This document shows, piece after piece, positions 1-64,000 of a DNA stretch of 64,000 nt (position 1 is its first letter; every line of letters begins with the position of its first letter). The position numbers and the translations under genes were made by a program. Origin of the DNA: Catellatospora methionotrophica (GTDB lineage: Bacteria > Actinomycetota > Actinomycetes > Mycobacteriales > Micromonosporaceae); assembly GCF_011297335.1 (NCBI RefSeq), contig NZ_JAAOTJ010000001.1, positions 1,178,001 to 1,242,000 on the forward strand, read 5' to 3'. The notes beneath the pieces are model-generated. The model ran no database searches and was not told the origin of the DNA. It saw only the letters and a program-made list of their open reading frames with translations.

Positions 1-2
1 AG

Positions 3-788
3 GTGCTCGACGTCGCGCTGCCGCTGTCGGGAAAGGCGTCCGAGAGCGGGTTCGCGGTGCTGCCGCGCGGCTCGCGGGCATCGGTGTCCGGCGAGCTGCT
101 GCGCTTCTTCGCGTACTGGCGTCAGGCCCGCGTCCGCACCGACTACGACCTGTCGATGCTGCTGCTCGACGAGCAGTTCCACACCGCGGGCCAGGTGTCC
201 TGGACGAACTACCACCACGACGGCGTCGTGCACTCCGGCGACGTCACCGAGGCCGCCGACGGCGCGACCGAGTTCATCGACGTGCCCCTGACGGTCGGCG
301 GCCACTACGTGGTTCCGCAGGTCTACGTCTACGCGGGCGAGTCGTTCGACGAGGTGGCCGAGTCGATGTTCGGGTACCAGACCCGGGCGCTGGACCAGCG
401 GGGCGCGCCCTTCGACGCGCGGACCGTACGGGCGCGTTCGGTGCTGCGCGGCCGGGGCCGGATCGCGCTGCCGATGGTGTTCAGCAGGAACGAGCACGGC
501 TGGCAGGCGCTGTGGCTGCACCTGTACCTGCCGGGCACGCCGTCGTTCAACCGGGTGGAGGGCAACGCGTTCAGCACCGCCGAGCAGGTCCGGGCGCTGG
601 TCGAGCGCCGCTACCTCACCGTGTCGTACCTGGTGGACCGGTGGCGGGAGCGGGCCGAGGTGACGATGTGGGACGGCCGGCTGCCCGACGGGCCCGTGAC
701 GTACCTCGGCATCACGGCGCCCGACGGGCTGCCGGACGGATCCCAGGTGTATACACTGGACCGGCTCGGTGAGCTGATCCCCGAGTAA
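3..788 (+). CDS. TerD-like domain protein, C-terminal part (5' truncated)
   Basis: The reading frame is open from the window edge, so the true start lies upstream; the GTG at position 3 is just the first possible codon. The visible 261 residues contain a stretch resembling the TerD/stress-protein beta-sandwich: a DYDLSMLLLDE core near residues 46-56, followed by HSGDVTEAADGATEFIDVPL, which matches the family pattern of D-x-D-h-S followed by a GD/TG...E.I.V segment. TerD-type proteins bind calcium and are linked to tellurite, phage and chemical stress in the cytoplasm. The C-terminal 80 residues have no recognisable motif. It is convergent with the phosphoesterase gene downstream. The assignment rests on the motif only; the rest of the protein could place it in a larger multidomain family. 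Confidence 0.65.
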   Translation: MLDVALPLSGKASESGFAVLPRGSRASVSGELLRFFAYWRQARVRTDYDLSMLLLDEQFHTAGQVSWTNYHHDGVVHSGDVTEAADGATEFIDVPLTVGGHYVVPQVYVYAGESFDEVAESMFGYQTRALDQRGAPFDARTVRARSVLRGRGRIALPMVFSRNEHGWQALWLHLYLPGTPSFNRVEGNAFSTAEQVRALVERRYLTVSYLVDRWRERAEVTMWDGRLPDGPVTYLGITAPDGLPDGSQVYTLDRLGELIPE

Positions 789-843
789 GCGGCGACAGCC
801 GAGGCTATGCAGGCGCTTCCTTCTTTTCCGTTCAAATCGGGAA

Positions 844-859
844 CTCCGCGCGAGCGGAG
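844..859. terminator. Short hairpin between convergent genes
   Basis: CTCCGC and GCGGAG flank a GCGA tetraloop in the gap between the convergent TerD-like and phosphoesterase genes. A wider pair, AGCCGAGG at 797-804 and CCTCGGCT at 885-892, encloses it. No U-run follows. The terminator role is inferred from position. Confidence 0.3.
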
Positions 860-918
860 ATCTGGCATCCAGCGCCCGCGCTCTCCTCGGCTTCGCCCGC
901 TCCGTCCCCGGCTGCCCG

Positions 919-2445
919 TCACCCGCAGTTGGGGAAGCGCGCGCCGACGAGGTTGCAGTTCGTGCCCGGCACCCGCGTGCCGAACTGGTTGAAGAACCGC
1001 AGGTTCCAGGTCGTGCCGGTGTCGCGCAGCACGCCGTAGCCGAACTCGCTCCTCGTGACGAGGTCGCCGATCGCGACGCCGTCGACCGGCTTGCCGACCA
1101 GGTCGCTGTCCTGCCACGTCTTCGGGTCCAGCTCGGTGCCCGACGCGCCCACCGTCACCACGGGCGGGCGGTGGAACTGGGTGCTCGTGTCGAAGGTGAG
1201 CATCTGGTACAGGTGGATGTGCCCGGCCAGCACCAGGTCGATCCGCCGGTCGAGGATGCCCAGGCTCGTCGCCGCCACGGCACTGGACAGGATCTCGTCG
1301 ATCCACACCGGATTGCCGGCCGGGGTCTGCCCGCGTACGGCCCAGATGGGCGTGTGGCTGAGCAGGAAGTTCTCCCCCGCCTGCACGAGGCTGCTGTTCA
1401 CCTCGTTGAACTGTGCCGTGTACCGCGCGGGACGCTGCGCCTGGGCACACGACGGCGGCACCGACTCGTCGGAGGCGCAGGAGGTGTCCATGAGCAGCAG
1501 GTCCAGGGTGCCCGCCGCGACGCGTACCGGCGGGCTGAAGTCCTGCGGGTTCGGCCCGCCGCACGCGGTGGTGCTCGGCGTGGTCGCCAGGTAGCGGAAC
1601 CACACCTCGCCGGAACGGCCGCAGGTCTCGTGGTTGCCGCGGACGAACACGAACGGCGCCTGCGCCAGCAGGCGTGCCGCGGGCTGGAAGAAGTCGGCGA
1701 CCAGGCAGCCCCACGTGTGCATGCTCGGGCTCGTGCCCGGTCCGCCGCACAGCGGCGACGGCGTCGGGCCGGGGCGGGACCGGTAGATGTAGTCGCCCAG
1801 GTGCACGACGAGGTTCGGCGGCACGGGGTTGGCCGCGGCGCTGTTCGCGACGCGCCGGAACGGCCAGTCCTGCGGCTGCGGGGTGCACGCCTGCGGGGTG
1901 CCCGCCGCCGGGATCCGGCAGCCGGTGTCGCCGATCAGCGCGATGTTCGCGGGCCGCCGCGTGGCCGAGCCGGGCTGGGTCCAGTTCGGCAGCGGCACCG
2001 CGCCACCCGCGTCGGGGCGCACCGGGACCGGGCTGGTCGCCACGTCGATGCGGGCCGCGGTGGCGGTGCCGGCGACCCGCCGGGTGCAGACCGTGGCGGT
2101 GGTCGGGTAGAGCGCCACCGTGCTCTCGAGGACCATCTGGTGGCGTACCACCTGGGTGCCGGTGGTGACCACCAGGATCGGGCAGGTGGCCGCGGGCGTG
2201 GCGACCCTGACCTGGGTGCCGCCCGGGATCAGCTGGGTCCAGGCCCAGGCCTCCTGCGGCGGCGCGGACGGCGGCGGAGACGTCGGCGGCGGAGTCGGGC
2301 CGTAGCCGCCGCCGTCACCGCGGCCGCCGGACCGGCCCTCGGGTTCGGCGGCCGGGTCCGGCGCGAACGTCGCGGAGGTGAGCACCGCCGCGAGCAGCAG
2401 TCCTGCTACGAACCCCGCCCGCGCGACATACCGACGTTCCACCAT
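919..2445 (-). CDS. Secreted metallophosphoesterase (calcineurin-like)
   Basis: This 508-residue protein begins with a short basic segment and a hydrophobic stretch (residues 11-27), followed by a Gly/Pro-rich linker (35-65), so it is probably exported and possibly membrane-anchored. The calcineurin-like metallophosphoesterase motifs are all present in order: GDTG with D173, GDYIY with D218, GNHE with N271/H272, SHTP with H364 and GHIH with H409/H411. These residues bind the dimetal centre that hydrolyses phosphomonoesters or phosphodiesters. The substrate cannot be read from the sequence. Many Cys residues (for example C176, C187, C233, C247, C275) fit an extracellular disulfide-bonded enzyme. 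The ATG start has an AAGGGGG ribosome site 3 bases upstream. It is a single gene, convergent with its left neighbour. Confidence 0.9.
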   Translation of the reverse strand: MVERRYVARAGFVAGLLLAAVLTSATFAPDPAAEPEGRSGGRGDGGGYGPTPPPTSPPPSAPPQEAWAWTQLIPGGTQVRVATPAATCPILVVTTGTQVVRHQMVLESTVALYPTTATVCTRRVAGTATAARIDVATSPVPVRPDAGGAVPLPNWTQPGSATRRPANIALIGDTGCRIPAAGTPQACTPQPQDWPFRRVANSAAANPVPPNLVVHLGDYIYRSRPGPTPSPLCGGPGTSPSMHTWGCLVADFFQPAARLLAQAPFVFVRGNHETCGRSGEVWFRYLATTPSTTACGGPNPQDFSPPVRVAAGTLDLLLMDTSCASDESVPPSCAQAQRPARYTAQFNEVNSSLVQAGENFLLSHTPIWAVRGQTPAGNPVWIDEILSSAVAATSLGILDRRIDLVLAGHIHLYQMLTFDTSTQFHRPPVVTVGASGTELDPKTWQDSDLVGKPVDGVAIGDLVTRSEFGYGVLRDTGTTWNLRFFNQFGTRVPGTNCNLVGARFPNCG

Positions 2446-2569
2446 GGCCCCCTTGCGGTCCGGCTACCGCTTGACGTGCTGCGATGTTGGAGCCTCAAGG
2501 TCGATTCGCCCCGTTACGACACTAGTTGACCTTTTGGGCGATTTAGCGCTTTATGGGGAAGCAACGCGG

Positions 2570-2815
2570 TCAGACCTCCTGGCCGAACAGTGCCGCGATC
2601 CGGCGCTGCCAGGCCGGCATGAACCGTGGCGGGTGCGCCGACGAGTGATCGCCGCCGTGGTTCCGCGAAGCCTGAGCCGCGATGCCACGCCGCTGGGCAC
2701 GGCCGTGATGCGCCGCTCCCTGGTGTCCGGTGGGCCGCTCGACGTGCGCGGACACCCCGGGAACGCGGTGCGTCGCCCGGTGCAGCAGGCCGCGGAGCGA
2801 ACTCTCGTACGCCAT
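2570..2815 (-). CDS. Small 81-aa protein divergent from the TetR gene
   Basis: An 81-residue basic, His-rich ORF starts at an ATG that has GGAAG 6 bases upstream. It is read away from the TetR-family gene. Most third codon positions are G or C (about 85 percent by hand count), lower than neighbouring genes but consistent with coding. It starts MAYESSLRGLLHR, has an amphipathic N-terminus, a His/Arg-rich middle and a C-terminal PAWQRRIAALFG segment, with no membrane helix or known domain. Its start lies only 13 bases from a palindromic tetO-like operator, so the adjacent regulator probably controls it. Function is unknown. It may be a small stress or regulatory peptide, or only a leader; overlap with other long frames keeps confidence moderate. 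Confidence 0.55.
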   Translation of the reverse strand: MAYESSLRGLLHRATHRVPGVSAHVERPTGHQGAAHHGRAQRRGIAAQASRNHGGDHSSAHPPRFMPAWQRRIAALFGQEV

Positions 2816-2826
2816 GTCGATCTTCC

Positions 2827-2866
2827 TCTCTATCGGCGATAGAGACGACCCTAGCACTGATAGAGT
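2827..2866. promoter_or_regulatory. Two tandem tetO-like operators
   Basis: The first site (2828-2844) is a perfect palindrome, CTCTATCG-G-CGATAGAG. The second (2851-2863) reads CTAGCACTGATAG, one base away from the Tn10 tetO core CTATCA-N-TGATAG. Centre-to-centre distance is about 21 bases, close to two helical turns. They lie between the divergent 81-aa ORF and the TetR-family gene, where they would block both promoters. Operator function is inferred from this match to known tetO sites and from the TetR-like recognition helix encoded next door. Confidence 0.8.
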
Positions 2867-2885
2867 ATCGGCGGGAGGTGCTACG

Positions 2886-3518
2886 TTGGCGCTTGATCGA
2901 CAGCGGATCGTCACCGAGGCCGTCGCCCTGCTGGACGCCGAGGGTCTCGACGGCGTGACCACCCGCAAACTCGCCGCGCGGCTCGGCGTGCAGTCGCCGA
3001 CGCTGTACTGGCACCTGCCCAACAAGGCGGCCCTGGTCACCGCGATCGCCGACGCGATCCTCGACCGCGAGTTCGGCGACATGTCACCGCCCGAGCCGGA
3101 TCAACCCTGGCAGGACTGGCTGCGTCAGCTCGCCGGACGGCTGCGCCGCGCGCTGCTCGCCCACCCCGACGGTGCCCGGGTCGTCTCCGCCTCGCAGCTG
3201 TCCGCCACCATGGCGGCGATCTCCGAACTGGCCATGAGCACCCTGGTCACGCGCGGCATCCCGCTGCGGCACGCCCGCGTGATCGTCCTGACCGTCGAGC
3301 GCTTCACCGTCGGCCACGTCCTGGAGGAGCAGGCCCCCCGCCCAAACCCGGAAGGGCTGAAAGACTTCGACATGGCCGCCTTCACGCGACGGCACCCGAC
3401 GGTGGTCGCCGCGATCACCGACTACTTCGGCCCCGGCCGGACGGTGGACGACCTGTTCCACGACTGCCTGGAGGTGGTCATCGCGGGTGCCGCAGCCAAG
3501 GCCGGAGCCACCGGCTGA
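2886..3518 (+). CDS. TetR-class transcriptional repressor
   Basis: This 210-residue regulator starts at a TTG with a strong GGGAGG site 6 bases upstream; upstream ATG/GTG codons in the same frame would run through the operators and are less likely. The N-terminal helix-turn-helix (residues 23-50) reads VTTRKLAARLGVQSPTLYWH, extremely close to the tetracycline repressor, including the Q-x-P-T-L-Y-W-H recognition helix. The rest resembles the TetR_C ligand-binding domain, with the hydrophobic TVERFTVGHVLEEQ helix near residues 137-150. It should act as a dimeric, ligand-released repressor. No tetracycline efflux or protection gene is adjacent; the only divergent candidate target is an 81-aa ORF. 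Autoregulation through the two upstream palindromes is likely. Confidence 0.93.
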   Translation: MALDRQRIVTEAVALLDAEGLDGVTTRKLAARLGVQSPTLYWHLPNKAALVTAIADAILDREFGDMSPPEPDQPWQDWLRQLAGRLRRALLAHPDGARVVSASQLSATMAAISELAMSTLVTRGIPLRHARVIVLTVERFTVGHVLEEQAPRPNPEGLKDFDMAAFTRRHPTVVAAITDYFGPGRTVDDLFHDCLEVVIAGAAAKAGATG

Positions 3519-3579
3519 CCGGTCACCCGCTGCGCTGAACGCCGGTCCGGCCACGGCGACTGCCCGGCGCGGCAGCCGG

Positions 3580-3804
3580 TCATTCGAACGGGCGCATCAG
3601 CACGAGCAGACCCACCGGCAGGCCGACCACCACGAACATCAGCGGGAACGACCATCCCGTCAGCTCCGACAGGCCGAACGCCCCGAGCACGCTCACGCCG
3701 AGGAACACCACGACGGGCAGGAGGTAGTCCAGCAGCGCGTCGGCGAAGTAGCGCAGCGCGACACCGAGACAGATGAACGCGAGCGCGACGAGAAACAGCT
3801 CCAC
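3580..3804 (-). CDS. Small integral membrane protein
   Basis: A 74-residue hydrophobic protein with two or three predicted membrane helices: an N-terminal helix (residues 1-18), a central segment DYLLPVVVFLGVSVLGAFGL and a C-terminal FPLMFVVVGLPVGLLVLM. I placed the start at a GTG preceded by GGAGG 5 bases upstream. A TTG 39 bases further upstream would add 13 residues but has no ribosome site. No domain is recognised. It is transcribed toward the TetR gene and is alone in its orientation. The 260 bases to the next divergent gene (3805-4068) hold promoter sequence but no clear motif. Confidence 0.7.
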   Translation of the reverse strand: MELFLVALAFICLGVALRYFADALLDYLLPVVVFLGVSVLGAFGLSELTGWSFPLMFVVVGLPVGLLVLMRPFE

Positions 3805-4068
3805 CGCGCCCTCCGCGCCGACAGACCAGCAGGTCGAGATCAAGATAGCGGCAGCCGCGGCGATGAGCCATGGTGTATCGCCTCACCGACACACGGCACG
3901 GCCGGGCCGCCCGGCTCCCGGTCCGGGCCGGTCAGGGAGCCCGCCACCGCTGCCGTGGACACACCCTGACCAGCGCCGATCCGGGTCCGGTGGCGACCGG
4001 GCAGCACCACTGGCACGCACGCGGCCCTACCGTCGAGTCCGGTACCCCGCCCTCGGAGAGGACTGATC

Positions 4069-4647
4069 ATGGACTCGACCGCAGATCCGGAACTCGGCGC
4101 GGCGCAGCGGCGGTTCTCCTACGACACCCGCCGCGCGGGGCTCTACCTGCTGGGCAACGTGGCAGTCCCGCTCGTCGCCCTGGGTGTGATCGCCGCCGTG
4201 CTGGCACTGCTGCAGTCCAGGCGCGACGAGCCCATCGGCGTCACGATGGGTGACGCGCTGCCGATGGGCATGTGCTTGTTCATGACCGCGTCGCTGGGAT
4301 ACTTCTTCTGGGGTGTGCGCAAACTCGGCCCGCACAGGTACGAGTTCTTCACCGTGTACGAGCGCGGACTGGTCGTGTCGCTGGACTTCGGCCTGATGTC
4401 GGGGCATCCCGGCTATCCGCGCTGGGCCGTGGTCCCGTGGGCCGACGTGCTGCGGATCGAGGAGCGGCGGCGCACCTCCCCGCTGGCCCGGTGGCTACTG
4501 CCGCCGACGCACTGCCACCGCGTCACGCTCGTGCTGCGCGACGGCGCGCGGGTGACGTTCACCGGCATCGTCACCCAGGCTGCGGAGCTGACGTCCCTCA
4601 TCCGTGCCCGCACCGGACTGGTCGCGCCGCCCACCAGTGTGAGGTAG
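4069..4647 (+). CDS. Membrane protein with PH-like C-terminal domain
   Basis: This 192-residue protein has two predicted membrane helices (about residues 25-47 and 64-82), then a soluble region in which R88-Y91-E92 and YERGLVVSL begin a likely bacterial PH-like beta barrel. The W-A-V-V-P-W-A-D-V segment followed by basic residues is typical of small actinobacterial membrane proteins whose PH-like domain follows two helices. No catalytic motif is visible. The ATG has GAGAGGA 7 bases upstream. The gene is single and ends at a perfect 16-bp hairpin shared with the convergent gene. Confidence 0.75.
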   Translation: MDSTADPELGAAQRRFSYDTRRAGLYLLGNVAVPLVALGVIAAVLALLQSRRDEPIGVTMGDALPMGMCLFMTASLGYFFWGVRKLGPHRYEFFTVYERGLVVSLDFGLMSGHPGYPRWAVVPWADVLRIEERRRTSPLARWLLPPTHCHRVTLVLRDGARVTFTGIVTQAAELTSLIRARTGLVAPPTSVR

Positions 4648-4696
4648 CACGGTCGCACCGGAACGGGCCGGTCAGGCGCATTCCGGTGCGACCGTG
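4648..4696. terminator. Bidirectional hairpin terminator, 16-bp perfect stem
   Basis: CACGGTCGCACCGGAA (4648-4663) and its exact reverse complement (4681-4696) enclose a 17-base loop. The first arm begins right after the TAG stop of the upstream gene. The convergent gene ends 15 bases beyond the second arm, so one hairpin can stop transcription from both sides. Confidence 0.8.
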
Positions 4697-4711
4697 TGGA
4701 TCGCGCCGCCC

Positions 4712-6253
4712 CTACCCCAGGTAGCAGCTGCCCAGGACGATCTGCTGGGTCACGATGCCCAGCAGGCCCAGCACCTCCACGCGCACGGCGTTCTGCACCA
4801 GGCGTCCGCCCGGTCCGGTGGTGCTCTCGTTCAGGTGGATCGTGGCGACGCCCGCGATGCCGATCGTGGCCGGTCCGGCGCTGATCGGGGTGCCGTTGAT
4901 GGTGCCGACCACCTGCGACGAGCGGGTGTTGCCGCTGCTGGAACCGGTGCAGGTGCTGGTGATGGCGCTGAGCTGCACCGCCCCGCCGAGCAGCGTCGCC
5001 CCGTCCACCGATGAGCGCGCCGTGGTGGTGCCGCCGGCCGCCGTGCAGCTGGCGTTCAGCACACCCGTCGTCACCAGCGGCAGGTTGACCGGGACCTGGG
5101 TCTTGGTCGCGCCGGGCGGGCAGACCGCCTCCGGCGTACGGGCAATCTTGACCAGGCCGGTGGCCTCCAGGGCGAACGCTCCCCCGGGCCCGTTGACCAC
5201 GACGGTGTGGCAGTCGGCGACCGAGCCCGGCCCGCCACCGTCGGCGCCGTCGGCCCGTACGCAGAGCCGGTGCGTCCCGACACCCAGCGCGGGCGTGTTG
5301 ACGCTGTAGGAGACGTTGACCGGCCCGTTCTGGGGCAGGTCCGGGGTGATGGCCGCGTTGCCGATCGGGGTGAACGAGCCGCCGTCGACCTGCAACGACA
5401 GGGTGTCGAGGCTGGACGCGATGACGCCGGGCAGGATCGCCGGCAGCGAGCCGACGTCGGTGACCTGCACGCAGTGCCCGCCCGGGACGGTCGCGGCGGT
5501 GATCTGCTCCAGGCTGCCCTCGTTGTTGGGCCCGGCGTTGGCGCAGTCCGCGCCGCTGCCGACGGCGAAGGTGTAGATGTCGATGTCGTCGGGGATGCCC
5601 GCCAGCGGCACGGTGATGCTGCCGCCGCCCACCGCGAAGCCGTCCGACATGAACACTACGATCTTGCGGGCACGGGTGGACGCCTGGGCGACCACGCGGG
5701 CCTTGGCGATCGCGTCGGCGAAGTTGGTCTGGCCACCGCCGACGTTCTTGTTGGTGAACGTGGCGACCCCGTTGATGAAGGTCGACGACACGACCTCCTC
5801 GATGTCGCGTACGCCGTTGGCGTTGCCGTCGGTCGACGGGCCGGTCAGCAACTGGTCGCCGGGGGCGGGCTGCACGTCGGCGGTGGCCGCGGTGACACCG
5901 AACGCGACCAGGCCGACGTCGCCGATGGTGCCGCTCTGCGCCTGGGCGTTGAGGGCCAGCCCGGCGGCGATCTCGCACTGCAGGATGTTGCCGCAGCTGG
6001 GCGCGCCGTTGTTGGCGGTGCTGCTGGAGGCGTCGAGCACGTAGATGAGCGACGTGTCGGCGACCGGGGCGCCGGTGCCCACCGACGCCGTGCCGGTGAC
6101 GGTGACCGGTCCGGGCGCGACGGCCGCACCGTCGGCCGGGCCGGTGATGGTCACGGCGATGCTGGTGCCGCCGGGCAGGTTGCCGTCGGTGGCGAATGCG
6201 GGTGTCGCGACCAGAGCCGAGGCCGCTACGAGTGCGGTGAGCACACGCTTCAA
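4712..6253 (-). CDS. Secreted von Willebrand factor A domain protein
   Basis: The TTG start is chosen because GGAGG lies 7 bases upstream and a typical signal peptide follows (LTALVAASALVATPAFA, cleavage near residue 21). Of 513 residues, about 30-65 form an Ig-like beta segment and about 67-250 a von Willebrand A domain. Its metal site is visible: D74-x-S76-x-S78, T176 in GGQTNF and D204 in MSDG. Such domains bind protein or surface ligands through a divalent cation. The C-terminal 250 residues look like beta-rich adhesive domains and have no enzyme motif. The protein is probably an extracellular or wall-associated adhesin; no LPXTG sorting signal or membrane anchor is seen at the C-terminus. 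It is a single gene with about 250 bases of noncoding DNA upstream. Confidence 0.85.
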   Translation of the reverse strand: MKRVLTALVAASALVATPAFATDGNLPGGTSIAVTITGPADGAAVAPGPVTVTGTASVGTGAPVADTSLIYVLDASSSTANNGAPSCGNILQCEIAAGLALNAQAQSGTIGDVGLVAFGVTAATADVQPAPGDQLLTGPSTDGNANGVRDIEEVVSSTFINGVATFTNKNVGGGQTNFADAIAKARVVAQASTRARKIVVFMSDGFAVGGGSITVPLAGIPDDIDIYTFAVGSGADCANAGPNNEGSLEQITAATVPGGHCVQVTDVGSLPAILPGVIASSLDTLSLQVDGGSFTPIGNAAITPDLPQNGPVNVSYSVNTPALGVGTHRLCVRADGADGGGPGSVADCHTVVVNGPGGAFALEATGLVKIARTPEAVCPPGATKTQVPVNLPLVTTGVLNASCTAAGGTTTARSSVDGATLLGGAVQLSAITSTCTGSSSGNTRSSQVVGTINGTPISAGPATIGIAGVATIHLNESTTGPGGRLVQNAVRVEVLGLLGIVTQQIVLGSCYLG

Positions 6254-6502
6254 GGCACACCTCCACGAATACGAATGAATGCGAACCTCGATGCTAGGTA
6301 GCCCGACTCCCCCTCGAAGTGGCACACATGAGACACCGCCAGCCATCGATGATCTGTTATGGCCCAGCGCGCGACAACAACGTCGTTCCATTCCGGACGT
6401 ACCCCGAACGAGGGAGGCCGCGTTCGCCCCAACGGGTGATCGACTCTGACGGCGGGACGGGACCGCCAGGGCAACGCGTCGGCGGCTGAGCGACCGGCGG
6501 CC

Positions 6503-7468
6503 TCAGTCGAGGTTGACGACGACCTTGCCCTTGGCGTGGCCCTCGCCGAGGTGGCGCAGCGCCTGCGGCACCTCGTCCAACCGGTACCGGCTGTCGATGA
6601 CCGTGACGATCTTGTCCTGCCGGCACAGCTCCACGATCGGAGCCAGGTGCTCGACGCCCATCCGCACCGCCAGCACCCGGACCTTCTTGCCCGTCCGGCG
6701 GCCGGTCAATGCCCCGCCCACCAGCACCCGCAGCAGCGTGCCCAGCGAACCGCCGACGCAGAAGTAGCGCCCGCCGGGCGCCAGCGCGCGGTGGTACGCG
6801 CGCACTGAGCGGTAGGCGGCGAGGTCGAGGATCAGGTCGTAGGTGCGGCCGTTGCGGGTGAAGTCCTCGCGGGTGTAGTCGATGGTGTGGTCGGCGCCCA
6901 GCGCCCGCATCGACTGCTGCTTCTCGCCGTTGTCGACGCCGGTCACCTCGGCGCCGTGCAGCTTGGCGAGCTGGATCGCGTACATGCCCGAGCCGCCGCC
7001 GGCACCGTTGATCAGCACCCGCTGCCCGGCCCGGACCTGCCCCTTCTCCACGATGCCCTGCAGGGCGATGACCCCGGCCTGGGGCAGCGCCGCGGCCTGC
7101 TCGTAGGTCATCGCTTCGGGCATGCGGGCCAGCACCTTCTCCGGCACGCAGACGTACTCGGCGAAGCCGCCGAGGTAGGTGAGGATGTCGGCGTAGACGT
7201 CGTCGCCCGGCTGGAACAGGGTCGCGCCGGGACCCGTCGCGACCACCTGACCGGCGATGTCGGACCCGAGCACGTGGCGTCGCGGCCGGCGCAGCCCGCC
7301 GAGGCGCGAGTACAGCGGACTGCCGGTCAGACCCTCCCAATCGGACAGGTTCAGCGACACCGAGCGCACCTTGACCAGCACCTCGCCACCCTGCGGCACC
7401 GGTGTCGGCACCTCGGTCAGCCGCAGCTCGTCGGGGGTTCCGTACCGGGTGTAGACGACGGCCTTCAT
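6503..7468 (-). CDS. MDR-family NAD(P)-dependent quinone oxidoreductase/alcohol dehydrogenase
   Basis: This 321-residue cytoplasmic enzyme has the medium-chain dehydrogenase layout: a GroES-like fold (residues 1-125, MKAVVYTRYGTPDELRL start) and a Rossmann domain with INGAGGGSG near residues 152-160. The usual catalytic and structural zinc Cys residues are absent, which places it with the zinc-independent quinone-oxidoreductase branch. It should catalyse NADPH-dependent reduction of a quinone or enone; the substrate is unknown. The ATG start matches the family N-terminus. The gene stands alone between the vWA gene and a small membrane protein gene. Confidence 0.88.
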   Translation of the reverse strand: MKAVVYTRYGTPDELRLTEVPTPVPQGGEVLVKVRSVSLNLSDWEGLTGSPLYSRLGGLRRPRRHVLGSDIAGQVVATGPGATLFQPGDDVYADILTYLGGFAEYVCVPEKVLARMPEAMTYEQAAALPQAGVIALQGIVEKGQVRAGQRVLINGAGGGSGMYAIQLAKLHGAEVTGVDNGEKQQSMRALGADHTIDYTREDFTRNGRTYDLILDLAAYRSVRAYHRALAPGGRYFCVGGSLGTLLRVLVGGALTGRRTGKKVRVLAVRMGVEHLAPIVELCRQDKIVTVIDSRYRLDEVPQALRHLGEGHAKGKVVVNLD

Positions 7469-7540
7469 GCACGCTCCCGCGCCGAGGGTGAATACGACGT
7501 TGCGCGGTCACAGTAGCCATCGGCGCGAAACAGACGCTCG

Positions 7541-7975
7541 TCAATAGCCTCGGTCGGTGCAGACCTTCCAGCCGGAGTCCTCCTCCACCATGGGCAGTGC
7601 GACCTGCTCCAGGTGGCTGTCCGAGTAGCGCAGTTCCACCTCGACGCTGTAGCCGACCGGGCCCTCGGACGGGCGGGACACCCGGCCCGCGATCACCCGG
7701 TATCCGGTGACGTGCGGTTCCATGTTGCGGTCGGCCCGCCACCGCTCCAGCGGCACCTGGTCGCGGCGGTGTTCGCACAGCAGCTCGTAGCCCTTGGCCC
7801 GGTCCCCGGCGATGAGCGCGTCGAGGTAGGCGGCGGCCGGTGGGGGCAACTCCTGCACGGTGCGCCGGTCGGCGATGAACGAGTAGACGAAGTAGGTGGG
7901 CGTGGCCAGACAGATGGCGAGCACCGCCACGATGGCGAACCAGGGCATCTTGCGGGGTGGCGGCTTCTCGCTCAC
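7541..7975 (-). CDS. Membrane-anchored small protein, DUF4878-like
   Basis: About 144 residues with one N-terminal transmembrane helix (residues 11-33, WFAIVAVLAICLATPTYFVY) and a soluble extracytoplasmic domain. The region PAAAYLDALIAGDRAKGYELLC resembles the start of DUF4878/NTF2-like folds that occur in actinobacterial lipoproteins and membrane proteins. The remainder is beta-rich and ends with a WKVC motif. No catalytic residues are recognised. The GTG start is chosen because the hydrophobic helix begins shortly after it; no strong ribosome site precedes it, so the start is uncertain. It is divergent from the RidA gene with a 147-base shared promoter region. Confidence 0.7.
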   Translation of the reverse strand: MSEKPPPRKMPWFAIVAVLAICLATPTYFVYSFIADRRTVQELPPPAAAYLDALIAGDRAKGYELLCEHRRDQVPLERWRADRNMEPHVTGYRVIAGRVSRPSEGPVGYSVEVELRYSDSHLEQVALPMVEEDSGWKVCTDRGY

Positions 7976-8122
7976 AGGCGGAGCGTAGAGCCGCCGGGCA
8001 AGTGTGCCACGAGCCGCCGAGGCGTCGCCGCACGTCGATCCGGTCGATCCCGACGGCCGCCCGGTAGCTTCTTCACCGGCGCTCCAGCCAAGTGACATCG
8101 CATCCCGACCCGGAGGTCGCTC

Positions 8123-8500
8123 GTGCCGAAGAAGATCATCACAGCGGAGGGGGCCGCGCCGCCCGGTGGGCCGTACTCGCACGCCGTGGTCGCCGGAGAC
8201 CACGTGTTCCTTTCCGGGGCGTGTCCCGTGCGGCCGGACGGCACCTGGGTGGCCGGCTCCTTCGCCGAGCAGGCCAGGGCCGCCTTCGCGAACCTGGCCG
8301 AGGTCGCCCGCGCCGCCGGAGGCGACCTGAGCCAGGCCGTGCGGGTAGGCGTCTACCTGCGCGACTTCGCGGACTTCCCGGAGATGAACGAGATCTACGT
8401 GGAGTTCTTCGGCACCGAGAACCTTCCGGCCCGCACCACGGTCCCCGTAGCCCTCCAGGGTTTCGACATCGAGGTGGACGCGGTCCTTTACCTCGGCTGA
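8123..8500 (+). CDS. RidA family reactive-intermediate deaminase
   Basis: A 125-residue protein of the YjgF/YER057c/UK114 family. GGPYSHAV near residue 15, the internal AFANLAEV helix and the PARTTV motif carrying R104 match the active site, where the Arg binds the carboxylate of enamine/imine substrates. RidA proteins are cytoplasmic trimers that hydrolyse 2-aminoacrylate-type intermediates from PLP enzymes and so prevent damage. The GTG start has CGGAGG 7 bases upstream. It is followed 67 bases later by a DHA2 exporter on the same strand, but the two need not form an operon. Confidence 0.93.
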   Translation: MPKKIITAEGAAPPGGPYSHAVVAGDHVFLSGACPVRPDGTWVAGSFAEQARAAFANLAEVARAAGGDLSQAVRVGVYLRDFADFPEMNEIYVEFFGTENLPARTTVPVALQGFDIEVDAVLYLG

Positions 8501-8567
8501 CGATCGCGGTCCGCGCCGTCCGGGCCGGAAACGGACGGCGCGGGCCGGGCGTGCATATGATCGGCTG

Positions 8568-9995
8568 ATGTCATCCGCGCCCGTCGACGTCGGGTTCCGG
8601 TCGGAGCGCGGCCCGATCCTCATCTCGCTGATGCTCTGCTCGACGCTGGTGGCGATCGACGCGACCGTCATCGCCACCGCGGTGCCGTCGGTGGTGGCCA
8701 GCCTCGGCGGCTTCGCGCAGTTCCCGTGGCTGTTCTCGGTGTACCTGCTGGCCCAGGCGGTCACCGTGCCCGTCTACGGCAAGCTCGCCGACCTGTTCGG
8801 GCGCAAGCCGGTCATGCTGTTCGGCATCGGGCTGTTCCTGCTCGGCTCGATCCTGTGCGGACTCGCCTGGTCCATGCCCGCGCTGATCGTGTTCCGCGCC
8901 GTGCAGGGCCTGGGCGCGGGCGCGATCCAGCCGATGAGCCTCACCATCGCCGGGGACACGTACTCGACCGCCGAGCGCGGCAAGGTCCAGGGCTACCTGG
9001 CCAGTGTCTGGGGGATGTCGGCGGTCGTCGGGCCGACGCTTGGCGGGCTCTTCTCCGAGTACCTCACCTGGCGCTGGATCTTCTTCATCAACATCCCGCT
9101 GTGCCTGCTGGCGGGCACGATGCTGGCACGCAACCTGCACGAGCGGGTGCAGTCGCGCCGCCACCGGCTCGACTATCTCGGGGCCGCCCTGCTGACCTGC
9201 GGGGCGACCCTGCTCATCCTCGGTCTGCTGGAGGGCGGTGTCGGCTGGCCCTGGCTGTCCCCCGCCGGGCTGGGCGTGCCCGCCGCCGCGGTGCTGCTGC
9301 TCGGCTGGTTCGTGCAGGTGCAGCGCCGGGCCGCCGAGCCGGTGCTGCCGCTGTGGGTGTTCCGGCACCGGCTGCTCGTCACGTGCAGCCTGGTGTCGCT
9401 GGCCGTGGGCGCGGTCCTGTTCGGGCTCACCTCGTATGTGCCGACGTTCGTGCAGGGCGTGCTCGGCACCGGGCCGCTGGTCGCCGGGTTCGCGCTGGCG
9501 ACGCTGACCCTGGGCTGGCCGCTCACGGCGTCCCAGTCGTCGCGGGCCTACCTGCGGATCGGATTCCGGGCGACGGCCCTGATCGGCAGCGCGGGCACGA
9601 TCACCGGCTCGCTACTGATGGTGCTGCTCGACGCGCAGAGTTCGGTGTACGCGGTCGGCGGCTGCTGTTTTCTCATCGGCGCCGGGCTCGGCTTCGTCGC
9701 CGCCCCCACACTCATCGCGGCGCAGTCCACGGTGGGCTGGTCGCAGCGCGGCGTGGTCACCGGCAACAACATGTTCAGCCGGTCCATGGGCAGCGCGCTG
9801 GGGGTGGCGCTGTTCGGCGCGGTCGCCAACAACGCGCTGCGCTCCGGCGCGACCGGCAGCCCCGTCGGGGATCTGGCGGCGGCCTCCCACGACGTGTTCA
9901 TCGCGGTGGCGGTGGCGGCGGTGCTCATGGGTGTGGCGGTGTTCTTCATGCCGAAGGTCCACGTCGCCGGCCAGGACGACACGGCGGCACCCTGA
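8568..9995 (+). CDS. DHA2-family (QacA/EmrB-type) MFS exporter
   Basis: A 475-residue integral membrane protein with twelve or more hydrophobic helices. It carries the MFS loop motif GKLADLFGRKPV (about residues 71-82) and the DHA2 pattern VGPTLGG followed by WRWIFFINIP (about 154-180). Asp residues in the first helix region (VAIDATVIATAVPSV) match drug:proton antiporters. It probably exports a hydrophobic or cationic compound using the proton gradient; the substrate is not deducible. No TetR or MarR gene is immediately adjacent. At 475 residues it is slightly shorter than QacA (514). Confidence 0.92.
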   Translation: MSSAPVDVGFRSERGPILISLMLCSTLVAIDATVIATAVPSVVASLGGFAQFPWLFSVYLLAQAVTVPVYGKLADLFGRKPVMLFGIGLFLLGSILCGLAWSMPALIVFRAVQGLGAGAIQPMSLTIAGDTYSTAERGKVQGYLASVWGMSAVVGPTLGGLFSEYLTWRWIFFINIPLCLLAGTMLARNLHERVQSRRHRLDYLGAALLTCGATLLILGLLEGGVGWPWLSPAGLGVPAAAVLLLGWFVQVQRRAAEPVLPLWVFRHRLLVTCSLVSLAVGAVLFGLTSYVPTFVQGVLGTGPLVAGFALATLTLGWPLTASQSSRAYLRIGFRATALIGSAGTITGSLLMVLLDAQSSVYAVGGCCFLIGAGLGFVAAPTLIAAQSTVGWSQRGVVTGNNMFSRSMGSALGVALFGAVANNALRSGATGSPVGDLAAASHDVFIAVAVAAVLMGVAVFFMPKVHVAGQDDTAAP

Positions 9996-10060
9996 CCGGC
10001 GCGGGACTGCACGCAAAGGTGTACTGAGCAGGACCGGGCCGCGCCGTCATGGGCGGAACG

Positions 10061-10309
10061 TCAGCGCCGCCACGGCCACGAAGCCGCCGCGGCCGGGAAG
10101 CGGCGCAGGTACTCGGCGTCGAGTTCGTCGAGCCGGGTCTGCAGCATGGCGCGGTCACGAGGGACGGCCCGCAGGCCGGTCAGCCCGACGACGGCATGTG
10201 TGTTGGCCAGCTCCACCCGCAGCTGGGCGTCGTCGAGATCCGCGGCGGGACGCAGCAGCGGCAGCCTGGAGGCGGGCACCGCCGGGCGCGGGGCCAGGTC
10301 TGTCGTCAT
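10061..10309 (-). CDS. Small helical protein, DUF6158-like
   Basis: An 82-residue protein whose C-terminal half, DLDDAQLRVELANTHAVVG and LDELDAEYLRRFP, matches the pattern of the small DUF6158 actinobacterial family (D-L-x-x-E-L...H...L-x-E-L-x-x-E-Y-L-R-R-x-P). The family has no known function. No membrane helix is present. It lies 85 bases downstream of the membrane-protein gene on the same strand and may be transcribed with it. Confidence 0.6.
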   Translation of the reverse strand: MTTDLAPRPAVPASRLPLLRPAADLDDAQLRVELANTHAVVGLTGLRAVPRDRAMLQTRLDELDAEYLRRFPAAAASWPWRR

Positions 10310-10394
10310 ACCTGCTGCTCGATTCTCACGGAGACAACCACCGGCTCAGGTTTCCCTACACCTCTGACATTCAAACCAGGCGCGCGGATCCGAA

Positions 10395-11510
10395 TCAGCG
10401 CGCCTCGACCCCCGGGGCGTGGGAGACCACCGGCTGCCGCCTGCGCGACGGCAGCGCGGCCAGGCACAGCCCGAGCAGCGCGGCCGCGCATCCGGCGACG
10501 AACAGCAGCGAGAACGTCGGCTGACCGAGCCACTCCCACAGCGGATGCCAGCGCGGGTGCGGCTCGTCGAGGTGGTGCGTGACAGCAGCGGGCACCGACG
10601 GCAGGATCGGCCCCCACCAGAACAGCATCGTGACGGCGTACAGCACGGTGGCCGTGCCGCGCACCGCGTGCCGGTCCTGTGTGCGGCGGCTGGCCCAGCC
10701 GAACAGCAGCCACCCGACAGCCGCGCCCGCCAGTCCTCCCGCGACGCCCGCCGGCAGCACCGCGGCCGGGGTCGCGCGGCTCAGGCTGAGGCCGAGATAG
10801 ATGCTGTCGGTGTTGCGCGACGGCACCAGTTCCAGCTCGAACACGGTGTCGCCGCGTTTGGCGAACAACCTGGTGTCGCGCGGGATCGTGGCCGGGTCGC
10901 AGGGTGGGCCGATGCAGCTGTACGTGTCGTTGTGGGTCACCGGGTACACCGTCCAGCCGCCCGCGCGCAGCCGCCGCTCGGCGTCGGCCGCCGCCTGCTC
11001 CAGCGGCTCGGGCGGGATGCCGTCGCGCGAGGCGGTCGTCGTGCCGAGCGCGTACTCGTTGCCGTCGCCGAACATGAGCGAGTCGAGCATCTGCGGGCCG
11101 AACGGCTCGGTGTAGAACGTGAACAGGGCCTGGGCCGGATGGATCCCGTCGACCTGGTGGCCGGGCAGGATCTCGGCGAGCACGGCCACGGTCTCGGCCT
11201 GGTCGGGGTGCGGCCGGGAGGTCTCCCAGGCCAGCCGGGTGGCCATCGCGGCGACGTACAGTCCACAGACGAGCGCGGTCAGCACCGACCAGGTGACGAC
11301 CGTGCGGCTGGCCGGTCTGCCGAGGCGAGCGCGCAGGCCGTGGCCGATCAGGTTGGCGGCCTCGCGCAGGGTCGGCCGTGCACGGTCCGGTGTGGCCAGT
11401 TCGAGCAGCGTGGCGAGCAGTTCCTCACCGCGCTCGCGGCGGTAGGCCCTCGGGTAGGTCAGCATGAGCCGCCGGTAGCGGCGGGCGAGCGGGGACGGAG
11501 TCGCCGGCAT
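10395..11510 (-). CDS. Membrane protein of a PadR operon
   Basis: A protein of about 371 residues. The N-terminal 60 residues (LARRYRRLMLTYPRAYRRERGEELLATLLELA) are the amphipathic leader common to actinobacterial membrane proteins encoded next to PadR regulators. Helices follow at about 80-100, 250-275, 285-310 and 330-352. Between them sits an extracytoplasmic domain of about 150 residues with a CIGPPCD motif that could form a disulfide. The ATG chosen has GAGAGG 6 bases upstream; another ATG 18 bases earlier has none. It follows the PadR gene by about 25 bases and is almost certainly cotranscribed and controlled by it. The function is unknown; a role in membrane stress sensing is a guess. 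Confidence 0.8.
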   Translation of the reverse strand: MPATPSPLARRYRRLMLTYPRAYRRERGEELLATLLELATPDRARPTLREAANLIGHGLRARLGRPASRTVVTWSVLTALVCGLYVAAMATRLAWETSRPHPDQAETVAVLAEILPGHQVDGIHPAQALFTFYTEPFGPQMLDSLMFGDGNEYALGTTTASRDGIPPEPLEQAAADAERRLRAGGWTVYPVTHNDTYSCIGPPCDPATIPRDTRLFAKRGDTVFELELVPSRNTDSIYLGLSLSRATPAAVLPAGVAGGLAGAAVGWLLFGWASRRTQDRHAVRGTATVLYAVTMLFWWGPILPSVPAAVTHHLDEPHPRWHPLWEWLGQPTFSLLFVAGCAAALLGLCLAALPSRRRQPVVSHAPGVEAR

Positions 11511-11534
11511 GGTCTGCCTCTCGGACATGGCCGG

Positions 11535-11867
11535 TCAGGCCGTGCGGGGTCGCAGGGCGCGCAGCCGGTGCTCGGCGGCGGTGGTGAGCTCGCGCAGCCG
11601 AGCGGTCTCGGCCTGCAGGTCGGCGACGCCGTCTTGGGTGAGCCGGTAGTAGCGGCGCAGCCGTCCGTCGACGGTCTCCTCGCGGTCGAGTTCGACCAGC
11701 CCCTGGGCGGCGAGCCGGTCCAGTGCCGTGTAGAGGGTGCCGGGCAGCAGGGACGTCCGGCCCTGGGACAGGGTCGTGACGTCCTGGATGATCGCGTAGC
11801 CGTAGCGGGGACCGGCGGCCAAGGCGGTCAGGATGAGGAAGGTCGGCTCACGCATCGGCGGTGGCAT
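11535..11867 (-). CDS. PadR-family transcriptional regulator
   Basis: A 110-residue PadR-type winged-helix protein. EPTFLILTALAAGPRYGYAI is the family signature, and LLPGTLYTALDRLAAQGLVE is the recognition helix and wing entry. A C-terminal helix (about residues 85-105) provides the dimer interface. It would bind DNA as a dimer and release on ligand binding. The ATG has no ribosome site, but a promoter-like pair places the transcript start at or near this ATG, so it may be leaderless. It forms an operon with the membrane protein downstream. Confidence 0.92.
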   Translation of the reverse strand: MPPPMREPTFLILTALAAGPRYGYAIIQDVTTLSQGRTSLLPGTLYTALDRLAAQGLVELDREETVDGRLRRYYRLTQDGVADLQAETARLRELTTAAEHRLRALRPRTA

Positions 11868-11873
11868 GAGCGA

Positions 11874-11900
11874 ACCATAGTTAAATGATCAATATGTCAA
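11874..11900 (-). promoter_or_regulatory. AT-rich promoter/operator of the PadR operon
   Basis: On the minus strand TTGACA (11900-11895) is followed after 15 bases by TATGGT (11879-11874), about 7 bases from the ATG. The stretch is AT-rich, unlike its surroundings, and contains TGATCA. It is a plausible promoter for a leaderless padR mRNA and a plausible autoregulatory site; the spacer is shorter than the ideal 17. Confidence 0.5.
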
Positions 11901-11912
11901 CGATATCCGCCG

Positions 11913-13274
11913 TCACCACTGCGTCACGACGAGATGGTTGACCGCCAGCGCCGTGACCGCCCCGGCGGCGAGCCAGCCGCGACGGCTCGCGGCGGGCAGC
12001 AGCACCGCCCCGGCCGCCAGCCACACGACGAACGGCAGCCAGATCCGCTCGACCTCCGCCTTGCTCATCCCCGACAGGTCCGCCGCGGCGATCGCCAGCA
12101 CGGCGGCGGCCGGTAGCAGCAGCTCGGGTGCCCGCTCGCGGGGCAGCTTGGCGGCCACCCGCCGGACGACCACCGCTGCGGCGGGCCCGGCGGCCAGCAG
12201 CACGGCGGCGAGGTTCGCGAAGACCCAGTAGTGGTACGCCCGTTCGGAGGCGATGCCCTGGTAGTAGCGCTGAACGACCAGGTGGTACCCGTCCAGCCAC
12301 CAGAAACCGGCTGCCGTGAACGCCGCCACGACCGCCCCGGCCCCGATGAGGGCGGCGGCGATCGTGTTGCCTGCCGCGCGCCACCGTCGGGAAGCGGCCA
12401 GCACGGCGAGCACGATGGGCGCCATCAGCACCAGCCCGTAGGACAGGTAACAGCCGAAGGCCAGCAGCGCTCCCCCGGCCAGCCCGAAGGCCGCCGCGCG
12501 GCCACGCCGACCGATGGTGAGCGCGACGGCGAGCAGCGCGACGGCCGCACTGGTCAGACCGGCGAACAGTCCGTCCGCTGACGCTCCGATCCAGACCGCG
12601 CCGGGCAGCAGGACCAGGAACGGCACCGCGGCGCGGGCCGCCGCCGGGCGGCCCAGGGCGTGCAGGGTCACCGGCACCGTGACCGCGATCAGCGCCCCGC
12701 CCAGCACGCAGGCGATCGCGGCCGGGCCGCCGCCGCCCAGCCCGATGCGGTCGAGCCAGACGAAGACGAGCAGCGCGCCGGGCGGGTGGCCGGACACGTG
12801 GGTGGTCCACGAGTCGGGCTGGTAGTCCAGGATGCGGCTGGTGAACCCGCCCAGCATCGCGCCGACGTCGGTGACACCGGGTACCTCGGTGAGGTATTCG
12901 GCCTGTGCGGTGAGCCTGCCGGCAAGTCCGCGCTGCCAGCCGTCGACCATGGCTAGGCTGAGCGTCCAGGCCGTCGCGGCCGCGTAGCCGACCGCGAGCA
13001 GCCGCCGCCACGGCAGGGCCGCGGCGAGCCGGGGGCCGTGCAGGATCACCGCGGCGGCGATGGCGAGCGCGGCCGGGGTGCCGGGGCCGAGGTGGGGCCG
13101 CCAGTGCGCGTACAGCGGTGGGGCCCCCGCCTGCACCGGCGTGCCGAACACGTTGAGCATCACACCCGCCACGGCGGAGGCGACGACGAGCGCGGCGGCG
13201 GCGGCCGTGGTGATCCGGTCGGCACGGGGAAAGGCCGCGGTGCCGGGCTCGGCGCGGACGGGCAGGTCGAGCAT
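11913..13274 (-). CDS. Polytopic membrane protein, GT-C-like glycosyltransferase candidate
   Basis: A 453-residue protein with about eleven hydrophobic helices. After the first helix, a large loop (about residues 60-170) contains YAHWRPHLGPGTP and DYQPDSWTTHVSGHPPG, and the region VFVWLDRIGLGG opens the next helices. Acidic/aromatic periplasmic loops in a many-helix protein suggest a GT-C-type transferase using polyprenyl-phosphate sugars, but a clear catalytic DD/ED motif is not obvious, so this stays a proposal. The ATG lies one base after the stop of the epimerase gene (TGA-C-ATG), so the two are translationally coupled. This pair faces the six-gene operon at 14446-18769. Confidence 0.75.
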   Translation of the reverse strand: MLDLPVRAEPGTAAFPRADRITTAAAAALVVASAVAGVMLNVFGTPVQAGAPPLYAHWRPHLGPGTPAALAIAAAVILHGPRLAAALPWRRLLAVGYAAATAWTLSLAMVDGWQRGLAGRLTAQAEYLTEVPGVTDVGAMLGGFTSRILDYQPDSWTTHVSGHPPGALLVFVWLDRIGLGGGGPAAIACVLGGALIAVTVPVTLHALGRPAAARAAVPFLVLLPGAVWIGASADGLFAGLTSAAVALLAVALTIGRRGRAAAFGLAGGALLAFGCYLSYGLVLMAPIVLAVLAASRRWRAAGNTIAAALIGAGAVVAAFTAAGFWWLDGYHLVVQRYYQGIASERAYHYWVFANLAAVLLAAGPAAAVVVRRVAAKLPRERAPELLLPAAAVLAIAAADLSGMSKAEVERIWLPFVVWLAAGAVLLPAASRRGWLAAGAVTALAVNHLVVTQW

Positions 13275-13275
13275 G

Positions 13276-14331
13276 TCAGGCCCGCAGCGGGGCGTACGCG
13301 AACTCGGCCAGCCCCGCCTCGAACGGCACCCGCGCGGCGAAGCCCAGTTCGTCGCGGGCCCGCTGCGGTGACGCGACGACGTGGCGCACGTCCCCGGCCC
13401 GGAACCCGCCGGTGATCTCGGGTGGCGGCCCGTCCATGGCCGCCGCGAGGGTGGTCGCCATCTGCGCGACGGTGCGCGGGTCACCGGAGGCGATGTTGTA
13501 CGCGCGCAGCCCCGGCGGCCGCTCGGCGTCCAGCGCGGTCAACGCCGCGAGGTTCGCGGCAGCGACATCGGTGACGTGGACGAAGTCACGCCGCTGGCCG
13601 CCGTCCTCGTACACCCGGGGGGCCTCGCCGCGCTCCAGCGCGGACCGGAAGATCGCCGCGACACCCGAGTACGGGGTGTCGCGGGGCATGTCCGGGCCGT
13701 ACACGTTGTGGTAGCGCAGCGCGATCGCGGTGCTGCCCGACTCCCTGGCCCAGGCCGAGGCCAGGTGTTCCTGGGCGAGCTTCGTGGCGGCGTACACGCT
13801 GCGGGGATCGAGCCGGTCGTCCTCGCCGACGACGCCCGGGGTCAGCGGCCGCGCGCAGGCGGGGCAGCGGGGTTCGAACTGGCCGACCGCGAGGTCGGCG
13901 AGTTCACGCGGACTGGGCCTGACGGGACCGTGTTCGGCGCAGGCGTACGCGCCTTCGCCGTAGACGACCATGGAGCTGGCCAGCACCAGCCGGGGCACCC
14001 GGTGCCGGGCCATCCCGGCCAGCAGCACGGCGGTGGCCAGGTCGTTGCAGCCGACGTAGTCGGGCAGGTCGGCCAGGTCGACGCCCATGCCGACCATGGC
14101 CGCCTGGTGCACGACCGCCTCGGCCCCGGCCAGCGCGGCGTCGACGGCGTCGCGGTCGCGGAGGTCGCCGTGCACGACCGGGACCCCGGCGACCTCGGCC
14201 ACGGCGCTGCCGGGGCGGTGCGCGGCCGGGTGCAGGCAGTCCAGCACGGTCACGTGGTGGCCCGCGTCGGTCAGCGCGCGGGTGACGTGGGAGCCGATGA
14301 ACCCGGCGCCGCCGGTGACGAGTACTCGCAT
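13276..14331 (-). CDS. NAD-dependent sugar epimerase/dehydratase with Cys-rich insert
   Basis: A 351-residue extended short-chain dehydrogenase. GGAGFIG at residues 7-13 binds NAD(P), and Y180-x-x-x-K184 with S119/S120 form the catalytic set, as in GalE/dTDP-glucose dehydratase-type enzymes acting on nucleotide sugars. Between the SSMVVYG motif and Y180 lies an insert of about 45 residues with C131, H134 and C156-x-x-C159, which could bind zinc; most epimerases lack it. The product sugar is unknown. The gene is first of a two-gene operon with the membrane protein. Its start lies 114 bases from the divergent GT2 gene. Confidence 0.88.
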   Translation of the reverse strand: MRVLVTGGAGFIGSHVTRALTDAGHHVTVLDCLHPAAHRPGSAVAEVAGVPVVHGDLRDRDAVDAALAGAEAVVHQAAMVGMGVDLADLPDYVGCNDLATAVLLAGMARHRVPRLVLASSMVVYGEGAYACAEHGPVRPSPRELADLAVGQFEPRCPACARPLTPGVVGEDDRLDPRSVYAATKLAQEHLASAWARESGSTAIALRYHNVYGPDMPRDTPYSGVAAIFRSALERGEAPRVYEDGGQRRDFVHVTDVAAANLAALTALDAERPPGLRAYNIASGDPRTVAQMATTLAAAMDGPPPEITGGFRAGDVRHVVASPQRARDELGFAARVPFEAGLAEFAYAPLRA

Positions 14332-14445
14332 GAACTCACAACCTAGGCGCTGCTCAGGCCGTCACGGTGCGACGTTTGTGTTTTGTAAGGACTTATCTCC
14401 GGTTGTTAAGAATTTGGGGTCTTCGTCCCCACTATCGTCGAGATC
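14332..14445. promoter_or_regulatory. Divergent promoter region of the glycosyl/molybdopterin locus
   Basis: The 114-base gap between the divergent epimerase and GT2 genes is unusually AT-rich in its centre (about 14372-14415), with TTGTAA, TTGTTA and TAAGAAT stretches that could serve as promoter boxes. A small hairpin TGGGG-7-CCCCA lies at 14415-14431. The GT2 ATG has no clear ribosome site, so a short leader is possible. Exact boxes cannot be fixed by eye. Confidence 0.45.
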
Positions 14446-15099
14446 ATGATTGATGTCGTGTTGCCGTGCCTCAACGAGGCAGCGGCGCTGCCTGCGGTTC
14501 TGGCCGGTCTGCCGGACGGCTACCGGGCGATCGTCGCCGACAACGGCTCCACCGACGGCTCCGGTGACGTCGCCCGCGCGCACGGGGCGCACGTGGTGGC
14601 CGTGCCGCAGCGCGGCTTCGGGGCCGCCGCGCACGCGGGGCTGCTGGCCGCGACCTCCGACGTGGTGTGCTTCGCCGACGCCGACGGCTCCTTCGACCTC
14701 ACCCAGTTGCCCCGCGTCGCCGACCCGGTGCTCGCCCGGCACGCCGACCTGGTCCTGGGCCGCCGCCGGCCGCGCACCGCCGCCGCCTGGCCCGCGCACG
14801 CCCGGCTGGCCAACGCGGTGCTCGCCTGGCGGATGCGCAGCAACCTGCGGGTGGCCATCCACGACCTCGGCCCGATGCGCGCCGCCCGCCGCGACGCGCT
14901 GCTGGCGCTGAACCTGCGCGACCGCCGCTTCGGCTACCCGCTGGAGATGATCGTCGCCGCGGCCCGCGCCGGGTGGCACGTCGGCGAGGTGGACGTCGAC
15001 TACGCGCCCCGCGCCGAGGGCACCCGCTCGAAGGTCACCGGCACCGTGCTCGGCACCGCCCGCGCGGTGCGCGACATGTCGAAGGTGCTCGCCCGGTGA
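14446..15099 (+). CDS. Family 2 glycosyltransferase (GT-A fold)
   Basis: A 217-residue GT2 protein. VVLPCLNEAAALP opens the nucleotide-binding fold, DNGSTDGS (about residues 33-40) and the metal-binding DADGS (about 78-82) are standard, and RSKVTGT near the C-terminus matches dolichyl/polyprenyl-phosphate sugar synthases, although the membrane tail is missing. It probably transfers a sugar from a nucleotide sugar to a lipid or small acceptor at the cytoplasmic face. The gene is first of a six-gene operon in which each gene overlaps the next. Its GTGA overlap with the following gene indicates coupled translation. Confidence 0.92.
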   Translation: MIDVVLPCLNEAAALPAVLAGLPDGYRAIVADNGSTDGSGDVARAHGAHVVAVPQRGFGAAAHAGLLAATSDVVCFADADGSFDLTQLPRVADPVLARHADLVLGRRRPRTAAAWPAHARLANAVLAWRMRSNLRVAIHDLGPMRAARRDALLALNLRDRRFGYPLEMIVAAARAGWHVGEVDVDYAPRAEGTRSKVTGTVLGTARAVRDMSKVLAR

Positions 15100-15740
15100 A
15101 GGCGCAGCTGCTGGTCATCGCCAAGGCCCCGGTCCCGGGCCGGGTCAAGACCCGGTTGTGCCCGCCGTGCACGTTCGAGCAGGCCGCCGACATCGCCGCG
15201 GCCGCGCTCGCCGACACTCTCGACGTCGTCACCGCGACCCCGGCCGTCCGCCGGGTGCTCGTCGTCGACGGCGAACACCGGCCGCCGCCCGGCTGGACCA
15301 GCCTCGCCCAGCGCGGCGACGGGCTCGGCGAGCGCCTGGCGTGCGCGTACGCCGACACCGCCCGGCCCGGCGTCGCCACCGTCCTGGTCGGCATGGACAC
15401 CCCGCAGCTCACCCCCGAACTGCTGGCCGGGGCCGCCGACGCGCTGCACACCGCCGACGCCGCGCTCGGCCCCGCCACCGACGGCGGCTGGTGGATCCTC
15501 GCGCTCCGCGACCCCGCCCACGCGGCGGCGCTGGCCGCGGTGCCGATGTCCACGGCCGACACCGGCGCGCGCACCCTGGCCGCCCTGCACCGGCGCGGCC
15601 TGCGCACCACGCTGCTGGACACGCTGCGTGACGTGGACACCGCCGCCGACGCGCGGGCCGTCGCCGACGCGCACCCGCACGGCCGGTTCGCCGCCGCCGT
15701 ACGCACCCACCTGCCCGCCGCCGACGGAGCCCTGCGTTGA
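15096..15740 (+). CDS. TIGR04282/DUF2064-type transferase (GT-A-like)
   Basis: A 214-residue protein beginning VKAQLLVIAKAPVPGRVKTRL, the signature of the TIGR04282/DUF2064 family, whose members are annotated as glycosyltransferase- or nucleotidyltransferase-like. VGMDTPQL (about residues 91-98) and GPATDGGWWILAL (about 124-136) are the other conserved blocks and resemble sugar-nucleotide binding sites. The biochemical activity of most members is unproven. The GTG start overlaps the TGA of the GT2 gene, and the 3' end overlaps the methyltransferase start (TTGA). Confidence 0.88.
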   Translation: MKAQLLVIAKAPVPGRVKTRLCPPCTFEQAADIAAAALADTLDVVTATPAVRRVLVVDGEHRPPPGWTSLAQRGDGLGERLACAYADTARPGVATVLVGMDTPQLTPELLAGAADALHTADAALGPATDGGWWILALRDPAHAAALAAVPMSTADTGARTLAALHRRGLRTTLLDTLRDVDTAADARAVADAHPHGRFAAAVRTHLPAADGALR

Positions 15741-16381
15741 CCAGCGCCCTGGCCGTGTACGCGGGTGCGCTGCACCGGGCCGCGTGCGGCGGCGACGGCG
15801 CGCTGCGGCTGGTCGACCCGGCCGGAACGCTGCTGCGCCACCTCGACACCACCGCCTGGCACGCCGACCCGACCCCCGGCGACCACGGCCTGCTGGCCCG
15901 CTGCACCGGGGCGACCCTCGACGTCGGCTGCGGCCCCGGACGGCTCGCCGCCGCCCTGTCCCGCAGCGGTGTGCCCGCGCTCGGCATCGACGTCAGTCCC
16001 GCCGCGGTCCGGCTGGCCCGCGCCCGCGGCGCGCACGCCGTCGTCCAGGACGTGTTCGCGCCGCTGGCCGACGCCCGCGACTGGCGGCACGCGCTGCTCG
16101 CCGACGGCAACATCGGCATCGGCGGCGACCCCGTACGGCTGCTGGCCCGCTGCCGCGACCTGCTCGCGCCCGGCGGCACCGTGTTCGCCGAGGTCGAACC
16201 GCCCGGCACCCAGGGCTGGCGCGGCCGGGTCGCGCTCACCGACGCCGACCGCACCAGCGAGCCGTTCGCGTGGGCCGTCGTCGGCGCCGACGACCTCGGC
16301 CCGCTGGCCGCACAGGCCGGGCTGCGCCTGCGCGAGACGTGGACGGAGGAGGACCGATGGTTCGCGTGCCTGAGCCGCTGA
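15737..16381 (+). CDS. Class I SAM-dependent methyltransferase
   Basis: A 214-residue Rossmann-fold methyltransferase with motif I LDVGCGPG (about residues 57-64) and an acidic end to the second strand, LGIDVSP (about 77-83). LLAPGGTVFAEVEP is the typical post-motif III strand. It should transfer a methyl group from S-adenosylmethionine; the acceptor is probably the product of the neighbouring transferases, but this is inference. The TTG start overlaps the previous stop. Its 3' end overlaps the next gene by 25 bases, and a GGAGGAGG ribosome site for that gene lies inside this coding region. Confidence 0.87.
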   Translation: MTSALAVYAGALHRAACGGDGALRLVDPAGTLLRHLDTTAWHADPTPGDHGLLARCTGATLDVGCGPGRLAAALSRSGVPALGIDVSPAAVRLARARGAHAVVQDVFAPLADARDWRHALLADGNIGIGGDPVRLLARCRDLLAPGGTVFAEVEPPGTQGWRGRVALTDADRTSEPFAWAVVGADDLGPLAAQAGLRLRETWTEEDRWFACLSR

Positions 16382-17517
16382 CCCGGCTGTATCCGAAGAA
16401 CCTGTCCCGCCAGTTCACGTCCCGGCTGCGCTCACCGCAGCTGACCAGCCGTATCGGCCGCATCCTGGGCATCGCCGTCGCCGTGTGCTTCGTCACCGGC
16501 TACCTCAGCCACGCCATCCAGCACCCGCCCGGCTGGTTCTACTGGCCGTCGCGGCCGGTCGACCTGTACCGCGTCACGCAGGGCCTGCACGTCGCCACCG
16601 GGCTGGCCATCGTGCCGCTGCTCGCGGTGAAGCTGTGGTCGGTCTACCCGAAGCTGTTCCGCTGGCCGCCGTTTCGCGACGCCGTGCAGGCCGTCGAACG
16701 CCTCAGCCTGCTCCTGCTCGTCGCCGCCGCGCTGTTCCAGGTCACCACGGGCATCCTCAACATCGCGCTGTGGTACTCCCCGATGAGCTTCTTCTTCACC
16801 ACGGCCCACTACTGGACCGCGTGGATCCTGATCGGCTCGCTCGCGATCCACCTCGGGGTCAAGCTGCCGATCATCCGCCGGGCCCTGGCCGCGCCCCACC
16901 GGCCGGTGCAGACGGAGGGTCTGAGCAGGCGCGGGGTGTTCACCGCCGTCGGCGCGGCCATCGGGCTGATCACCGTCGCGACGATCGGGCAGACGCTGCG
17001 GCCCTTCGCCTGGCTGTCGGTGCTCGGCCCGCGCGACCCGCGGATCGGCCCGCAGGGGCTGCCGGTGAACCAGTCCGCGGTCGCCGCCGGGGTCACCGCC
17101 GCCGCCACCGACCCGGCCTACCGCCTCGAACTCACCGGCCCGACCGGCACCCGGCAGCTGAGCCTTGCCGACCTCGCCGCGCTCCCCCAGCACACCGCCC
17201 AGCTGCCGATCACCTGCGTCGAAGGCTGGAGCGCCACCGCGACCTGGACCGGCGTACGGATCAAGGACCTGGTCGCCGCCGTCGGGGGCAGCAGCGACGC
17301 GAGCGTACGCGTCGAGTCCCTGGAGGCGAACAGCCTCTACCGCGTCTCGACCGTCGCCCCACCACACGCCGACGACCCGCTCACCCTGCTCGCCCTGCGC
17401 GTACGCGGCGAACCGCTCGACCTCGACCACGGTTACCCGTGTCGGCTCATCGCCCCCAACCGGCCCGGTGTCCTGCAGACCAAATGGGTCCACCGGATCG
17501 AGGTGATCGAGCCGTGA
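16357..17517 (+). CDS. Cytochrome-b-like membrane domain fused to sulfite-oxidase-fold molybdopterin enzyme
   Basis: A 386-residue protein with an N-terminal membrane domain (residues 35-210) of four or five helices. His residues at 52, 78, 151 and 165 are placed as in diheme b-type cytochromes. A further helix near 198-215 is followed by a molybdopterin domain (about 225-386) of the sulfite oxidase/YedY type. The molybdenum ligand is probably C287 in LPITCVEGW. It resembles the two-subunit MsrP/MsrQ methionine-sulfoxide reductase, but with heme and Mo parts in one chain and in reversed order. Electrons would pass from the membrane to an extracytoplasmic Mo centre. The substrate is unknown. 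Start: ATG with GGAGGAGG upstream. Confidence 0.88.
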   Translation: MVRVPEPLTRLYPKNLSRQFTSRLRSPQLTSRIGRILGIAVAVCFVTGYLSHAIQHPPGWFYWPSRPVDLYRVTQGLHVATGLAIVPLLAVKLWSVYPKLFRWPPFRDAVQAVERLSLLLLVAAALFQVTTGILNIALWYSPMSFFFTTAHYWTAWILIGSLAIHLGVKLPIIRRALAAPHRPVQTEGLSRRGVFTAVGAAIGLITVATIGQTLRPFAWLSVLGPRDPRIGPQGLPVNQSAVAAGVTAAATDPAYRLELTGPTGTRQLSLADLAALPQHTAQLPITCVEGWSATATWTGVRIKDLVAAVGGSSDASVRVESLEANSLYRVSTVAPPHADDPLTLLALRVRGEPLDLDHGYPCRLIAPNRPGVLQTKWVHRIEVIEP

Positions 17518-17969
17518 CCACCAGCCGGTCCACCGCCTGGACCCGGCGGCTGCTCGTCGCCGCCGGGGTGCTCGCCGCCGCGTACGGCGTCGTCGGCGTG
17601 CTCACCGATCGCAGCGTCTGGCTGCCGAACTACGCCCGCTACATGGTCACCGTGCTGTTCGGACACGACCTGCTGGTGCTGCCGCTGGCCATCGCCGTCG
17701 GCGCGGTGCTGACCCGGTGGCTGCCCCGCTGGGCCAAACCCGTCGTGCAGGGCGCGCTGGTGGTCACCGTCACGCTCACGGTCGTCGCGCTGCCGCTGGT
17801 GCTCGGCTACGGCCGCCGCCCCGACAACCCGTCGGCGCTGCCCCGCGACTACCCGCGCGGGTTCGCCATCTGCCTGGCCGCGATCTGGCTGGTCACCGCG
17901 GCCGTGCTCGTCGTACGCGGGCTGCGCCGCCGGTCCGTCCCCGATCCCACACCGAGGGAGTCAGCATGA
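17514..17969 (+). CDS. Four-helix membrane protein
   Basis: A 151-residue polytopic protein with helices at about residues 11-31, 42-62, 77-100 and 118-138. Its first loop carries DRSVWLPNYARYM. No catalytic residues stand out. The GTG overlaps the TGA of the molybdopterin gene and its own end overlaps the methylthioadenosine phosphorylase start (ATGA), so it belongs to the operon. It may be a partner of the cytochrome-b/Mo enzyme, but only position supports that. Confidence 0.8.
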   Translation: MTTSRSTAWTRRLLVAAGVLAAAYGVVGVLTDRSVWLPNYARYMVTVLFGHDLLVLPLAIAVGAVLTRWLPRWAKPVVQGALVVTVTLTVVALPLVLGYGRRPDNPSALPRDYPRGFAICLAAIWLVTAAVLVVRGLRRRSVPDPTPRESA

Positions 17970-18769
17970 ACAGCACCGCCGACATCGCCGTCATCGGCGG
18001 CTCCGGCCTCTACAGCCTGCTCGAAGGCGCACGCGAGGTGCGCGTCGACACCCCGTACGGGCCGCCGTCGGACACCGTCGCCGTCGGCGAGGTAGCCGGG
18101 CGCTCCGTCGCGTTCCTGCCGCGCCACGGCCGCGACCACCGCCATCCGCCGCACCGCATCCCCTACCGGGCCAACCTGTGGGCGCTGCGCTCGCTGGGCG
18201 TACGCCAGATCCTCGCGCCCTGCGCCGTCGGCGGCCTGCGCCCCGACCTCGGCCCCGGCACGTTCGTGCTGCCCGACCAGCTCATCGACCGCACCACGGG
18301 CCGCGAGCGCACCTTCGTCGAGTCGGGTGCGGTGCACGTCAACTTCGCCGACCCGTACTGCCCGCACGGCCGCGCCGCCCTCGACGCCACCGCCCGCGCG
18401 ACCGGCCTGGCCCTGGAACCGACCGGGACGATGGTCGTCATCGACGGGCCGCGCTTCTCCACCCGTGCCGAGTCCCGCTGGCACGCCGCGACCGGCGGGA
18501 CCGTCATCAACATGACCGGCGCGCCCGAAGCCGCCCTGGCCCGCGAACTCGCCCTCTGCTACACCGCGATCGCCCTGGTCACCGACCACGACGCGGGTGT
18601 CGACGGCGACCGCGGCGTCACCCAGGACGAGGTCTTCGCCGTGTTCAAGGAGAACACCGACCGTATGCGCGGCCTGCTGCTGGCCGCCATCGCCCGGCTG
18701 CCCGCCGAGCGCCGCTGCCCCTGCCCGGCCGCACTCGACGGCATGCACCCGGCGTACCTACTGCCGTAG
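17966..18769 (+). CDS. mtnP: S-methyl-5'-thioadenosine phosphorylase
   Basis: A 267-residue enzyme of the purine nucleoside phosphorylase/MTAP family. GGSGLYSLL (about residues 10-18) and FLPRHGRDHRHPPHRIPYRANL (about 51-72) bind phosphate, and the NMTGAPEAALARELALCY block followed by VTDHDAG binds the nucleoside; the Asp-His-Asp end matches MTAP rather than guanosine enzymes. It converts methylthioadenosine and phosphate into adenine and methylthioribose-1-phosphate. Methylthioadenosine arises from aminocarboxypropyl transfer or polyamine synthesis, neither of which is encoded nearby, so its place at the end of a glycosyl/Mo operon is notable. The start overlaps the preceding stop by ATGA. 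Confidence 0.88.
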   Translation: MNSTADIAVIGGSGLYSLLEGAREVRVDTPYGPPSDTVAVGEVAGRSVAFLPRHGRDHRHPPHRIPYRANLWALRSLGVRQILAPCAVGGLRPDLGPGTFVLPDQLIDRTTGRERTFVESGAVHVNFADPYCPHGRAALDATARATGLALEPTGTMVVIDGPRFSTRAESRWHAATGGTVINMTGAPEAALARELALCYTAIALVTDHDAGVDGDRGVTQDEVFAVFKENTDRMRGLLLAAIARLPAERRCPCPAALDGMHPAYLLP

Positions 18770-18776
18770 TCCCGCT

Positions 18777-18815
18777 GGACACCGGGCTGGTGGGATCGCC
18801 ACCAGCCCGGTGTCC
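18777..18815. terminator. 17-bp perfect hairpin terminator
   Basis: GGACACCGGGCTGGTGG (18777-18793) pairs exactly with 18799-18815 around a 5-base loop. It lies 8 bases after the mtnP stop and 21 bases before the end of the convergent protease gene, so it can serve both. Confidence 0.85.
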
Positions 18816-18836
18816 GCACCCGGGAGAAGGTGGCTG

Positions 18837-21341
18837 TTACGCGGGGAAGATGAACCAGTAGAACGTGGCCTTGGCGGTCTTGCCCGCCGCGTCGGTGACG
18901 GTCACGGTCGGGTTGGCGTTCTGCCAGGTCGTGGGTGTGCCGGAGATGACGCCGGTGGACTGGTTGATGCTCAGCCCGCCGGGCAGCCCGGTCGCGGTGA
19001 ACCGGTAGGGCGTCGTGCCGCCCGCGGCCCGCACGGTGAGGCTGACCGGGCGTCCGACGTACGACGTCTGCACGCCGGGGTTGGTGATGGTCAGGTTGCC
19101 GGGCGTGCCGCCGCCCTGGACGGTGAGGGTGAACGTGGTCTGCGCGCTGGACTGGCCGTCGTTGCCGGTGACGGTGACGGCGTAGGTGCCCGCCGGGGTG
19201 CCGGCGGTCGTCGACACCGACAGCGTCGACGACCCGCCGACCTCGATCGCGGTCGGCGAGAACGACGCGGTCGCGCCCGTCGGCAGGCCGCTCGCGGTCA
19301 GGGTGATGTCACCGGCGGGCGGATCGTTGCCGCCGGGCAGGTGCGGGGCGATGTCGGCGGCGTACGTCGACACCCGGGTGTAGACCGCGTACCAGTCACA
19401 GGCCGTCGACATCCACGAGAAGACGCCGACGACGGTGTTGCCGACCAGGAACGGGCCGCCGGAGTCGCCCTGGCAGGCGGCGGCATGCCCGTCGGCGTAA
19501 CCGGTGCAGATCATGGCCGGGGTCTTGTACTGGCCGGTGTAGCGGCCCTGGCAGCCGGAGTCGGGAGCCACCGGGATCGAGGCCTTGCGCAGGACGTCGC
19601 TGTACGTGTTGGCCCCGATCTTGCCCCAGCCGATGGAGACGCCCATGGTGCCCGGCGCGTTGCTTGCCGTGGAGGTGTTCAGCGTCGGGTAGGTCATGCC
19701 CGCGGGCACGGGCACGTCCCGGTCCAGGGTGACCACGGCGACGTCGGCGCCCTCGGACCAGTGCGAGTAGGACGGGTGGGTCCAGTACGAGGCGATCTCG
19801 GCGGTGAAGCCGGGGTCGTTGAGGTTGGTCGCCCCGTACACGTACCACTTGCGGCCGGGGCTCTCCAGCAGGCAGTGCGCGGCCGTGAGCACGGTGCGCG
19901 GACCCATCAGCGTCGACGAGCAGGACTGCTGGCCGGGGAAGCTGCTGCCCTCCCTGCGCTGGGAGATCATGAACGGGTTGGCCTCGACGGTGGTCGGCGT
20001 CCCACCCACGACCTGCGGCACCGCGCCGCCCTGTACGGCGCTGGCCGCGATGCGGGTGGTGGCGGTGCCACCGGCCTGCACGGTCGCCGACGCCGGGCTC
20101 GCCGACAGGCTGAAGTCACCGGTCGGCGGCGTCGGGTCGTCGTCGCCGGGCAGGTACAGCAGCTTGTTCGGGGTGCCCGAGGGCAGTCCGGTCAGGGTGC
20201 CGGTGGTCGCGTTGTCCATGATCCACGAGTGGACCTGGGCCGGGGTCGCGCCCGGCGTCGTGCTCAGGTGGCGCGCGACGGCACCGGCGACGTGCGGCGC
20301 GGCCATCGACGTGCCCGACATGGTCGTCGTGGCGGTGTCGGAGCTGTGGTACGCCGACAGGATGTTGCTGCCCGGCGCGTGCAGGTCCATGCAGGTGCCG
20401 TAGTTGGAGTCCCCGGCCTTGGTGTCGTTCGAGGTGACGTTGCCGACCTGCAGCGCCTCGGGGATCTGGCCGCCGGGGCCGTAGTTGCAGGCGTTGGAGC
20501 CGTTGTTGCCGGTGATCAGCGACCACTGGATGCCGGACTGGATCGACGAGCGGATGGCGTCGGCGGCGACGTCCGGGTCGTCGGTGTAGACCGACAGGTT
20601 CACCACCGCGGGCTTCTGCGCGTTCGCGGTGATCCACTCAGCGGCGCGGGCCACGTCGATGTCCTGGCCCATGCCGTTGCAGCCGAGCACGCGTACCGAC
20701 CAGAGGTTGGCCTTCTTGGCCACGCCGTAGGTCTTGCCCGCGGCGATGCCGGACACGTGGGTGCCGTGGCCGTGGCAGTCACCGCCGCTGGTCGACGGCG
20801 ACACGAAGTCGGTGCCGAGCTTGGCGCGTCCCTCGAACTCGCTGTGCGTGAACCGGATGCCGGTGTCGACGACGTAGATGTTGACGCCCTGCCCGGCCGC
20901 CGCGTCGTCGTAGTGGTAGGCGCGGTCCAGCGGCAGGTCCGCCTGGTCGACGCGGTCCAGGCCCCAGTTCGGCGGGTTGGGCTGGGTGACGCCGGTGGCG
21001 ATGCCCGCCGTGCCGGACTGGGTCACCGCCTCGACCTCGGGCCGGGCCGCGATCCGGCGGGCAGCCCGTTCCGACAGCCCTTCCAGGGCGTAGCCGGTCA
21101 TGGTGCGGGTGTAGACGGAGTGCAGCGTGCCGCCGTAACGGGCGACGGCCGCCTGCGCGCTGGCGCGCACGTCCTGCGCGGCCAGCGCCGAGGGCTTGAG
21201 GGTGATCAGGTATGAACCGGCGACCGGTTTGCGCGCCTGGACACGTACCGGGGCCTCCGGTTCGGCCCAGGCCGAGCCCGGTGTCAACGCCAGCAGCAGC
21301 GCGGCCAGACCGGCCGCCGCGAGCATGCGGGGGGTTCGCAT
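18837..21341 (-). CDS. Secreted dual protease: subtilisin (S8) plus chymotrypsin-fold (S1) domain
   Basis: This 834-residue protein has a signal peptide (residues 1-26), an inhibitor I9-like propeptide (about 42-107) and a proteinase-K-type S8 domain with D159 (VVDTG), H192 (HGTH) and S345 (GTSMA). A second protease follows: an S1 domain with VVGG at 444-447, H489 (TAAHC), D533 and S627 (GDSGG). Residues 409-440 and 678-742 look like the two halves of one Ig-like domain, so the S1 unit seems inserted within it. A He_PIG-like domain (about 748-832) ends the protein. The S1 specificity position (chymotrypsin 189) is A621, not Asp, so trypsin specificity is unlikely. Both triads look intact. Single gene. 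Confidence 0.93.
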   Translation of the reverse strand: MRTPRMLAAAGLAALLLALTPGSAWAEPEAPVRVQARKPVAGSYLITLKPSALAAQDVRASAQAAVARYGGTLHSVYTRTMTGYALEGLSERAARRIAARPEVEAVTQSGTAGIATGVTQPNPPNWGLDRVDQADLPLDRAYHYDDAAAGQGVNIYVVDTGIRFTHSEFEGRAKLGTDFVSPSTSGGDCHGHGTHVSGIAAGKTYGVAKKANLWSVRVLGCNGMGQDIDVARAAEWITANAQKPAVVNLSVYTDDPDVAADAIRSSIQSGIQWSLITGNNGSNACNYGPGGQIPEALQVGNVTSNDTKAGDSNYGTCMDLHAPGSNILSAYHSSDTATTTMSGTSMAAPHVAGAVARHLSTTPGATPAQVHSWIMDNATTGTLTGLPSGTPNKLLYLPGDDDPTPPTGDFSLSASPASATVQAGGTATTRIAASAVQGGAVPQVVGGTPTTVEANPFMISQRREGSSFPGQQSCSSTLMGPRTVLTAAHCLLESPGRKWYVYGATNLNDPGFTAEIASYWTHPSYSHWSEGADVAVVTLDRDVPVPAGMTYPTLNTSTASNAPGTMGVSIGWGKIGANTYSDVLRKASIPVAPDSGCQGRYTGQYKTPAMICTGYADGHAAACQGDSGGPFLVGNTVVGVFSWMSTACDWYAVYTRVSTYAADIAPHLPGGNDPPAGDITLTASGLPTGATASFSPTAIEVGGSSTLSVSTTAGTPAGTYAVTVTGNDGQSSAQTTFTLTVQGGGTPGNLTITNPGVQTSYVGRPVSLTVRAAGGTTPYRFTATGLPGGLSINQSTGVISGTPTTWQNANPTVTVTDAAGKTAKATFYWFIFPA

Positions 21342-21490
21342 GAGTGCCTTCCTTCGTACGCAACGAATGGTGAAGGCACCCTAGAAGCGAAGCAGATCGA
21401 TGTTTAAGGGTTACTTGTCGCGTAAGTTACCGTGATCTGCGCAGCGAGATAAGAGCAGTTCAGCTGGGGTGCAGCGCTGTTACCCGGCAT

Positions 21491-22390
21491 TTACGCGTCC
21501 CAGTGCACGCCGACCACGCCGGGGCTGACGTTCTCCATGACCGCGACGGCCGCCTGCCCGCCGCCCAGCCACAGCTCCGCCGACTCCCGGTGGCTGTCGT
21601 CGAGACGGCGCTGCCGGTAGCGGAACACCCGCGACGGCACCCGCCCGGTGAACACGACCCGGCACGTCCACAACCGGCACCGGCGGGTGAACGTGCGGTA
21701 GTAGAAGTCGCTGTCCTCCTCGTCGGACACCCCGAAGTGCACCTCGTACTCCAGCAACGTCAGCTCACCGGCCGACAGGCGCTGGTCGAGCACCAGCTCG
21801 GCGACGCTGACCCGCCCCTCGGCGCGCACCCTGCCCAGCCGGCACTGCGCCAGCGCCTGCCACTGCGGCGGCGTGGTCATGCCATGGTTGGCCTGGTGGA
21901 ACACCACCGCGCGGCCCACGCCGTCGCACAGCGCGCGCACCACCAGCCGCACCCGCAGGGAGCGGCCCGCCTCGCCGACCACGAACACGTCGTCGACGGC
22001 CAGGAACTCCAGCTGCCCGTCGGGCGGCGCGTTCATCTGCGCCAGCAGCGCGGGCCGGGCGGGCCACAGCTGCCGCCGCGAACCCGACCCCGCCGGCCGA
22101 TGCGCCCACGGCTGCGCCCCGCCGCGCCCGCGCAGCAGCGCCGACAGCGCGCCCTGCGGCACGCCGAGCAGGTCCTCCAGCACCGGCAGCGCGGCCAGCG
22201 ACGCCCCGCGCTCGGGCCGGGACCTGCCCGAGCGCCAGTACGACAGGGTGGCCCGCGACAGGCGCACCTCGCGGTCGCGCAGCCGCGCCGACAGCCGTTC
22301 CAGCGTCATCCCGCTGGCCTCGATCGCGACGTCCAGCGCCAGCGAGAACGGCCCGGTCCGTAACGCCTGCGCGACATCGGGCTCCACCAT
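21491..22390 (-). CDS. XRE-like helix-turn-helix protein divergent from rph
   Basis: A 299-residue protein with an N-terminal helix-turn-helix (about residues 20-60: ASGMTLERLSARL followed by LSRATLSYWRSGRSRPER), typical of actinobacterial XRE-like regulators. About 100-299 form a beta-rich domain with no recognised enzyme motif. The ATG chosen has GCGAGG 8 bases upstream; an in-frame upstream extension is possible. It is divergent from the rifampicin phosphotransferase gene, and the 238-base gap contains the rifamycin-associated element. Whether it regulates, or is induced with, rph is unknown. Confidence 0.75.
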   Translation of the reverse strand: MVEPDVAQALRTGPFSLALDVAIEASGMTLERLSARLRDREVRLSRATLSYWRSGRSRPERGASLAALPVLEDLLGVPQGALSALLRGRGGAQPWAHRPAGSGSRRQLWPARPALLAQMNAPPDGQLEFLAVDDVFVVGEAGRSLRVRLVVRALCDGVGRAVVFHQANHGMTTPPQWQALAQCRLGRVRAEGRVSVAELVLDQRLSAGELTLLEYEVHFGVSDEEDSDFYYRTFTRRCRLWTCRVVFTGRVPSRVFRYRQRRLDDSHRESAELWLGGGQAAVAVMENVSPGVVGVHWDA

Positions 22391-22516
22391 CGCACCAGCC
22401 TCGCCCGCACCGACTCCGATGTCCACCCTGATCGATGCCGCCCCGGGCCGCGTACGGGCAAAAAGCAAGGCAAGGAGATCCGCGCTCCTTGCCACTATCA
22501 ACATATAGCGGACCTG

Positions 22517-22535
22517 GGGCCTTGCCGCAAGACCC
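22517..22535. promoter_or_regulatory. Rifamycin-associated element (RAE)-like palindrome
   Basis: GGGCCTTGCCGCAAGACCC matches the reverse complement of the 19-bp rifamycin-associated element, as I recall it, at 18 of 19 positions. The element is an inverted repeat found upstream of rifamycin-inactivating genes in actinomycetes and is needed for their rifamycin induction. Here it lies 94 bases upstream of the phosphotransferase ATG, in the gap shared with the divergent HTH gene. Confidence 0.85.
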
Positions 22536-22628
22536 GGGTCATGCCGCAGAATCGTCGACCGGACCAGGAACGGACGAATAATGGGGCATGACGGGCGTAT
22601 ACCGCCAGCTGCCCCGGAGGGTGTCGCA

Positions 22629-25226
22629 ATGATCGAACAGTACGTGTCAGACCTGCGGGACGTCGACGAAACGCAGCTCGCGACCGTCGGCGGCAAGGGC
22701 GCTCACCTGGGCGGACTGTCCCGGATCGACGGCATCGACGTGCCCGCCGGGTTCTGCGTTACCACGCACGCCTACCGGCGCATCATGGCGCAGGCGCCGT
22801 CGCTCGACGACCGGATCGACCAGCTCTCCCGGCTGAACCCCGACGACCGGGACGCCATCGGCGCGCTCAGCGCCGACATCCGCCGCACGATCGAAGAGAC
22901 CGCCATCCCGGACGATCTCGCGGCGGCGATCACCGGCGCACTCGCCCGGCTCGGCGAGCAGGCCGCCTACGCCGTACGGTCCAGCGCGACGGCCGAGGAC
23001 CTGCCGACGGCGTCCTTCGCCGGTCAGCAGGACACCTATCTCAACGTCATCGGCCCGGCCGCGATCCTCGGCCACGTCAGCCGGTGCTGGGCGTCGCTGT
23101 TCACCGAGCGGGCCGTCACGTACCGCCAGCGCAACGGCATCGACCACCGCACGGTCCACATGGCCGTGGTGGTGCAGCGGATGGTCTTCCCGGACGCGGC
23201 GGGCATCATGTTCACCGCCGACCCGATCACCGGCGACCGGCGACTCGCCACCGTGGAGGCCAGCTTCGGCCTCGGCGAGGCCCTGGTCTCCGGCCTGGTC
23301 AACCCGGACGTCTACCGGGTGCGCGACGGCGGGATCGTCACCAAGGCGATCGGCGCCAAGCAGCTCGCCGTCGTCGCCGCACCGACCGGCGGCACCCGGG
23401 AAGAACCGACCACCCCGGACCGGCAGGCCCAGCCCGCGCTGACAGACGCCCAGGCCGTAGCACTCGTCCAGCTCGGCCGGACGATCGAAGCCCACTTCGG
23501 CCGCCCCCAGGACATCGAATGGTGCCTGGCCGACGACGGTTTCCAGATCGTGCAGAGCCGCCCGATCACCACCCTGTTCCCCGTCCCGGAGACGGCCGAC
23601 AAGGAGAACCACGTCTACGTCTCCGTCGGCCACCAGCAGATGATGACCGACCCCATGAAGCCCCTCGGGCTGTCCTTCTGGCAGCTGACCACCCCCATGC
23701 CCATGGCGGTGGCCGGGGGCCGCCTGTTCGTCGACGTGACCCAGCGGGTGGCCACCCCGGCGACCCGCGACAGTTTCCTGGAACTCCTGGGCCGGTCCGA
23801 TCCGCTGATGGAGGACGCGCTGCGGACCGTGCTCGACCGCGACGGCTTCATCCATACGCTGCCCGGCGAGGGCGAGCCGGGGCCGCTGTTCGGCGGCACG
23901 CCCGATCCGATCGAGCCCGATCCGGCCCTCGTCGCCGAGCTGGTCGCGGCCAGCGAGGCCTCCGTCGCCACGGCGGCCCGCGACATCCGGGCGAAGTCCG
24001 GCGAGGCGCTGTTCGACTTCATCCTGGCCGACCTCCAGGAGCTGCGGCGGATCCTGTTCGACCGGCGCAGCCACCAGGTGTTCATGACGGCGATGGACGC
24101 CACGTGGTGGCTCAACGAGCACCTGGCGGCGTGGCTGGGCGAGAAGAACGCGGCGGACACGCTGACGCAGTCCGCGCCGCACAACGTCACCTCGGAGATG
24201 GGCCTGGCGCTGCTGGGCGTCGCGGACGTGATCCGCCCGTACCCGGAGGTGGTGGCGTATCTGCAGCACGCCGACGGTGACGACGTCCTGGACGGGCTCG
24301 CCGGGCTGACCGGCGGACCGCAGGCCCGCGACGCCATTGAGGCCTGGCTCGACCGGTACGGCATGCGCTGCGTCGGCGAGATCGACATCACCCGGCCCCG
24401 GTGGCGCGAGCACCCGTCGACGGTCGTGCCGATGATCCTCGGCAACGTCCGCAACTTCGCGCCGGGAGCGGGTGAGCAGCGTTTCGAGCAGGGGCGCCAC
24501 GAGGCCTGGGACAAGGAGCAGCAGGTGCTGGAGCGCCTGCGGGCGCTGCCGGACGGTGCGCAGAAGGCCGCCGAGACCAAGCAGATGATCGACCGGGTCC
24601 GCACGTTCATCGGCTACCGGGAGTACCCGAAGTACGCCATGGTCAGCCGGTACTTCGTCTACAAGCAGGCGCTGCTGGCCGAGGCCGAGCGGCTGGTGCG
24701 GTCCGGCGTGCTCCGCGAGCCGGAGGACAGCTTCTTCCTGACGTTCCAGGAACTGCACGACGTCGTACGCACGAACCGGGCCGACGACCGGCTCATCGAC
24801 CAGCGCAGGGAGGCGTTCAGGTCGTACGAGTCGCTCAAGCCGCCCCGCGTGCTGACCTCGGACGGCGAGGCCATCACGGGGAACTACCGGCGCGACGGCC
24901 TACCGGCCGGGGCGCTGGTCGGCCTGCCGGTCTCGGCGGGGACCGTCGAGGGGCGGGCGCGCGTCATCCTGGACATGGCGCACGCCGATCTCGCACCCGG
25001 CGACATCCTCGTCACCGCCCACACGGACCCGAGCTGGACACCGCTGTTCGTCGCCGTCGCCGGTCTGGTGACCGAGGTCGGCGGGCTGATGACGCACGGC
25101 GCGGTGATCGCCCGCGAGTACGGCCTGCCCGCGGTCGTCGGCGTGGTCGACGCCACCCGGCAGATCCGCGACGGCGAGCGCATCCGCGTACACGGCACCG
25201 ACGGGTACGTAGAGATCCTGTCCTGA
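22629..25226 (+). CDS. rph: Rifampicin phosphotransferase (RPH)
   Basis: An 865-residue, PEP-synthase-like enzyme matching the usual RPH length. An ATP-binding domain covers about residues 1-320 (VGGKGAHLGGLS, AVRSSATAEDLPTASFAGQQ, GIMFTADPITGDRR). A rifamycin-binding domain covers about 330-750 and a swivelling His domain about 770-865. The phosphate-carrying His is H823 in GGLMTHGAVIAREYG. RPH transfers the beta-phosphate of ATP to the C21 hydroxyl of rifamycins, releasing AMP and phosphate. The ATG has CGGAGG 8 bases upstream. The RAE-like palindrome upstream strongly supports rifamycin-inducible resistance rather than PEP synthase, which would be shorter and lack this middle domain. Confidence 0.95.
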   Translation: MIEQYVSDLRDVDETQLATVGGKGAHLGGLSRIDGIDVPAGFCVTTHAYRRIMAQAPSLDDRIDQLSRLNPDDRDAIGALSADIRRTIEETAIPDDLAAAITGALARLGEQAAYAVRSSATAEDLPTASFAGQQDTYLNVIGPAAILGHVSRCWASLFTERAVTYRQRNGIDHRTVHMAVVVQRMVFPDAAGIMFTADPITGDRRLATVEASFGLGEALVSGLVNPDVYRVRDGGIVTKAIGAKQLAVVAAPTGGTREEPTTPDRQAQPALTDAQAVALVQLGRTIEAHFGRPQDIEWCLADDGFQIVQSRPITTLFPVPETADKENHVYVSVGHQQMMTDPMKPLGLSFWQLTTPMPMAVAGGRLFVDVTQRVATPATRDSFLELLGRSDPLMEDALRTVLDRDGFIHTLPGEGEPGPLFGGTPDPIEPDPALVAELVAASEASVATAARDIRAKSGEALFDFILADLQELRRILFDRRSHQVFMTAMDATWWLNEHLAAWLGEKNAADTLTQSAPHNVTSEMGLALLGVADVIRPYPEVVAYLQHADGDDVLDGLAGLTGGPQARDAIEAWLDRYGMRCVGEIDITRPRWREHPSTVVPMILGNVRNFAPGAGEQRFEQGRHEAWDKEQQVLERLRALPDGAQKAAETKQMIDRVRTFIGYREYPKYAMVSRYFVYKQALLAEAERLVRSGVLREPEDSFFLTFQELHDVVRTNRADDRLIDQRREAFRSYESLKPPRVLTSDGEAITGNYRRDGLPAGALVGLPVSAGTVEGRARVILDMAHADLAPGDILVTAHTDPSWTPLFVAVAGLVTEVGGLMTHGAVIAREYGLPAVVGVVDATRQIRDGERIRVHGTDGYVEILS

Positions 25227-25383
25227 CCGGAGACCGATCACGTGCAGTAGTCGCCGCGACGCTCCTCAGCCTCCGCACTGTGCCAGTTTCACCCACCTCA
25301 ATCCACCCGTCTTCGTCCTGGTCAGCCCCGTATCTGCGACTGTCGCCGAAAACGGGAACGCTCCCATCATCGAGCATCACCTA

Positions 25384-25433
25384 TTGACCGGCTCCGGTGG
25401 ATGCCCTACGGTACGCCTTGGTAAGCGCTTACC
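25384..25433 (+). promoter_or_regulatory. Promoter with overlapping LacI-type operator
   Basis: TTGACC (25384-25389) and TACGGT (25407-25412) are separated by exactly 17 bases. The perfect palindrome GGTAAGCGCTTACC (25420-25433) sits at the expected transcription start. An AAGCGCTT core is typical of LacI-family carbohydrate repressors, so repression relieved by a plant-sugar ligand is likely. The regulator is not in this window. The rest of 25227-25383 shows no feature. Confidence 0.75.
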
Positions 25434-25501
25434 CGATTACGCACCGTCCCATCACCACTTCCGAAACGGCTCATCGGCGGACCCTACGGAGGAAAACCAC
25501 C

Positions 25502-26767
25502 ATGCCATCACCCAGCTCCCCGAGGCGGCGTCCTCGGCTGCGCCTAGCCCTCGCGATCACCACGGTCGCCACCGTCGTCGGCGGCGTCGCCCTCGCCGCG
25601 ATGATGCCGGCGTCGGCCGCCACCATCGACACCAGCGCCTACTACCAGCTGGTCAACGTGTTCAGCGGCAAGGCGATCGAAGGCAGCAGCGGCGCGGTCG
25701 TCCAGCGCACCCCCGACAGCGCGGCGTCCAATCAGCAGTTCCAGTTCCTCGACATGGGCAGCGGCTACTACCGCCTCAAGTCGAAGGCCAGCGGCCGGGT
25801 CGTCGAGATCGCGGGCAGCAGCACCGCCGACGGCGCGACCGTCCAGATGAACACCGGCGCGGGCAGCACCGCCTACCAGCAGCAGTTCTCGTTGCTGGAC
25901 AACGGCAACAACGTGATCCGGTTCAAGAACCGCAACAGTGCCAAGACCCTCGACGTGTGGGAGTGGTCGTCGGCCGACGGCGCCCGCATCTCGCAGTTCC
26001 AGGACCTCAACGGCACCAACCAGCAGTTCCGCCTGGTCAAGGTGGGCAGCGGGACCAATCCGACGCCCACCCCGACCGGTGGCAGCGGCGGACCCAGCAC
26101 CACGTGGCCGACGTCGGCCGGGTCGGCCAGCGTCTCGGGCACGATCAGCGTGTCGGGCACCTTCGACGGCGGCATGAAGACCTACTGCTGCATCGGCGAC
26201 GGCGGCCAGGACGAGGGCCAGGACCCGATGTTCAAGCTGGCCAACGGCGCCACGCTGCAGAACGTCATCCTCGGCTCGCCCGCCGGTGACGGCGTGCACT
26301 GCGAGGGCACCTGCACGCTGCGCAACGTGTGGTGGAACGACATCGGCGAGGACGCCGCCACCTTCAAGGGCACCGGCGGCGGCACGTCGTACGTCATCGG
26401 CGGCGGCGCCCGGTCCGGCAGCGACAAGGTGTTCCAGCACAACGGCAACGGCACGGTGAGCATCAGCGGCTTCTACCTGAAGTCGGCGGGCAAGCTGTAC
26501 CGCGCCTGCGGCAACTGCTCCAGCTCGTACCAGCGCAACGTCAAGATCGATAATGTCATCCTGGACGACATCGACATGGTCGCCGGGATCAACACCAACT
26601 GGGGCGACACCGCCACCATCACCCGGGTCACCCTGATCAACAGCTCCAGCGCCACCGTCTGCGGCAAGTACAAGGGCGTGCCTAAGGGCAGCGAGCCCTC
26701 GTACCTCGGCGAGGGCTGGAACGACAGCAACTGCAAGGTCAAGCAGAGCGACATCACCTACCGGTAG
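25502..26767 (+). CDS. Secreted pectate lyase (PL3) with ricin-type carbohydrate-binding domain
   Basis: A 421-residue exported enzyme. The basic N-terminus and hydrophobic core (residues 17-40) form a signal peptide ending at ASA. About 46-170 form a ricin-type beta-trefoil (CBM13) with three QQF-like repeats. A Thr/Pro linker (about 180-190) follows, and about 195-421 form a family 3 pectate lyase. Conserved blocks include CCIGDGGQDEGQDPMF, HCEGTCTLRNVWW and EDAATFKG, which belong to the calcium-binding parallel beta-helix of PL3. It cleaves de-esterified polygalacturonate by beta-elimination outside the cell. ATG has GGAGG 9 bases upstream. A LacI-type operator precedes the gene, so pectin-derived sugars may induce it. 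Confidence 0.93.
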   Translation: MPSPSSPRRRPRLRLALAITTVATVVGGVALAAMMPASAATIDTSAYYQLVNVFSGKAIEGSSGAVVQRTPDSAASNQQFQFLDMGSGYYRLKSKASGRVVEIAGSSTADGATVQMNTGAGSTAYQQQFSLLDNGNNVIRFKNRNSAKTLDVWEWSSADGARISQFQDLNGTNQQFRLVKVGSGTNPTPTPTGGSGGPSTTWPTSAGSASVSGTISVSGTFDGGMKTYCCIGDGGQDEGQDPMFKLANGATLQNVILGSPAGDGVHCEGTCTLRNVWWNDIGEDAATFKGTGGGTSYVIGGGARSGSDKVFQHNGNGTVSISGFYLKSAGKLYRACGNCSSSYQRNVKIDNVILDDIDMVAGINTNWGDTATITRVTLINSSSATVCGKYKGVPKGSEPSYLGEGWNDSNCKVKQSDITYR

Positions 26768-26774
26768 GCCGAAC

Positions 26775-26810
26775 GGAGGCGGCGCCCACCGGCTGGTGGG
26801 CGCCGCCTCC
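26775..26810. terminator. 16-bp hairpin after the pectate lyase gene
   Basis: GGAGGCGGCGCCCACC and its exact complement enclose a GGCT loop, beginning 8 bases after the pectate lyase stop. Confidence 0.85.
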
Positions 26811-26832
26811 GCGCCGAGATGAGCTGAGCCGT

Positions 26833-26859
26833 GCCAGGCCCCGGCCTCGCGGGCCTGGC
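26833..26859 (-). terminator. 9-bp hairpin after the serine hydrolase gene
   Basis: GCCAGGCCC (26833-26841) and GGGCCTGGC (26851-26859) form a stem with a 9-base loop, just downstream of the minus-strand stop at 26869. It is the second of two terminators in this convergent gap. Confidence 0.6.
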
Positions 26860-26868
26860 GGCTGTGGT

Positions 26869-28758
26869 TTACGGCAGCGAGTTCAGCACGATCGCGCCGA
26901 TGTCACGGCCGAGCTGGGTGGTGCTCTGGGTGCCGGAGCGGTCGTTCATCATGACCGCCACCACGATGCCGTCCTCGGGGTAGATCCTCAGGTAGGCGAG
27001 GGTGCCCGTCCACGAACCGTCCTTGGCGACCACGGGGTGCCCGTTCTCGGTGCCGGTGCTCCAGCCGTAGGCGTAACCGCTGTCGGCATCCGGCGCGGTC
27101 CACATGGTGTCGCGCGACGTCTGGGTCAGGATCTGGCCCGCCGCGAGCTTCGCGCCGAACCGGCCCAGGTCGTACACGTTGGACTGGATGCCGCCGCCGA
27201 GGGTCTTCCAGTCCTTGTTCTCCAGCGCCACCTCCGCGTTGCCGTCGGTGTACATCGTCATCCGCCGGACCGCGGCGCTCATGTCCGCCGGCGCGAGCGT
27301 GCCGAGACCGTACGCGTTGGTCAGCTTCGTACGGACCAGGTTCTTGACGTTGTCACCGGCGGCCGCCTCCAGGTCCGCGCCGAGCAGGGTGTAGCCGAGG
27401 GTCGTGTAGTAGTAGTCCGGCGGGTTGCACACCAGCGGCTCGTCCCAGAACTCGTCCGCGGCGGCCAGCGCCGTCGCGTACGGCAGGTTGTCGAACCCCG
27501 AGGTGTCGATGTCGCCGTAGTCGCCGATGCAGCCGCGGTTGGCCAGCAGGTCGCCGACGGTGTGGGTGTGGTGCGCCGGCATCGCCGGCACCAGGTCACG
27601 GCTCTCGTCGTCGAGGTCGACCAGCCCCTGCTCGACCATCCGCATCGTCAGCACACCCGCGACGGCCTTGCTCACCGACGCGAGCCCGCCGACGTGCTCG
27701 CTGTCCATCCACACGTTGTCGCCGATGTCGGCGAAACCGAAGCCGCGCAGGTACTTCGGCTGGTTGTTGTGGAACACGGCCACGCTGATGCCGGGCACCG
27801 CGGTGCTGTCCAGCTCGGTCTGGACGCGGGCGTCGACGGCGTTCTTCAGCTTCCAGTCCGGCCGGTCGTTGTTCTGCCGCCAGATCCCGGCGTACCGCAC
27901 GCCGCCCGCCGTGTCGTACTTGTTGTACGCCACCAGCCGGTAGCCTTCGTCGGAGTAGCGGTGCCAGTAGTTGCCGAACATCGTCGCGGTCATGTCACGG
28001 CGCTCGGCCCAGCCACGGCCGTTGCGGTTCTCCACCCAGATCCCCGCGTAACGCTGACCCGCGCTGATCCGCAGCGACTCGAAGGCCAGCATCCGGTACT
28101 CGCGCTGGAGCTCGGCGAACTTCGTCGAGAACTCGGCCGAGGTCAGGTCCCGCCACAGCACCCACGCGAGGTTCTCGGCGTTCTGCACCCAGACCACGGA
28201 GTAGCGCAGGCCCTGCGACGTGTCGTACACGTCGATGTCGATCGGCATCCGCCCGGCGCGGCGCTGCTCGTCGAACCTCGTCGAGAACTCGGCGCTGGTC
28301 AGCCCCCGGAACGAGGTCCAGGACAGGCCCTCCACGTTCTTGACCCACACCCCGGCCCAGCGCCGTACGCCGCCCACCAGGTAGGTCTCCTGCTCGGTCA
28401 GCCGCATCCCCTGCCCGGCGGCCTCGCTCCACGCGGCGGCGAATCCCGCGTCGTCGAGGTCACGCAGCTCCTTCCAGGCCCGGCCGTCGGTGTTGTACTG
28501 CCACACCGAGCCGACGCGGTAGTCGCCGCCGGTGGTGTCGATGTCCAGGTCGTCGATCAGGTACCCGTTCTTGCTGTTCGCGGTGAACGAGGTCGCGAAC
28601 TGGGCACTGGTCTGGTCGCGCAGCGAGAGCCACGAGACCGCGTTCGGGTCGAAGACCGGGGACGGCACGCCCGGCACCGCCTGGGCCGGCACGCCGCTCA
28701 GTGCCGCGCCGGCCAGGGTCGTCGCCAGCACGACGGCTATCCGTCTGCGCATGGTCAT
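26869..28758 (-). CDS. Secreted serine hydrolase (beta-lactamase/PBP fold) with five tandem repeats
   Basis: A 629-residue exported protein. The signal peptide ends near A27. Five repeats of about 51 residues cover 42-300, each starting with a W-x-x-x-R-D/G segment and ending in Y-x-x-x-W-x-x-N; they match the bacterial tandem repeat domain often attached to serine hydrolases. A beta-lactamase-type domain covers about 310-629 with S361-x-x-K364 (SVSK). The third motif is atypical (KDGSWTG). It probably cleaves or transfers a D-Ala peptide, ester or similar bond outside the cell. ATG has GGGAG 6 bases upstream. It is divergent from the XRE-SARP regulator across 209 bases, which may control it. 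Confidence 0.88.
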   Translation of the reverse strand: MTMRRRIAVVLATTLAGAALSGVPAQAVPGVPSPVFDPNAVSWLSLRDQTSAQFATSFTANSKNGYLIDDLDIDTTGGDYRVGSVWQYNTDGRAWKELRDLDDAGFAAAWSEAAGQGMRLTEQETYLVGGVRRWAGVWVKNVEGLSWTSFRGLTSAEFSTRFDEQRRAGRMPIDIDVYDTSQGLRYSVVWVQNAENLAWVLWRDLTSAEFSTKFAELQREYRMLAFESLRISAGQRYAGIWVENRNGRGWAERRDMTATMFGNYWHRYSDEGYRLVAYNKYDTAGGVRYAGIWRQNNDRPDWKLKNAVDARVQTELDSTAVPGISVAVFHNNQPKYLRGFGFADIGDNVWMDSEHVGGLASVSKAVAGVLTMRMVEQGLVDLDDESRDLVPAMPAHHTHTVGDLLANRGCIGDYGDIDTSGFDNLPYATALAAADEFWDEPLVCNPPDYYYTTLGYTLLGADLEAAAGDNVKNLVRTKLTNAYGLGTLAPADMSAAVRRMTMYTDGNAEVALENKDWKTLGGGIQSNVYDLGRFGAKLAAGQILTQTSRDTMWTAPDADSGYAYGWSTGTENGHPVVAKDGSWTGTLAYLRIYPEDGIVVAVMMNDRSGTQSTTQLGRDIGAIVLNSLP

Positions 28759-28967
28759 GATGCACTCCCAACGTCTGATGGGCCCGTCCGGCACGGGGTG
28801 GGCCGGACAGGAGACACCGTGCGCCGGTTCGCGGCCGCACGTCGCCGATCCTGAACCCGGCTGAACGCGCGGGCTGAACATCGTTGAACACGCGGCTGCG
28901 CTGAAGCATCGAGCGAGGCCGCTAGATTGAGCCCGACAACGGCTGTCGCGTCAGGAGGGTGAACCGG

Positions 28968-31900
28968 GTGACCGACGACACGGGCATGTCGGACCTGACG
29001 CGTCTGCTGCGCCAGCTACGGCGGCGCGAGGCGCGCAGCCGGGGCGGCGCGGAGCTGACCTACCGGGAGCTGGCCGCCAGGACGGGCTGGTCACTCGGGA
29101 TCATCGCGCAGTACTTCTCCGGCAAGTCGCTGCCGCCGGTGGACCGGTTCGACGTCCTCGTCAGGCTGCTGGGCGCGACCGCCGCCGAGCTGGGTGTGCT
29201 GGCCACGGCACGGGACCGGGCCGACGACCACCGCCGCGAACCCGCGGCGGGCAGGTCCGTGCCGCAGCGCGCCGACGTCCGGCTGCTCGGGCCGGTGGAG
29301 GTGGCGGGCCCGGGCGGCCGGGCGGCGCTGGTGGGCGTACGGCAGCGGGCCCTGGTCGGACTGCTGGCCCTGGACGCCGGGCGCGTCGTCACGAAGACCC
29401 GGCTGGTCGACGCGCTGTGGGGCGAGACGCCGCCGCGAACCGCGATCGAGAGCCTGTACAGCCATGTCGCGCGGGTCCGCAGCTCGCTCGACGCCTGCGG
29501 GCTGCCGGGTCTGCTGACGACCCGTGGCCCGGGATACGCGCTCGCGGTGCGCCCCGACGAGGTGGACGCGACCCGCTTCGCCAAGCAGGCGGCGCAGGCC
29601 CGGCGGGCACTGGCCGACGGCAGGACCGCCGACGCCGCCGCCGGCCTGCATGAGGCGCTGGCCCTCTGGCGGGGTGAGGCGCTGGCCGACGCGGCACCGG
29701 CCGGTTGGGTGCTGGCCGAGGTCGACCGGCTGCACGAGCTGCGGCTGAGCACGCAGGAGGACCTGCTCGACGCGCGGCTGCGCCTGGGCCAGCACGTCGT
29801 CGCCGTCGACGAGCTGGAACGGCTGCTGGCCACCCATCCTGGTCGTGAGCGGCTCGTCGAACTGCTCATGGTCGCCCTCTACCGGTGCGGACGGCACAAC
29901 GAAGCGGTGCTGGCATACCAGCGGCTGCGCGGCCATCTCGCCGAGCAGCTGGGGGTGGAGCCCGGTCCCCGGGCCGCGCACGTGTACACGGCCGTCCTGC
30001 GCCGGTCCGCCGATCTCGACCTCGGCACCGAGCCGGGAACCACCGCTCGGGCGACGGCGTCCCGGCCCGCTCAGCTGCCCTCGCGCATCGGCCACTTCGT
30101 CGGCCGCGACGCCGAGCTCGCCCTGCTGGACGACCTGCTGAGCGGCACCGCGAGCGCGGGCCGGGTGGGCGTGGTGTGCGGCCCGGCGGGCATGGGCAAG
30201 ACGGCGCTGGCCGTGCAGTGGGCGCACCGGGCCGCCGCCCGGTATCCCGACGGCCAGCTCTACCTCGACCTGCGCGGCCACGATCCCGCGACGGCGATGC
30301 CCGTGGCCGAGGTGCTGACGCACCTGCTGCGCGGGCTCGACGTGGCTGCCGACCGGATCCCGTCCGATCTGGCCAAGCTGGCCGGGCTGTACCGGTCGGT
30401 GCTGCACGACCGGCGGGTCCTGATCCTGCTCGACAACGCCGCCACGGCTGATCAGGTCGCCTCGCTGGTGCCGCCCTCGGGCGGCAGCCTGCTGCTGACG
30501 ACCAGCCGCAACCAGCTCGCCGGTCTCGCCGTGGACTACGCCGTCACCAGCGTCGACGTCGACGCGCTCGGCACCGCCGAGGCGCTGACGCTGCTCAACC
30601 GGGTGCTGGGCACCGAGCGCGTCGACCGGGAACAGGACGCGGCCCACACGCTCATCGACCTGGTCGGCCGGATGCCCCTGGCCCTGCGGATCGCCGCGGC
30701 CAAGCTGGCCACCCGCCCGCCCCGGCCGATCGCGGAACTCACCGCCGAGCTGGCCGGTGCCAACCGGCTCGCCACCCTGACCGTGCCCGGGGACTCCCGC
30801 AGCATCAGAACCGTCTTCGACAGCGCCTACCAGGCCCTGAGCCCGGCAGCCGCGCGCCTGTTCCGCCGGATGGGCCTGCATCCGGGCACCACGTTCGCGC
30901 TCGCGCTCGCCGCGGCCGTCGCCGACGCCTCCCCCGCCCAAGCCCGCAGCGCGCTCGACGAGCTGACCGGCGTACACCTCCTAGTCGACCTGGGCGACGG
31001 CCGCTACCGGTTCCACGACCTCATCCGCCTGTACGCCGCCGAGCAGGCCGCGTCCGGTGAGGACACCGCACACCGCCTGGTCGACTGGTATCTGGTCGTG
31101 GCCGACGCCGCCAACCGGGTGTTCGACCCGGCGCGCGACCGGGCGGGACCGTTGTCGGTGCGCCCGCCCGTCGACATCCCGTTCCCCGCCGAGCACGGCA
31201 GCGCACTGGCCTTCCTCGACGACGAGCGCGCCAACCTGCTGCCGGTGGTGCGCCACGCGGGCGAGCACGGCCACGACCGGGCCGCGTGGCAGCTCGCCTA
31301 CCTGCTGACCAGCTTCCATGTGGTACGCGGGCACCGGGCCGACCAGGTCGAGATGTGCCGCCTCGGGCTGGCCTGCGCGCAGCGCCTGGGCGATCCGGCG
31401 GCCGAGGCGCTGATGCGCAGCCTGCTCGGCATGGCCTGCAACGGCACGCAACGGCACGAGGAGGCGCTGGAACACCTGCACCACGCGCTGGTGCTCATGC
31501 GGACCGTCGCCGACCGGCGCGGACAGGGCATGGCCCTCAACAACATCGCCCTGGCGTACGGCAGGCTGGGCCGGCTGGACGCGGCGGCCGACGCGTTCAG
31601 CCAGGCCCTCGAACTGCACACGGCCGACGGCCACCCGCCCGGCATCGCGCTGGCCCTGAACAATCTCGGCCACAGCTACACGCTGATGGGCAGGACCGAA
31701 CTCGCCCGCCCACCGCTGTCCCGGGCGCTCGCGCTCGCCCGCGAGATCGGCCATCCCCACCTGGAGGCGACCGCGCTGCACAGCCTCGGCGAGGTGCACC
31801 TCGCCGAGGCCGATCACGACAGCGCGCTCGACTGCTTCACCAGGGCCCTGGCGATCCGGCGGCGGATCGGCGAGCGGCGCCGGGAGGCCGACACCCTCAA

Positions 31901-32048
31901 CCTCATCGGCCTCACCCACCAGAGCAACGGCGACCACGCGTCCGCCACCGGGCACTTCCGGCAGGCCCTGGCGCTCAGCGAGGAACTGGGCGACTGGCAC
32001 CTCAAGGCGGCGACGCTGGCTCACCTGTGCGACGACCGCCCGGCCTGA
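28968..32048 (+). CDS. XRE-SARP-STAND regulator (HTH, BTAD, NB-ARC, TPR)
   Basis: A 1026-residue multidomain regulator. An N-terminal XRE-like HTH covers about residues 25-80 (TYRELAARTGWSLGIIAQYF). An OmpR-like winged helix (about 100-190) and bacterial transcriptional activator domain (about 200-340) form a SARP. An NB-ARC ATPase follows, with Walker A GPAGMGKTALA near 404-412 and VLILLDNA as Walker B. About six TPRs occupy 780-1015. This is the AfsR architecture with an extra HTH in front. Such proteins activate secondary metabolism or extracellular enzymes after ligand and ATP binding. GTG is chosen because AGGAGG lies 9 bases upstream; an earlier GTG abuts that site. Its 3' end lies 3 bases from the convergent gene. 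Confidence 0.92.
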   Translation: MTDDTGMSDLTRLLRQLRRREARSRGGAELTYRELAARTGWSLGIIAQYFSGKSLPPVDRFDVLVRLLGATAAELGVLATARDRADDHRREPAAGRSVPQRADVRLLGPVEVAGPGGRAALVGVRQRALVGLLALDAGRVVTKTRLVDALWGETPPRTAIESLYSHVARVRSSLDACGLPGLLTTRGPGYALAVRPDEVDATRFAKQAAQARRALADGRTADAAAGLHEALALWRGEALADAAPAGWVLAEVDRLHELRLSTQEDLLDARLRLGQHVVAVDELERLLATHPGRERLVELLMVALYRCGRHNEAVLAYQRLRGHLAEQLGVEPGPRAAHVYTAVLRRSADLDLGTEPGTTARATASRPAQLPSRIGHFVGRDAELALLDDLLSGTASAGRVGVVCGPAGMGKTALAVQWAHRAAARYPDGQLYLDLRGHDPATAMPVAEVLTHLLRGLDVAADRIPSDLAKLAGLYRSVLHDRRVLILLDNAATADQVASLVPPSGGSLLLTTSRNQLAGLAVDYAVTSVDVDALGTAEALTLLNRVLGTERVDREQDAAHTLIDLVGRMPLALRIAAAKLATRPPRPIAELTAELAGANRLATLTVPGDSRSIRTVFDSAYQALSPAAARLFRRMGLHPGTTFALALAAAVADASPAQARSALDELTGVHLLVDLGDGRYRFHDLIRLYAAEQAASGEDTAHRLVDWYLVVADAANRVFDPARDRAGPLSVRPPVDIPFPAEHGSALAFLDDERANLLPVVRHAGEHGHDRAAWQLAYLLTSFHVVRGHRADQVEMCRLGLACAQRLGDPAAEALMRSLLGMACNGTQRHEEALEHLHHALVLMRTVADRRGQGMALNNIALAYGRLGRLDAAADAFSQALELHTADGHPPGIALALNNLGHSYTLMGRTELARPPLSRALALAREIGHPHLEATALHSLGEVHLAEADHDSALDCFTRALAIRRRIGERRREADTLNLIGLTHQSNGDHASATGHFRQALALSEELGDWHLKAATLAHLCDDRPA

Positions 32049-32051
32049 GGT

Positions 32052-32879
32052 TCACGAACCCGGCACGGTGACCACCGAGACGCCGTCCACGACGACACCG
32101 CGCGAGGGCGCGAAGATCCGCACCTGGAACCACCGCTGCGGCGTGCCCACCGGACGCGCCAGCAGCTTGACCGGCAGCTGAACCAGCTTCGCCCCCGTCG
32201 GCACCAGCGCCATCCGGTCGGCGACCCCGACGTAGTCGATGCCCGCCTGCGCGGTCCCGTCGGCGGTCGCCCAGCGCACCGATGCCGGTCCCTCCGGCGA
32301 GACGGCGTCGATCACGCCGTCGTCGAAGTCGCACAGGTAGCGCTGTTCACCGGTCAGCCACGGCTCGCCGACCGGCGTCGACGTGCCGAAGGTCCACGGT
32401 GGGCAGATCTGGTCGTCCGCCGCCCAGGCGAACCCGAGCCCGTCGTCGTCGAGGATGCGCCCGTGCCCGGTGCCGTGCACCACCCTGACACCCGGACTCG
32501 GGCTGACCAGCGTCACCCGGAAGTCCTCCAGCGCCGGCTCCGGCACGGTGTCGAGCGCCACCGTCGCGGTGATCCTGCGGACGGTGACATCGCCCGCGGC
32601 CCAGCGCAGCAGCTGGTTTCCGGACAGGGCGAAGTCCGCGCCCGGCTGGGCGGTGCCCGCCGTGACCGTGAAGCCCACCTGGCCCGAGGCCGCGCACCCG
32701 CCAGAGAAAACCGTGAAGATCAGCCGTCCGGCGCCCTCACCGACCGTCACCTCGGGATTGATGACGATCACCCGCTGGCAGGCCGCCAGGCCCGGACTGC
32801 CGGCCGCTGTCAACGCGGCCACGGCGACGAACACCGCGGCGATACCACCGGCGACTACCCGCCTCAACTCTCGCACCAT
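32052..32879 (-). CDS. Secreted Calx-beta domain protein
   Basis: A 275-residue exported protein with a signal peptide (about residues 8-34, ending near LAA). The mature part has two regions like Calx-beta repeats: about 38-150, with VGEGAGRLIFTVFSGG, TAGTAQPGADF and ILDDD, and about 175-275, with SVRWATADGTAQAGIDY. Calx-beta domains bind calcium in extracellular adhesion proteins. Cys residues may form disulfides. The second ATG (32879) is chosen because GAGGA is 8 bases upstream; one nine bases earlier is possible. No enzymatic motif is visible. Confidence 0.8.
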   Translation of the reverse strand: MVRELRRVVAGGIAAVFVAVAALTAAGSPGLAACQRVIVINPEVTVGEGAGRLIFTVFSGGCAASGQVGFTVTAGTAQPGADFALSGNQLLRWAAGDVTVRRITATVALDTVPEPALEDFRVTLVSPSPGVRVVHGTGHGRILDDDGLGFAWAADDQICPPWTFGTSTPVGEPWLTGEQRYLCDFDDGVIDAVSPEGPASVRWATADGTAQAGIDYVGVADRMALVPTGAKLVQLPVKLLARPVGTPQRWFQVRIFAPSRGVVVDGVSVVTVPGS

Positions 32880-32956
32880 ACGATGCATCCTCGGTCCGAA
32901 GCCTTGCACGAAACCTGTGGACCGGACGGGACCATCGCACCGACAGGGAGACCCGC

Positions 32957-33580
32957 GTGCTCGTGACCATGGACCTGCCCACACCCGCGCAGATGCGCGG
33001 CCGCCTCGCCGCGTTCGCCGCGATCTGCGGTGCGCAGAGCAGCGAGCGTCGCGGCTGCTACGCCGACGGCCCGCTGTGGCACTTCGACGACTGGGGCGGC
33101 AACTGGGCCGAACTGCACCACGACGGCGGCGGCCGGGTGGTCATGGTCGGCAACGACCACGAGTACTCCGAGACCCACTACGGCCCGTTCGCCGCCATGT
33201 TCGGCGAACCGGAGACCGACCTGCTCGCCGGAGCGCCGCAGTGGTGGGCGCCGTACGCGCGGCGGGTCGTCGACGGTGGCGAGCGGCTGGGCTTCGTCTA
33301 CGGCTTCGACGGAACGTGGCAGCGCGCGGGCTACGACAACTACGACGGCTTCGACTCGGTCGGCATCCCGGCCATCGACGACGTCCACTGCGCCGAGCTG
33401 ATCGCGGAGTTCGCCAAGGACGGCCGCACCGGCGAACCCGACCCGGCCGCGATCGCGGCCCTGATCGCAGCGGACGCCGACGTGACCGTGGAGCAGGTCG
33501 CGGCGGTCATCGGCGACCGGTGGGACGCGGCGGCGGGCGCGGCGGCCGCCCGAGCCTTCCTCGCCGCCGACCTCGCCTGA
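32957..33580 (+). CDS. Hypothetical cytoplasmic protein of 207 aa
   Basis: I do not recognise this family. The protein is soluble, acidic and rich in aromatic residues: WHFDDWGGNWAELHHDGGGRVV (about residues 41-62) and an H-x-x-x-E-THYGPF segment look like a conserved beta core. The C-terminal 60 residues are helical and Ala-rich. No signal peptide or membrane helix is present. The GTG start has GGGAG 7 bases upstream; an ATG 4 codons later is an alternative. It is divergent from the Calx-beta gene across 77 bases. Confidence 0.75.
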   Translation: MLVTMDLPTPAQMRGRLAAFAAICGAQSSERRGCYADGPLWHFDDWGGNWAELHHDGGGRVVMVGNDHEYSETHYGPFAAMFGEPETDLLAGAPQWWAPYARRVVDGGERLGFVYGFDGTWQRAGYDNYDGFDSVGIPAIDDVHCAELIAEFAKDGRTGEPDPAAIAALIAADADVTVEQVAAVIGDRWDAAAGAAAARAFLAADLA

Positions 33581-33691
33581 GCGCACCCGTATGGGGGAAC
33601 CCGTCACCCGCAGGCGTGAACAGCCCTGTCTCGAGGTGACGGCGCGGTGCCAGGATGCGGACCTGACCGTCCACTGTCGAGGGAGCCGTCG

Positions 33692-34321
33692 ATGCGCCCG
33701 TACCGCCTGCTGCTCGCCTGCACCGCCATCGTGCTCGCCACCACGGCCGTGCCCGGCACCGCACACGCCACCGGCCCCGACCCTGACACCGTCTACATCG
33801 CCGGCATCGCCTACGGCGGCACCGGCTGCCCGAACGGCAGCGTCGCCAGCTCGTTCAGCAACGACCGGACCTCCGCGACGCTGATCTTCGACCAGTTCGT
33901 GGCGTCGACGGGGCCGGGCGTGCCGGTCACCGAGCGCCGCAAGAACTGCCAGATCAACCTGAACCTGCACATCCCCCGGTCACTGGCCTGGCTGGCCGCC
34001 GTCAAGGTCGACCACCGGGGCTACGTCGGCGTCCCGGCTGGCATCACGGCAAGCCGCGGCGACGTCTTCCACTCCACCGACCTCGTGCTGGGCGCACCGG
34101 CCAAGACCAGCTACCCCGGGCCGGTGAACAAGGACTACCTGGTCCGCGACTCGTACCTGCAGGCCCCGCTGTCCAGCACGCTGTGCGCGTCGGAGACGGT
34201 GCGCCCCGACACCATCAACTCCCAGGTGAGCCTCGACGGCAGCGGCGGCAGCGGCCAGATCACCCTGGACTCCCTCGACCTGCACGTCGCCACCACCCAA
34301 CTGCTGCCCTGCCCGAGCTGA
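33692..34321 (+). CDS. Secreted DUF4360-family protein
   Basis: A 209-residue exported protein. The signal peptide RLLLACTAIVLATTAVPGTAHA ends near residue 26. The mature region, with GGTGCPNGSVA, a CQINLNLHIP segment and paired Cys residues, matches the DUF4360 family of small secreted proteins found in fungi and actinomycetes; their function is unknown. The ATG has GGGAG 8 bases upstream. It appears to be a single gene. No sorting signal is visible, so it is probably released to the medium. Confidence 0.82.
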   Translation: MRPYRLLLACTAIVLATTAVPGTAHATGPDPDTVYIAGIAYGGTGCPNGSVASSFSNDRTSATLIFDQFVASTGPGVPVTERRKNCQINLNLHIPRSLAWLAAVKVDHRGYVGVPAGITASRGDVFHSTDLVLGAPAKTSYPGPVNKDYLVRDSYLQAPLSSTLCASETVRPDTINSQVSLDGSGGSGQITLDSLDLHVATTQLLPCPS

Positions 34322-34443
34322 GGTCCCCCCGGCAGCTGACGACCCTGTCGAAAGTCAGGGGTGCCGCCTGCCGATCGGCTCCTGTGCCGCGCTCACGCCA
34401 TGCCTAACGTGGCCGACGTCAATCAGGACGATCGGAGCGCACC

Positions 34444-35964
34444 ATGACTTTGCCGAGCCCCACCCCCCGACGCTGGGGCACCGTCGCCGCCGTGACGATG
34501 CTGCTGCTGCCCGTGCTCGCCGCCCCGGCCGCCGCGGCCGGGTCCGCCGACCCCGCCGCGGTGGCGCGGGTGGTGGCGGACTTCGCCGGGCGCGCCGGGT
34601 ATCCCGGCATCGTCGTGGCGATCACCCAGGGCGACCGGGTGCTGTACACCGGAGGCCACGGTCACGACTCGTCCGGCGCGGCGGTCACCGCGACGACGCC
34701 GATGCCCATCGCGTCGCTGAGCAAGTCGTTCACGGCGCTGGCGGTGATGCAGCTCGCCGAACAGGGCCGGGTGGAGCTCGACGCGCCGGTCACGCGATAC
34801 GTCACCGACCTGCGGACCGCCGACCCGCGGGGCGCCCGGATCACGGTCCGGCACCTGCTGGAGCAGACCTCCGGGATCACCGACCGCACCCTGCCGGAGA
34901 AGAGCCTGCCGCAGCCCGGCGACCTGGCCGCAGCGGTGCGGCGGGTGGCGGCGGCGACCCTGGCGGCCGAACCCGGCAGCGCGTACGCGTACACCAACAC
35001 CAACTACCACCTCGCGGCGCGGCTGGTGGAGGTGGTGTCCGGGCAGCCCTTCGACGGCTACCTCGCCGACCGGGTGTTCGCGCCGCTCGGGATGCGGTCG
35101 GCGACCAGCGTCGACCGCACCCCGCGTGACCTGCCCGGCCAGGTCCGCGAGGGCTACCGGTACCTGTACGGGATGACGTTTCCCGCCGCCGAGCCCGACC
35201 GGTTCGTCGCAGGCTCCGACGGCGTGATCGCCAGCGCGGCCGACCTGGCGCAGTGGCTGATCATGCAGCACGGCGGCGGGGTCGCGCCCGGCGGAGCACG
35301 GCTGCTGTCGACCGCGGGCATCACCGCGACGCACACCCCGTCGGCCCCCGGCCGCACCTACGCGATGGGCTGGCAGCGCGACGCCGACGGCCGGGTGCGC
35401 CACAACGGCGTCTGGTTCACCTACACCGCCAGCCAGCTGCTGCTGCCGTCCGGGTACGGCATCGCCGTCGTCGGCAACAGCGGCATCGGGCTGGGCAACG
35501 AGGGCACCGACCAGCTCGCCGACGCCCTCGCCGACCTGGTGACCGGCGGCAGCCCGCAGCCTCCCGCGCCGGTGCGCCTCATCGCCGATCTCGTGCTCGC
35601 CGCGCTGACCCTGCTCAGCGTCGCGCTGGGTGTGCGTAACCTGCGCCGTGGCGGCGCCTGGGCACGCCGGTTCGCCGCAGCCGCGCCGTGGCGGCCCGCG
35701 CTGCGGCTGGCACCCCGTCTCGCCCCCGCCGTCCTGCTGGCGGCGCTGCCCGACCTGCTCGGCCTGCTGGTCGGCGGCGGCCGCGACCTCACGTACGGCC
35801 AGCTCACCTACTACAGCCTGCCCCTGGTGCTCTGGACCGCGACCGCCGCGGGCATGAACCTCGCCGTGGCGGCCACCCGGCTCGCCGGTCTCGTCCGCGC
35901 CCGCCGGACCACGCCCCCGGCACCGGTCCAGGCCGAGCCGCAGGTCGCCGGGTACCGTCGATGA
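34444..35964 (+). CDS. PBP-like serine hydrolase with C-terminal membrane domain
   Basis: A 506-residue protein. An N-terminal hydrophobic signal (about residues 11-32) leads to a beta-lactamase/PBP-fold domain (about 35-375) with S91-x-x-K94 (SLSK) and Y183-T-N185, the acylation and proton-transfer motifs. Three hydrophobic helices follow at about 378-395, 418-438 and 450-480, anchoring it to the membrane. The protein could be a DD-peptidase-like hydrolase or a penicillin-binding sensor. Its ATG overlaps nothing upstream, but its TGA overlaps the histidine kinase ATG (ATGA). A hydrolase directly coupled to a two-component system suggests that it senses or answers a wall signal, which is inference. 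Confidence 0.88.
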   Translation: MTLPSPTPRRWGTVAAVTMLLLPVLAAPAAAAGSADPAAVARVVADFAGRAGYPGIVVAITQGDRVLYTGGHGHDSSGAAVTATTPMPIASLSKSFTALAVMQLAEQGRVELDAPVTRYVTDLRTADPRGARITVRHLLEQTSGITDRTLPEKSLPQPGDLAAAVRRVAAATLAAEPGSAYAYTNTNYHLAARLVEVVSGQPFDGYLADRVFAPLGMRSATSVDRTPRDLPGQVREGYRYLYGMTFPAAEPDRFVAGSDGVIASAADLAQWLIMQHGGGVAPGGARLLSTAGITATHTPSAPGRTYAMGWQRDADGRVRHNGVWFTYTASQLLLPSGYGIAVVGNSGIGLGNEGTDQLADALADLVTGGSPQPPAPVRLIADLVLAALTLLSVALGVRNLRRGGAWARRFAAAAPWRPALRLAPRLAPAVLLAALPDLLGLLVGGGRDLTYGQLTYYSLPLVLWTATAAGMNLAVAATRLAGLVRARRTTPPAPVQAEPQVAGYRR

Positions 35965-37061
35965 TCGTGACGAGGGCGGCGGGCGGGTGGCGACGGTGGT
36001 CGCCGATCCCACCCTGGGCGCTGACCGTGCTCGCCCTGGCCCTGGCGACGGTCGCCGCCGACCCTCCACCGGGCTGGTGGGTGGCCGGTGCGCTGCTCGC
36101 GCCCATGGCCGCTGCGGCGACACTGCGGACACACCCGCCGCTCGCGATGGCGATCTGCGCGGGCACCGGTGTCGTCACCGGTCTGGCACTGGACAGCGCG
36201 GTGCCGCTGTGGAGCGCGGCGCTCGGCGCGGCCCTGTTCGTGATCAGCCTGCTGGCCGGCCGCCACGGCGCCCGGCCCCGGCCCGCGCCGGCGGTGCTGG
36301 GCGTCGCGGCGGTGGCGGGCACCGCTTACGGCGTGGCGACCGGCCGGAGTGTGGCGACCGGTCTGCTGGTCCTCGCGCTGGCCGTCGCGGTGCCGTGGGC
36401 ACTCGGGCGCACCCGGCGCCAGCAGGACCAGCTCGCCCTGCTCGGCCTGGCCCAGGCCCGGCTGCAGGAGCGCGCCCGCATCGCCCGCGACATGCACGAC
36501 ACCCTCGGGCACGACCTCAGCCTGCTCGCGCTGCGCGCCGCCGCGCTGGAACTGGCACCGGACCTCGGCGAACGGCACCGTGCCACGGCGGCCGAACTGC
36601 GGATCGGGGCCGCGGCCGCGACCGCCCGGCTCGCGGAGATCATCACCGTCCTGCGCGACGGCGGCCCGGCACCGCTGGTCCCGGCCGGTGACCGGATCAC
36701 CGACCTGGTCGACCGGGCGCGGCAGGCCGGTGTCGCGGTCACGCTGCGCGACGACAGCGGCGGTGACCTGCCCGAGCCGGTCGACCGCGCGGCCTACCGC
36801 GTCGTCCAGGAGGCGCTGACCAACGCGGTGAAGCACGCCCCCGCCGCACCGGTGCGGATCGACCTGTCCACCGCGGGCGGAACTACCACGGTCACCGTCA
36901 CCAACCCGCTGCCCTCCGCCCGGCGGCGCGGACCGGGCAGCCGGGCCGGGCTGGACGGCCTGCACGAGCGGGTCCGGCTGATCGGCGGCACCGTCAGCAC
37001 CGGCGCGCGCGGCGACCTGTTCGAGGTCGTCGCCGCCCTCCCGCACCGAGGAGCCCCGTGA
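35961..37061 (+). CDS. NarL-type sensor histidine kinase
   Basis: A 366-residue membrane kinase with about five or six N-terminal helices (residues 20-150) and no large external domain. The dimerisation region has the HisKA_3 box RARIARDMHDTLGH with phosphoacceptor H179. The HATPase domain shows EALTNAVKHA (N box) and a G-x-G in GAGLDGL-like form. It autophosphorylates and passes phosphate to the regulator encoded next, its GTG overlapping this gene's TGA. Membrane-proximal sensing of lipid or wall damage would fit the lack of an outside domain, as in DesK/LiaS types. Confidence 0.93.
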   Translation: MIVTRAAGGWRRWSPIPPWALTVLALALATVAADPPPGWWVAGALLAPMAAAATLRTHPPLAMAICAGTGVVTGLALDSAVPLWSAALGAALFVISLLAGRHGARPRPAPAVLGVAAVAGTAYGVATGRSVATGLLVLALAVAVPWALGRTRRQQDQLALLGLAQARLQERARIARDMHDTLGHDLSLLALRAAALELAPDLGERHRATAAELRIGAAAATARLAEIITVLRDGGPAPLVPAGDRITDLVDRARQAGVAVTLRDDSGGDLPEPVDRAAYRVVQEALTNAVKHAPAAPVRIDLSTAGGTTTVTVTNPLPSARRRGPGSRAGLDGLHERVRLIGGTVSTGARGDLFEVVAALPHRGAP

Positions 37062-37711
37062 TCCGCGTACTGCTGGCCGACGACGAGCCGATGATCCGGG
37101 CGGGCGTACGCGCCATCCTCGCCACCGACCCCGCCGTCGACGTCGTCGCCGAGGCCGCCGACGGCCGCGCGGCCATCGACCTGGCGCTGGCCCACCGGCC
37201 CGACGTCGCGCTGGTCGACATCCGCATGCCCCGGGTCGACGGGCTCACCGCCACCGCCGAGATGCTGCGCGCCCGGCCCGAGGCGGGCGTGGCGGTGCTG
37301 ACCACGTTCGGCGACGACGAGTACATCGCCCGCGCGCTGGACAGCGGCGCGCGGGGTTTCCTGCTCAAGTCCGGCGACCCGCGCGAGCTGCTCGCGGGCG
37401 TGCACGCGATAGCCGCGGGCGGGGCCTACCTGTCACCGGACATCACCGCCCGGGTCATCGGCCGCCTGCGCACGAGCGGGCTGGGCCGGGCCACCGCCGC
37501 CCACACCAGGGCGCAGCAGCTCACCGAACGCGAACGCGAGGTGCTGGCACTCGTCGGAGCCGGGCTGTCCAACGCGCAGATCGCCCGCCGCCTCGGACTG
37601 GTCGAAGGCACCGTCAAGGGCCACGTCAGCACGATCCTGACCCGCCTCGACCTCGCCAACCGGGTGCAGGCCGCCGTCCTGGCCCACGAAGCGGGCCTGC
37701 TCACCGACTGA
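37058..37711 (+). CDS. NarL/LuxR-type response regulator
   Basis: A 217-residue regulator. The receiver domain (1-120) has the acidic pair D8/D9, phosphoacceptor D54 (LVDIRMP) and the conserved T/K region. The C-terminal LuxR-type HTH covers about 150-215: LTEREREVLALVGAGLSNAQIARRL and EGTVKGHVSTILTRL. It is partner of the kinase upstream and is followed after 6 bases by a 19-bp hairpin terminator. Target genes are unknown, probably including the PBP-like gene first in this operon. Confidence 0.95.
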   Translation: MIRVLLADDEPMIRAGVRAILATDPAVDVVAEAADGRAAIDLALAHRPDVALVDIRMPRVDGLTATAEMLRARPEAGVAVLTTFGDDEYIARALDSGARGFLLKSGDPRELLAGVHAIAAGGAYLSPDITARVIGRLRTSGLGRATAAHTRAQQLTEREREVLALVGAGLSNAQIARRLGLVEGTVKGHVSTILTRLDLANRVQAAVLAHEAGLLTD

Positions 37712-37717
37712 CTTGCC

Positions 37718-37782
37718 AAGATCGCCGTCTCGTGTCGAAACTTCAGGTCCCACCCCAGGTTCTGACACGAGACGGCGATCTT
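37718..37782. terminator. 19-bp perfect hairpin with GATCGCCGT stem
   Basis: AAGATCGCCGTCTCGTGTC (37718-37736) pairs exactly with 37764-37782. The 27-base loop contains, on the minus strand, CCTGGGGTGGGACC. It separates the convergent response regulator and modA genes. Stem and loop resemble the hairpin at 55990-56054, so both appear to be copies of one element. Confidence 0.85.
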
Positions 37783-37789
37783 TCGGCGA

Positions 37790-38587
37790 TCAGGGGGCCT
37801 GGAAACCGGCCTCGCCGAGCACGGCCTTGCCACGGTCGGAGATGACGAAGGTCAGGAACGCCTGCGCGGCGGTCTTGTGCGGAGCGTCCTTGAGCAGCGC
37901 GATCGGGTAGTCGTTGATGGCCTGCGCGGACTCGGGGAACTCGATGCCGTCCACGTCGGCCGAGGCGGCCTTGGCGTCGGTGCGGTACACCAGAGCGGCG
38001 TCGACCTCGCCGAGCTTGACCTTCTGCAGCGCCGCTTTGACGTCCTGCTCCAGGGTGACCGGGGTGACCTTGACCCCGGCCGCGTCGAGGGCCTTCTTCG
38101 CGGCCGCGCCGCACGGCACCTGCTCGGCGCACACCGCGACCTTCAGGTCGGGCTTGGACAGGTTCTCCAGGGTGTCGATGCCCTTCGGGTTGCCCTTGGG
38201 CACCGCGATGACGAGCTGATTCTTCACGAACACGGTGGGGGTGCCCTCGGCGTCACCGGCGTCGACGACGGTCTTCATCGTCGCGGGGCTGGCCGCGGCG
38301 AAGAGGTCCGCAGGCGCGCCCTGCGTGATCTGGGTGGCCAGCGCGGAGCTGCCGGCGAAGTTGAAGATCACCTTCGTGCCGGGGTTGGCGGCCTCGAACT
38401 CCTTGCCGAGCTTGGTGAACGACTCCGTCAGCGACGCCGCCGCGAACACGGTCACGTCACCGCTGACCCCGGTGCCCGAGGCGCTGGACCCCGGCTGCGC
38501 CGTGCCGTCGCCACCGCACGCGGCCGTGGTCAGCGCCGCCGCCATCACCAGGCCGGCCAGCGCCGACCGGATCAATCTACTGTTCAT
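37790..38587 (-). CDS. modA: Molybdate-binding lipoprotein (orphan ModA)
   Basis: A 265-residue periplasmic-binding-type lipoprotein. The lipobox TTAAC puts the lipidated Cys near residue 24 after a typical leader. Family blocks are VFAAASLTESFTKLGKEFEAA, FNFAGSSALATQITQGAPADLFAAA and QVPCGAAAKKALDAAG, which hold the molybdate oxyanion through Ser and backbone groups. It captures molybdate or tungstate for an ABC importer. No modB or modC is adjacent, so the permease and ATPase must be elsewhere or this is a stand-alone copy. ATG has GGAGG 8 bases upstream. A 21-bp tandem repeat occupies the leader. Confidence 0.93.
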   Translation of the reverse strand: MNSRLIRSALAGLVMAAALTTAACGGDGTAQPGSSASGTGVSGDVTVFAAASLTESFTKLGKEFEAANPGTKVIFNFAGSSALATQITQGAPADLFAAASPATMKTVVDAGDAEGTPTVFVKNQLVIAVPKGNPKGIDTLENLSKPDLKVAVCAEQVPCGAAAKKALDAAGVKVTPVTLEQDVKAALQKVKLGEVDAALVYRTDAKAASADVDGIEFPESAQAINDYPIALLKDAPHKTAAQAFLTFVISDRGKAVLGEAGFQAP

Positions 38588-38599
38588 GGATCGCTCCTC

Positions 38600-38641
38600 C
38601 CCCTGCCCGAAGGCGCATTGCCCCTGCCCGAAGGCGCCTTG
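38600..38641. repeat. Two tandem 21-bp direct repeats in the modA leader
   Basis: CCCCTGCCCGAAGGCGC-A/C-TTG occurs twice head to tail (38600-38620 and 38621-38641), with one difference. It begins directly upstream of the modA ribosome site. In the mRNA it could fold or bind a regulator; no known motif matches. Confidence 0.7.
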
Positions 38642-38739
38642 GGCCTCTGGACGGACATCGCCCTCGCACCGCACACCGCTACCGCCCGCACGCACCGCGA
38701 TCACCACGGCCTCGCCGAGCGCTACCTCAGACTAGCCTC

Positions 38740-38811
38740 GCAGTTGCGATCTATAACAGACCATCGTCTGGTTCGTTGCGGAATCGATCGCCGTCTGAAC
38801 GTCGCAACTGC
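38740..38811. promoter_or_regulatory. Intergenic region with 10-bp inverted repeat (modA/aldolase promoters)
   Basis: GCAGTTGCGA (38740-38749) and its exact complement TCGCAACTGC (38802-38811) bracket a relatively AT-rich stretch that also holds CAGAC-CATC-GTCTG (38757-38770). They lie in the 400-base gene-free gap 38588-38987 between divergent modA and aldolase genes. Apart from this repeat and the 21-bp tandem repeat, the gap holds no ORF I trust. Regulatory use is inferred from symmetry and position only. Confidence 0.5.
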
Positions 38812-38987
38812 AAGTGTCCTCCCATCCCCGGGAGCTATGAGGCTGGCCGCAACGGTTCTGGCGCGGCCACCCGTACACCCTGACCGGAATCGGCCGTTGG
38901 GCGCAGAACGGCGCGAAAGACCCAAACCGCCAGGCGTTGTTTCGCATCCTGCCGATCCGCGTCCCGCTCAGGCCCTACGTTCGGCGT

Positions 38988-39848
38988 ATGGGTGTGGTCT
39001 CGCTCAAGGAGATCGTCGACCGGGCCATGCGCGATCGGTACGGCGTGCCCGCGATCAACGTCGTCAACGACCTGACCATGGAGAGCGTGCTGGCCGCCGC
39101 CGTCGAGCGCCGCTCCCCGATCATCGTGCAGACCTCGGTGAAGACGGTGCTGTCCATCGGCTCCGAGGTGCTGTACGCGATGTGGCGGGCCATGACGGCC
39201 GGGATAGAGGTGCCGGTCAGCCTGCATCTCGACCACTGCCCGGACCGGGCGGTGATCACCGAGTGCCTGGCCAGGGGCTGGAACTCGGTGCTGTTCGACG
39301 CCTCCACGCTGCCGGTCGAGGAGAACCTTCGCCAGACCGTCGAGGTGGTCGCCGAGGCCCGCCGGTACGGCGCCCACGTCGAGGGCGAGATCGAGGCGAT
39401 CACCGGCGTCGAGGACGGCATCGGCTCCGACGAGGCGGCCCACCGCCAGACGCTGGACGTGTCCATCCACTTCATCCAGACGTCGGGGGTCGACGTGTTC
39501 GCGCCCTCGATCGGCAACGCGCACGGCGTCTACTCCGCCGCACCCCACCTGGACGACAAGCGCGTCAGCGACCTGGTCGCCGCGACCGGCGTACCGATCG
39601 CGCTGCACGGCGGCACCGGGCTGACCGACGCCCAGTTCAGCGACCTGATCGCGCGCGGCTGCGCGAAGGTCAACGTGTCGACCGCCCTGAAGATCACTTA
39701 CATGACCTCGAACCTGGCGTTCCTGCGCGAGGCCGAGACGAAGAACAAGTGGGACCCGCCCTCGCTGTTCCGCCACGTCACCGCCGACGTCACCGCGCTG
39801 GCCGCAGGTTACGCCGACCGCTTCGGCAGCACCGGGCGTGCCTGGTGA
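38988..39848 (+). CDS. Class II (zinc) aldolase, fructose/tagatose-bisphosphate type
   Basis: A 286-residue class II aldolase. D82-H83 (LHLDHC), H179 (GNAHG) and H207 (LHGGTG) match the catalytic Asp and the zinc ligands, E134 lies in the HVEGEIEAI strand, and GTGLTD marks the phosphate site. The closest pattern is the KbaY/GatY/FbaA group, which splits ketose-1,6-bisphosphates into dihydroxyacetone phosphate and an aldehyde. Its operon partners (HAD phosphatase, DhaL, DhaK) imply a specialised sugar route rather than core glycolysis. The ATG has no strong ribosome site; a leader shorter than usual is possible. The gene overlaps the next by GTGA. Confidence 0.88.
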   Translation: MGVVSLKEIVDRAMRDRYGVPAINVVNDLTMESVLAAAVERRSPIIVQTSVKTVLSIGSEVLYAMWRAMTAGIEVPVSLHLDHCPDRAVITECLARGWNSVLFDASTLPVEENLRQTVEVVAEARRYGAHVEGEIEAITGVEDGIGSDEAAHRQTLDVSIHFIQTSGVDVFAPSIGNAHGVYSAAPHLDDKRVSDLVAATGVPIALHGGTGLTDAQFSDLIARGCAKVNVSTALKITYMTSNLAFLREAETKNKWDPPSLFRHVTADVTALAAGYADRFGSTGRAW

Positions 39849-40624
39849 GAGCACTGATCTTCGACTGCGACGGCGTGCTCGCCGACACCGAACGCTACGG
39901 GCACCTGCCCGCGTTCAACCAGACGTTCGCCGAGTTCGGCCTGCCCGTGCGGTGGGACGAGCAGGAGTACGGCCGCAAGCTGGCCATCGGCGGCGGCAAG
40001 GAGCGCATGGCGAGCCTGCTGACGCCGGAGTTCGTCGCCGCCGCGGGGCTGCCCGGCGACCCGGCCGGGCAGGCCGAGGCCGTCGCCGCGTGGCACCGCC
40101 GCAAGACGGCCATCTACACCGCCATGGTCACCGCCGGGGACCTGCCGGCCCGCCCCGGCATCGCCAGGATCACCGCGCAGGCCCACGCCGCCGGCTGGCT
40201 GCTCGCCGTCGCCTCGACCTCGGCCGAACCGTCCGTGCGGGCCGTACTGGAGCACGCCGTCGGCCCGGACCGGGCCCGCGACTTCACCGTGCTCGCCGGC
40301 GACGTGGTGCCGCGCAAGAAACCCGCGCCCGACATCTACCTGCTCACCCTCGACCGGCTCGGGCTGAGCCCGCGGCAGGCCGTGGTCGTCGAGGACTCCC
40401 ACAACGGCCTCGCCGCCGCCACCGCCGCCGGGATCGCCTGCGTCGTCACCGTCAACGACTACACCGCCGCCGAGGACTTCACCGGCGCCGCGTTCGTCGT
40501 CGACTCCCTCGGCGAACCCGACGCCACCCCGATCACCGTGCTGGCCAACGACAGCCCGGCCAGACCCGGGGCGTACGTGACCCTGGCCGACCTGTCGGCC
40601 GTCGCCGGAGAGGACGCGACATGA
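39845..40624 (+). CDS. HAD-superfamily phosphatase/phosphoglucomutase-like
   Basis: A 259-residue HAD hydrolase. DCDGVLADTE (D7/D9) is motif I, ASTSAE motif II, KKPAPDIY motif III and VVEDSHNGLAAA motif IV. An alpha-helical cap (about residues 20-95) is inserted after motif I, as in CbbY/beta-phosphoglucomutase-type enzymes. It probably dephosphorylates or isomerises a sugar phosphate of the same pathway. The GTG overlaps the aldolase stop, and its own stop overlaps the DhaL start by ATGA. Confidence 0.85.
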   Translation: MRALIFDCDGVLADTERYGHLPAFNQTFAEFGLPVRWDEQEYGRKLAIGGGKERMASLLTPEFVAAAGLPGDPAGQAEAVAAWHRRKTAIYTAMVTAGDLPARPGIARITAQAHAAGWLLAVASTSAEPSVRAVLEHAVGPDRARDFTVLAGDVVPRKKPAPDIYLLTLDRLGLSPRQAVVVEDSHNGLAAATAAGIACVVTVNDYTAAEDFTGAAFVVDSLGEPDATPITVLANDSPARPGAYVTLADLSAVAGEDAT

Positions 40625-41262
40625 CCGGCAACCCGATGGCCCAGGCCGAATTCGTGGTACGCACCATCGCGCAGACCGCCGTCGCCAACGAGAAGTACTT
40701 CGGCGACCTCGACGCGGTCGTCGGCGACGGCGACTTCGGCTACTCCCTGGCCCGCGGCTTCGAGGTCGTGCTCGCCGACTGGGACACCTTCGACCGCACC
40801 GACGTCGCCACCTTCCTGCGCAAGATCGCCGTCGTCATCACCAGCAAGGTCGGCGGCACCTCCGGACCTCTGTGGGGCACCGCGTTCCTGCGCGCCGCCA
40901 CCACGGCCGCGGCCAGCCCGGACCTGACCGGCGGCACCGTGGTCACCATGCTGCGGGCGGCCGCCGAGGGCATCCAGGCCCGCGGCAGCGCCAGCCTCGG
41001 CGACAAGACCCTGCTCGACGCGCTCATACCCGCGACCGACGAGATCGCCCGGCAGCTCGAACTCGGCAGCGACGCACCGACCACCATCCGGGCCGCCGCG
41101 ACCGTCGCCCGCACCAGCGCCGACGCGACCGCCGGACTCGAAGCCCGCCGCGGCCGGGCCAGCTACACCGGCGAGCGCAGCATCGGCAGCGTCGACCCGG
41201 GGGCCGTCGCGGTCGCCGTCATCTTCGAAGCACTCGCCGACGCCTGGCCCACCGCATCCTGA
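40621..41262 (+). CDS. dhaL: Dihydroxyacetone kinase, ADP/ATP-binding subunit-like (DhaL)
   Basis: A 213-residue DAK2-type protein. GDLDAVVGDGDFGYSLARGF (about residues 29-48) is the Asp cluster that holds nucleotide and magnesium; the usual His after the last Asp is Phe here. SKVGGTSGPLWGTAF and GSASLGDKTLLDAL are the other nucleotide-loop blocks. With DhaK it phosphorylates dihydroxyacetone or a related short ketose. No DhaM phosphotransferase gene is present, so ATP rather than PEP is the likely donor. Coupled to the HAD gene by ATGA and 14 bases from dhaK. Confidence 0.9.
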   Translation: MTGNPMAQAEFVVRTIAQTAVANEKYFGDLDAVVGDGDFGYSLARGFEVVLADWDTFDRTDVATFLRKIAVVITSKVGGTSGPLWGTAFLRAATTAAASPDLTGGTVVTMLRAAAEGIQARGSASLGDKTLLDALIPATDEIARQLELGSDAPTTIRAAATVARTSADATAGLEARRGRASYTGERSIGSVDPGAVAVAVIFEALADAWPTAS

Positions 41263-41276
41263 GAGGAAGCCGCACC

Positions 41277-42272
41277 GTGAAGAAGTTCGTCAACGACCCC
41301 CGCCAGTTCGTCGCCGAGATGCTCAAGGGCGTCGCCCTGGCCAACCCGGACACGTTGCGCTACGTGCCCGCGTACAACCTCATCATGCGGGCCGACGCCC
41401 CGCGCGACGACAAGGTATCGGTCATCCAGGGGTCCGGCTCCGGCCACGAACCCGCCCACGTGATGATCGTCGGCAAGGGCATGCTCGACGCCGCCTGCCC
41501 CGGCGACGTGTTCGCCGCACCGCCCATGGACTACGTCCTGGAGACCAGCAAACTACTCGCCACGCCCAAGGGCGTGCTGCACCTGATCAACAACTACACC
41601 GGCGACCGGATGGCCTTCGACATGGGCAAGGAGATGGCCGAGGCCGAAGGCGTACGGATCGAGACCGTGCTCGTCGACGACGACGTCGCGGTGGCGGACT
41701 CCACCTTCACGATCGGGCGCCGCGGCGTCGCCGGGAACTTCTTCGTCATCAAGGTGGTCGGCGCGGCCGCCGAGGCCGGGGCGGACATCGACGACCTCGT
41801 CCGGCTCGGCAACAAGGTCAACTCCGTCACCCGGACCATGGGCATGGCGCTCACCTCGTGCACACCACCGGCGAAGGGCTCACCGCTGTTCGAACTCGGC
41901 GACGACGAGATGGAGATCGGCGTCGGGATCCACGGCGAGCCCGGACGCCGCCGCGAGAAGCTCGCCGACGCCAACACCATCATCGACGAGCTGCTCGAAG
42001 CCGTCGTGACGGATCTGCCGTACGAGCGCGGCGACGACGTCGCCCTGATGATCAACGGTTTGGGCGGCACCCCGATCAGCGAGCTGTACCTGCTCTACGG
42101 CCGCGCCCACGAACAGCTCGCCGCCCGCGGCATCAACGTGCGCCGCAACTACGTCGGCGACTACTGCACGTCGCTCGACATGGCCGGAGCCTCGCTGACA
42201 CTGGTCAAACTCGACGACGAGATCGTCAAAGGCCTCGCCGCGCCCGCCGAGATCGCCATCCGCACCTTCTGA
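41277..42272 (+). CDS. dhaK: Dihydroxyacetone kinase, substrate-binding subunit (DhaK)
   Basis: A 331-residue DAK1-type protein. GSGSGHEPAH (about residues 52-61), NYTGDRM with D110 and GIHGEPG with H219 match the E. coli DhaK general-base Asp and the His that binds dihydroxyacetone covalently as a hemiaminal. It presents a ketotriose or ketotetrose to DhaL-bound ATP. DAK homologues in mycobacteria use erythrulose, so a tetrulose is a realistic alternative substrate. The GTG has GAGAGGA upstream. It is last in the aldolase-HAD-dhaL-dhaK operon and ends at a long hairpin. Confidence 0.93.
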   Translation: MKKFVNDPRQFVAEMLKGVALANPDTLRYVPAYNLIMRADAPRDDKVSVIQGSGSGHEPAHVMIVGKGMLDAACPGDVFAAPPMDYVLETSKLLATPKGVLHLINNYTGDRMAFDMGKEMAEAEGVRIETVLVDDDVAVADSTFTIGRRGVAGNFFVIKVVGAAAEAGADIDDLVRLGNKVNSVTRTMGMALTSCTPPAKGSPLFELGDDEMEIGVGIHGEPGRRREKLADANTIIDELLEAVVTDLPYERGDDVALMINGLGGTPISELYLLYGRAHEQLAARGINVRRNYVGDYCTSLDMAGASLTLVKLDDEIVKGLAAPAEIAIRTF

Positions 42273-42275
42273 CCC

Positions 42276-42345
42276 CTGCCGCAACTCTAAAGAGTCGCGG
42301 CTTCACGGCCGGTCCTTTGGCGCGACTGGTTGAGAGTTGCGGCAG
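42276..42345. terminator. Long two-step hairpin after dhaK
   Basis: CTGCCGCAACTCT (42276-42288) pairs exactly with 42333-42345, and inside it AGTCGCG (42293-42299) pairs with CGCGACT (42321-42327). It lies between the convergent dhaK and APH-fold genes and should terminate both. Confidence 0.8.
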
Positions 42346-42357
42346 CGGCGGGTCGGG

Positions 42358-43278
42358 TCAGGTCGGGCTGAGGTCGGTGAGCAGGCGGGTCAGCAGCGGG
42401 CGTAACGCCCGCACGCGGTCGCGCCGCCAGGTCGAGATCGTCGGCAGCGCGGCGTGCTGGGCCGTCGCGGCACGGATACGCCACATGCCCGTCAGTGCCA
42501 CCACGAACCGGGCGGCCTCGGTGGGCAGCGTCTGGATCAGCCGGTACGCGCGATCGGTCGCGACCTGGCCGCCGCGACGGTGGCCGGTGCCGACGATGTC
42601 CGCGGCCAACTGGGCGAGGTCGATCCACGGTGCCCCGGCGGCGGCGTACGCCCAGTCCAGCAGCGTCGCCGAGCCGGTCGCCGAGTCGACCGCGACGATG
42701 TCCGCGCGCATGTCCCGGTGCACCAGGGCGTCGCCGGACGTCCACCGTGCCCAGTCCGCGGCCACCCCGGCGGCCCGGTCCGCGTACGCGACCTCCCAGT
42801 CGTCCTCCGGGACGACCCGCTCCCAGCCGTCGAAATCGAAGATCCGCTCGGCGACCGGTCGCAGCCCTGCGGGTGCCCGGTGCCCGCTCACCGCGCGGCA
42901 CGCGCCGGTGACGGCGTCGATCGACTCGTCGGTCCACGGCCCCTCGGTGCTTCCGGCGGCCCAGGTGGTGACCAGGGCGATCCATGCTCCACGCTCGACG
43001 GTCGCGAGGCGGCGCGGCGCGGGCACGGACACCGGCAACACGTCCAGCACCGCTGACTCTCGGCGTACCAGCAGATGGTTGTGCGCCCTGACCTCGGCCG
43101 ACATCGCCTTGGCGAAGACCGTGCGGCCGTCGGCGAGCGTCAGCGCTGCGGCCGGTCCGGGCGACATGCCGCCACGCAGGTCCCGGTGGTCGACGACCGC
43201 GGCGCCGAGCGCGTCGGCGACCGCCGAGCGCACCGCTGCGGGCACATCGGCCCAGGCAGCCCGGGGAGTGAACGGCAT
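42358..43278 (-). CDS. APH-fold phosphotransferase-like protein lacking metal-binding Asn
   Basis: A 306-residue protein of the aminoglycoside phosphotransferase/choline kinase fold. The Brenner-type motif reads H187-R-D189-M-R-A-D-I194, and the metal Asp is D208 in LLDWAYA. At the position of the usual second metal ligand (HxDxxxxN) there is Ile 194 instead of Asn. Activity may therefore be reduced, or another residue may compensate. The nucleotide loop lacks a classic P-loop. Substrate unknown. It stands alone between a terminator and gene remnants; the ATG has no good ribosome site. Confidence 0.8.
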   Translation of the reverse strand: MPFTPRAAWADVPAAVRSAVADALGAAVVDHRDLRGGMSPGPAAALTLADGRTVFAKAMSAEVRAHNHLLVRRESAVLDVLPVSVPAPRRLATVERGAWIALVTTWAAGSTEGPWTDESIDAVTGACRAVSGHRAPAGLRPVAERIFDFDGWERVVPEDDWEVAYADRAAGVAADWARWTSGDALVHRDMRADIVAVDSATGSATLLDWAYAAAGAPWIDLAQLAADIVGTGHRRGGQVATDRAYRLIQTLPTEAARFVVALTGMWRIRAATAQHAALPTISTWRRDRVRALRPLLTRLLTDLSPT

Positions 43279-43293
43279 GCCGCATCGTATCGG

Positions 43294-43447
43294 CGTTTCG
43301 TCCGTGCCATCGCCCTGCCAGAGGCCTCCTGCCAGGTGGCACGAAAGTCCGGCTTCGCCCTGGAAGGATTGACGCGCGAGCAAACGCTTCGGCGACGGGC
43401 TCCTGCACGATGAACACCTGCACGCGCTGCTGGCCACGGACAGCTGA
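43294..43447 (+). pseudogene. GNAT acetyltransferase C-terminal remnant, frameshifted
   Basis: One frame (43294-43413) encodes VARKSGFALEGLTRE, the acetyl-CoA-binding end of RimJ/RimL-type GNAT enzymes. A +1 frame then gives SKRFGDGLLHDEHLHALLATD followed by TGA (43445-43447), which is a normal GNAT C-terminus. No N-terminal half exists upstream; the remnant abuts the divergent APH-fold gene. It looks like a truncated and frameshifted gene. Confidence 0.5.
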
Positions 43448-43469
43448 CACCCGGGCCGGTGTCCCGACG

Positions 43470-43610
43470 ATGCACGGCCGCTGGGTGGACCACGTCGAAG
43501 ACCTCGTGCAGGCCGCCCAGACCACCACCGGACGGCCGGTGCCGCTGGAACTGGTCAGCGCGACCGGGTTCCGCTCCGGATTCGCCGAACTCGTCTGTCG
43601 TCCCGCGTGA
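43470..43610 (+). CDS. Possible 46-aa ORF or gene remnant
   Basis: ATG-initiated 46 codons encode MHGRWVDHVEDLVQAAQ, then GRPVPLELVSATGFRSGFAE and a short tail. Composition looks coding, and a 17-bp terminator starts 5 bases after the TGA. There is no ribosome site, domain or partner. With the GNAT remnant just upstream it may be the tail of a second decayed gene. A longer frame from 43410 exists but overlaps the remnant. Confidence 0.3.
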   Translation: MHGRWVDHVEDLVQAAQTTTGRPVPLELVSATGFRSGFAELVCRPA

Positions 43611-43615
43611 CGATA

Positions 43616-43652
43616 GCGAGGAAGGCCGGGTCACCGACCCGGCCTTCCTCGC
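43616..43652. terminator. 17-bp hairpin with 3-base loop
   Basis: GCGAGGAAGGCCGGGTC (43616-43632) and its exact complement (43636-43652) enclose ACC. It lies between the small plus-strand ORF and the convergent membrane-protein gene. Confidence 0.85.
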
Positions 43653-43671
43653 ACCGGTGAAACGCGGCGGG

Positions 43672-44169
43672 TCAGTCGCCGCTGTCCGAGTCTCCGCCGC
43701 CCGAGTCCGCGCTGTCGGAGTCGTCATCGTCGAAGTCGAGGTCGAGTCCGCCGCCCCGGTGGCGACGGCGGCGGCGCTTGGGGGCGAGCGCGTGCAGGCC
43801 GAGGAACAGGATCGGTGGGGCCAGGAAGGCCATCATGAGCTGGGCGTTGCCGACCGGCGTGGTGAAGGCGAAGTTGCCGAGCTGGTGCACGGCCAGCTTG
43901 GGCTTGTTCACACCGCCGACGAGGCTGTCCACCGCCTTGCCGTAGAGCGTGCCGCTGGCCGGCCCCTTCTCGGTGGTCCAGGTGACGTCGCATCGCTGCG
44001 GGAACCCGGCGAGCGGGGCGAACCCGATCGCGCTGGAGCAGGTGGCCGGGTCAGCGGCGACGATGGCGGTGACCTTGGGGCCGGCGATGGACGCGACGAG
44101 CGGCAACGAGAGCGAGAACCCGAGCAGCAGGCTGTACAGGACGAGGACGATTCCGACGATCTTTCGCAC
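43672..44169 (-). CDS. Membrane protein with Asp/Ser-rich acidic tail
   Basis: A 165-residue protein. A hydrophobic N-terminal helix (residues 4-28) and a second helix (about 106-128) flank an extracytoplasmic loop with C44 and C60, probably disulfide-linked. After the second helix come a basic cluster KRRRRRHRGGG and a 30-residue tail made almost only of Asp, Ser and Gly. The polar tail should lie in the cytoplasm and may bind cations or proteins. No known family is recognised. A single gene ending at a strong hairpin. Confidence 0.72.
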   Translation of the reverse strand: MRKIVGIVLVLYSLLLGFSLSLPLVASIAGPKVTAIVAADPATCSSAIGFAPLAGFPQRCDVTWTTEKGPASGTLYGKAVDSLVGGVNKPKLAVHQLGNFAFTTPVGNAQLMMAFLAPPILFLGLHALAPKRRRRRHRGGGLDLDFDDDDSDSADSGGGDSDSGD

Positions 44170-44370
44170 GACGGCACGGTATCGGTGATCGTCGACGGCG
44201 GCCTCAGCTCAATGTCTGTACTTGCCAGCCCGTCCGGAGCGCCGTGAACGGTTGCGCTGCGCACCGCGGAGGAGCCGGTCGCGCCTTGTGCCCCGGCTGT
44301 ATCCCCGTTGTACGCCCGGTCCCGTGGGCCGTGCCATCCTGACGCCACCAGTCTTCATGGGAGGTTGTAG

Positions 44371-45132
44371 ATGGAACGGATGGTTACCCGACTGTTCGGC
44401 CGGAGGTCGCGCCGGACGGCGGCGGCCGTGGGCCTGGCGGCGGCCACGCTGGCGGCGGGTGCGCTCACCGCCACGCCCGCCCATGCCGTGAGCTCGACCC
44501 TGACCTGCCCCGGCGTCATCGTCATCGGGGTACGCGGCACCAACGAGGCCGCCGGGTCGGGCGGCGGGTCCTACAACTACGCCAGCGGCGGCTTCGGCGG
44601 CCGGCTCAACCTGACCTCCAGCGCCGTCGTCGAGACGTCGTACACCGCGCGCCGCATCGCGGTGAAGTATCCGGCGACCGCGATCGCGCCGATCTACCCG
44701 ATCAGCCAGCACACCGGCACGGTGAACATCAAGAACCTGGTGACCTCGCTCGGCACGCAGTGCGGGTCCGGCACCAGGTTCGTCCTGGTCGGATACTCAC
44801 AGGGTGCGCACGCCATCGGCGACGCGCTGGCCAGCGACTCCGGCGACCGGATCGCGGCGGCCTACCGCAGCCGTATCGCGGCCGTCGTGTTCTTCGGCGA
44901 CCCGACCTACCGCAAGGGCGAGCCGTTCAACGTCGGCGGGGCCACCGGCACCGGCACCTGGCCGCGCGCGGCGGGCGTGCTGAGCGAGTTCAACGCGCGG
45001 CTGCGCTCCTACTGCTACGCCAGCGACAAGTGGTGCCAGAACGCCAGCGACCCCAACGACGTGCACGGCACCCGCTACCAGACCTCGGCGGTGCAGACCG
45101 CGGCGAAGAGCTTCATCCTCTCCAAACTCTGA
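44371..45132 (+). CDS. Secreted cutinase-family esterase
   Basis: A 253-residue exported alpha/beta hydrolase. A twin-Arg-like basic leader (RRSRR) precedes the hydrophobic stretch and AHA cleavage near residue 39. The cutinase triad is S143 (GYSQG), D219 and H232, with disulfides C46-C131 and C215-C222. The family hydrolyses cutin, polyesters or short-chain lipid esters outside the cell. The ATG has GGAGG 6 bases upstream. It fits the plant-polymer-degrading profile of the window along with the pectate lyase. No regulator is adjacent. Confidence 0.92.
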   Translation: MERMVTRLFGRRSRRTAAAVGLAAATLAAGALTATPAHAVSSTLTCPGVIVIGVRGTNEAAGSGGGSYNYASGGFGGRLNLTSSAVVETSYTARRIAVKYPATAIAPIYPISQHTGTVNIKNLVTSLGTQCGSGTRFVLVGYSQGAHAIGDALASDSGDRIAAAYRSRIAAVVFFGDPTYRKGEPFNVGGATGTGTWPRAAGVLSEFNARLRSYCYASDKWCQNASDPNDVHGTRYQTSAVQTAAKSFILSKL

Positions 45133-45151
45133 CAGCCTCGCCCGAGCGGCG

Positions 45152-45190
45152 AAGACGGCGCATCCGCGTACGGCGCGGGTGCGCCGTCTT
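45152..45190. terminator. Hairpin after the cutinase gene
   Basis: AAGACGGCGCA (45152-45162) and TGCGCCGTCTT (45180-45190) pair exactly around a 17-base loop, 20 bases after the cutinase stop. A T-containing stretch (TTGTCTATC) follows on the plus strand, consistent with an intrinsic terminator. Confidence 0.8.
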
Positions 45191-45286
45191 GTCTATCAGT
45201 TAGGAATGTTGCAAGATGTCTGTTCGATTGAGGTCGATGCCGTAGCCGCTGTCGGGACCCGCCACGGGAGCGGAACTGGAGGTCGC

Positions 45287-46153
45287 GTGCTGCTCGTCTA
45301 CTCCGGCCGCCACAAGGCGGCGTCCAGCTGGTCGCGTGCCATCCTGCGGGAGGCCGCCGGACTGCTCGGTCTGAACATGGTCACCGTCATCGCCCCTGAG
45401 CAGTGGGCACCGTACGGCTCGCTGGCCGAACTGGTCCGGCAGGAGAAGGTCGACCTGCTGTCGCTGACCAACATCGCGCAGCACGACTACGCGACCCTGC
45501 CGCCCCGACGCACCGTCAACGTCATCCGCGACCCGCGCGACATCGTCGTCTCGGGCTATTTCAGCCACCGCAACACCCACGGCGTACACGCCCTCGGCGT
45601 CACCTGGCACGAACTCATCGACCACCGCAGGCGCCTGCTGGAACTCGACGTCGCCGACGGGCTACTGGAGGAGATCGAGTTCAGCGGCTACTTCCTGGAC
45701 CACATGAGCACCTGGGACTACGGCCAGCCCGAGGTGCTGGAAGTGCGGATGGAGGACCAGATCGGCGACCAGGTCGCGGTGTGGACGCAGATCTTCGACC
45801 ACTACGGGCTGCTGGTCCCGCCCCGGGCGCTCGGCGAATGGGTTCGCACCGCCGCGGTGCGCTGGCGGCTGGCCACGCTGCGGGCCGAGCCCGGCAGTTT
45901 CCGCGCTCGCCGCGCGCTGCCCGCGCCGCCGCTGGCCCGACTGCCGCGCACGTTCGTGCCGCTGGCCCTGGACCACTACACGTTCACCCGGCTGTCCTGC
46001 TCGGACCGCAGACCGGGCCAGCCGGACGAGATGAACCACTACCGCAACGGCGTACCCGGTGACTGGCGCAACCACTTCACCGAGCGGCACCGCGAGGCCT
46101 TCCAGGCCAGGTACGGCGACCTGGCCGAACGCCTCGGCTACCCGGCCCGCTGA
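45287..46153 (+). CDS. Sulfotransferase-family protein
   Basis: A 288-residue P-loop protein. SGRHKAASSW near residues 6-15 resembles the 5'-phosphosulfate-binding loop and RDPRDIVVSGYFSH (about 80-93) the 3'-phosphate site of PAPS-dependent sulfotransferases. It would transfer sulfate from PAPS to a hydroxyl or amine; the acceptor is not deducible. The GTG has GGAGG 4 bases upstream and the phosphosulfate loop follows at once, supporting this start. No PAPS synthesis or transport genes are nearby. Single gene, with a short spacer to the convergent membrane gene. Confidence 0.82.
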   Translation: MLLVYSGRHKAASSWSRAILREAAGLLGLNMVTVIAPEQWAPYGSLAELVRQEKVDLLSLTNIAQHDYATLPPRRTVNVIRDPRDIVVSGYFSHRNTHGVHALGVTWHELIDHRRRLLELDVADGLLEEIEFSGYFLDHMSTWDYGQPEVLEVRMEDQIGDQVAVWTQIFDHYGLLVPPRALGEWVRTAAVRWRLATLRAEPGSFRARRALPAPPLARLPRTFVPLALDHYTFTRLSCSDRRPGQPDEMNHYRNGVPGDWRNHFTERHREAFQARYGDLAERLGYPAR

Positions 46154-46215
46154 GCGGCTCCGGGTGATCGATCGCACCTTGGCCCGACCGGGCCTCCTGC
46201 CGCCCGGTCAAGCGC

Positions 46216-46692
46216 TCAGCCGACCGAGTACAGCAGCTCCGCCGGAACCACGACCGCACCCAGCACCATGCCCGGCACCAGGGCCGGGTCGCCGTACCGC
46301 ACGGTGCGGGCTTCGAACGCGGCGAACCCCGGCCCGCTGATCCACAACATCAGTTCCAGCCCGGGGTCCTCGCCACTCAGATGATCGGCGACCGTGAGGA
46401 TCTCCGCCGTCGCCGCGACGCCGTCGCTCGCCAGCAGCCGGGCATCACGGCGCGACCTGCCGACCAACTGCCAGCCGAACACCCCGGCCACCCCGCCCAC
46501 CAGCGTCGCCAGTACGCCGCCGGCCAGCAGTCCCCAGAAGTCCGCAGCCGAACGGCCCGTGGCCGCCGCGGGCATCACGGCCACGGCGAGCAGGACCGGA
46601 CCCGGTAGACAGACGGCCAGGAAGACGATGCGGCAGAGCACCGCGCCGATGGGGCCAAGGCGCGCTTCGGCCTCGCGCGGTCGACTCGTCAC
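46216..46692 (-). CDS. Two-helix membrane protein of unknown function
   Basis: A 158-residue protein with helices at about residues 15-42 and 52-75 and a C-terminal soluble part (about 80-158). That part begins RSRRDARLLASDGVAATAEIL, which resembles the entry of beta-barrel domains in DUF3592-like proteins, but the match is weak. No catalytic motif. GTG start overlaps nothing. It is convergent with the sulfotransferase gene. Confidence 0.68.
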   Translation of the reverse strand: MTSRPREAEARLGPIGAVLCRIVFLAVCLPGPVLLAVAVMPAAATGRSAADFWGLLAGGVLATLVGGVAGVFGWQLVGRSRRDARLLASDGVAATAEILTVADHLSGEDPGLELMLWISGPGFAAFEARTVRYGDPALVPGMVLGAVVVPAELLYSVG

Positions 46693-46788
46693 ACCGGCAC
46701 CCTAGACTCCGGTCCGGACTTCGGCCATTCGCCGGCATCCGGCCCGTGGCAGATCAGGGGCGAACTGTCCCTTCGACTTCGACCTGGC

Positions 46789-46812
46789 GGCCGCCGTCCG
46801 ATGACGGCGGCC
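46789..46812. terminator. 10-bp hairpin downstream of the M23-like gene
   Basis: GGCCGCCGTC and GACGGCGGCC pair around CGAT. A second hairpin, GTCGCGT-GGG-ACGCGAC at 46822-46838, lies closer to the minus-strand stop at 46846. Together they form a double terminator for that gene. Confidence 0.65.
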
Positions 46813-46845
46813 GGTGAACCCGTCGCGTGGGACGCGACCAGCGAC

Positions 46846-47976
46846 TCAGATGAGCCTGCCGAGCGCGGCCCACGTGTTGGGGCCGGGGATGCCGTCGACC
46901 GGACCGGCGTACCCGCCCTTCTGCGCCATACGCTGCAGCGCGGCGTACGTGTTGACGCCCGGCGCCCCGTCGATCGGGCCCGGGTAGCCGTAGCCCTTCA
47001 CCACCTGCTGGACGCCGCGCCACGAGTTGCCGCCCAGGACCCCGTCGATGGGACCGGTGTAGCCTCCCAGCTTGGCCAGGCGCTGCAGCGCGGCGTACGT
47101 GTTGGCCCCGGGAATGCCGTCGATGGGCCCGCCGTAGCCGAAGCCGCGCAGGACCGTCTGGAGTCCCTTCCAGGAGTTGGCTCCCAGTGCCCCGTCGACC
47201 GGGCCGCTGTAACCGCCCTTCTGCGCCAGCCGTTGCATACCCGCGTACGTGCCCGCGCCGGGCACGCCGTCGACCGGGCCGGTGTACCCGTAGCCTTTCA
47301 CCGCCTGCTGCACGCCACGCCAGGTGTTCCCGCCCGGCACCCCGTCGACCGGACCGGTGTAGCCGCCGGCCTGTGCGATCTCCTGCAGGATCACGCCCTC
47401 CGACGAGGAACCGGGGTTGGGGCCGGGTCCCGGGCTGTTGACGTAGCCGAGCGGGTTGACCCGCGTCCCGTTCGGATCGATCATGTGCCAGTGCACGTGC
47501 GGGCCGGTCGAACTGCCCGACCCGTCCGCACCGGCCGCGCCGCCGGAGCGGCCGACGATCGCACCGGACGCCACTGACGTGCCCTCGCCCAGCAGGAACT
47601 GGGACAGGTGCAGGTACTGGCTGCGCCATCCGCCGCCGTGGTGGATGGTGACGGTGTGCCCGCCGGTCCCGTTGTAGGGAATGTTCTGGATGGTCCCGGC
47701 ACCGCACGCGGGCAGCGCCGTGCCGACGCCCATGCCGTAGTCGATGCCGCCCAACGACCCCCGGTTGAGATGCTCCTGCCAGGTGCCGGTGACGGCGTAG
47801 GCGCTGAACGGGTTGTAGACGCTCGGGGCCGCGTGCGCCAGGCCGGGCAGCGCCAGGCCTCCCGCCACCGCCCCGCCCCCGATCGCGGCGGTGCGCCACA
47901 GCAGGCTGCGGCGGCTGATCGTCACGGCGGGCAGCTCGGCGTCGGTGCAACAGGGGTGCTCGTACAGCTCGGTCAA
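46846..47976 (-). CDS. Tat-exported M23-like protein with seven 25-residue repeats
   Basis: A 376-residue protein. SRRSLLWRTAAIGGG (residues 21-35) is a twin-arginine signal ending near AHA. An M23/LytM-like domain covers about 52-180. It retains D79, H123 and H160-x-H162, but the expected first zinc ligand (HxGxD) is Leu 75, so catalysis is doubtful. From 205 to the end are seven tandem repeats spaced exactly 25 residues, each YxGPxDGxxGxNxW/Y, resembling half peptidoglycan-binding domains. The W and Y versions largely alternate. It probably binds or remodels peptidoglycan. The TTG start has GAGGA 7 bases upstream. Confidence 0.85.
   Translation of the reverse strand: MTELYEHPCCTDAELPAVTISRRSLLWRTAAIGGGAVAGGLALPGLAHAAPSVYNPFSAYAVTGTWQEHLNRGSLGGIDYGMGVGTALPACGAGTIQNIPYNGTGGHTVTIHHGGGWRSQYLHLSQFLLGEGTSVASGAIVGRSGGAAGADGSGSSTGPHVHWHMIDPNGTRVNPLGYVNSPGPGPNPGSSSEGVILQEIAQAGGYTGPVDGVPGGNTWRGVQQAVKGYGYTGPVDGVPGAGTYAGMQRLAQKGGYSGPVDGALGANSWKGLQTVLRGFGYGGPIDGIPGANTYAALQRLAKLGGYTGPIDGVLGGNSWRGVQQVVKGYGYPGPIDGAPGVNTYAALQRMAQKGGYAGPVDGIPGPNTWAALGRLI
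46849..47364 (-). repeat. Seven tandem 75-bp coding repeats
   Basis: Within the M23-like gene, codons 205-376 comprise seven consecutive units of 75 bp (last one slightly short). All encode Y-x-G-P-V/I-D-G; units with W alternate largely with units with Y. This pattern indicates duplication of a two-unit block. Confidence 0.85.
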
Positions 47977-48168
47977 GGTCGTTCCTCAGGGGTCGCGGTG
48001 GCGAAACACTTCGATCCAAGCCGATGCGTCGATCGACGGCAACCCCGGCGACGGCGGACCCGGCGGCGACCCCGTACACCTGGCACCGGCGTGCTCGGTC
48101 AACGCCATGGTCAGGCCGACCGCGAGCACGCCGCCGGTCAGCGCACCGGCCGCGGCCACTCCATCCGG

Positions 48169-48594
48169 CTACGGCTCCTGCCCGGCCGCCACACGCAGCA
48201 GGACGTCGGCGTGGCAGGCCACCGGGTTGCCGTACGCGTCGGTCAGTGGGCACCAGCAGGCCAGATCATGCCCGCGCAGGTGCTGGCGGATCGGCGGGAG
48301 CAGCAGCGCCGGGTACCGGAGCAGGTGCACCCGGAACAGGTCCGCCGCGTCGGCGCGGTCCGCTACCGGACGGATCTCGAACGGCGAGCCGTCCTCGGCC
48401 GTGTACAGGCCGGGCGGCAGCCTGCCCGCGTACGACTTGGCGTAACCGTCCGGCGTCTGGCGCACCAACTCGCCGACCCCGAACGGGTTGCCCCAGCGGG
48501 TGGGCCGGGTCACGATCACCGCGCCCTCCGGCAGCCGCCAGCCCTTCTTGCGCTCCCGCTGAATACGCCGCGGTGCTCTGTCAGTGAGATCCAT
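48169..48594 (-). CDS. DUF4326 domain protein
   Basis: A 141-residue protein. PRRIQRERKKGWRLPEGAVI, VTRPTRWGNPF and the final LACWCPL..CHADVLL are the signature blocks of DUF4326, a small family common in phages and actinomycetes. The CWC...CH set may bind a metal. Function is unknown. The ATG has a G-rich ribosome site 4-8 bases upstream. It is divergent from the small 66-aa gene across a 289-base gap (48595-48883), which holds no convincing ORF or motif beyond promoter space. Confidence 0.88.
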   Translation of the reverse strand: MDLTDRAPRRIQRERKKGWRLPEGAVIVTRPTRWGNPFGVGELVRQTPDGYAKSYAGRLPPGLYTAEDGSPFEIRPVADRADAADLFRVHLLRYPALLLPPIRQHLRGHDLACWCPLTDAYGNPVACHADVLLRVAAGQEP

Positions 48595-48883
48595 CTTCGC
48601 CCCCTGAACGCCACCGTAGCCATCGACCCATGTCGCCGCCAGCGGCGACCGAGGACGCGGTGCCGTGACCGGTGCGGGACTGTCCGGCGGCCCGTCCCGT
48701 CATGATCGACGACGAATTGTGCGAGGCCTGCGGCAGGCCGCCTGCCTTAGGAACCCGGCCCCGCGTACCCAGGGAGTACATTTCACCTGGGTCACCTGAC
48801 CCGTTCCGCGCCCATGGCGTTTCTGGCACTCACTTGCAGACCGTGTTGGTCGAACCGCTCGTCAAGCTTGTGAAGGAGCCACC

Positions 48884-49084
48884 ATGCCCGACCAACCCAC
48901 CCCGACGACCCCTACTGCCGCCAAGACGATCGACAAGGCGAAGGTCCTGGCGGCGTTGCGCGACAGCGGCCAGGACGCGCGCGCCGAGTTCGTCGACCGG
49001 CAGTTGCCCGACCTCATCGACATCGACTCCAACGCGGGCCTGCTCCGGACGCTCGGCCTCGACGTCGCCGAGCTGAATCGGTAG
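48884..49084 (+). CDS. Small 66-aa protein upstream of the Imm35 gene
   Basis: A 66-residue acidic, helical protein. A Thr/Pro-rich N-terminus leads to TIDKAKVLAALRDSGQDARAE and a C-terminal LRTLGLDVAELNR segment. No known domain. The ATG has AAGGAG 5 bases upstream, a strong site. It lies 20 bases before the Imm35-like gene, so the two probably form an operon. A role as small partner or regulator is open; sequence gives no toxin motif. Confidence 0.65.
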   Translation: MPDQPTPTTPTAAKTIDKAKVLAALRDSGQDARAEFVDRQLPDLIDIDSNAGLLRTLGLDVAELNR

Positions 49085-49104
49085 CCGCAGCCTGCTTGTC
49101 GAGG

Positions 49105-49365
49105 ATGCGTGGCAAGCCCCACCCCGACGAACCAGCCCTGACAGTCACGCAGCATGAAGAGCGCGACATTGGTTGGGTCTTCTACTACCAAAGCACCCGC
49201 TATGTCGAGTCTGGTGACCCTGTGCACATGGTCTTGGGGAACGCCCCGATCTTGATCGATCGAGCAAGCGGCCTGCCCCACCTCCTGGGAACCGCACGCG
49301 GAGTCGACACGAACCTGGCTGACTACAAGGCGGGACGACACGCGTGTGAGCTGTGCTCGAACTGA
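49105..49365 (+). CDS. Imm35-like immunity protein
   Basis: About 86 residues. GWVFYYQSTRYVESGDPVHMVLGNAPILIDRASGLPHLLGT is the conserved core of the Imm35 family (W-V-F-x-Y...G-N-x-P-I-x-I-D). Imm35 proteins bind and neutralise polymorphic toxins in contact- or secretion-dependent competition. No toxin gene or Rhs/PT repeat protein lies nearby. A TTG 9 bases upstream is an alternative start; neither has a strong ribosome site. The C-terminus ends ACELCSN. Confidence 0.75.
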   Translation: MRGKPHPDEPALTVTQHEERDIGWVFYYQSTRYVESGDPVHMVLGNAPILIDRASGLPHLLGTARGVDTNLADYKAGRHACELCSN

Positions 49366-49455
49366 TCACTGACCGGCCGAACCGGTCCGCAGGGCGTTTC
49401 GGCCCATGTTCCCGTGAACGGGCATACACAGCCGGGCACGCCCGACCCCAACGCA

Positions 49456-49491
49456 ATGCGGCTCGACCAATCTTGCTGGTCAGAGCCGCAT
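49456..49491. terminator. Hairpin between Imm35 and membrane-protein genes
   Basis: ATGCGGCTCGACCA pairs with TGGTC-A-GAGCCGCAT, giving 14 base pairs with a single bulged A and a 7-base loop. It lies in the 179-base convergent gap, suited to terminate both sides. Confidence 0.7.
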
Positions 49492-49544
49492 GATTCGGGC
49501 CGGTTGAACACCGCCCCGCATCGCGACTGACGCGCGACCAGCAG

Positions 49545-50528
49545 TCACCTGGCCTCGTCGACCTCCGCACCGGCACGGGCCCGTGCTGCGGGCTCAGACT
49601 CGGCGTGATCGGGCTCGTCCGGTCGAGGCGGCTGCCAGAACAGGGCCGCCGCGCTGGGCATGAGCGCGGCGGGCACCGCCAGGAACACCACATACTGCAT
49701 CGGCCAGGACAGGAACATGGTCAGCGGCAGGCCGCCGGGCAGCACCGGGCCGGGAAAGTGGTCGTACGCCCACTGCCGGTGCACCGCGTTCGGCACCTCG
49801 AACAGCACCGCGACGACGGCCGACGCGAGCAGGATCGCCGCGAACGGCACCCAGTGACGGCTGGCGACGGCGGCCGCCAGTGCCCCGCTGAGCAGGGCGC
49901 ACCCGGCGAACGCCAGGACGGCGTAGCCGAACGGCGGGGCCTGCGGGGTCGGGCCGGTGACGTCGAACGTGAAGCCGCGTTCGGCGTACCACCGGATGGT
50001 GAGGGCGGCGAAGACCACGACGGAGGCCGCGCCGACCGGCCACAGCAGCACCGGCCTCCGCACCGCCCGCCTGCGCGCGACGGCGTCGAGCGCCGCCTTC
50101 GCCGCCAGGTAACTCTCCACGATGAACAGCCAGTACAGGGCGAAGCCGGGGATGAGGACGAGGGCGTAGAACCAGCTCGTCCACCACGGGTAGTACCAGA
50201 GGCGGCCGAGCCACTGCGCGACTATCTCCAGTATGAGCCCGGCGGCGGTGCCGCAGGCCAGCAGGCGCAGCAGCATCAGCGGGTCGCGGACGGCGATGTC
50301 CCACAGGGAGGTGCCGCCGCACGCGGCGCAGATCCCTCCCCCGGCGACGATGACGCCGACCGCGAACAGCGCCGAGCACAGTCCCAGCGCGAACACGGGC
50401 ACGATGGACAGCCCGAACAGCCGCTGCTGCGGCGGCGCGAACACCCACGCGGGGGCGAACATCTGCAGGCAGGACGCCGCGATCAGCACCGAGCCGATGC
50501 CGATCCGCCAGGCGGCCGCCCGTCCCAC
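49545..50528 (-). CDS. Polytopic membrane protein, eight helices
   Basis: A 327-residue protein with about eight transmembrane helices spread from residue 8 to 295, for example WRIGIGSVLIAASCLQMF and FALGLCSALFAVGVIVAGG. A cytoplasmic or external loop has CAACGG; the loops contain WYYPWW and YAERGFTFDV. The C-terminal 30 residues are charged. No transporter motif is recognised. GTG start has no clear ribosome site. A hairpin separates it from the upstream two-component operon on the same strand. Confidence 0.75.
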   Translation of the reverse strand: MGRAAAWRIGIGSVLIAASCLQMFAPAWVFAPPQQRLFGLSIVPVFALGLCSALFAVGVIVAGGGICAACGGTSLWDIAVRDPLMLLRLLACGTAAGLILEIVAQWLGRLWYYPWWTSWFYALVLIPGFALYWLFIVESYLAAKAALDAVARRRAVRRPVLLWPVGAASVVVFAALTIRWYAERGFTFDVTGPTPQAPPFGYAVLAFAGCALLSGALAAAVASRHWVPFAAILLASAVVAVLFEVPNAVHRQWAYDHFPGPVLPGGLPLTMFLSWPMQYVVFLAVPAALMPSAAALFWQPPRPDEPDHAESEPAARARAGAEVDEAR

Positions 50529-50617
50529 GGCCCCAGTATCCCGTCGACACGGCCCCGATCCGCCCCGATCCGCCCAGAAGGCGTTCTCCGGTCAGCGCCG
50601 ACCCCACCCGTTTTTCA

Positions 50618-50680
50618 TAGACGCTGGCCTATCTGGTTGAAAAAACGTAGATCAAACTCATCCAGATAGGCCAACGTCTA
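50618..50680. terminator. 19-bp near-perfect hairpin between two minus-strand units
   Basis: TAGACGCTGGCCTATCTGG (50618-50636) pairs with 50662-50680 at 18 of 19 positions around a relatively AT-rich loop. It lies after the response-regulator stop and before the membrane-protein gene, in the transcription order of the minus strand, so it probably separates the two units. Confidence 0.7.
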
Positions 50681-50705
50681 TTCCGGACGCGCGGGTCGCC
50701 CCCGG

Positions 50706-51383
50706 TCACGCGCCGGGGCTGACCAGGCCGCTCTCGTACGCGAAGATGACGGCTTGGACGCGGTCGCGCAGCTGGAGCTTGGCCAGGATGCGGGCCACGT
50801 GGGTCTTCACCGTCGCCTCGCCGAGCTGGAGTGCGGCGGCCAGCTCGGCGTTGGACATGCCCCGCGCCAGCAGCACCAGCACCTCCCGCTCCCGAGCCGT
50901 CAGCGTCGGCAGCGCGCCGTGGTCCTCGCGTACACCGGCTCCGGAGCTGAACCGGTCGATCAGCCGCCGCGTGATCGACGGGGCGAGCAGCGCGTCGCCG
51001 TCGCGGACCAGCCGCACCGCGTGCACCAGGTGGTCCGGGGTGACGTCCTTGAGCAGGAACCCGCTGGCGCCGGCGCGCAGCGCGGCGTAGACGTACTCGT
51101 CCAGGTCGAACGTCGTCAGGATGATCACGCGGGTGGGTTCCCCGGCGGTCGTCGTCGCCCCGGTCGCCAGCAGGCGGCGGGTCGCCTCCAGGCCGTCCAT
51201 GCCGGGCATGCGGATGTCCATCAGCACCACGTCGGGCCGCAGCCGCCGGACGGCCGCGAGCGCGGCCTCACCGTCGCCCGCCTCCCCCACCACGTCGATG
51301 CCCGACGCGGCGAGGATCATCGTGAACCCGCTGCGGACCAGCGCCTGGTCGTCGGCGACGACGACGCGTACCGGCTCGCTCAT
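50706..51383 (-). CDS. NarL/LuxR-type response regulator (ABC-linked)
   Basis: A 225-residue regulator. The receiver domain has D11/D12 and phosphoacceptor D56 (LMDIRMP). A linker (about 125-160) leads to a LuxR HTH: LTAREREVLVLLARGMSNAELA and EATVKTHVARILAKL. Its ATG overlaps the kinase stop by ATGA, so kinase and regulator are coupled. The genes are divergent from an ABC/FtsX exporter whose promoter this regulator may control, as in many antibiotic-sensing systems. Confidence 0.95.
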   Translation of the reverse strand: MSEPVRVVVADDQALVRSGFTMILAASGIDVVGEAGDGEAALAAVRRLRPDVVLMDIRMPGMDGLEATRRLLATGATTTAGEPTRVIILTTFDLDEYVYAALRAGASGFLLKDVTPDHLVHAVRLVRDGDALLAPSITRRLIDRFSSGAGVREDHGALPTLTAREREVLVLLARGMSNAELAAALQLGEATVKTHVARILAKLQLRDRVQAVIFAYESGLVSPGA

Positions 51384-52672
51384 GACGCCGCCGAGGGGAT
51401 GCGCGCGGTCAGCCGGAACCCGCCGCCCGGAGCGACACCGGCCTGCAGGGTGCCGTCGTGCAGGCGCAGCCGCTCGCGCAGCCCGAGCAGGCCACGCCCG
51501 GCTCCGGGTCCGCCCGGTTCGCCGGTCGGGATCTCGTTGCTGACCTCGACGAGCAGGTCGCCGCCCTCGTGGCGGATGTCCACCGCGGTCGGCGCGCCCG
51601 GCGCGTGGCGCAGCGCGTTGGTCAGCCCCTCCTGCACCACCCGGTACGCGGTCAGGTCCATGCGCTCGGGCACGTCCGTGCCGTCGCGGCGCAGCGTGAC
51701 CGGCTGGCCCGCAGCGCGTACGGCGTCGACGAGGGTGTCGAGTTCGCGCAGGCCGGGCTGTGGGTGCAGGCGGTCGTCGACGGGGGCCATCAGGCCGAGC
51801 AGGTGGCGCAGCTCGGCCATGGCGGCGCGGCCGCTGTCCTCGATCGCGTTCAGCGCTCCCGCGGCCAGGTCGGGGCGCTGGTCGATGACCTTCCCGGCGG
51901 CTCCGGCCTGCACGACCATGACGCTGACGTGGTGGCTGACCACGTCGTGCAGCTCGCGGGCGATCCGCGCGCGTTCCTCGGCCATCGCGGCGCGGGCCGT
52001 CGCGGCCTGCTCCTGTTCCAGGGCGGCGGCGCGGCGCGCGGCGGCGTCGGCCCGGCCGCGGGCGTTGCGCAGTGCGAACGCGAACAGGCCGGCGGGCACC
52101 AGCACCGCGAACGGGCTGGCCCAGCCGGGCATCTGCGGGATCGACTGGGCGAACAGGGTCGCCGAGATGATCGCGGCGAGGACCAGCAGCACGGCCGCCC
52201 AGCGCACGGAGCGGCCGTACGCGACGGCCGAGTACGCGCAGATCAGGATCGCGATGAAGCCCGGCCAGAGCAGGCCGTCCTGGATCACGAACACGGCCCC
52301 GGCGGCGACGGCGAGCCCGGTCATCGGCCACCTGCGGCGCACCGCGACCATCGTCGCCGCGACCACGTTCACGGTCACCATGCCGACCGACGCGCCGCCG
52401 TCCTCGTGGGGGCGGAAGTCCGGCGGCGGCATCGGCACCCGGCCGACGCCGGGCACGTCCGGGATCGTCGGGATGTCGGGGATCGGCCGGGACTGGTGCC
52501 GGGCGCTCATGTCCGGCAGGTCCAGGTTCACCGGCGCGGCCGCGTCGCCGCCGCCGCTGGTCGCCGCCCAGACGACACCGGCCACCACCAGGACCGCCGC
52601 GAGGGCGAGGTCGGTCCGGGGCACCCCGAGGCGGTCGGGCAGGCGGCGCAGGTCTGTCGGCACGCCGCCCAT
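51380..52672 (-). CDS. NarL-type sensor histidine kinase (ABC-linked)
   Basis: A 430-residue kinase. The N-terminal region has one helix near residues 23-37, then an extracytoplasmic Pro-rich segment (about 45-90), and four further helices (about 95-205). The HisKA_3 box RARIARELHDVVSHHVSVMVVQ contains the phosphoacceptor His; EGLTNALRHA is the N box. A loop outside the membrane with many Pro and charged residues may sense a ligand. It passes phosphate to the coupled regulator and lies next to, but divergent from, the exporter. Confidence 0.93.
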   Translation of the reverse strand: MGGVPTDLRRLPDRLGVPRTDLALAAVLVVAGVVWAATSGGGDAAAPVNLDLPDMSARHQSRPIPDIPTIPDVPGVGRVPMPPPDFRPHEDGGASVGMVTVNVVAATMVAVRRRWPMTGLAVAAGAVFVIQDGLLWPGFIAILICAYSAVAYGRSVRWAAVLLVLAAIISATLFAQSIPQMPGWASPFAVLVPAGLFAFALRNARGRADAAARRAAALEQEQAATARAAMAEERARIARELHDVVSHHVSVMVVQAGAAGKVIDQRPDLAAGALNAIEDSGRAAMAELRHLLGLMAPVDDRLHPQPGLRELDTLVDAVRAAGQPVTLRRDGTDVPERMDLTAYRVVQEGLTNALRHAPGAPTAVDIRHEGGDLLVEVSNEIPTGEPGGPGAGRGLLGLRERLRLHDGTLQAGVAPGGGFRLTARIPSAAS

Positions 52673-52836
52673 TGTGCCCAGGCGGGGCGGGAGCGGCGTC
52701 CGCCGTGATGATTACCCGCCTCATCATCGTGGCGTACGCCACCGCGCCAGGTTCGCCCCCGCGCCGGACGCGCCCCGGCTCCGCCGCTACCTACGGTCAC
52801 CGGGTCCGAAGTCCGAACCGGAAGGGGCCATCGACC
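52673..52836. promoter_or_regulatory. Divergent promoter gap of two-component and ABC genes
   Basis: The 164-base gap includes the inverted repeat TGATGA (52706-52711) and TCATCA (52721-52726), spaced 9 bases, a candidate site for the NarL-type regulator. No clear promoter boxes are assigned. Confidence 0.35.
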
Positions 52837-53513
<677 letters not shown>

Positions 53514-53517
<4 letters not shown>

Positions 53518-55943
53518 GCGCCGACCTGACCAGCGCCCGCGCCACGCCGCCACGCGTGCCGGACGAACCCGGCCCGGTGCGGTTCGACGTGCCGCGCCGT
53601 GGCCGGGGCGGACGGGCAGTGTTCGCCGCGGCCCGGTCGGCGGTCGCCCGGCGCAGGCTGCAGACCCTGATCGTCGGCGTCGTCGTGCTGCTGTCGGCGG
53701 CCACGGCCGTGCTCGGCGTGGGGCTGCTCGTCGCCTCGCACGGGCCGTTCGACACCGCGTTCGCCGACGCGGCGGGCTCCCACGTGACCGCCACGGTCAG
53801 CAAGGACGTGCCCGCCGACCAGGTCGCCGCGACCGGCCGGGCCGCCGGGGTCGCCGCCGCAGCGGGACCGTACGACGTGGTCACCACATCGCTGAGCGGC
53901 GTGATGGGGCCGCAGGGCATGAAGGTCGTGGTCGCCGGGCGCGGTGAGCAGAACGGCCCCGTCGACCGGATCACGCTCAGCGACGGCACGTGGCTGACCG
54001 GCCCCGGGCAGATCGTGCTGACCCGGCGCACGGCCGGACCGATGATGGCCCCGGGCAGCGAGGTCACCGTCGGCGGCGTGAAACTGCGGGTGGCGGGCAT
54101 CGGCGCGTCGGTCACCGGCACCGCCGAAGCCTGGGTCTGGCCGACCCAGGGCGACGTCCTGACCGGCGAGGACGCCGCCCGGCAGATGCTCTACCGCTTC
54201 ACCGGCCCCGGCGACGACACGGCGCTGCGCGCCGCCCTCACCACCGCCACCGCGGCCCTGCCCGCCGGGTCCGTCACCGGCGCGACGACGTACCTGACCG
54301 TCCGGCAGGCGCTCAACCGGTCCATCTCGGCCATCGCGCCGTTCGTGGTCGCGTTCGCGATCCTCGGCATCGTGCTGTCCGTGCTGATCACCGTCAACGT
54401 CGTCAACGGCGCGGTCGTCTCCGGTTTCCGCACCATCGGCATCCTCAAGACCCTCGGCTTCACCCCGGGCCAGGTCGTCGCCGTGTACCTCGCGCAGGTG
54501 CTGGTCCCGGCCATGGTCGGTGCCGCGCTGGGTGTGGGGCTGGGCGCGGTGCTGGCGGTGCCGCTGCTGGCCCAGACCGACGACGCGTACGGCATCCCCG
54601 GTGACGGGGCGGGTGTCCCGCTGTGGGTGAGCGGGCTGGTGCTGGTCGCCGCGCCGGTGCTGGTCGCGCTGGCCGCGCTCGGTCCGGCCACCCGGGCCGG
54701 GCGGCTGGCGGCCAACCAGGCGATCAGCGTCGGGCGCGCCCCGCGTACCGGACGGGGTTTCCGGGCCCGCCGGGCGCTGACCGCCTCCCGGCTGCCCCGC
54801 CCGGTCGCGCTCGGCCTCGGCATGCCCCTGGCCCGGCCCTCGCGGGCCGTCGCCACGCTGGTAGCGCTGCTGCTCGGCGCGGTCACGCTGGTCTTCTCCA
54901 GCGGGCTGTCCGCGTCGATGACCGAGGTCAACACAGCGTTCACCCGCACCGACGCGGTGCACGTGGAGGCCCAGGTCATGATCGCGGGCGGGTTCGGCCC
55001 GGTGATGGCCCGGCCGGGTGGCGGCCCGATCGAGCCGCCCGACCCCGCCGTGGTCGCCGCAGCCGCCGCCGCGCTGCCGGGCACCGCCCACGCGACCCTG
55101 CTCCGCGAGGCCGAGATCCGGGTCACGGGCATCGGTCAGGAGGTCAACCTGCACGGCTACACCGGCGACGCGAGCTGGAACGGCTACCGCCTGGCCTCAG
55201 GCCGCTGGTACTCCGGCACGGGCGAGGTCGTGGTCTCCTCGTACTTCCTGCGCCAGACCGGGTATCAGGTCGGCGACCGGCTCACCCTGCCCGGCGGGCA
55301 CGTGGTCGCGATCACCGGCGAGGTCATCGACGGCAGCGACCGGTACACCGTCATCGGTGACACGTCGCTGGTCACCGACCCGATGATGGCCCGCGTCGAG
55401 ATCGCGCTCACGCCCGGGACCGACGCCGCGCAGTACACGAAGGCGCTGCAGGCCAGGTTCCCGGAGGAGAATTCCGGGGTGTACGTCGAGGACCGCGCGG
55501 TCGGCGAGGACGGCGAGACGATGCTGATCATCCAGTCGCTGATCGCCACGCTGACGCTGCTGCTCAGTGTCGTGGCCGCGCTGGGGGTGCTCAACACGGT
55601 CGTGCTCACCACCCGCGAGCGCATCCACGAGATCGGCGTGCTCAAGTCGCTGGGCATGACACCGCGGCAGGTCCGCGTCATGGTCGTCACGTCGATGGTC
55701 GGGCTGGGGCTGCTCGCGGGGGTCGTCGCGGTGCCGCTGGGCATCGCGCTGCACCACGCCGTCATCCCGATCATGAGCGAGGCGGCGAGCACCGCCCTGC
55801 CGCGATCGGCGATGGAGGTGTACCAGCCGGGGGTGCTGGTGCTGCTCGGCGGCGCGGGCATCGTGCTCGCGATCCTCGGCGCGTTGCTGCCCGCCGGGTG
55901 GGCGGCACGCACGCGGGTCGCGACCGCCCTGCGGGCCGAGTAG
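53514..55943 (+). CDS. FtsX-type ABC permease, two FtsX domains
   Basis: An 809-residue permease with a first helix at about residues 49-70, a large extracytoplasmic domain, an FtsX unit with three helices (about 265-390), a second external domain (about 440-660) and a second FtsX unit (about 665-800). This is the double-FtsX arrangement of actinobacterial MacB-like exporters. GTG is coupled to the ATPase gene (GTGA). Substrate unknown; proximity to a two-component system suggests resistance to an antimicrobial peptide or lipid-active compound. Confidence 0.9.
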
Positions 55944-55989
55944 CCGCCGGGGGCTGCGGGCCGCGCCGCGGACGATCGCGTTGCGGGCG

Positions 55990-56054
55990 ATGATCGCCGT
56001 TTGAGGTCGATATCTGGGGTCCAGCCGCAGATCTTGACCGCAAACGGCGATCAT
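55990..56054. terminator. Hairpin with GATCGCCGT stem
   Basis: ATGATCGCCGTTTG (55990-56003) pairs exactly with 56041-56054. Inside, GGTC and ATCTG pair with CAGAT and GACC, and the loop reads CTGGGGTCCAGCC. It lies between the permease gene and the LLM gene on the same strand. Stem and loop match the element at 37718-37782. Confidence 0.75.
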
Positions 56055-56116
56055 GCTTTGCGGATCATGCTGTTGGCTGGGTCACGGCGGAATAGCGGAC
56101 GGCTGTCGGCGGTTTA

Positions 56117-56130
56117 CGTTTATGCAAACG
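56117..56130. promoter_or_regulatory. Palindrome upstream of the LLM-MarR operon
   Basis: CGTTT-ATGC-AAACG is a 5-bp-arm palindrome 54 bases upstream of the LLM start. MarR-family operators are often of this TTGC/GCAA type, and the MarR gene lies in the operon, so autoregulation is possible. Inference only. Confidence 0.4.
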
Positions 56131-56183
56131 CATGGACTCTCCGGTCGCCCGGTGCGTCGGTACGAGTGGAATGAGGGATTCAC

Positions 56184-57371
56184 GTGCAGTTCGGAGTTTT
56201 CTCGGTCAGCGACATCACGCGCGACCCGGTGTCGGGGCACACGCCCAGCGAGGCGGAGCGCATCGACGCGGTCGTGCAGATCGCGAAGAAGACCGAAGAG
56301 GTCGGGCTCGACGTGTTCGCGATCGGCGAGCACCACAACCCGCCGTTCTTCTCGTCCGCGCCGACGACGCTGCTGGCGTTCATCGCGGCCGCCACCGAGC
56401 GCCTGATCCTCACCACGTCCACGACGCTGATCACCACGAACGACCCGGTGCGCATCGCCGAGGAGTACGCGATGCTGCAGCACCTGTCCAAGGGCCGGAT
56501 GGACCTGATGCTCGGGCGCGGCAACACCGCGCCGGTGTACCCGTGGTTCGGCCAGGACATCCGGCAGAGCCTGCCGCTGGCGCTGGAGAACTACAACCTG
56601 CTGCACCGGCTGTGGCGCGAGGACGTCCTCGACTGGGAAGGCAAGTTCCGCACCCCGCTGCAGGGCTTCACCTCGACGCCGCGCCCGCTGGACGACGTGC
56701 CGCCGTTCGTGTGGCACGGCTCGATCCGCACACCCGAGATCGCCGAGCAGGCCGCGTACTACGGTGACGGCTTCTTCGCCAACCACATCTTCTGGCCGAA
56801 GGAGCACTACATGCGCTTGATCAAGTTCTATCGGCAGCGGTACGCCCACCACGGCCACGGGACCGAGCAGCAGGCCATCGTCGGGCTCGGCGGGCAGGCG
56901 TACATCGCGCGCCGGTCCCAGGACGCGATCAAGGAGTTCCGCCCCTACTTCAACGAGGCACCCGTCTACGGGCACGGCCCGGCGATGGAGGACTTCATGC
57001 GGCAGACGCCGCTGTCGGTCGGCAGCCCGCAGGAGGTCATCGACAAGACGCTGACCTTCCGCGAGCACTTCGGCGACTACCAGCGCCAGCTGTTCCTGAT
57101 CGACCACGCGGGCCTGCCCCTCAAGACGGTCCTCGACCAGCTGGAACTGCTCGGCGGCGAGGTCGTGCCGACGCTGCGCAAGGAACTGGCCGCCCGGCGC
57201 GACCCGCAGGTGCCCGACGCCCCGACGCACACCGCCCGGGTCAGGGCCAAGTACGGCGAGCTCGTGCCGCGCCAGCCCCGCCCGAACGCCAACCGGGGCG
57301 ACAACGTGACCGGCGGGTCCCCGTACCAGGACAGCGACCAGGTCGCGCAGGCCGCGCAGCCGGGTAACTGA
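56184..57371 (+). CDS. CE1758-family FMN-dependent luciferase-like monooxygenase
   Basis: A 395-residue TIM-barrel flavin monooxygenase. MQFGVFSVSD opens the barrel. EEVGLDVFAIGEHHNPPFFSS and TTSTTLITTNDPVRIAEEYAMLQHLSKGR are conserved LLM blocks, and FVWHGSIRTPEIAEQAAYYGDGFFANH matches the CE1758 (TIGR04036) subgroup. It uses FMNH2 and O2 to oxidise an unknown substrate. The C-terminal 60 residues are Pro/Arg-rich, longer than the barrel needs. GTG has GAGGG 7 bases upstream; its TGA overlaps the MarR ATG. Confidence 0.9.
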   Translation: MQFGVFSVSDITRDPVSGHTPSEAERIDAVVQIAKKTEEVGLDVFAIGEHHNPPFFSSAPTTLLAFIAAATERLILTTSTTLITTNDPVRIAEEYAMLQHLSKGRMDLMLGRGNTAPVYPWFGQDIRQSLPLALENYNLLHRLWREDVLDWEGKFRTPLQGFTSTPRPLDDVPPFVWHGSIRTPEIAEQAAYYGDGFFANHIFWPKEHYMRLIKFYRQRYAHHGHGTEQQAIVGLGGQAYIARRSQDAIKEFRPYFNEAPVYGHGPAMEDFMRQTPLSVGSPQEVIDKTLTFREHFGDYQRQLFLIDHAGLPLKTVLDQLELLGGEVVPTLRKELAARRDPQVPDAPTHTARVRAKYGELVPRQPRPNANRGDNVTGGSPYQDSDQVAQAAQPGN

Positions 57372-57838
57372 TGTCCGAGCGGGGGCGGCTGGCCAACCAC
57401 GCCTGGGAAGGGCTGCTGACCGCGCACGCCCGGATGATGCGGCAGTTCGCCGACGCCGACATCTGGCAGGACCTGTCGATGCGCGAATACGACGTGCTCT
57501 ACACCCTGTCGAAGTACACCGAGCCGCTGCGCATCGGCGAACTGGGCCGTCACGTCCTGCTCAGCCAGCCGGCCCTGTCCAGGATGGTGGACCGGCTGGC
57601 CGAGCGGGGGCTGCTGGAGCGCTGCCCCGACCCGGCCGACGGGCGCGGCGTGCGCCTGTCGCTGACCGATACCGGCCGCGACACCCAGCGCCGGATCGGG
57701 CGGCGGCACGCCGCACAGGTCGCCCGTGCCGTGACCGCCGAACTGAGCCGCGACGAACTCCAGCAGCTCGCCGCGATCTGCTGGAAGCTGGCCGGAGCCG
57801 GCGCGACGAACGAAGACACGGAGGCTGAGCGTCCATGA
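57371..57838 (+). CDS. MarR-family transcriptional regulator
   Basis: A 155-residue winged-helix regulator. The DNA-binding part is LRIGELGRHVLLSQPALSRMVDRLAERGLLER (about residues 57-88), followed by the wing DPADGRGVRLSLTDTGRD. Dimer helices lie at both ends. Its ATG overlaps the LLM stop and its own stop overlaps the reductase start (ATGA). As part of the operon it probably represses it and responds to an aromatic or oxidised ligand. Confidence 0.93.
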   Translation: MSERGRLANHAWEGLLTAHARMMRQFADADIWQDLSMREYDVLYTLSKYTEPLRIGELGRHVLLSQPALSRMVDRLAERGLLERCPDPADGRGVRLSLTDTGRDTQRRIGRRHAAQVARAVTAELSRDELQQLAAICWKLAGAGATNEDTEAERP

Positions 57839-58506
57839 CCGACCCGTACACCCTGGTGGTCGTCACCGCCGGGATCGGCGACCCGTCCTCGACCCGGATG
57901 CTCGCCGACCGGGCCGCCCAGCGCACCCGCGACCTGGTGGCCCGGCGCGGCGGCGAGGTCACCGTGCAGGTCGTCGACCTGCGCGAGCTGGCCGCCGAGG
58001 TGACCACCGCGCTGACCGCCAACCACGTCGGCGACAGGCTGCGGCTGGCGATCGAGGCGCTGGGCCGGGCCGACGGCGTCATCGCCGCCACACCGGTCTA
58101 CAAGGCCGCGCCCAGCGGGCTGTTCTCGTCGTTCTTCCAGGTCCTCGACAACGACCTGCTCATCGGCAAACCCGTCGTGCTCGCCGCGACGGCGGGCACG
58201 GCCCGGCACTCGCTGGTCGTCGACGAGCAGCTGCGGTCCCTGTTCGGTTTCCTGCGTACGCTCGTCGCGCCGACGTCGCTGTTCGCCGCCCCGGAGGACT
58301 GGGCCGACCCGGGACTGAACAAGCGCGTCGACCGGGCGGTGCTGGAACTGGTGCTGCTGATGGAGAGCGGCTTCGCCCGGCAGGTCAGGGACGAGTCCTG
58401 GCACAGCTACCAGCACGAGTTCGGCAGCGCGGGCGGCACCGAGCTGTCCATCGACCTGAACTCCGACATGATGCGGCTCGCCGCCGGGGGCACCGTGCCG
58501 GACTGA
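57835..58506 (+). CDS. CE1759-family FMN reductase
   Basis: A 223-residue flavodoxin-fold NAD(P)H:FMN reductase. VVVTAGIGDPSSTRMLADR is the phosphate-binding loop, and TPVYKAAPSGLFSSFFQVLDNDLL is the flavin site. It matches the CE1759 family (TIGR04037), which always pairs with a CE1758-type monooxygenase and supplies reduced FMN. The pair plus MarR is a recognised operon type whose substrate is not known. It is last in the operon and is followed by a perfect 15-bp hairpin. Confidence 0.9.
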   Translation: MTDPYTLVVVTAGIGDPSSTRMLADRAAQRTRDLVARRGGEVTVQVVDLRELAAEVTTALTANHVGDRLRLAIEALGRADGVIAATPVYKAAPSGLFSSFFQVLDNDLLIGKPVVLAATAGTARHSLVVDEQLRSLFGFLRTLVAPTSLFAAPEDWADPGLNKRVDRAVLELVLLMESGFARQVRDESWHSYQHEFGSAGGTELSIDLNSDMMRLAAGGTVPD

Positions 58507-58510
58507 CCAG

Positions 58511-58544
58511 GCGGCCGGGCCGGGCGCCTGCCCGGCCCGGCCGC
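58511..58544. terminator. 15-bp perfect hairpin after the LLM operon
   Basis: GCGGCCGGGCCGGGC (58511-58525) pairs exactly with 58530-58544 around a GCCT loop. It starts 5 bases after the reductase stop and 8 bases before the end of the convergent gene. Confidence 0.88.
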
Positions 58545-58551
58545 TCAGTCC

Positions 58552-59196
58552 TCAGCCGACCTGCGGGGCGGCGAGCTGGGTCGTCGCGTTCTCGAACTCC
58601 GCCATCGCGGACCTGATCCACGGCTGCGGCGACGGGGAAGCGACCGCCTGCTGCATCAGGCTCAGCCCGTCCGCGACGTCGGTCGCGGCACGGCTGAGCC
58701 ACGGCAGCGGCTGCGGATCGAAGCCCTGCTTGTCGATGTCGGCGATGCCGACCTGCTCCACGCCCACCCGCGACGTGCGCAGCAGCCGCGCCGCCGACAG
58801 GAACGCCTCCTGCGCCTGCCCGCGCAGCACCGCCGCGGTCCGGGCGTCGGACACCCGCGCCCGGCCCAGCAGCGCCAGCCCACCGGCGACATGGTCGAGG
58901 TAGCCGGCCTCGATCTCCTCCGGCAGCACCGGGTTCACCCCGAGGTCGATGCCGTAGTCGAAGATGCAGCACGGGTTCGGGTCGTAGGCGTACGGGACCT
59001 CGAAGCAGTGCTGGACCCAGTACCAGCCCCACGGGGTCTTCTTCAGGTACTCGAAGCAGTACGTGATCGAGGTCGCGGCCTGCGCCGAGCTCGGCGCCAC
59101 GAACGTGACCGCGCCCGCGGCGGCCACGATCGCGGCCAGCAGCAGGGCGGACCGGCGCAGCCAACCGGCGCGCCTGCGCACCGTGGTCGTTTCCAT
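58552..59196 (-). CDS. Secreted protein with Cys-rich aromatic head
   Basis: A 214-residue exported protein. The signal peptide (about residues 14-40) ends AQA. The mature N-terminus has four Cys in TYCFEYLKKTPWGWYWVQHCFE and NPCCIFDY, suggesting two disulfides. Residues about 95-205 are helical and Ala/Leu-rich, with a repeated LLG/LLRT pattern. I know no family for it. It is divergent from the STAND-SARP regulator across 105 bases, so it may be its target. Confidence 0.7.
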   Translation of the reverse strand: METTTVRRRAGWLRRSALLLAAIVAAAGAVTFVAPSSAQAATSITYCFEYLKKTPWGWYWVQHCFEVPYAYDPNPCCIFDYGIDLGVNPVLPEEIEAGYLDHVAGGLALLGRARVSDARTAAVLRGQAQEAFLSAARLLRTSRVGVEQVGIADIDKQGFDPQPLPWLSRAATDVADGLSLMQQAVASPSPQPWIRSAMAEFENATTQLAAPQVG

Positions 59197-59301
59197 GTGT
59201 CGTCCTTCCAGGATCGGATGCGGCCGGATGGCCGGGTGCGCTCCAGGGTCCGGACGGTGGTTCGACCCGCGTCAAACACCGATCAAAGTGGAACTGTCTC
59301 G

Positions 59302-62300
59302 ATGACGACGGCACCGAGCCTTTCTTCGGGCTCTTCTGCCTCAATGGGACACATGGCGTTCACCACCGTTGCGGAACCGCCGCCGGGCCGACGCCACCTG
59401 CTCGTGACGGCCGCGCCGGGCTTCGGCAAGTCCTGGCTGGTCCGGTCCTGGCTGGCCGACCACTCGCCGACCTGGGCGGACGGCGACACCGACCTGTCCG
59501 CGGTCGACGGCTGGCTCGTCGTCGACGACCTGCCGCCGCTCGACCACGCCGCCGCGTCGGCCCTCGCCGCCCGGCTGGACCGGCTGCCCGCCGCGACACG
59601 GGCCGTTCTCGTCTCGCGTACGCCGTGGCCGGGCCGGCTGCCCGCCGACAGCGCCGTGCTGGACGCCCACGACCTGGCCCTGCCCGAGCCCACGGTGGGC
59701 CGGGTGCTGGCCGAGCAGTACGGGCTCGACTCCCCCGACCTGGCCCGCGCCGTACACGAACTCACCGCCGGTTGGCCGTCGCTGGTCCACCTCGCCGGGC
59801 GGCACCTGCAGACCGGGACCCTGGCCACCCTCTGCGCACCCGGCACGCCGCTGCACGGCTACGCCGCCGAGCACGTGCTCGCCCACCTGCCCGTGCCGCA
59901 ACGGCGTCTGCTGGGCAGGCTCGGCGAGCTGGAGACCGCCTGCGAGGAACTGGTCGGCCCGCGTGAGCGCGGTACGCTGCGGCTGCTGGCGCGTACCGGG
60001 CTCGTCGTACCCGCCGGGGCCCCGCCGGGCGCGTACGGGCTCACATCGGCGCCGCACTGGCTGCGTCCCGTCCCGGCGCTGGCCGCCGTCGCCCGCCAGC
60101 GCGAACCCCTGGCCGCCGCGACCCGCCGCCGCCTGCACGCCGACGCCGCCGCATGGCACGCCGGGCAGCGGATCTGGGCGCAGGCCATCCGCCACCGGCT
60201 GCGGTCCGGGGACCTCGCCGCGACGGCGGAACTGCTGCGCGAGCACGGATCGGCGGCCGTGGCCGCAGGCGGAGCCGGTGAGGTCATCGACGCCGTCACC
60301 GCCCTGTCCACCGGTCCGGATGCCGCACGCGGCGCGAACGCAGACAGTCGGTCCGCGAGCACACCCAGCCCCGACGCGCACGGCCGTGGCGACGGCCCTT
60401 CGCGCCGTACCGAGGTCAGCCTTCTGCTGCTGCACGGCGAGGCGCTCGCCGTCACGGGGCGGCTCGATGAGGCGCTGGCCTGCCTGACCCCGCTGGCCGC
60501 CAGCCGCGACACCCTCGAACCAGGGCTGGCCTGGCGGCTGGGCCAGACGTACTACTCCCGCGCCGAACACCGCGCCGCGTTCGACGCCCTCACCCGGGGC
60601 CGCCTGGACCGCGCCGACACGGTCGACGAGGCGCTGCTGCTGTCGTGGACCGCGGCCGCGTACTGGAGCGTCGGCGACCGCGACGCCTGCCACGACCACG
60701 CCCTGCGCGCCCGCGACGCCGCGGCGGCGACCGGCGACGACCGGGCCCTGGCCGCCGCACACGTCGCCCTGGCCCTGCACGCCGCGCTCGCCGGCGACCG
60801 CGCGGGCAACACCGAGCAGTACGCGATCGCGCTAGGTCACGCCGAAGCCGCCCGCGACGCCGTCCAGGCCGCCCGCATCCGCAGCAACCGGCTGTCCCAG
60901 CTGCTGGAGGAGGCCCGGTTCCCGCAGGCGCTGGCCGAGTCCGTCGACGCGGTCGCCGCCGCCGAGGCGTCCGGCAACGCCACCGCGCTGACCGTCGCGC
61001 TGGTCAACCGCAGCGAGGCGCTGTCCCGGATGGGCCTGCTCGACGAAGCCGAACGCTGCGGCGAACGCGCCCTGGCGATCAGCCAGCGGGCCGGGTCGGG
61101 CAAGACCGCCTACGCGCTGACCATCCTCGGCGACGTACGCGCCCGGCGGGGGCAGCGCAGCCTCGCCCGTGCGGCGTACGAGGAGGCGGTGCGCGCCGCC
61201 GACACCGACGGCATGCAGCAGTGCTTCGTACCCGCCATGGCCGGGCTGGCCTGTCTGGTCGCCTACGACGACCCCGCCACCGCCCGCCGCCACGCCCAGA
61301 CCGCCGCCGCCCGCGCCAACGGGCCCCTGGCCACCCGCGCGCTGCTGGCCGTCGGCTGGACCGCGGTCGCCGCAGGCGACGGAGCCGCCGCGACCGAGGC
61401 CGCCGACCGGGCCGAGAGCTCCGCCCGCCTGCACCGCGACCGGGCCGGTCTCGCCGAAGCCCTGGAACTGCGCGCCGACACCATCGACCGGCCCTCGGCC
61501 CGGCGCACCGCGCTGGCCGAAGCCGCCCGGACCTGGCGGGCCACCGGCGCCCGCCTCGACGCCGACCGGGTAGCCTGCCGCCTCGGACAGCTACCCGGCG
61601 CCAGCGCCGAGGAGCAGCTCGCCTCCCGCGTCGCCCGCGCGTCCCTGGAAGCGGCAGGCGTGCTGGCGTCCACACCGGACGAAACGGCGTCAGCGCCGCA
61701 CGTGGCCGTCCGGGTCCTCGGCCGGTTCGAGGTCGTCATCGACGAGACCCCGGTGCCGGGCGCGGCCTGGCGCTCCCGCAAGGCACAGGACCTGCTGCGC
61801 ATCCTCGTCGCCCGGCGCGGACGGCGGGTCGCCCGCGAGGAGCTGGCCGCGCTGCTCTGGCCGGACGACGACGACCACCACCGCGTCGCCCACCGGCTGT
61901 CGGTCGCGCTGTCCACCATGCGCTCGGTCCTCGACCCCGACCGCAGACTGCCCACCGACCACTACGTGTTCGCCACCCCGACGGCGCTGGCCGCCGACCC
62001 CGCGCACCTGGACATCGACCTGGACACCTTCCTCGCCGAGGCGGACATGGGCCGCCGCCTGCACGACCAGCGCCGCCACCCCGAGGCTCGGGAGGTGCTG
62101 GCCGCCGCCGAACGCCGCTACACCGGCGACGTGTTCGAAGACGAGCCCTACGACGACTGGGCCGTGCCCACCCGCGAGGAGGCCCGCGCCGTCTACCTGC
62201 GCATCACCCGACTGCTCGCGACGCTCGCCGGGCAGCGTGGCGCGGTCGACGAGGCCCTGGACTACCTGCTGCGCATCCTGTCCCGCGACCCGTACGACGA

Positions 62301-62427
62301 GGCCGGGCACCGCGAGGTGATCGCCCTGCTCGACGCGGCCGGACGGCACGGCGAGGCCCGCCGGGCCCGGCAGCGCTATACCGCCGCGATGCGCGACATC
62401 GGACGCGACACCGAGATCACGGCCTGA
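59302..62427 (+). CDS. STAND ATPase with C-terminal SARP module
   Basis: A 1041-residue regulator with the reverse order of AfsR-type proteins. An ATPase comes first: Walker A AAPGFGKS (residues 37-44) and Walker B GWLVVDD (70-76), resembling MalT/LuxR-type STAND proteins. TPR-like helical repeats fill about 250-770. A winged helix (about 800-880, VRVLGRFEVVIDETPVPGA and SRKAQDLLRILVARRG) and a BTAD (about 895-1035) follow. Such proteins switch on operons after inducer and ATP binding. ATG start: a weak GGAA lies 8 bases upstream; an ATG 14 codons later is possible. Probably regulates nearby secreted genes. Confidence 0.88.
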   Translation: MTTAPSLSSGSSASMGHMAFTTVAEPPPGRRHLLVTAAPGFGKSWLVRSWLADHSPTWADGDTDLSAVDGWLVVDDLPPLDHAAASALAARLDRLPAATRAVLVSRTPWPGRLPADSAVLDAHDLALPEPTVGRVLAEQYGLDSPDLARAVHELTAGWPSLVHLAGRHLQTGTLATLCAPGTPLHGYAAEHVLAHLPVPQRRLLGRLGELETACEELVGPRERGTLRLLARTGLVVPAGAPPGAYGLTSAPHWLRPVPALAAVARQREPLAAATRRRLHADAAAWHAGQRIWAQAIRHRLRSGDLAATAELLREHGSAAVAAGGAGEVIDAVTALSTGPDAARGANADSRSASTPSPDAHGRGDGPSRRTEVSLLLLHGEALAVTGRLDEALACLTPLAASRDTLEPGLAWRLGQTYYSRAEHRAAFDALTRGRLDRADTVDEALLLSWTAAAYWSVGDRDACHDHALRARDAAAATGDDRALAAAHVALALHAALAGDRAGNTEQYAIALGHAEAARDAVQAARIRSNRLSQLLEEARFPQALAESVDAVAAAEASGNATALTVALVNRSEALSRMGLLDEAERCGERALAISQRAGSGKTAYALTILGDVRARRGQRSLARAAYEEAVRAADTDGMQQCFVPAMAGLACLVAYDDPATARRHAQTAAARANGPLATRALLAVGWTAVAAGDGAAATEAADRAESSARLHRDRAGLAEALELRADTIDRPSARRTALAEAARTWRATGARLDADRVACRLGQLPGASAEEQLASRVARASLEAAGVLASTPDETASAPHVAVRVLGRFEVVIDETPVPGAAWRSRKAQDLLRILVARRGRRVAREELAALLWPDDDDHHRVAHRLSVALSTMRSVLDPDRRLPTDHYVFATPTALAADPAHLDIDLDTFLAEADMGRRLHDQRRHPEAREVLAAAERRYTGDVFEDEPYDDWAVPTREEARAVYLRITRLLATLAGQRGAVDEALDYLLRILSRDPYDEAGHREVIALLDAAGRHGEARRARQRYTAAMRDIGRDTEITA

Positions 62428-62448
62428 CGGACACCACTGGGCCGCCCG

Positions 62449-64000
62449 TCACAGCCGCAGTGGCAGGCTGCGCAGCCGGGGGCCGCCCGCGGCGCGGATC
62501 GCGTTGGCGACCGCGGCGGGCACCGGGCCGACCACCGGTTCGCCCATGCCGTACGGCACGTCGCCGCCACCGGTGAACGTCACCCGCACCGGCGGCGTGT
62601 CGGCCATGCCCAGGATCGGGTAGCTGTCGAAGTTGTCCGACACGACCTGCCCGTCCCGGATCTGCAGGCTCTCCCGCAGCGCCGAGCTCAGCCCCATCAC
62701 GATCGACCCCTGCGCCTGCAGTTTCGCCCCGGCCGGGTTGACCACCAGGCCGCAGTCGACCGCCGCGTCGATGCCGGTGACCCGCAGCCGCCCGCCGGTC
62801 AGGTCGACCTCGGCGACCACGGCCACCACCGTGCCGACGTCACCGGAGCACGCGATGCCCCGGCCACGGCCGTCCGGCAGGGACTCGTGCCAGCCCGCCA
62901 TCTGCGCCGCGGTACGCAGGACCGTACGCAGCCGATCCTCCTGCTCGCCGCCCCGACGCAGGTGGGCCAGGCGGTAGGTCAGCGGGTCGGTCCCGGCCGC
63001 CTCGGCCAGCTCGTCGAAGAAACTCTCCAGCGCGAACGTGTTCGGCATCAGGCCCAGCCCACGCCACGGCCCGGTCGGCACCGGCAGCTGCTCGCGGCGG
63101 TTCACCAGCCGGTACGCGGGCAGGTCGTACGGCAGGAACAGGCCCAGCAGCCCGCCCGGATCGAACCCGAGCAGGCTGCGGACCGGCTCGGGCAGACCCG
63201 CGACGGCCCAGATGATGTCACCGGCGGCGCTGTGCTGCTCGACGCCCCGGATCATGCCGTCGGACCCGATCGAGCCGCGCATCGTGGTGTGCGTCGGCGG
63301 CCGGTAGAAGGCCTGCCGCAGGTCGGTGTCGCGGGTCCAGCCGACGTGCACGGGGCGGCCGGTGGCCGCCGACAGCCGCGCGGCCTCCACCGCCAGGTGC
63401 TGGCCGCCCTTGCGGCCGAACGAACCGCCGAGCTGGGTCACGTGGACGACGACGTCGCGCTCCTCGCCCAGCGCGGCGTGCACGTCCTCCAGCACGCTCT
63501 CCGGGCTCTGGGTCGGCACCCACAGCTCCACCTTGCCCGCCGGGCCGGACTCCACCCGGGCCAGGGCCGCGAGCGGCTCCAGGTGGGCGTGGGCGGCCAT
63601 CGGCGTACGGTAGTCGGCTTCGACGATCCTGCCCCGCGACAGCGCGGCGCGGATGGAGCCCTCTCGGCGCAGCACCACGCCGTCACCGGCGGTGACCTGC
63701 CGGTCGAGTGCCGCCGTGTCGACCCGGGTGCCTTCGCTCCAGGTCACCTTCAGGGCGCGGGCAGCCGCCCAGGCACGGGTCCGGGTGTCGGCGACCACCC
63801 CGGCGAAGCCGGCCTCGACGTCGATGACGACCTGCTGCACGCCCGGCATGCCCGCGGCGTCACCGGGTTCGGCGCTCTCCAGTTCCGCACCGAAGCGCGG
63901 CGGCACGGCGAACGCCCCGTATGCCATGCCCGGCAGCCGGGCGTCGTAGCCGTAGGTCGCCTCACCGAGCAGTTTGGCCCGGAAGTCGACGCGCGGCACC
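62449..64000 (-). CDS. Isoquinoline 1-oxidoreductase-like molybdopterin subunit (5' truncated)
   Basis: The C-terminal 516 residues of a xanthine oxidase-family large subunit; the start lies beyond the window. GGSFGRKGG (about residues 193-201 of the visible part) contacts the molybdopterin, RGLGLMPNTFALESFFDELA is the conserved large-subunit block, and the active-site Glu lies in GMGEPVVGPVPAAV near the end. The absence of N-terminal FAD and Fe-S parts fits the IorB/SdrB type, which works with a small 2Fe-2S subunit. It hydroxylates N-heterocycles or oxidises aldehydes. The small subunit gene would be expected just outside the window. Confidence 0.9.
   Translation of the reverse strand, partial: VPRVDFRAKLLGEATYGYDARLPGMAYGAFAVPPRFGAELESAEPGDAAGMPGVQQVVIDVEAGFAGVVADTRTRAWAAARALKVTWSEGTRVDTAALDRQVTAGDGVVLRREGSIRAALSRGRIVEADYRTPMAAHAHLEPLAALARVESGPAGKVELWVPTQSPESVLEDVHAALGEERDVVVHVTQLGGSFGRKGGQHLAVEAARLSAATGRPVHVGWTRDTDLRQAFYRPPTHTTMRGSIGSDGMIRGVEQHSAAGDIIWAVAGLPEPVRSLLGFDPGGLLGLFLPYDLPAYRLVNRREQLPVPTGPWRGLGLMPNTFALESFFDELAEAAGTDPLTYRLAHLRRGGEQEDRLRTVLRTAAQMAGWHESLPDGRGRGIACSGDVGTVVAVVAEVDLTGGRLRVTGIDAAVDCGLVVNPAGAKLQAQGSIVMGLSSALRESLQIRDGQVVSDNFDSYPILGMADTPPVRVTFTGGGDVPYGMGEPVVGPVPAAVANAIRAAGGPRLRSLPLRL

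What the first reader, a model, noticed from the sequence alone, without database searches (positions are those of the whole stretch)
18837..21341. One secreted protein carries both a subtilisin and a chymotrypsin-fold protease
Residues D159/H192/S345 form an intact S8 triad and H489/D533/S627 an intact S1 triad in the same 834-residue chain. The S1 part (about 441-670) lies between residues 409-440 (the start of an Ig-like repeat common in actinomycete proteases) and residues 678-742 (its continuation). It therefore looks like a domain inserted into a loop of an existing domain. The pairing of two unrelated serine proteases in one exported protein is rare.
Basis: partly seen in the sequence, partly recalled or inferred. 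Interest (0 to 1): 0.75.

Follow-up and report, generated by a model that had tools for sequence, protein, structure and literature searches.

The report
Chymotrypsin-fold protease nested in subtilisin's Ig domain
A soil actinomycete encodes one secreted protein holding two unrelated protein-cutting enzymes, one of them set into a loop of the other's accessory domain; a few relatives share the design, which may be a two-stage enzyme that switches itself on.

Summary
Confirmed, and extended. The 834-residue ORF (18837-21341, minus) encodes an aqualysin/proteinase K-type S8 protease and a chymotrypsin-fold S1 protease, both with intact triads, in one chain with a signal peptide. S1 sits in the B-C loop of an Ig-like domain: a profile of intact homologous Ig repeats matches the flanks at 2-49 (running into the linker; 2-30 to 2-33 in orthologues) and 33-99, and predicted strands of the two parts (A, A', B | C-G) fall where an intact repeat has them. 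The gene is real: three orthologues (79-90% identity), purifying selection on both proteases. In the family (354 genomes) 7 carry the nested S1, in three architectures: S8-Ig/S1-HePIG (4), S8-Ig-Ig/S1-tail (2), and one with a sedolisin-type protease in place of S8. In two other genera the S8-Ig and S1 proteases are separate genes 27 and 61 bp apart. A conserved putative regulator gene neighbours all seven. Most likely mechanism: S1 is exported as a zymogen; a cut before Val444 (conserved VV[GN]G) activates it, and the bisected Ig may hold the nicked halves together. Cut and clamp are inferred, not shown. New variant of a known kind.

The parts
18837..21341 (-). Gene for the 834-aa S8-[Ig/S1]-HePIG exoprotease
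21264..21341 (-). Sec-type signal peptide, residues 1-26 (by eye: basic start, hydrophobic core, AWA|EP; no predictor was run)
   Evidence: inference
21015..21215 (-). I9-like propeptide, residues 43-109 (Pfam match below its cut-off; just above it in orthologue L049)
20148..20984 (-). S8 (aqualysin/proteinase K-type) catalytic domain, residues 120-398; triad D159/H192/S345
20022..20117 (-). First part of split Ig-like domain, residues 409-440 (strands A, A', B)
19347..20012 (-). Inserted S1 chymotrypsin-fold domain, residues 444-665; triad H489/D533/S627; VVGG at 444-447; Ala at the 189 position
19116..19316 (-). Second part of split Ig-like domain, residues 676-742 (strands C-G)
18855..19091 (-). 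C-terminal He_PIG Ig domain, residues 751-829
21491..22390 (-). Conserved neighbour gene, 299 aa, putative helix-turn-helix regulator (HTH_3 at 18.0 bits, cut-off 23)

Best explanation
A secreted bifunctional exoprotease in which a chymotrypsin-fold (S1) zymogen is nested in the B-C loop of the first Ig-like domain behind a subtilisin-like (S8) protease. Shown by sequence: both triads, the nesting, its conservation in relatives, and a neighbouring two-gene form in other genera. Inferred: the chain is exported by its signal peptide; the I9-like propeptide assists folding and is cut off so that S8 becomes active; S1 stays a zymogen until the chain is cut in the flexible linker before Val444, freeing the VVGG end to pair with D626 (position 194), the cutter being the S8 domain in cis or trans or another secreted protease. 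That cut opens the chain inside the Ig: strands A-A'-B stay on S8 and C-G on S1. If the ten cysteines pair inside their own domains, as in homologues, only the Ig sandwich could hold the two enzymes together. The lack of Asp189 and the residue at 216 predict a non-tryptic, small-residue preference that would complement the broad S8. Likely role: breakdown of extracellular protein.
For: Triads and domains; both folds recovered by Foldseek on the model (aqualysin 4dzt TMt 0.83; S. erythraea trypsin 5dj7 TMt 0.84). Largely complementary Ig parts. Strands 411-415, 418-422, 426-434 | 679-684, 690-695, 704-711, 718-727, 732-742 in the P0001 model fall, after register, at intact-Ig strands 2-8, 11-14, 19-30 | 35-41, 47-52, 61-68, 75-84, 89-98 (pLDDT 97.9). 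VV[GN]G, D194 and S195 are invariant in 7 of 7 nested domains; both linkers have pLDDT under 50 (435-445, 670-677). Ten Cys: four in S8, six in S1, none elsewhere; the four in S8 align with Cys of aqualysin. In G017 and G049 an S8-Ig gene is followed on the same strand by a separate S1 gene with gaps of 61 and 27 bp, which links the two enzymes. Purifying selection on both.
Against: No activity, processing or coordinate-level structure was seen; the model has pTM 0.50 and an alignment of 33 rows. The first Ig part is a weak match (15-22 bits) and in G008 and G001 it did not reach the threshold, their second part matching from HMM 21-23 on, over linker residues. The residue before VVGG is Gln, Ala or Gly, so the activating protease cannot be named; S8 is only a candidate. 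In the S1 tree the nested domains of G008/G001 group with stand-alone S1 proteins; a single nested S1 clade is rejected at p-AU 0.0135, although the split Ig domains fall together (70/96). Nothing shows that a nicked Ig holds.
Confidence: 0.55

Rival explanations
1. Secreted polyprotein: the nesting is only a delivery format. After export the linkers around S1 are cut and S8 and S1 act as independent enzymes; the Ig falls apart or is degraded.
For: Both flanks of S1 are low-confidence linkers (435-445, 670-677); the two enzymes exist as separate genes in G017 and G049; secreted proteases often lose appendages (general knowledge).
Against: The Ig parts keep their strands and are under purifying selection (dN/dS 0.10-0.53 over 26 and 67 codons); the position between strands B and C is kept in 7 of 7 nested proteins of three architectures.
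Confidence: 0.3
2. The split Ig arose by end-to-end recombination of two genes that each carried Ig remnants, and its two parts do not form one sandwich.
For: Ig repeats of this type follow metallopeptidase-like sequences at seven other places in this genome (identified by eye as M14, M4 and M28), and a chain of S1 followed by Ig repeats exists (G600, L076).
Against: The two parts together cover the profile with overlap only in the linker; the second part alone lacks strands A and B; strand positions match an intact Ig.
Confidence: 0.1
3. Only one of the two proteases is functional; the other is a decaying or regulatory passenger.
For: Activity could not be tested here.
Against: Both triads intact; S1 dN/dS 0.16-0.20 and S8 0.24-0.32 against three orthologues; the S1 triad residues are kept in all seven nested S1 domains.
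Confidence: 0.05
4. Assembly or frame artefact.
For: None found.
Against: Same full-length chain in four assemblies of three genera, the window's included; third-position GC 0.89-0.99 in every domain.
Confidence: 0.01

Closest known systems
Aqualysin I / proteinase K group (peptidase family S8)
   Same: Catalytic domain and its four cysteines; I9-like propeptide (weak)
   Different: An Ig-like domain bearing an S1 protease follows; the plain form without such partners is recalled
Saccharopolyspora erythraea trypsin (4m7g, 5dj7; peptidase family S1)
   Same: Fold, VVGG/IVGG start, GDSGGP, six cysteines
   Different: No Asp189 (Ala), Met at 216; embedded in an Ig loop
Vibrio cholerae VesB (4lk4; S1 followed by an Ig-fold domain)
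   Same: S1 plus an Ig-fold domain in one chain (Foldseek hit of both models; its architecture is recalled)
   Different: There the Ig follows S1; here S1 lies inside the Ig and a second protease is present
Polyserases (several S1 domains in one human chain; PMC1435904, search listing and start of abstract only)
   Same: More than one protease domain per polypeptide
   Different: All S1, in tandem; not two unrelated families and not nested
Thermopsin-subtilisin chain in Thermoplasma (PMC2605481, passage seen)
   Same: Two unrelated protease-type modules in one prokaryotic chain
   Different: Different partner family; [quoted passage not shown]

Membership tests
Peptidase family S8 (proteinase K-like) | Asp/His/Ser triad in DTG, HGTH and GTSMA motifs | tested here: met
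Peptidase family S8 (proteinase K-like) | Subtilisin fold | tested here: met
   Foldseek on the predicted model: 4dzt TMt 0.83
Peptidase family S8 (proteinase K-like) | I9-type propeptide | tested here: inconclusive
   16.6 bits, cut-off 21.2; 21.4 bits in orthologue L049, 18.2 in L055
Peptidase family S1 (chymotrypsin fold) | His/Asp/Ser triad, TAAHC and GDSGGP | tested here: met
Peptidase family S1 (chymotrypsin fold) | IVGG-type start and Asp194 used in zymogen activation | tested here: met
   VV[GN]G and GDSG in 7 of 7 nested domains
Trypsin (Lys/Arg specificity) | Asp189 in the pocket | tested here: not met
   Ala, Gly or Ser in 7 of 7
Bipartite (domain-inserted) Ig-like domain | Two sequence parts completing one domain profile | tested here: met
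   P0001: HMM 2-49 (tail in the linker) and 33-99; G069: 2-28 and 34-99; first part under threshold in G008 and G001
Bipartite (domain-inserted) Ig-like domain | Strands of the two parts pair in one sandwich | tested here: inconclusive
   Strand positions match; pairing itself not visible
Two-enzyme protease | Both sites active | not testable with these tools
   -

The most novel reading that the evidence does not exclude
A protease cascade folded into one molecule: the subtilisin part activates the nested chymotrypsin-fold zymogen by cutting inside the Ig domain, and the cut Ig acts as a non-covalent clamp that keeps both enzymes together. The nested Ig/S1 unit behaves as an exchangeable cassette that has been combined with two different clan-SB proteases (S8 and S53).
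Probability: 0.25. Interest if true: 0.75.

Novelty: new variant of a known kind. Interest (0 to 1): 0.5.

Why it matters
Two unrelated active sites in one chain, one of them set into an accessory domain of the other, is unusual, and here the comparison forms exist in living relatives: uninterrupted Ig domains, an adjacent two-gene form, and a form with a different partner protease. If the split Ig clamps a nicked chain, it is a natural design for a self-activating two-enzyme particle, testable with one expressed protein.

Tried and rejected
Misassembly was rejected (orthologues in other assemblies). Trypsin specificity was rejected (no Asp189). A single origin of the nested S1 domains was neither upheld nor dismissed: the S1 tree is against it (p-AU 0.0135, group named after the tree was seen), the split-Ig tree mildly for it (70/96). 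The first full-length alignment (A2) misplaced the first Ig part of two rows; those rows were trimmed before the model (A3). PLSDB plasmids gave 396 records, none covering 80% of the query; the 20 listed cover at most 45%, over the S8 part. Eight paper searches showed no description of S8 plus S1 in one chain, but five of them returned no paper at all because their term sets were strict, and the library lacks most subscription papers; only passages of PMC2605481 were seen. InterPro and MEROPS could not be queried. The S8 list of the genus search was cut off in the output, so the co-occurrence count rests on Pfam scans of the 23 other large S1 frames (one of them, L093, showed an alpha-lytic prodomain but no Trypsin match at E 0.001); the 88 S1 matches in frames of 600 aa or less were not scanned.

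Full report
Observation. The ORF at 18837-21341 on the minus strand encodes 834 residues. Pfam finds Peptidase_S8 at 150-384, Trypsin at 444-661 covering profile positions 1-217 of 220, and He_PIG at 751-829; the I9 propeptide is below its cut-off. Foldseek on the AlphaFold model recovers both folds (4dzt TMt 0.83; 5dj7 TMt 0.84).

Nesting. I built a profile from eight intact Ig repeats of relatives (99 aa). Intact repeats match it over nearly its whole length. In the window protein it matches 409-454 at positions 2-49 (19.9 bits; the tail runs into the linker and the S1 start) and 676-742 at 33-99 (60.5 bits); in three orthologues the first match is 2-30, 2-33 and 2-32; in G069 it is 2-28 with 34-99; in G008 and G001 only the second part reached the threshold (from 23 or 21 to 99), though their first part aligns with the others. 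An AlphaFold model of an intact repeat (pLDDT 97.9) has strands at 2-8, 11-14, 19-30, 35-41, 47-52, 55-57, 61-68, 75-84 and 89-98. The full-length model (mean pLDDT 77.1, pTM 0.50) has strands at 411-415, 418-422 and 426-434 before S1 and at 679-684, 690-695, 704-711, 718-727 and 732-742 after it: the same strands once register is applied, except that the short strand 55-57 is only two residues there. S1 therefore occupies the B-C loop. The nearest solved folds of the intact repeat are modest hits (best E 2.3e-4), among them domains of cucumisin and of the Micromonospora viridifaciens sialidase.

Relatives. The window's genus contains Catellatospora coxensis (G003 and L048 share contig length and position). 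In 354 genomes of the family, 7 hold the complete nested unit: G000, G003, G001, G008 (same genus), G019, G053 (Dactylosporangium siamense, L049) and G069, in four genera; six candidates per genome were scored. Class and phylum samples of 394 and 396 genomes, which overlap in part, gave no other nested case at E limits of 1e-60 and 1e-45 with five candidates scored each; G600 has S1 followed by three Ig repeats, not nested. The seven fall into three architectures: S8-[Ig/S1]-HePIG (four); S8-Ig-[Ig/S1]-tail with a sub-threshold CBM_4_9 match in one (G008, G001); and, in G069, a pro-kumamolisin-activated sedolisin (Pfam sees only the activation domain; the S53 motifs GTSLSAP and E-x3-D are recognised by recall) -Ig-[Ig/S1]-HePIG. 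In G017 and G049 the S8 gene carries two or three uninterrupted Ig repeats and a similar tail, and a separate S1 gene with a proprotein-convertase P domain follows 61 and 27 bp downstream. The genome-contig scan gave four loci: two full-length and two with S8 and He_PIG only.

History. The S8 domains of the six fused S8 proteins group together (94/98) next to G017/G049 (81/75). The seven split Ig domains fall on one side of a branch (70/96), and the intact Ig1 of G008 and G069 are sisters (99/97), which suggests that the S53 and S8 forms share an Ig-Ig/S1 block. The S1 domains disagree: those of G008/G001 group with the separate S1 proteins of G017, G049 and G600 (99/96), and one nested clade is rejected at p-AU 0.0135. 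Either the nested S1 core was exchanged once, or the same loop was entered twice, or the tree errs.

Gene neighbourhood. A 299-residue protein with a sub-threshold HTH_3 match lies 149 bp upstream in the window. tblastn found a relative in 10 of 13 fetched loci (L048 and L066 being the same region): upstream on the same strand in the window-type genes, downstream and convergent in G008, G001 and G069, in part (cut by the locus end) in G017 and G049, and downstream of a Kribbella S8-HePIG gene; none in L051, L054 or L064. That this neighbour regulates the protease is inference.

Rarity in the genus. PF00089 gave 115 matches at E 1e-10 in 11 genomes; 27 lie in frames over 600 aa; 4 of these are the fused S8 proteins and none of the other 23 shows an S8 domain.

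Function. Purifying selection acts on both proteases (dN/dS 0.24-0.32 for S8, 0.16-0.20 for S1, three orthologues). The S1 start VV[GN]G and Asp194 are kept in all seven; established knowledge of chymotrypsin zymogens says that this start must be freed for activity. The cut would lie between Ig strands B and C. All ten cysteines lie in S8 (4) and S1 (6); if they pair within their domains as in homologues, no disulphide ties the parts. Hence the proposal of an Ig clamp, which is the bold part. The pocket has Ala, Gly or Ser at 189 and Met, Leu or Asp at 216, arguing against trypsin specificity.

Literature. The searches named under Tried and rejected showed no chain of this kind; a survey of prokaryotic serine proteases (PMC2605481, passages only) mentions thermopsin plus subtilisin in Thermoplasma but, in the passages seen, not trypsin plus subtilisin.

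Noticed in passing
window 21491-22390 minus; L048, L049, L050, L052, L053, L061, L062, L063, L065: A conserved 299-aa putative HTH protein lies beside all seven nested genes, in part beside the two-gene form, and beside an unfused Kribbella S8 gene.
   Followed up: partly
L061 975-4310: A sedolisin-type (S53) protease fused to the same Ig/S1 unit: a second pairing of unrelated serine proteases in one chain.
   Followed up: partly
G006:C1:1329304-1336155 and G001:C12:83796-94348: Separate S8 and S1 genes (S1 with FG-GAP-like repeats) lie close together in two Catellatospora genomes.
   Followed up: no
L097 2785-6204; L094 423-4607; L095 4021-8136: S1 domain in one chain with a GH10 glycosidase and LamG-like domains; S1-type domain in one chain with nSTAND1 and WD40-like repeats.
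   Followed up: no
window 25397-26767 plus and 26869-28881 minus: Pectate lyase with ricin-type lectin repeats, and a beta-lactamase-fold protein with polyglycine-hydrolase-like repeats, near the protease: a patch of likely exoenzymes.
   Followed up: no
window 22581-25226 plus: PPDK_N plus PEP-utilizer protein, resembling rifampin phosphotransferase (recalled resemblance only).
   Followed up: no
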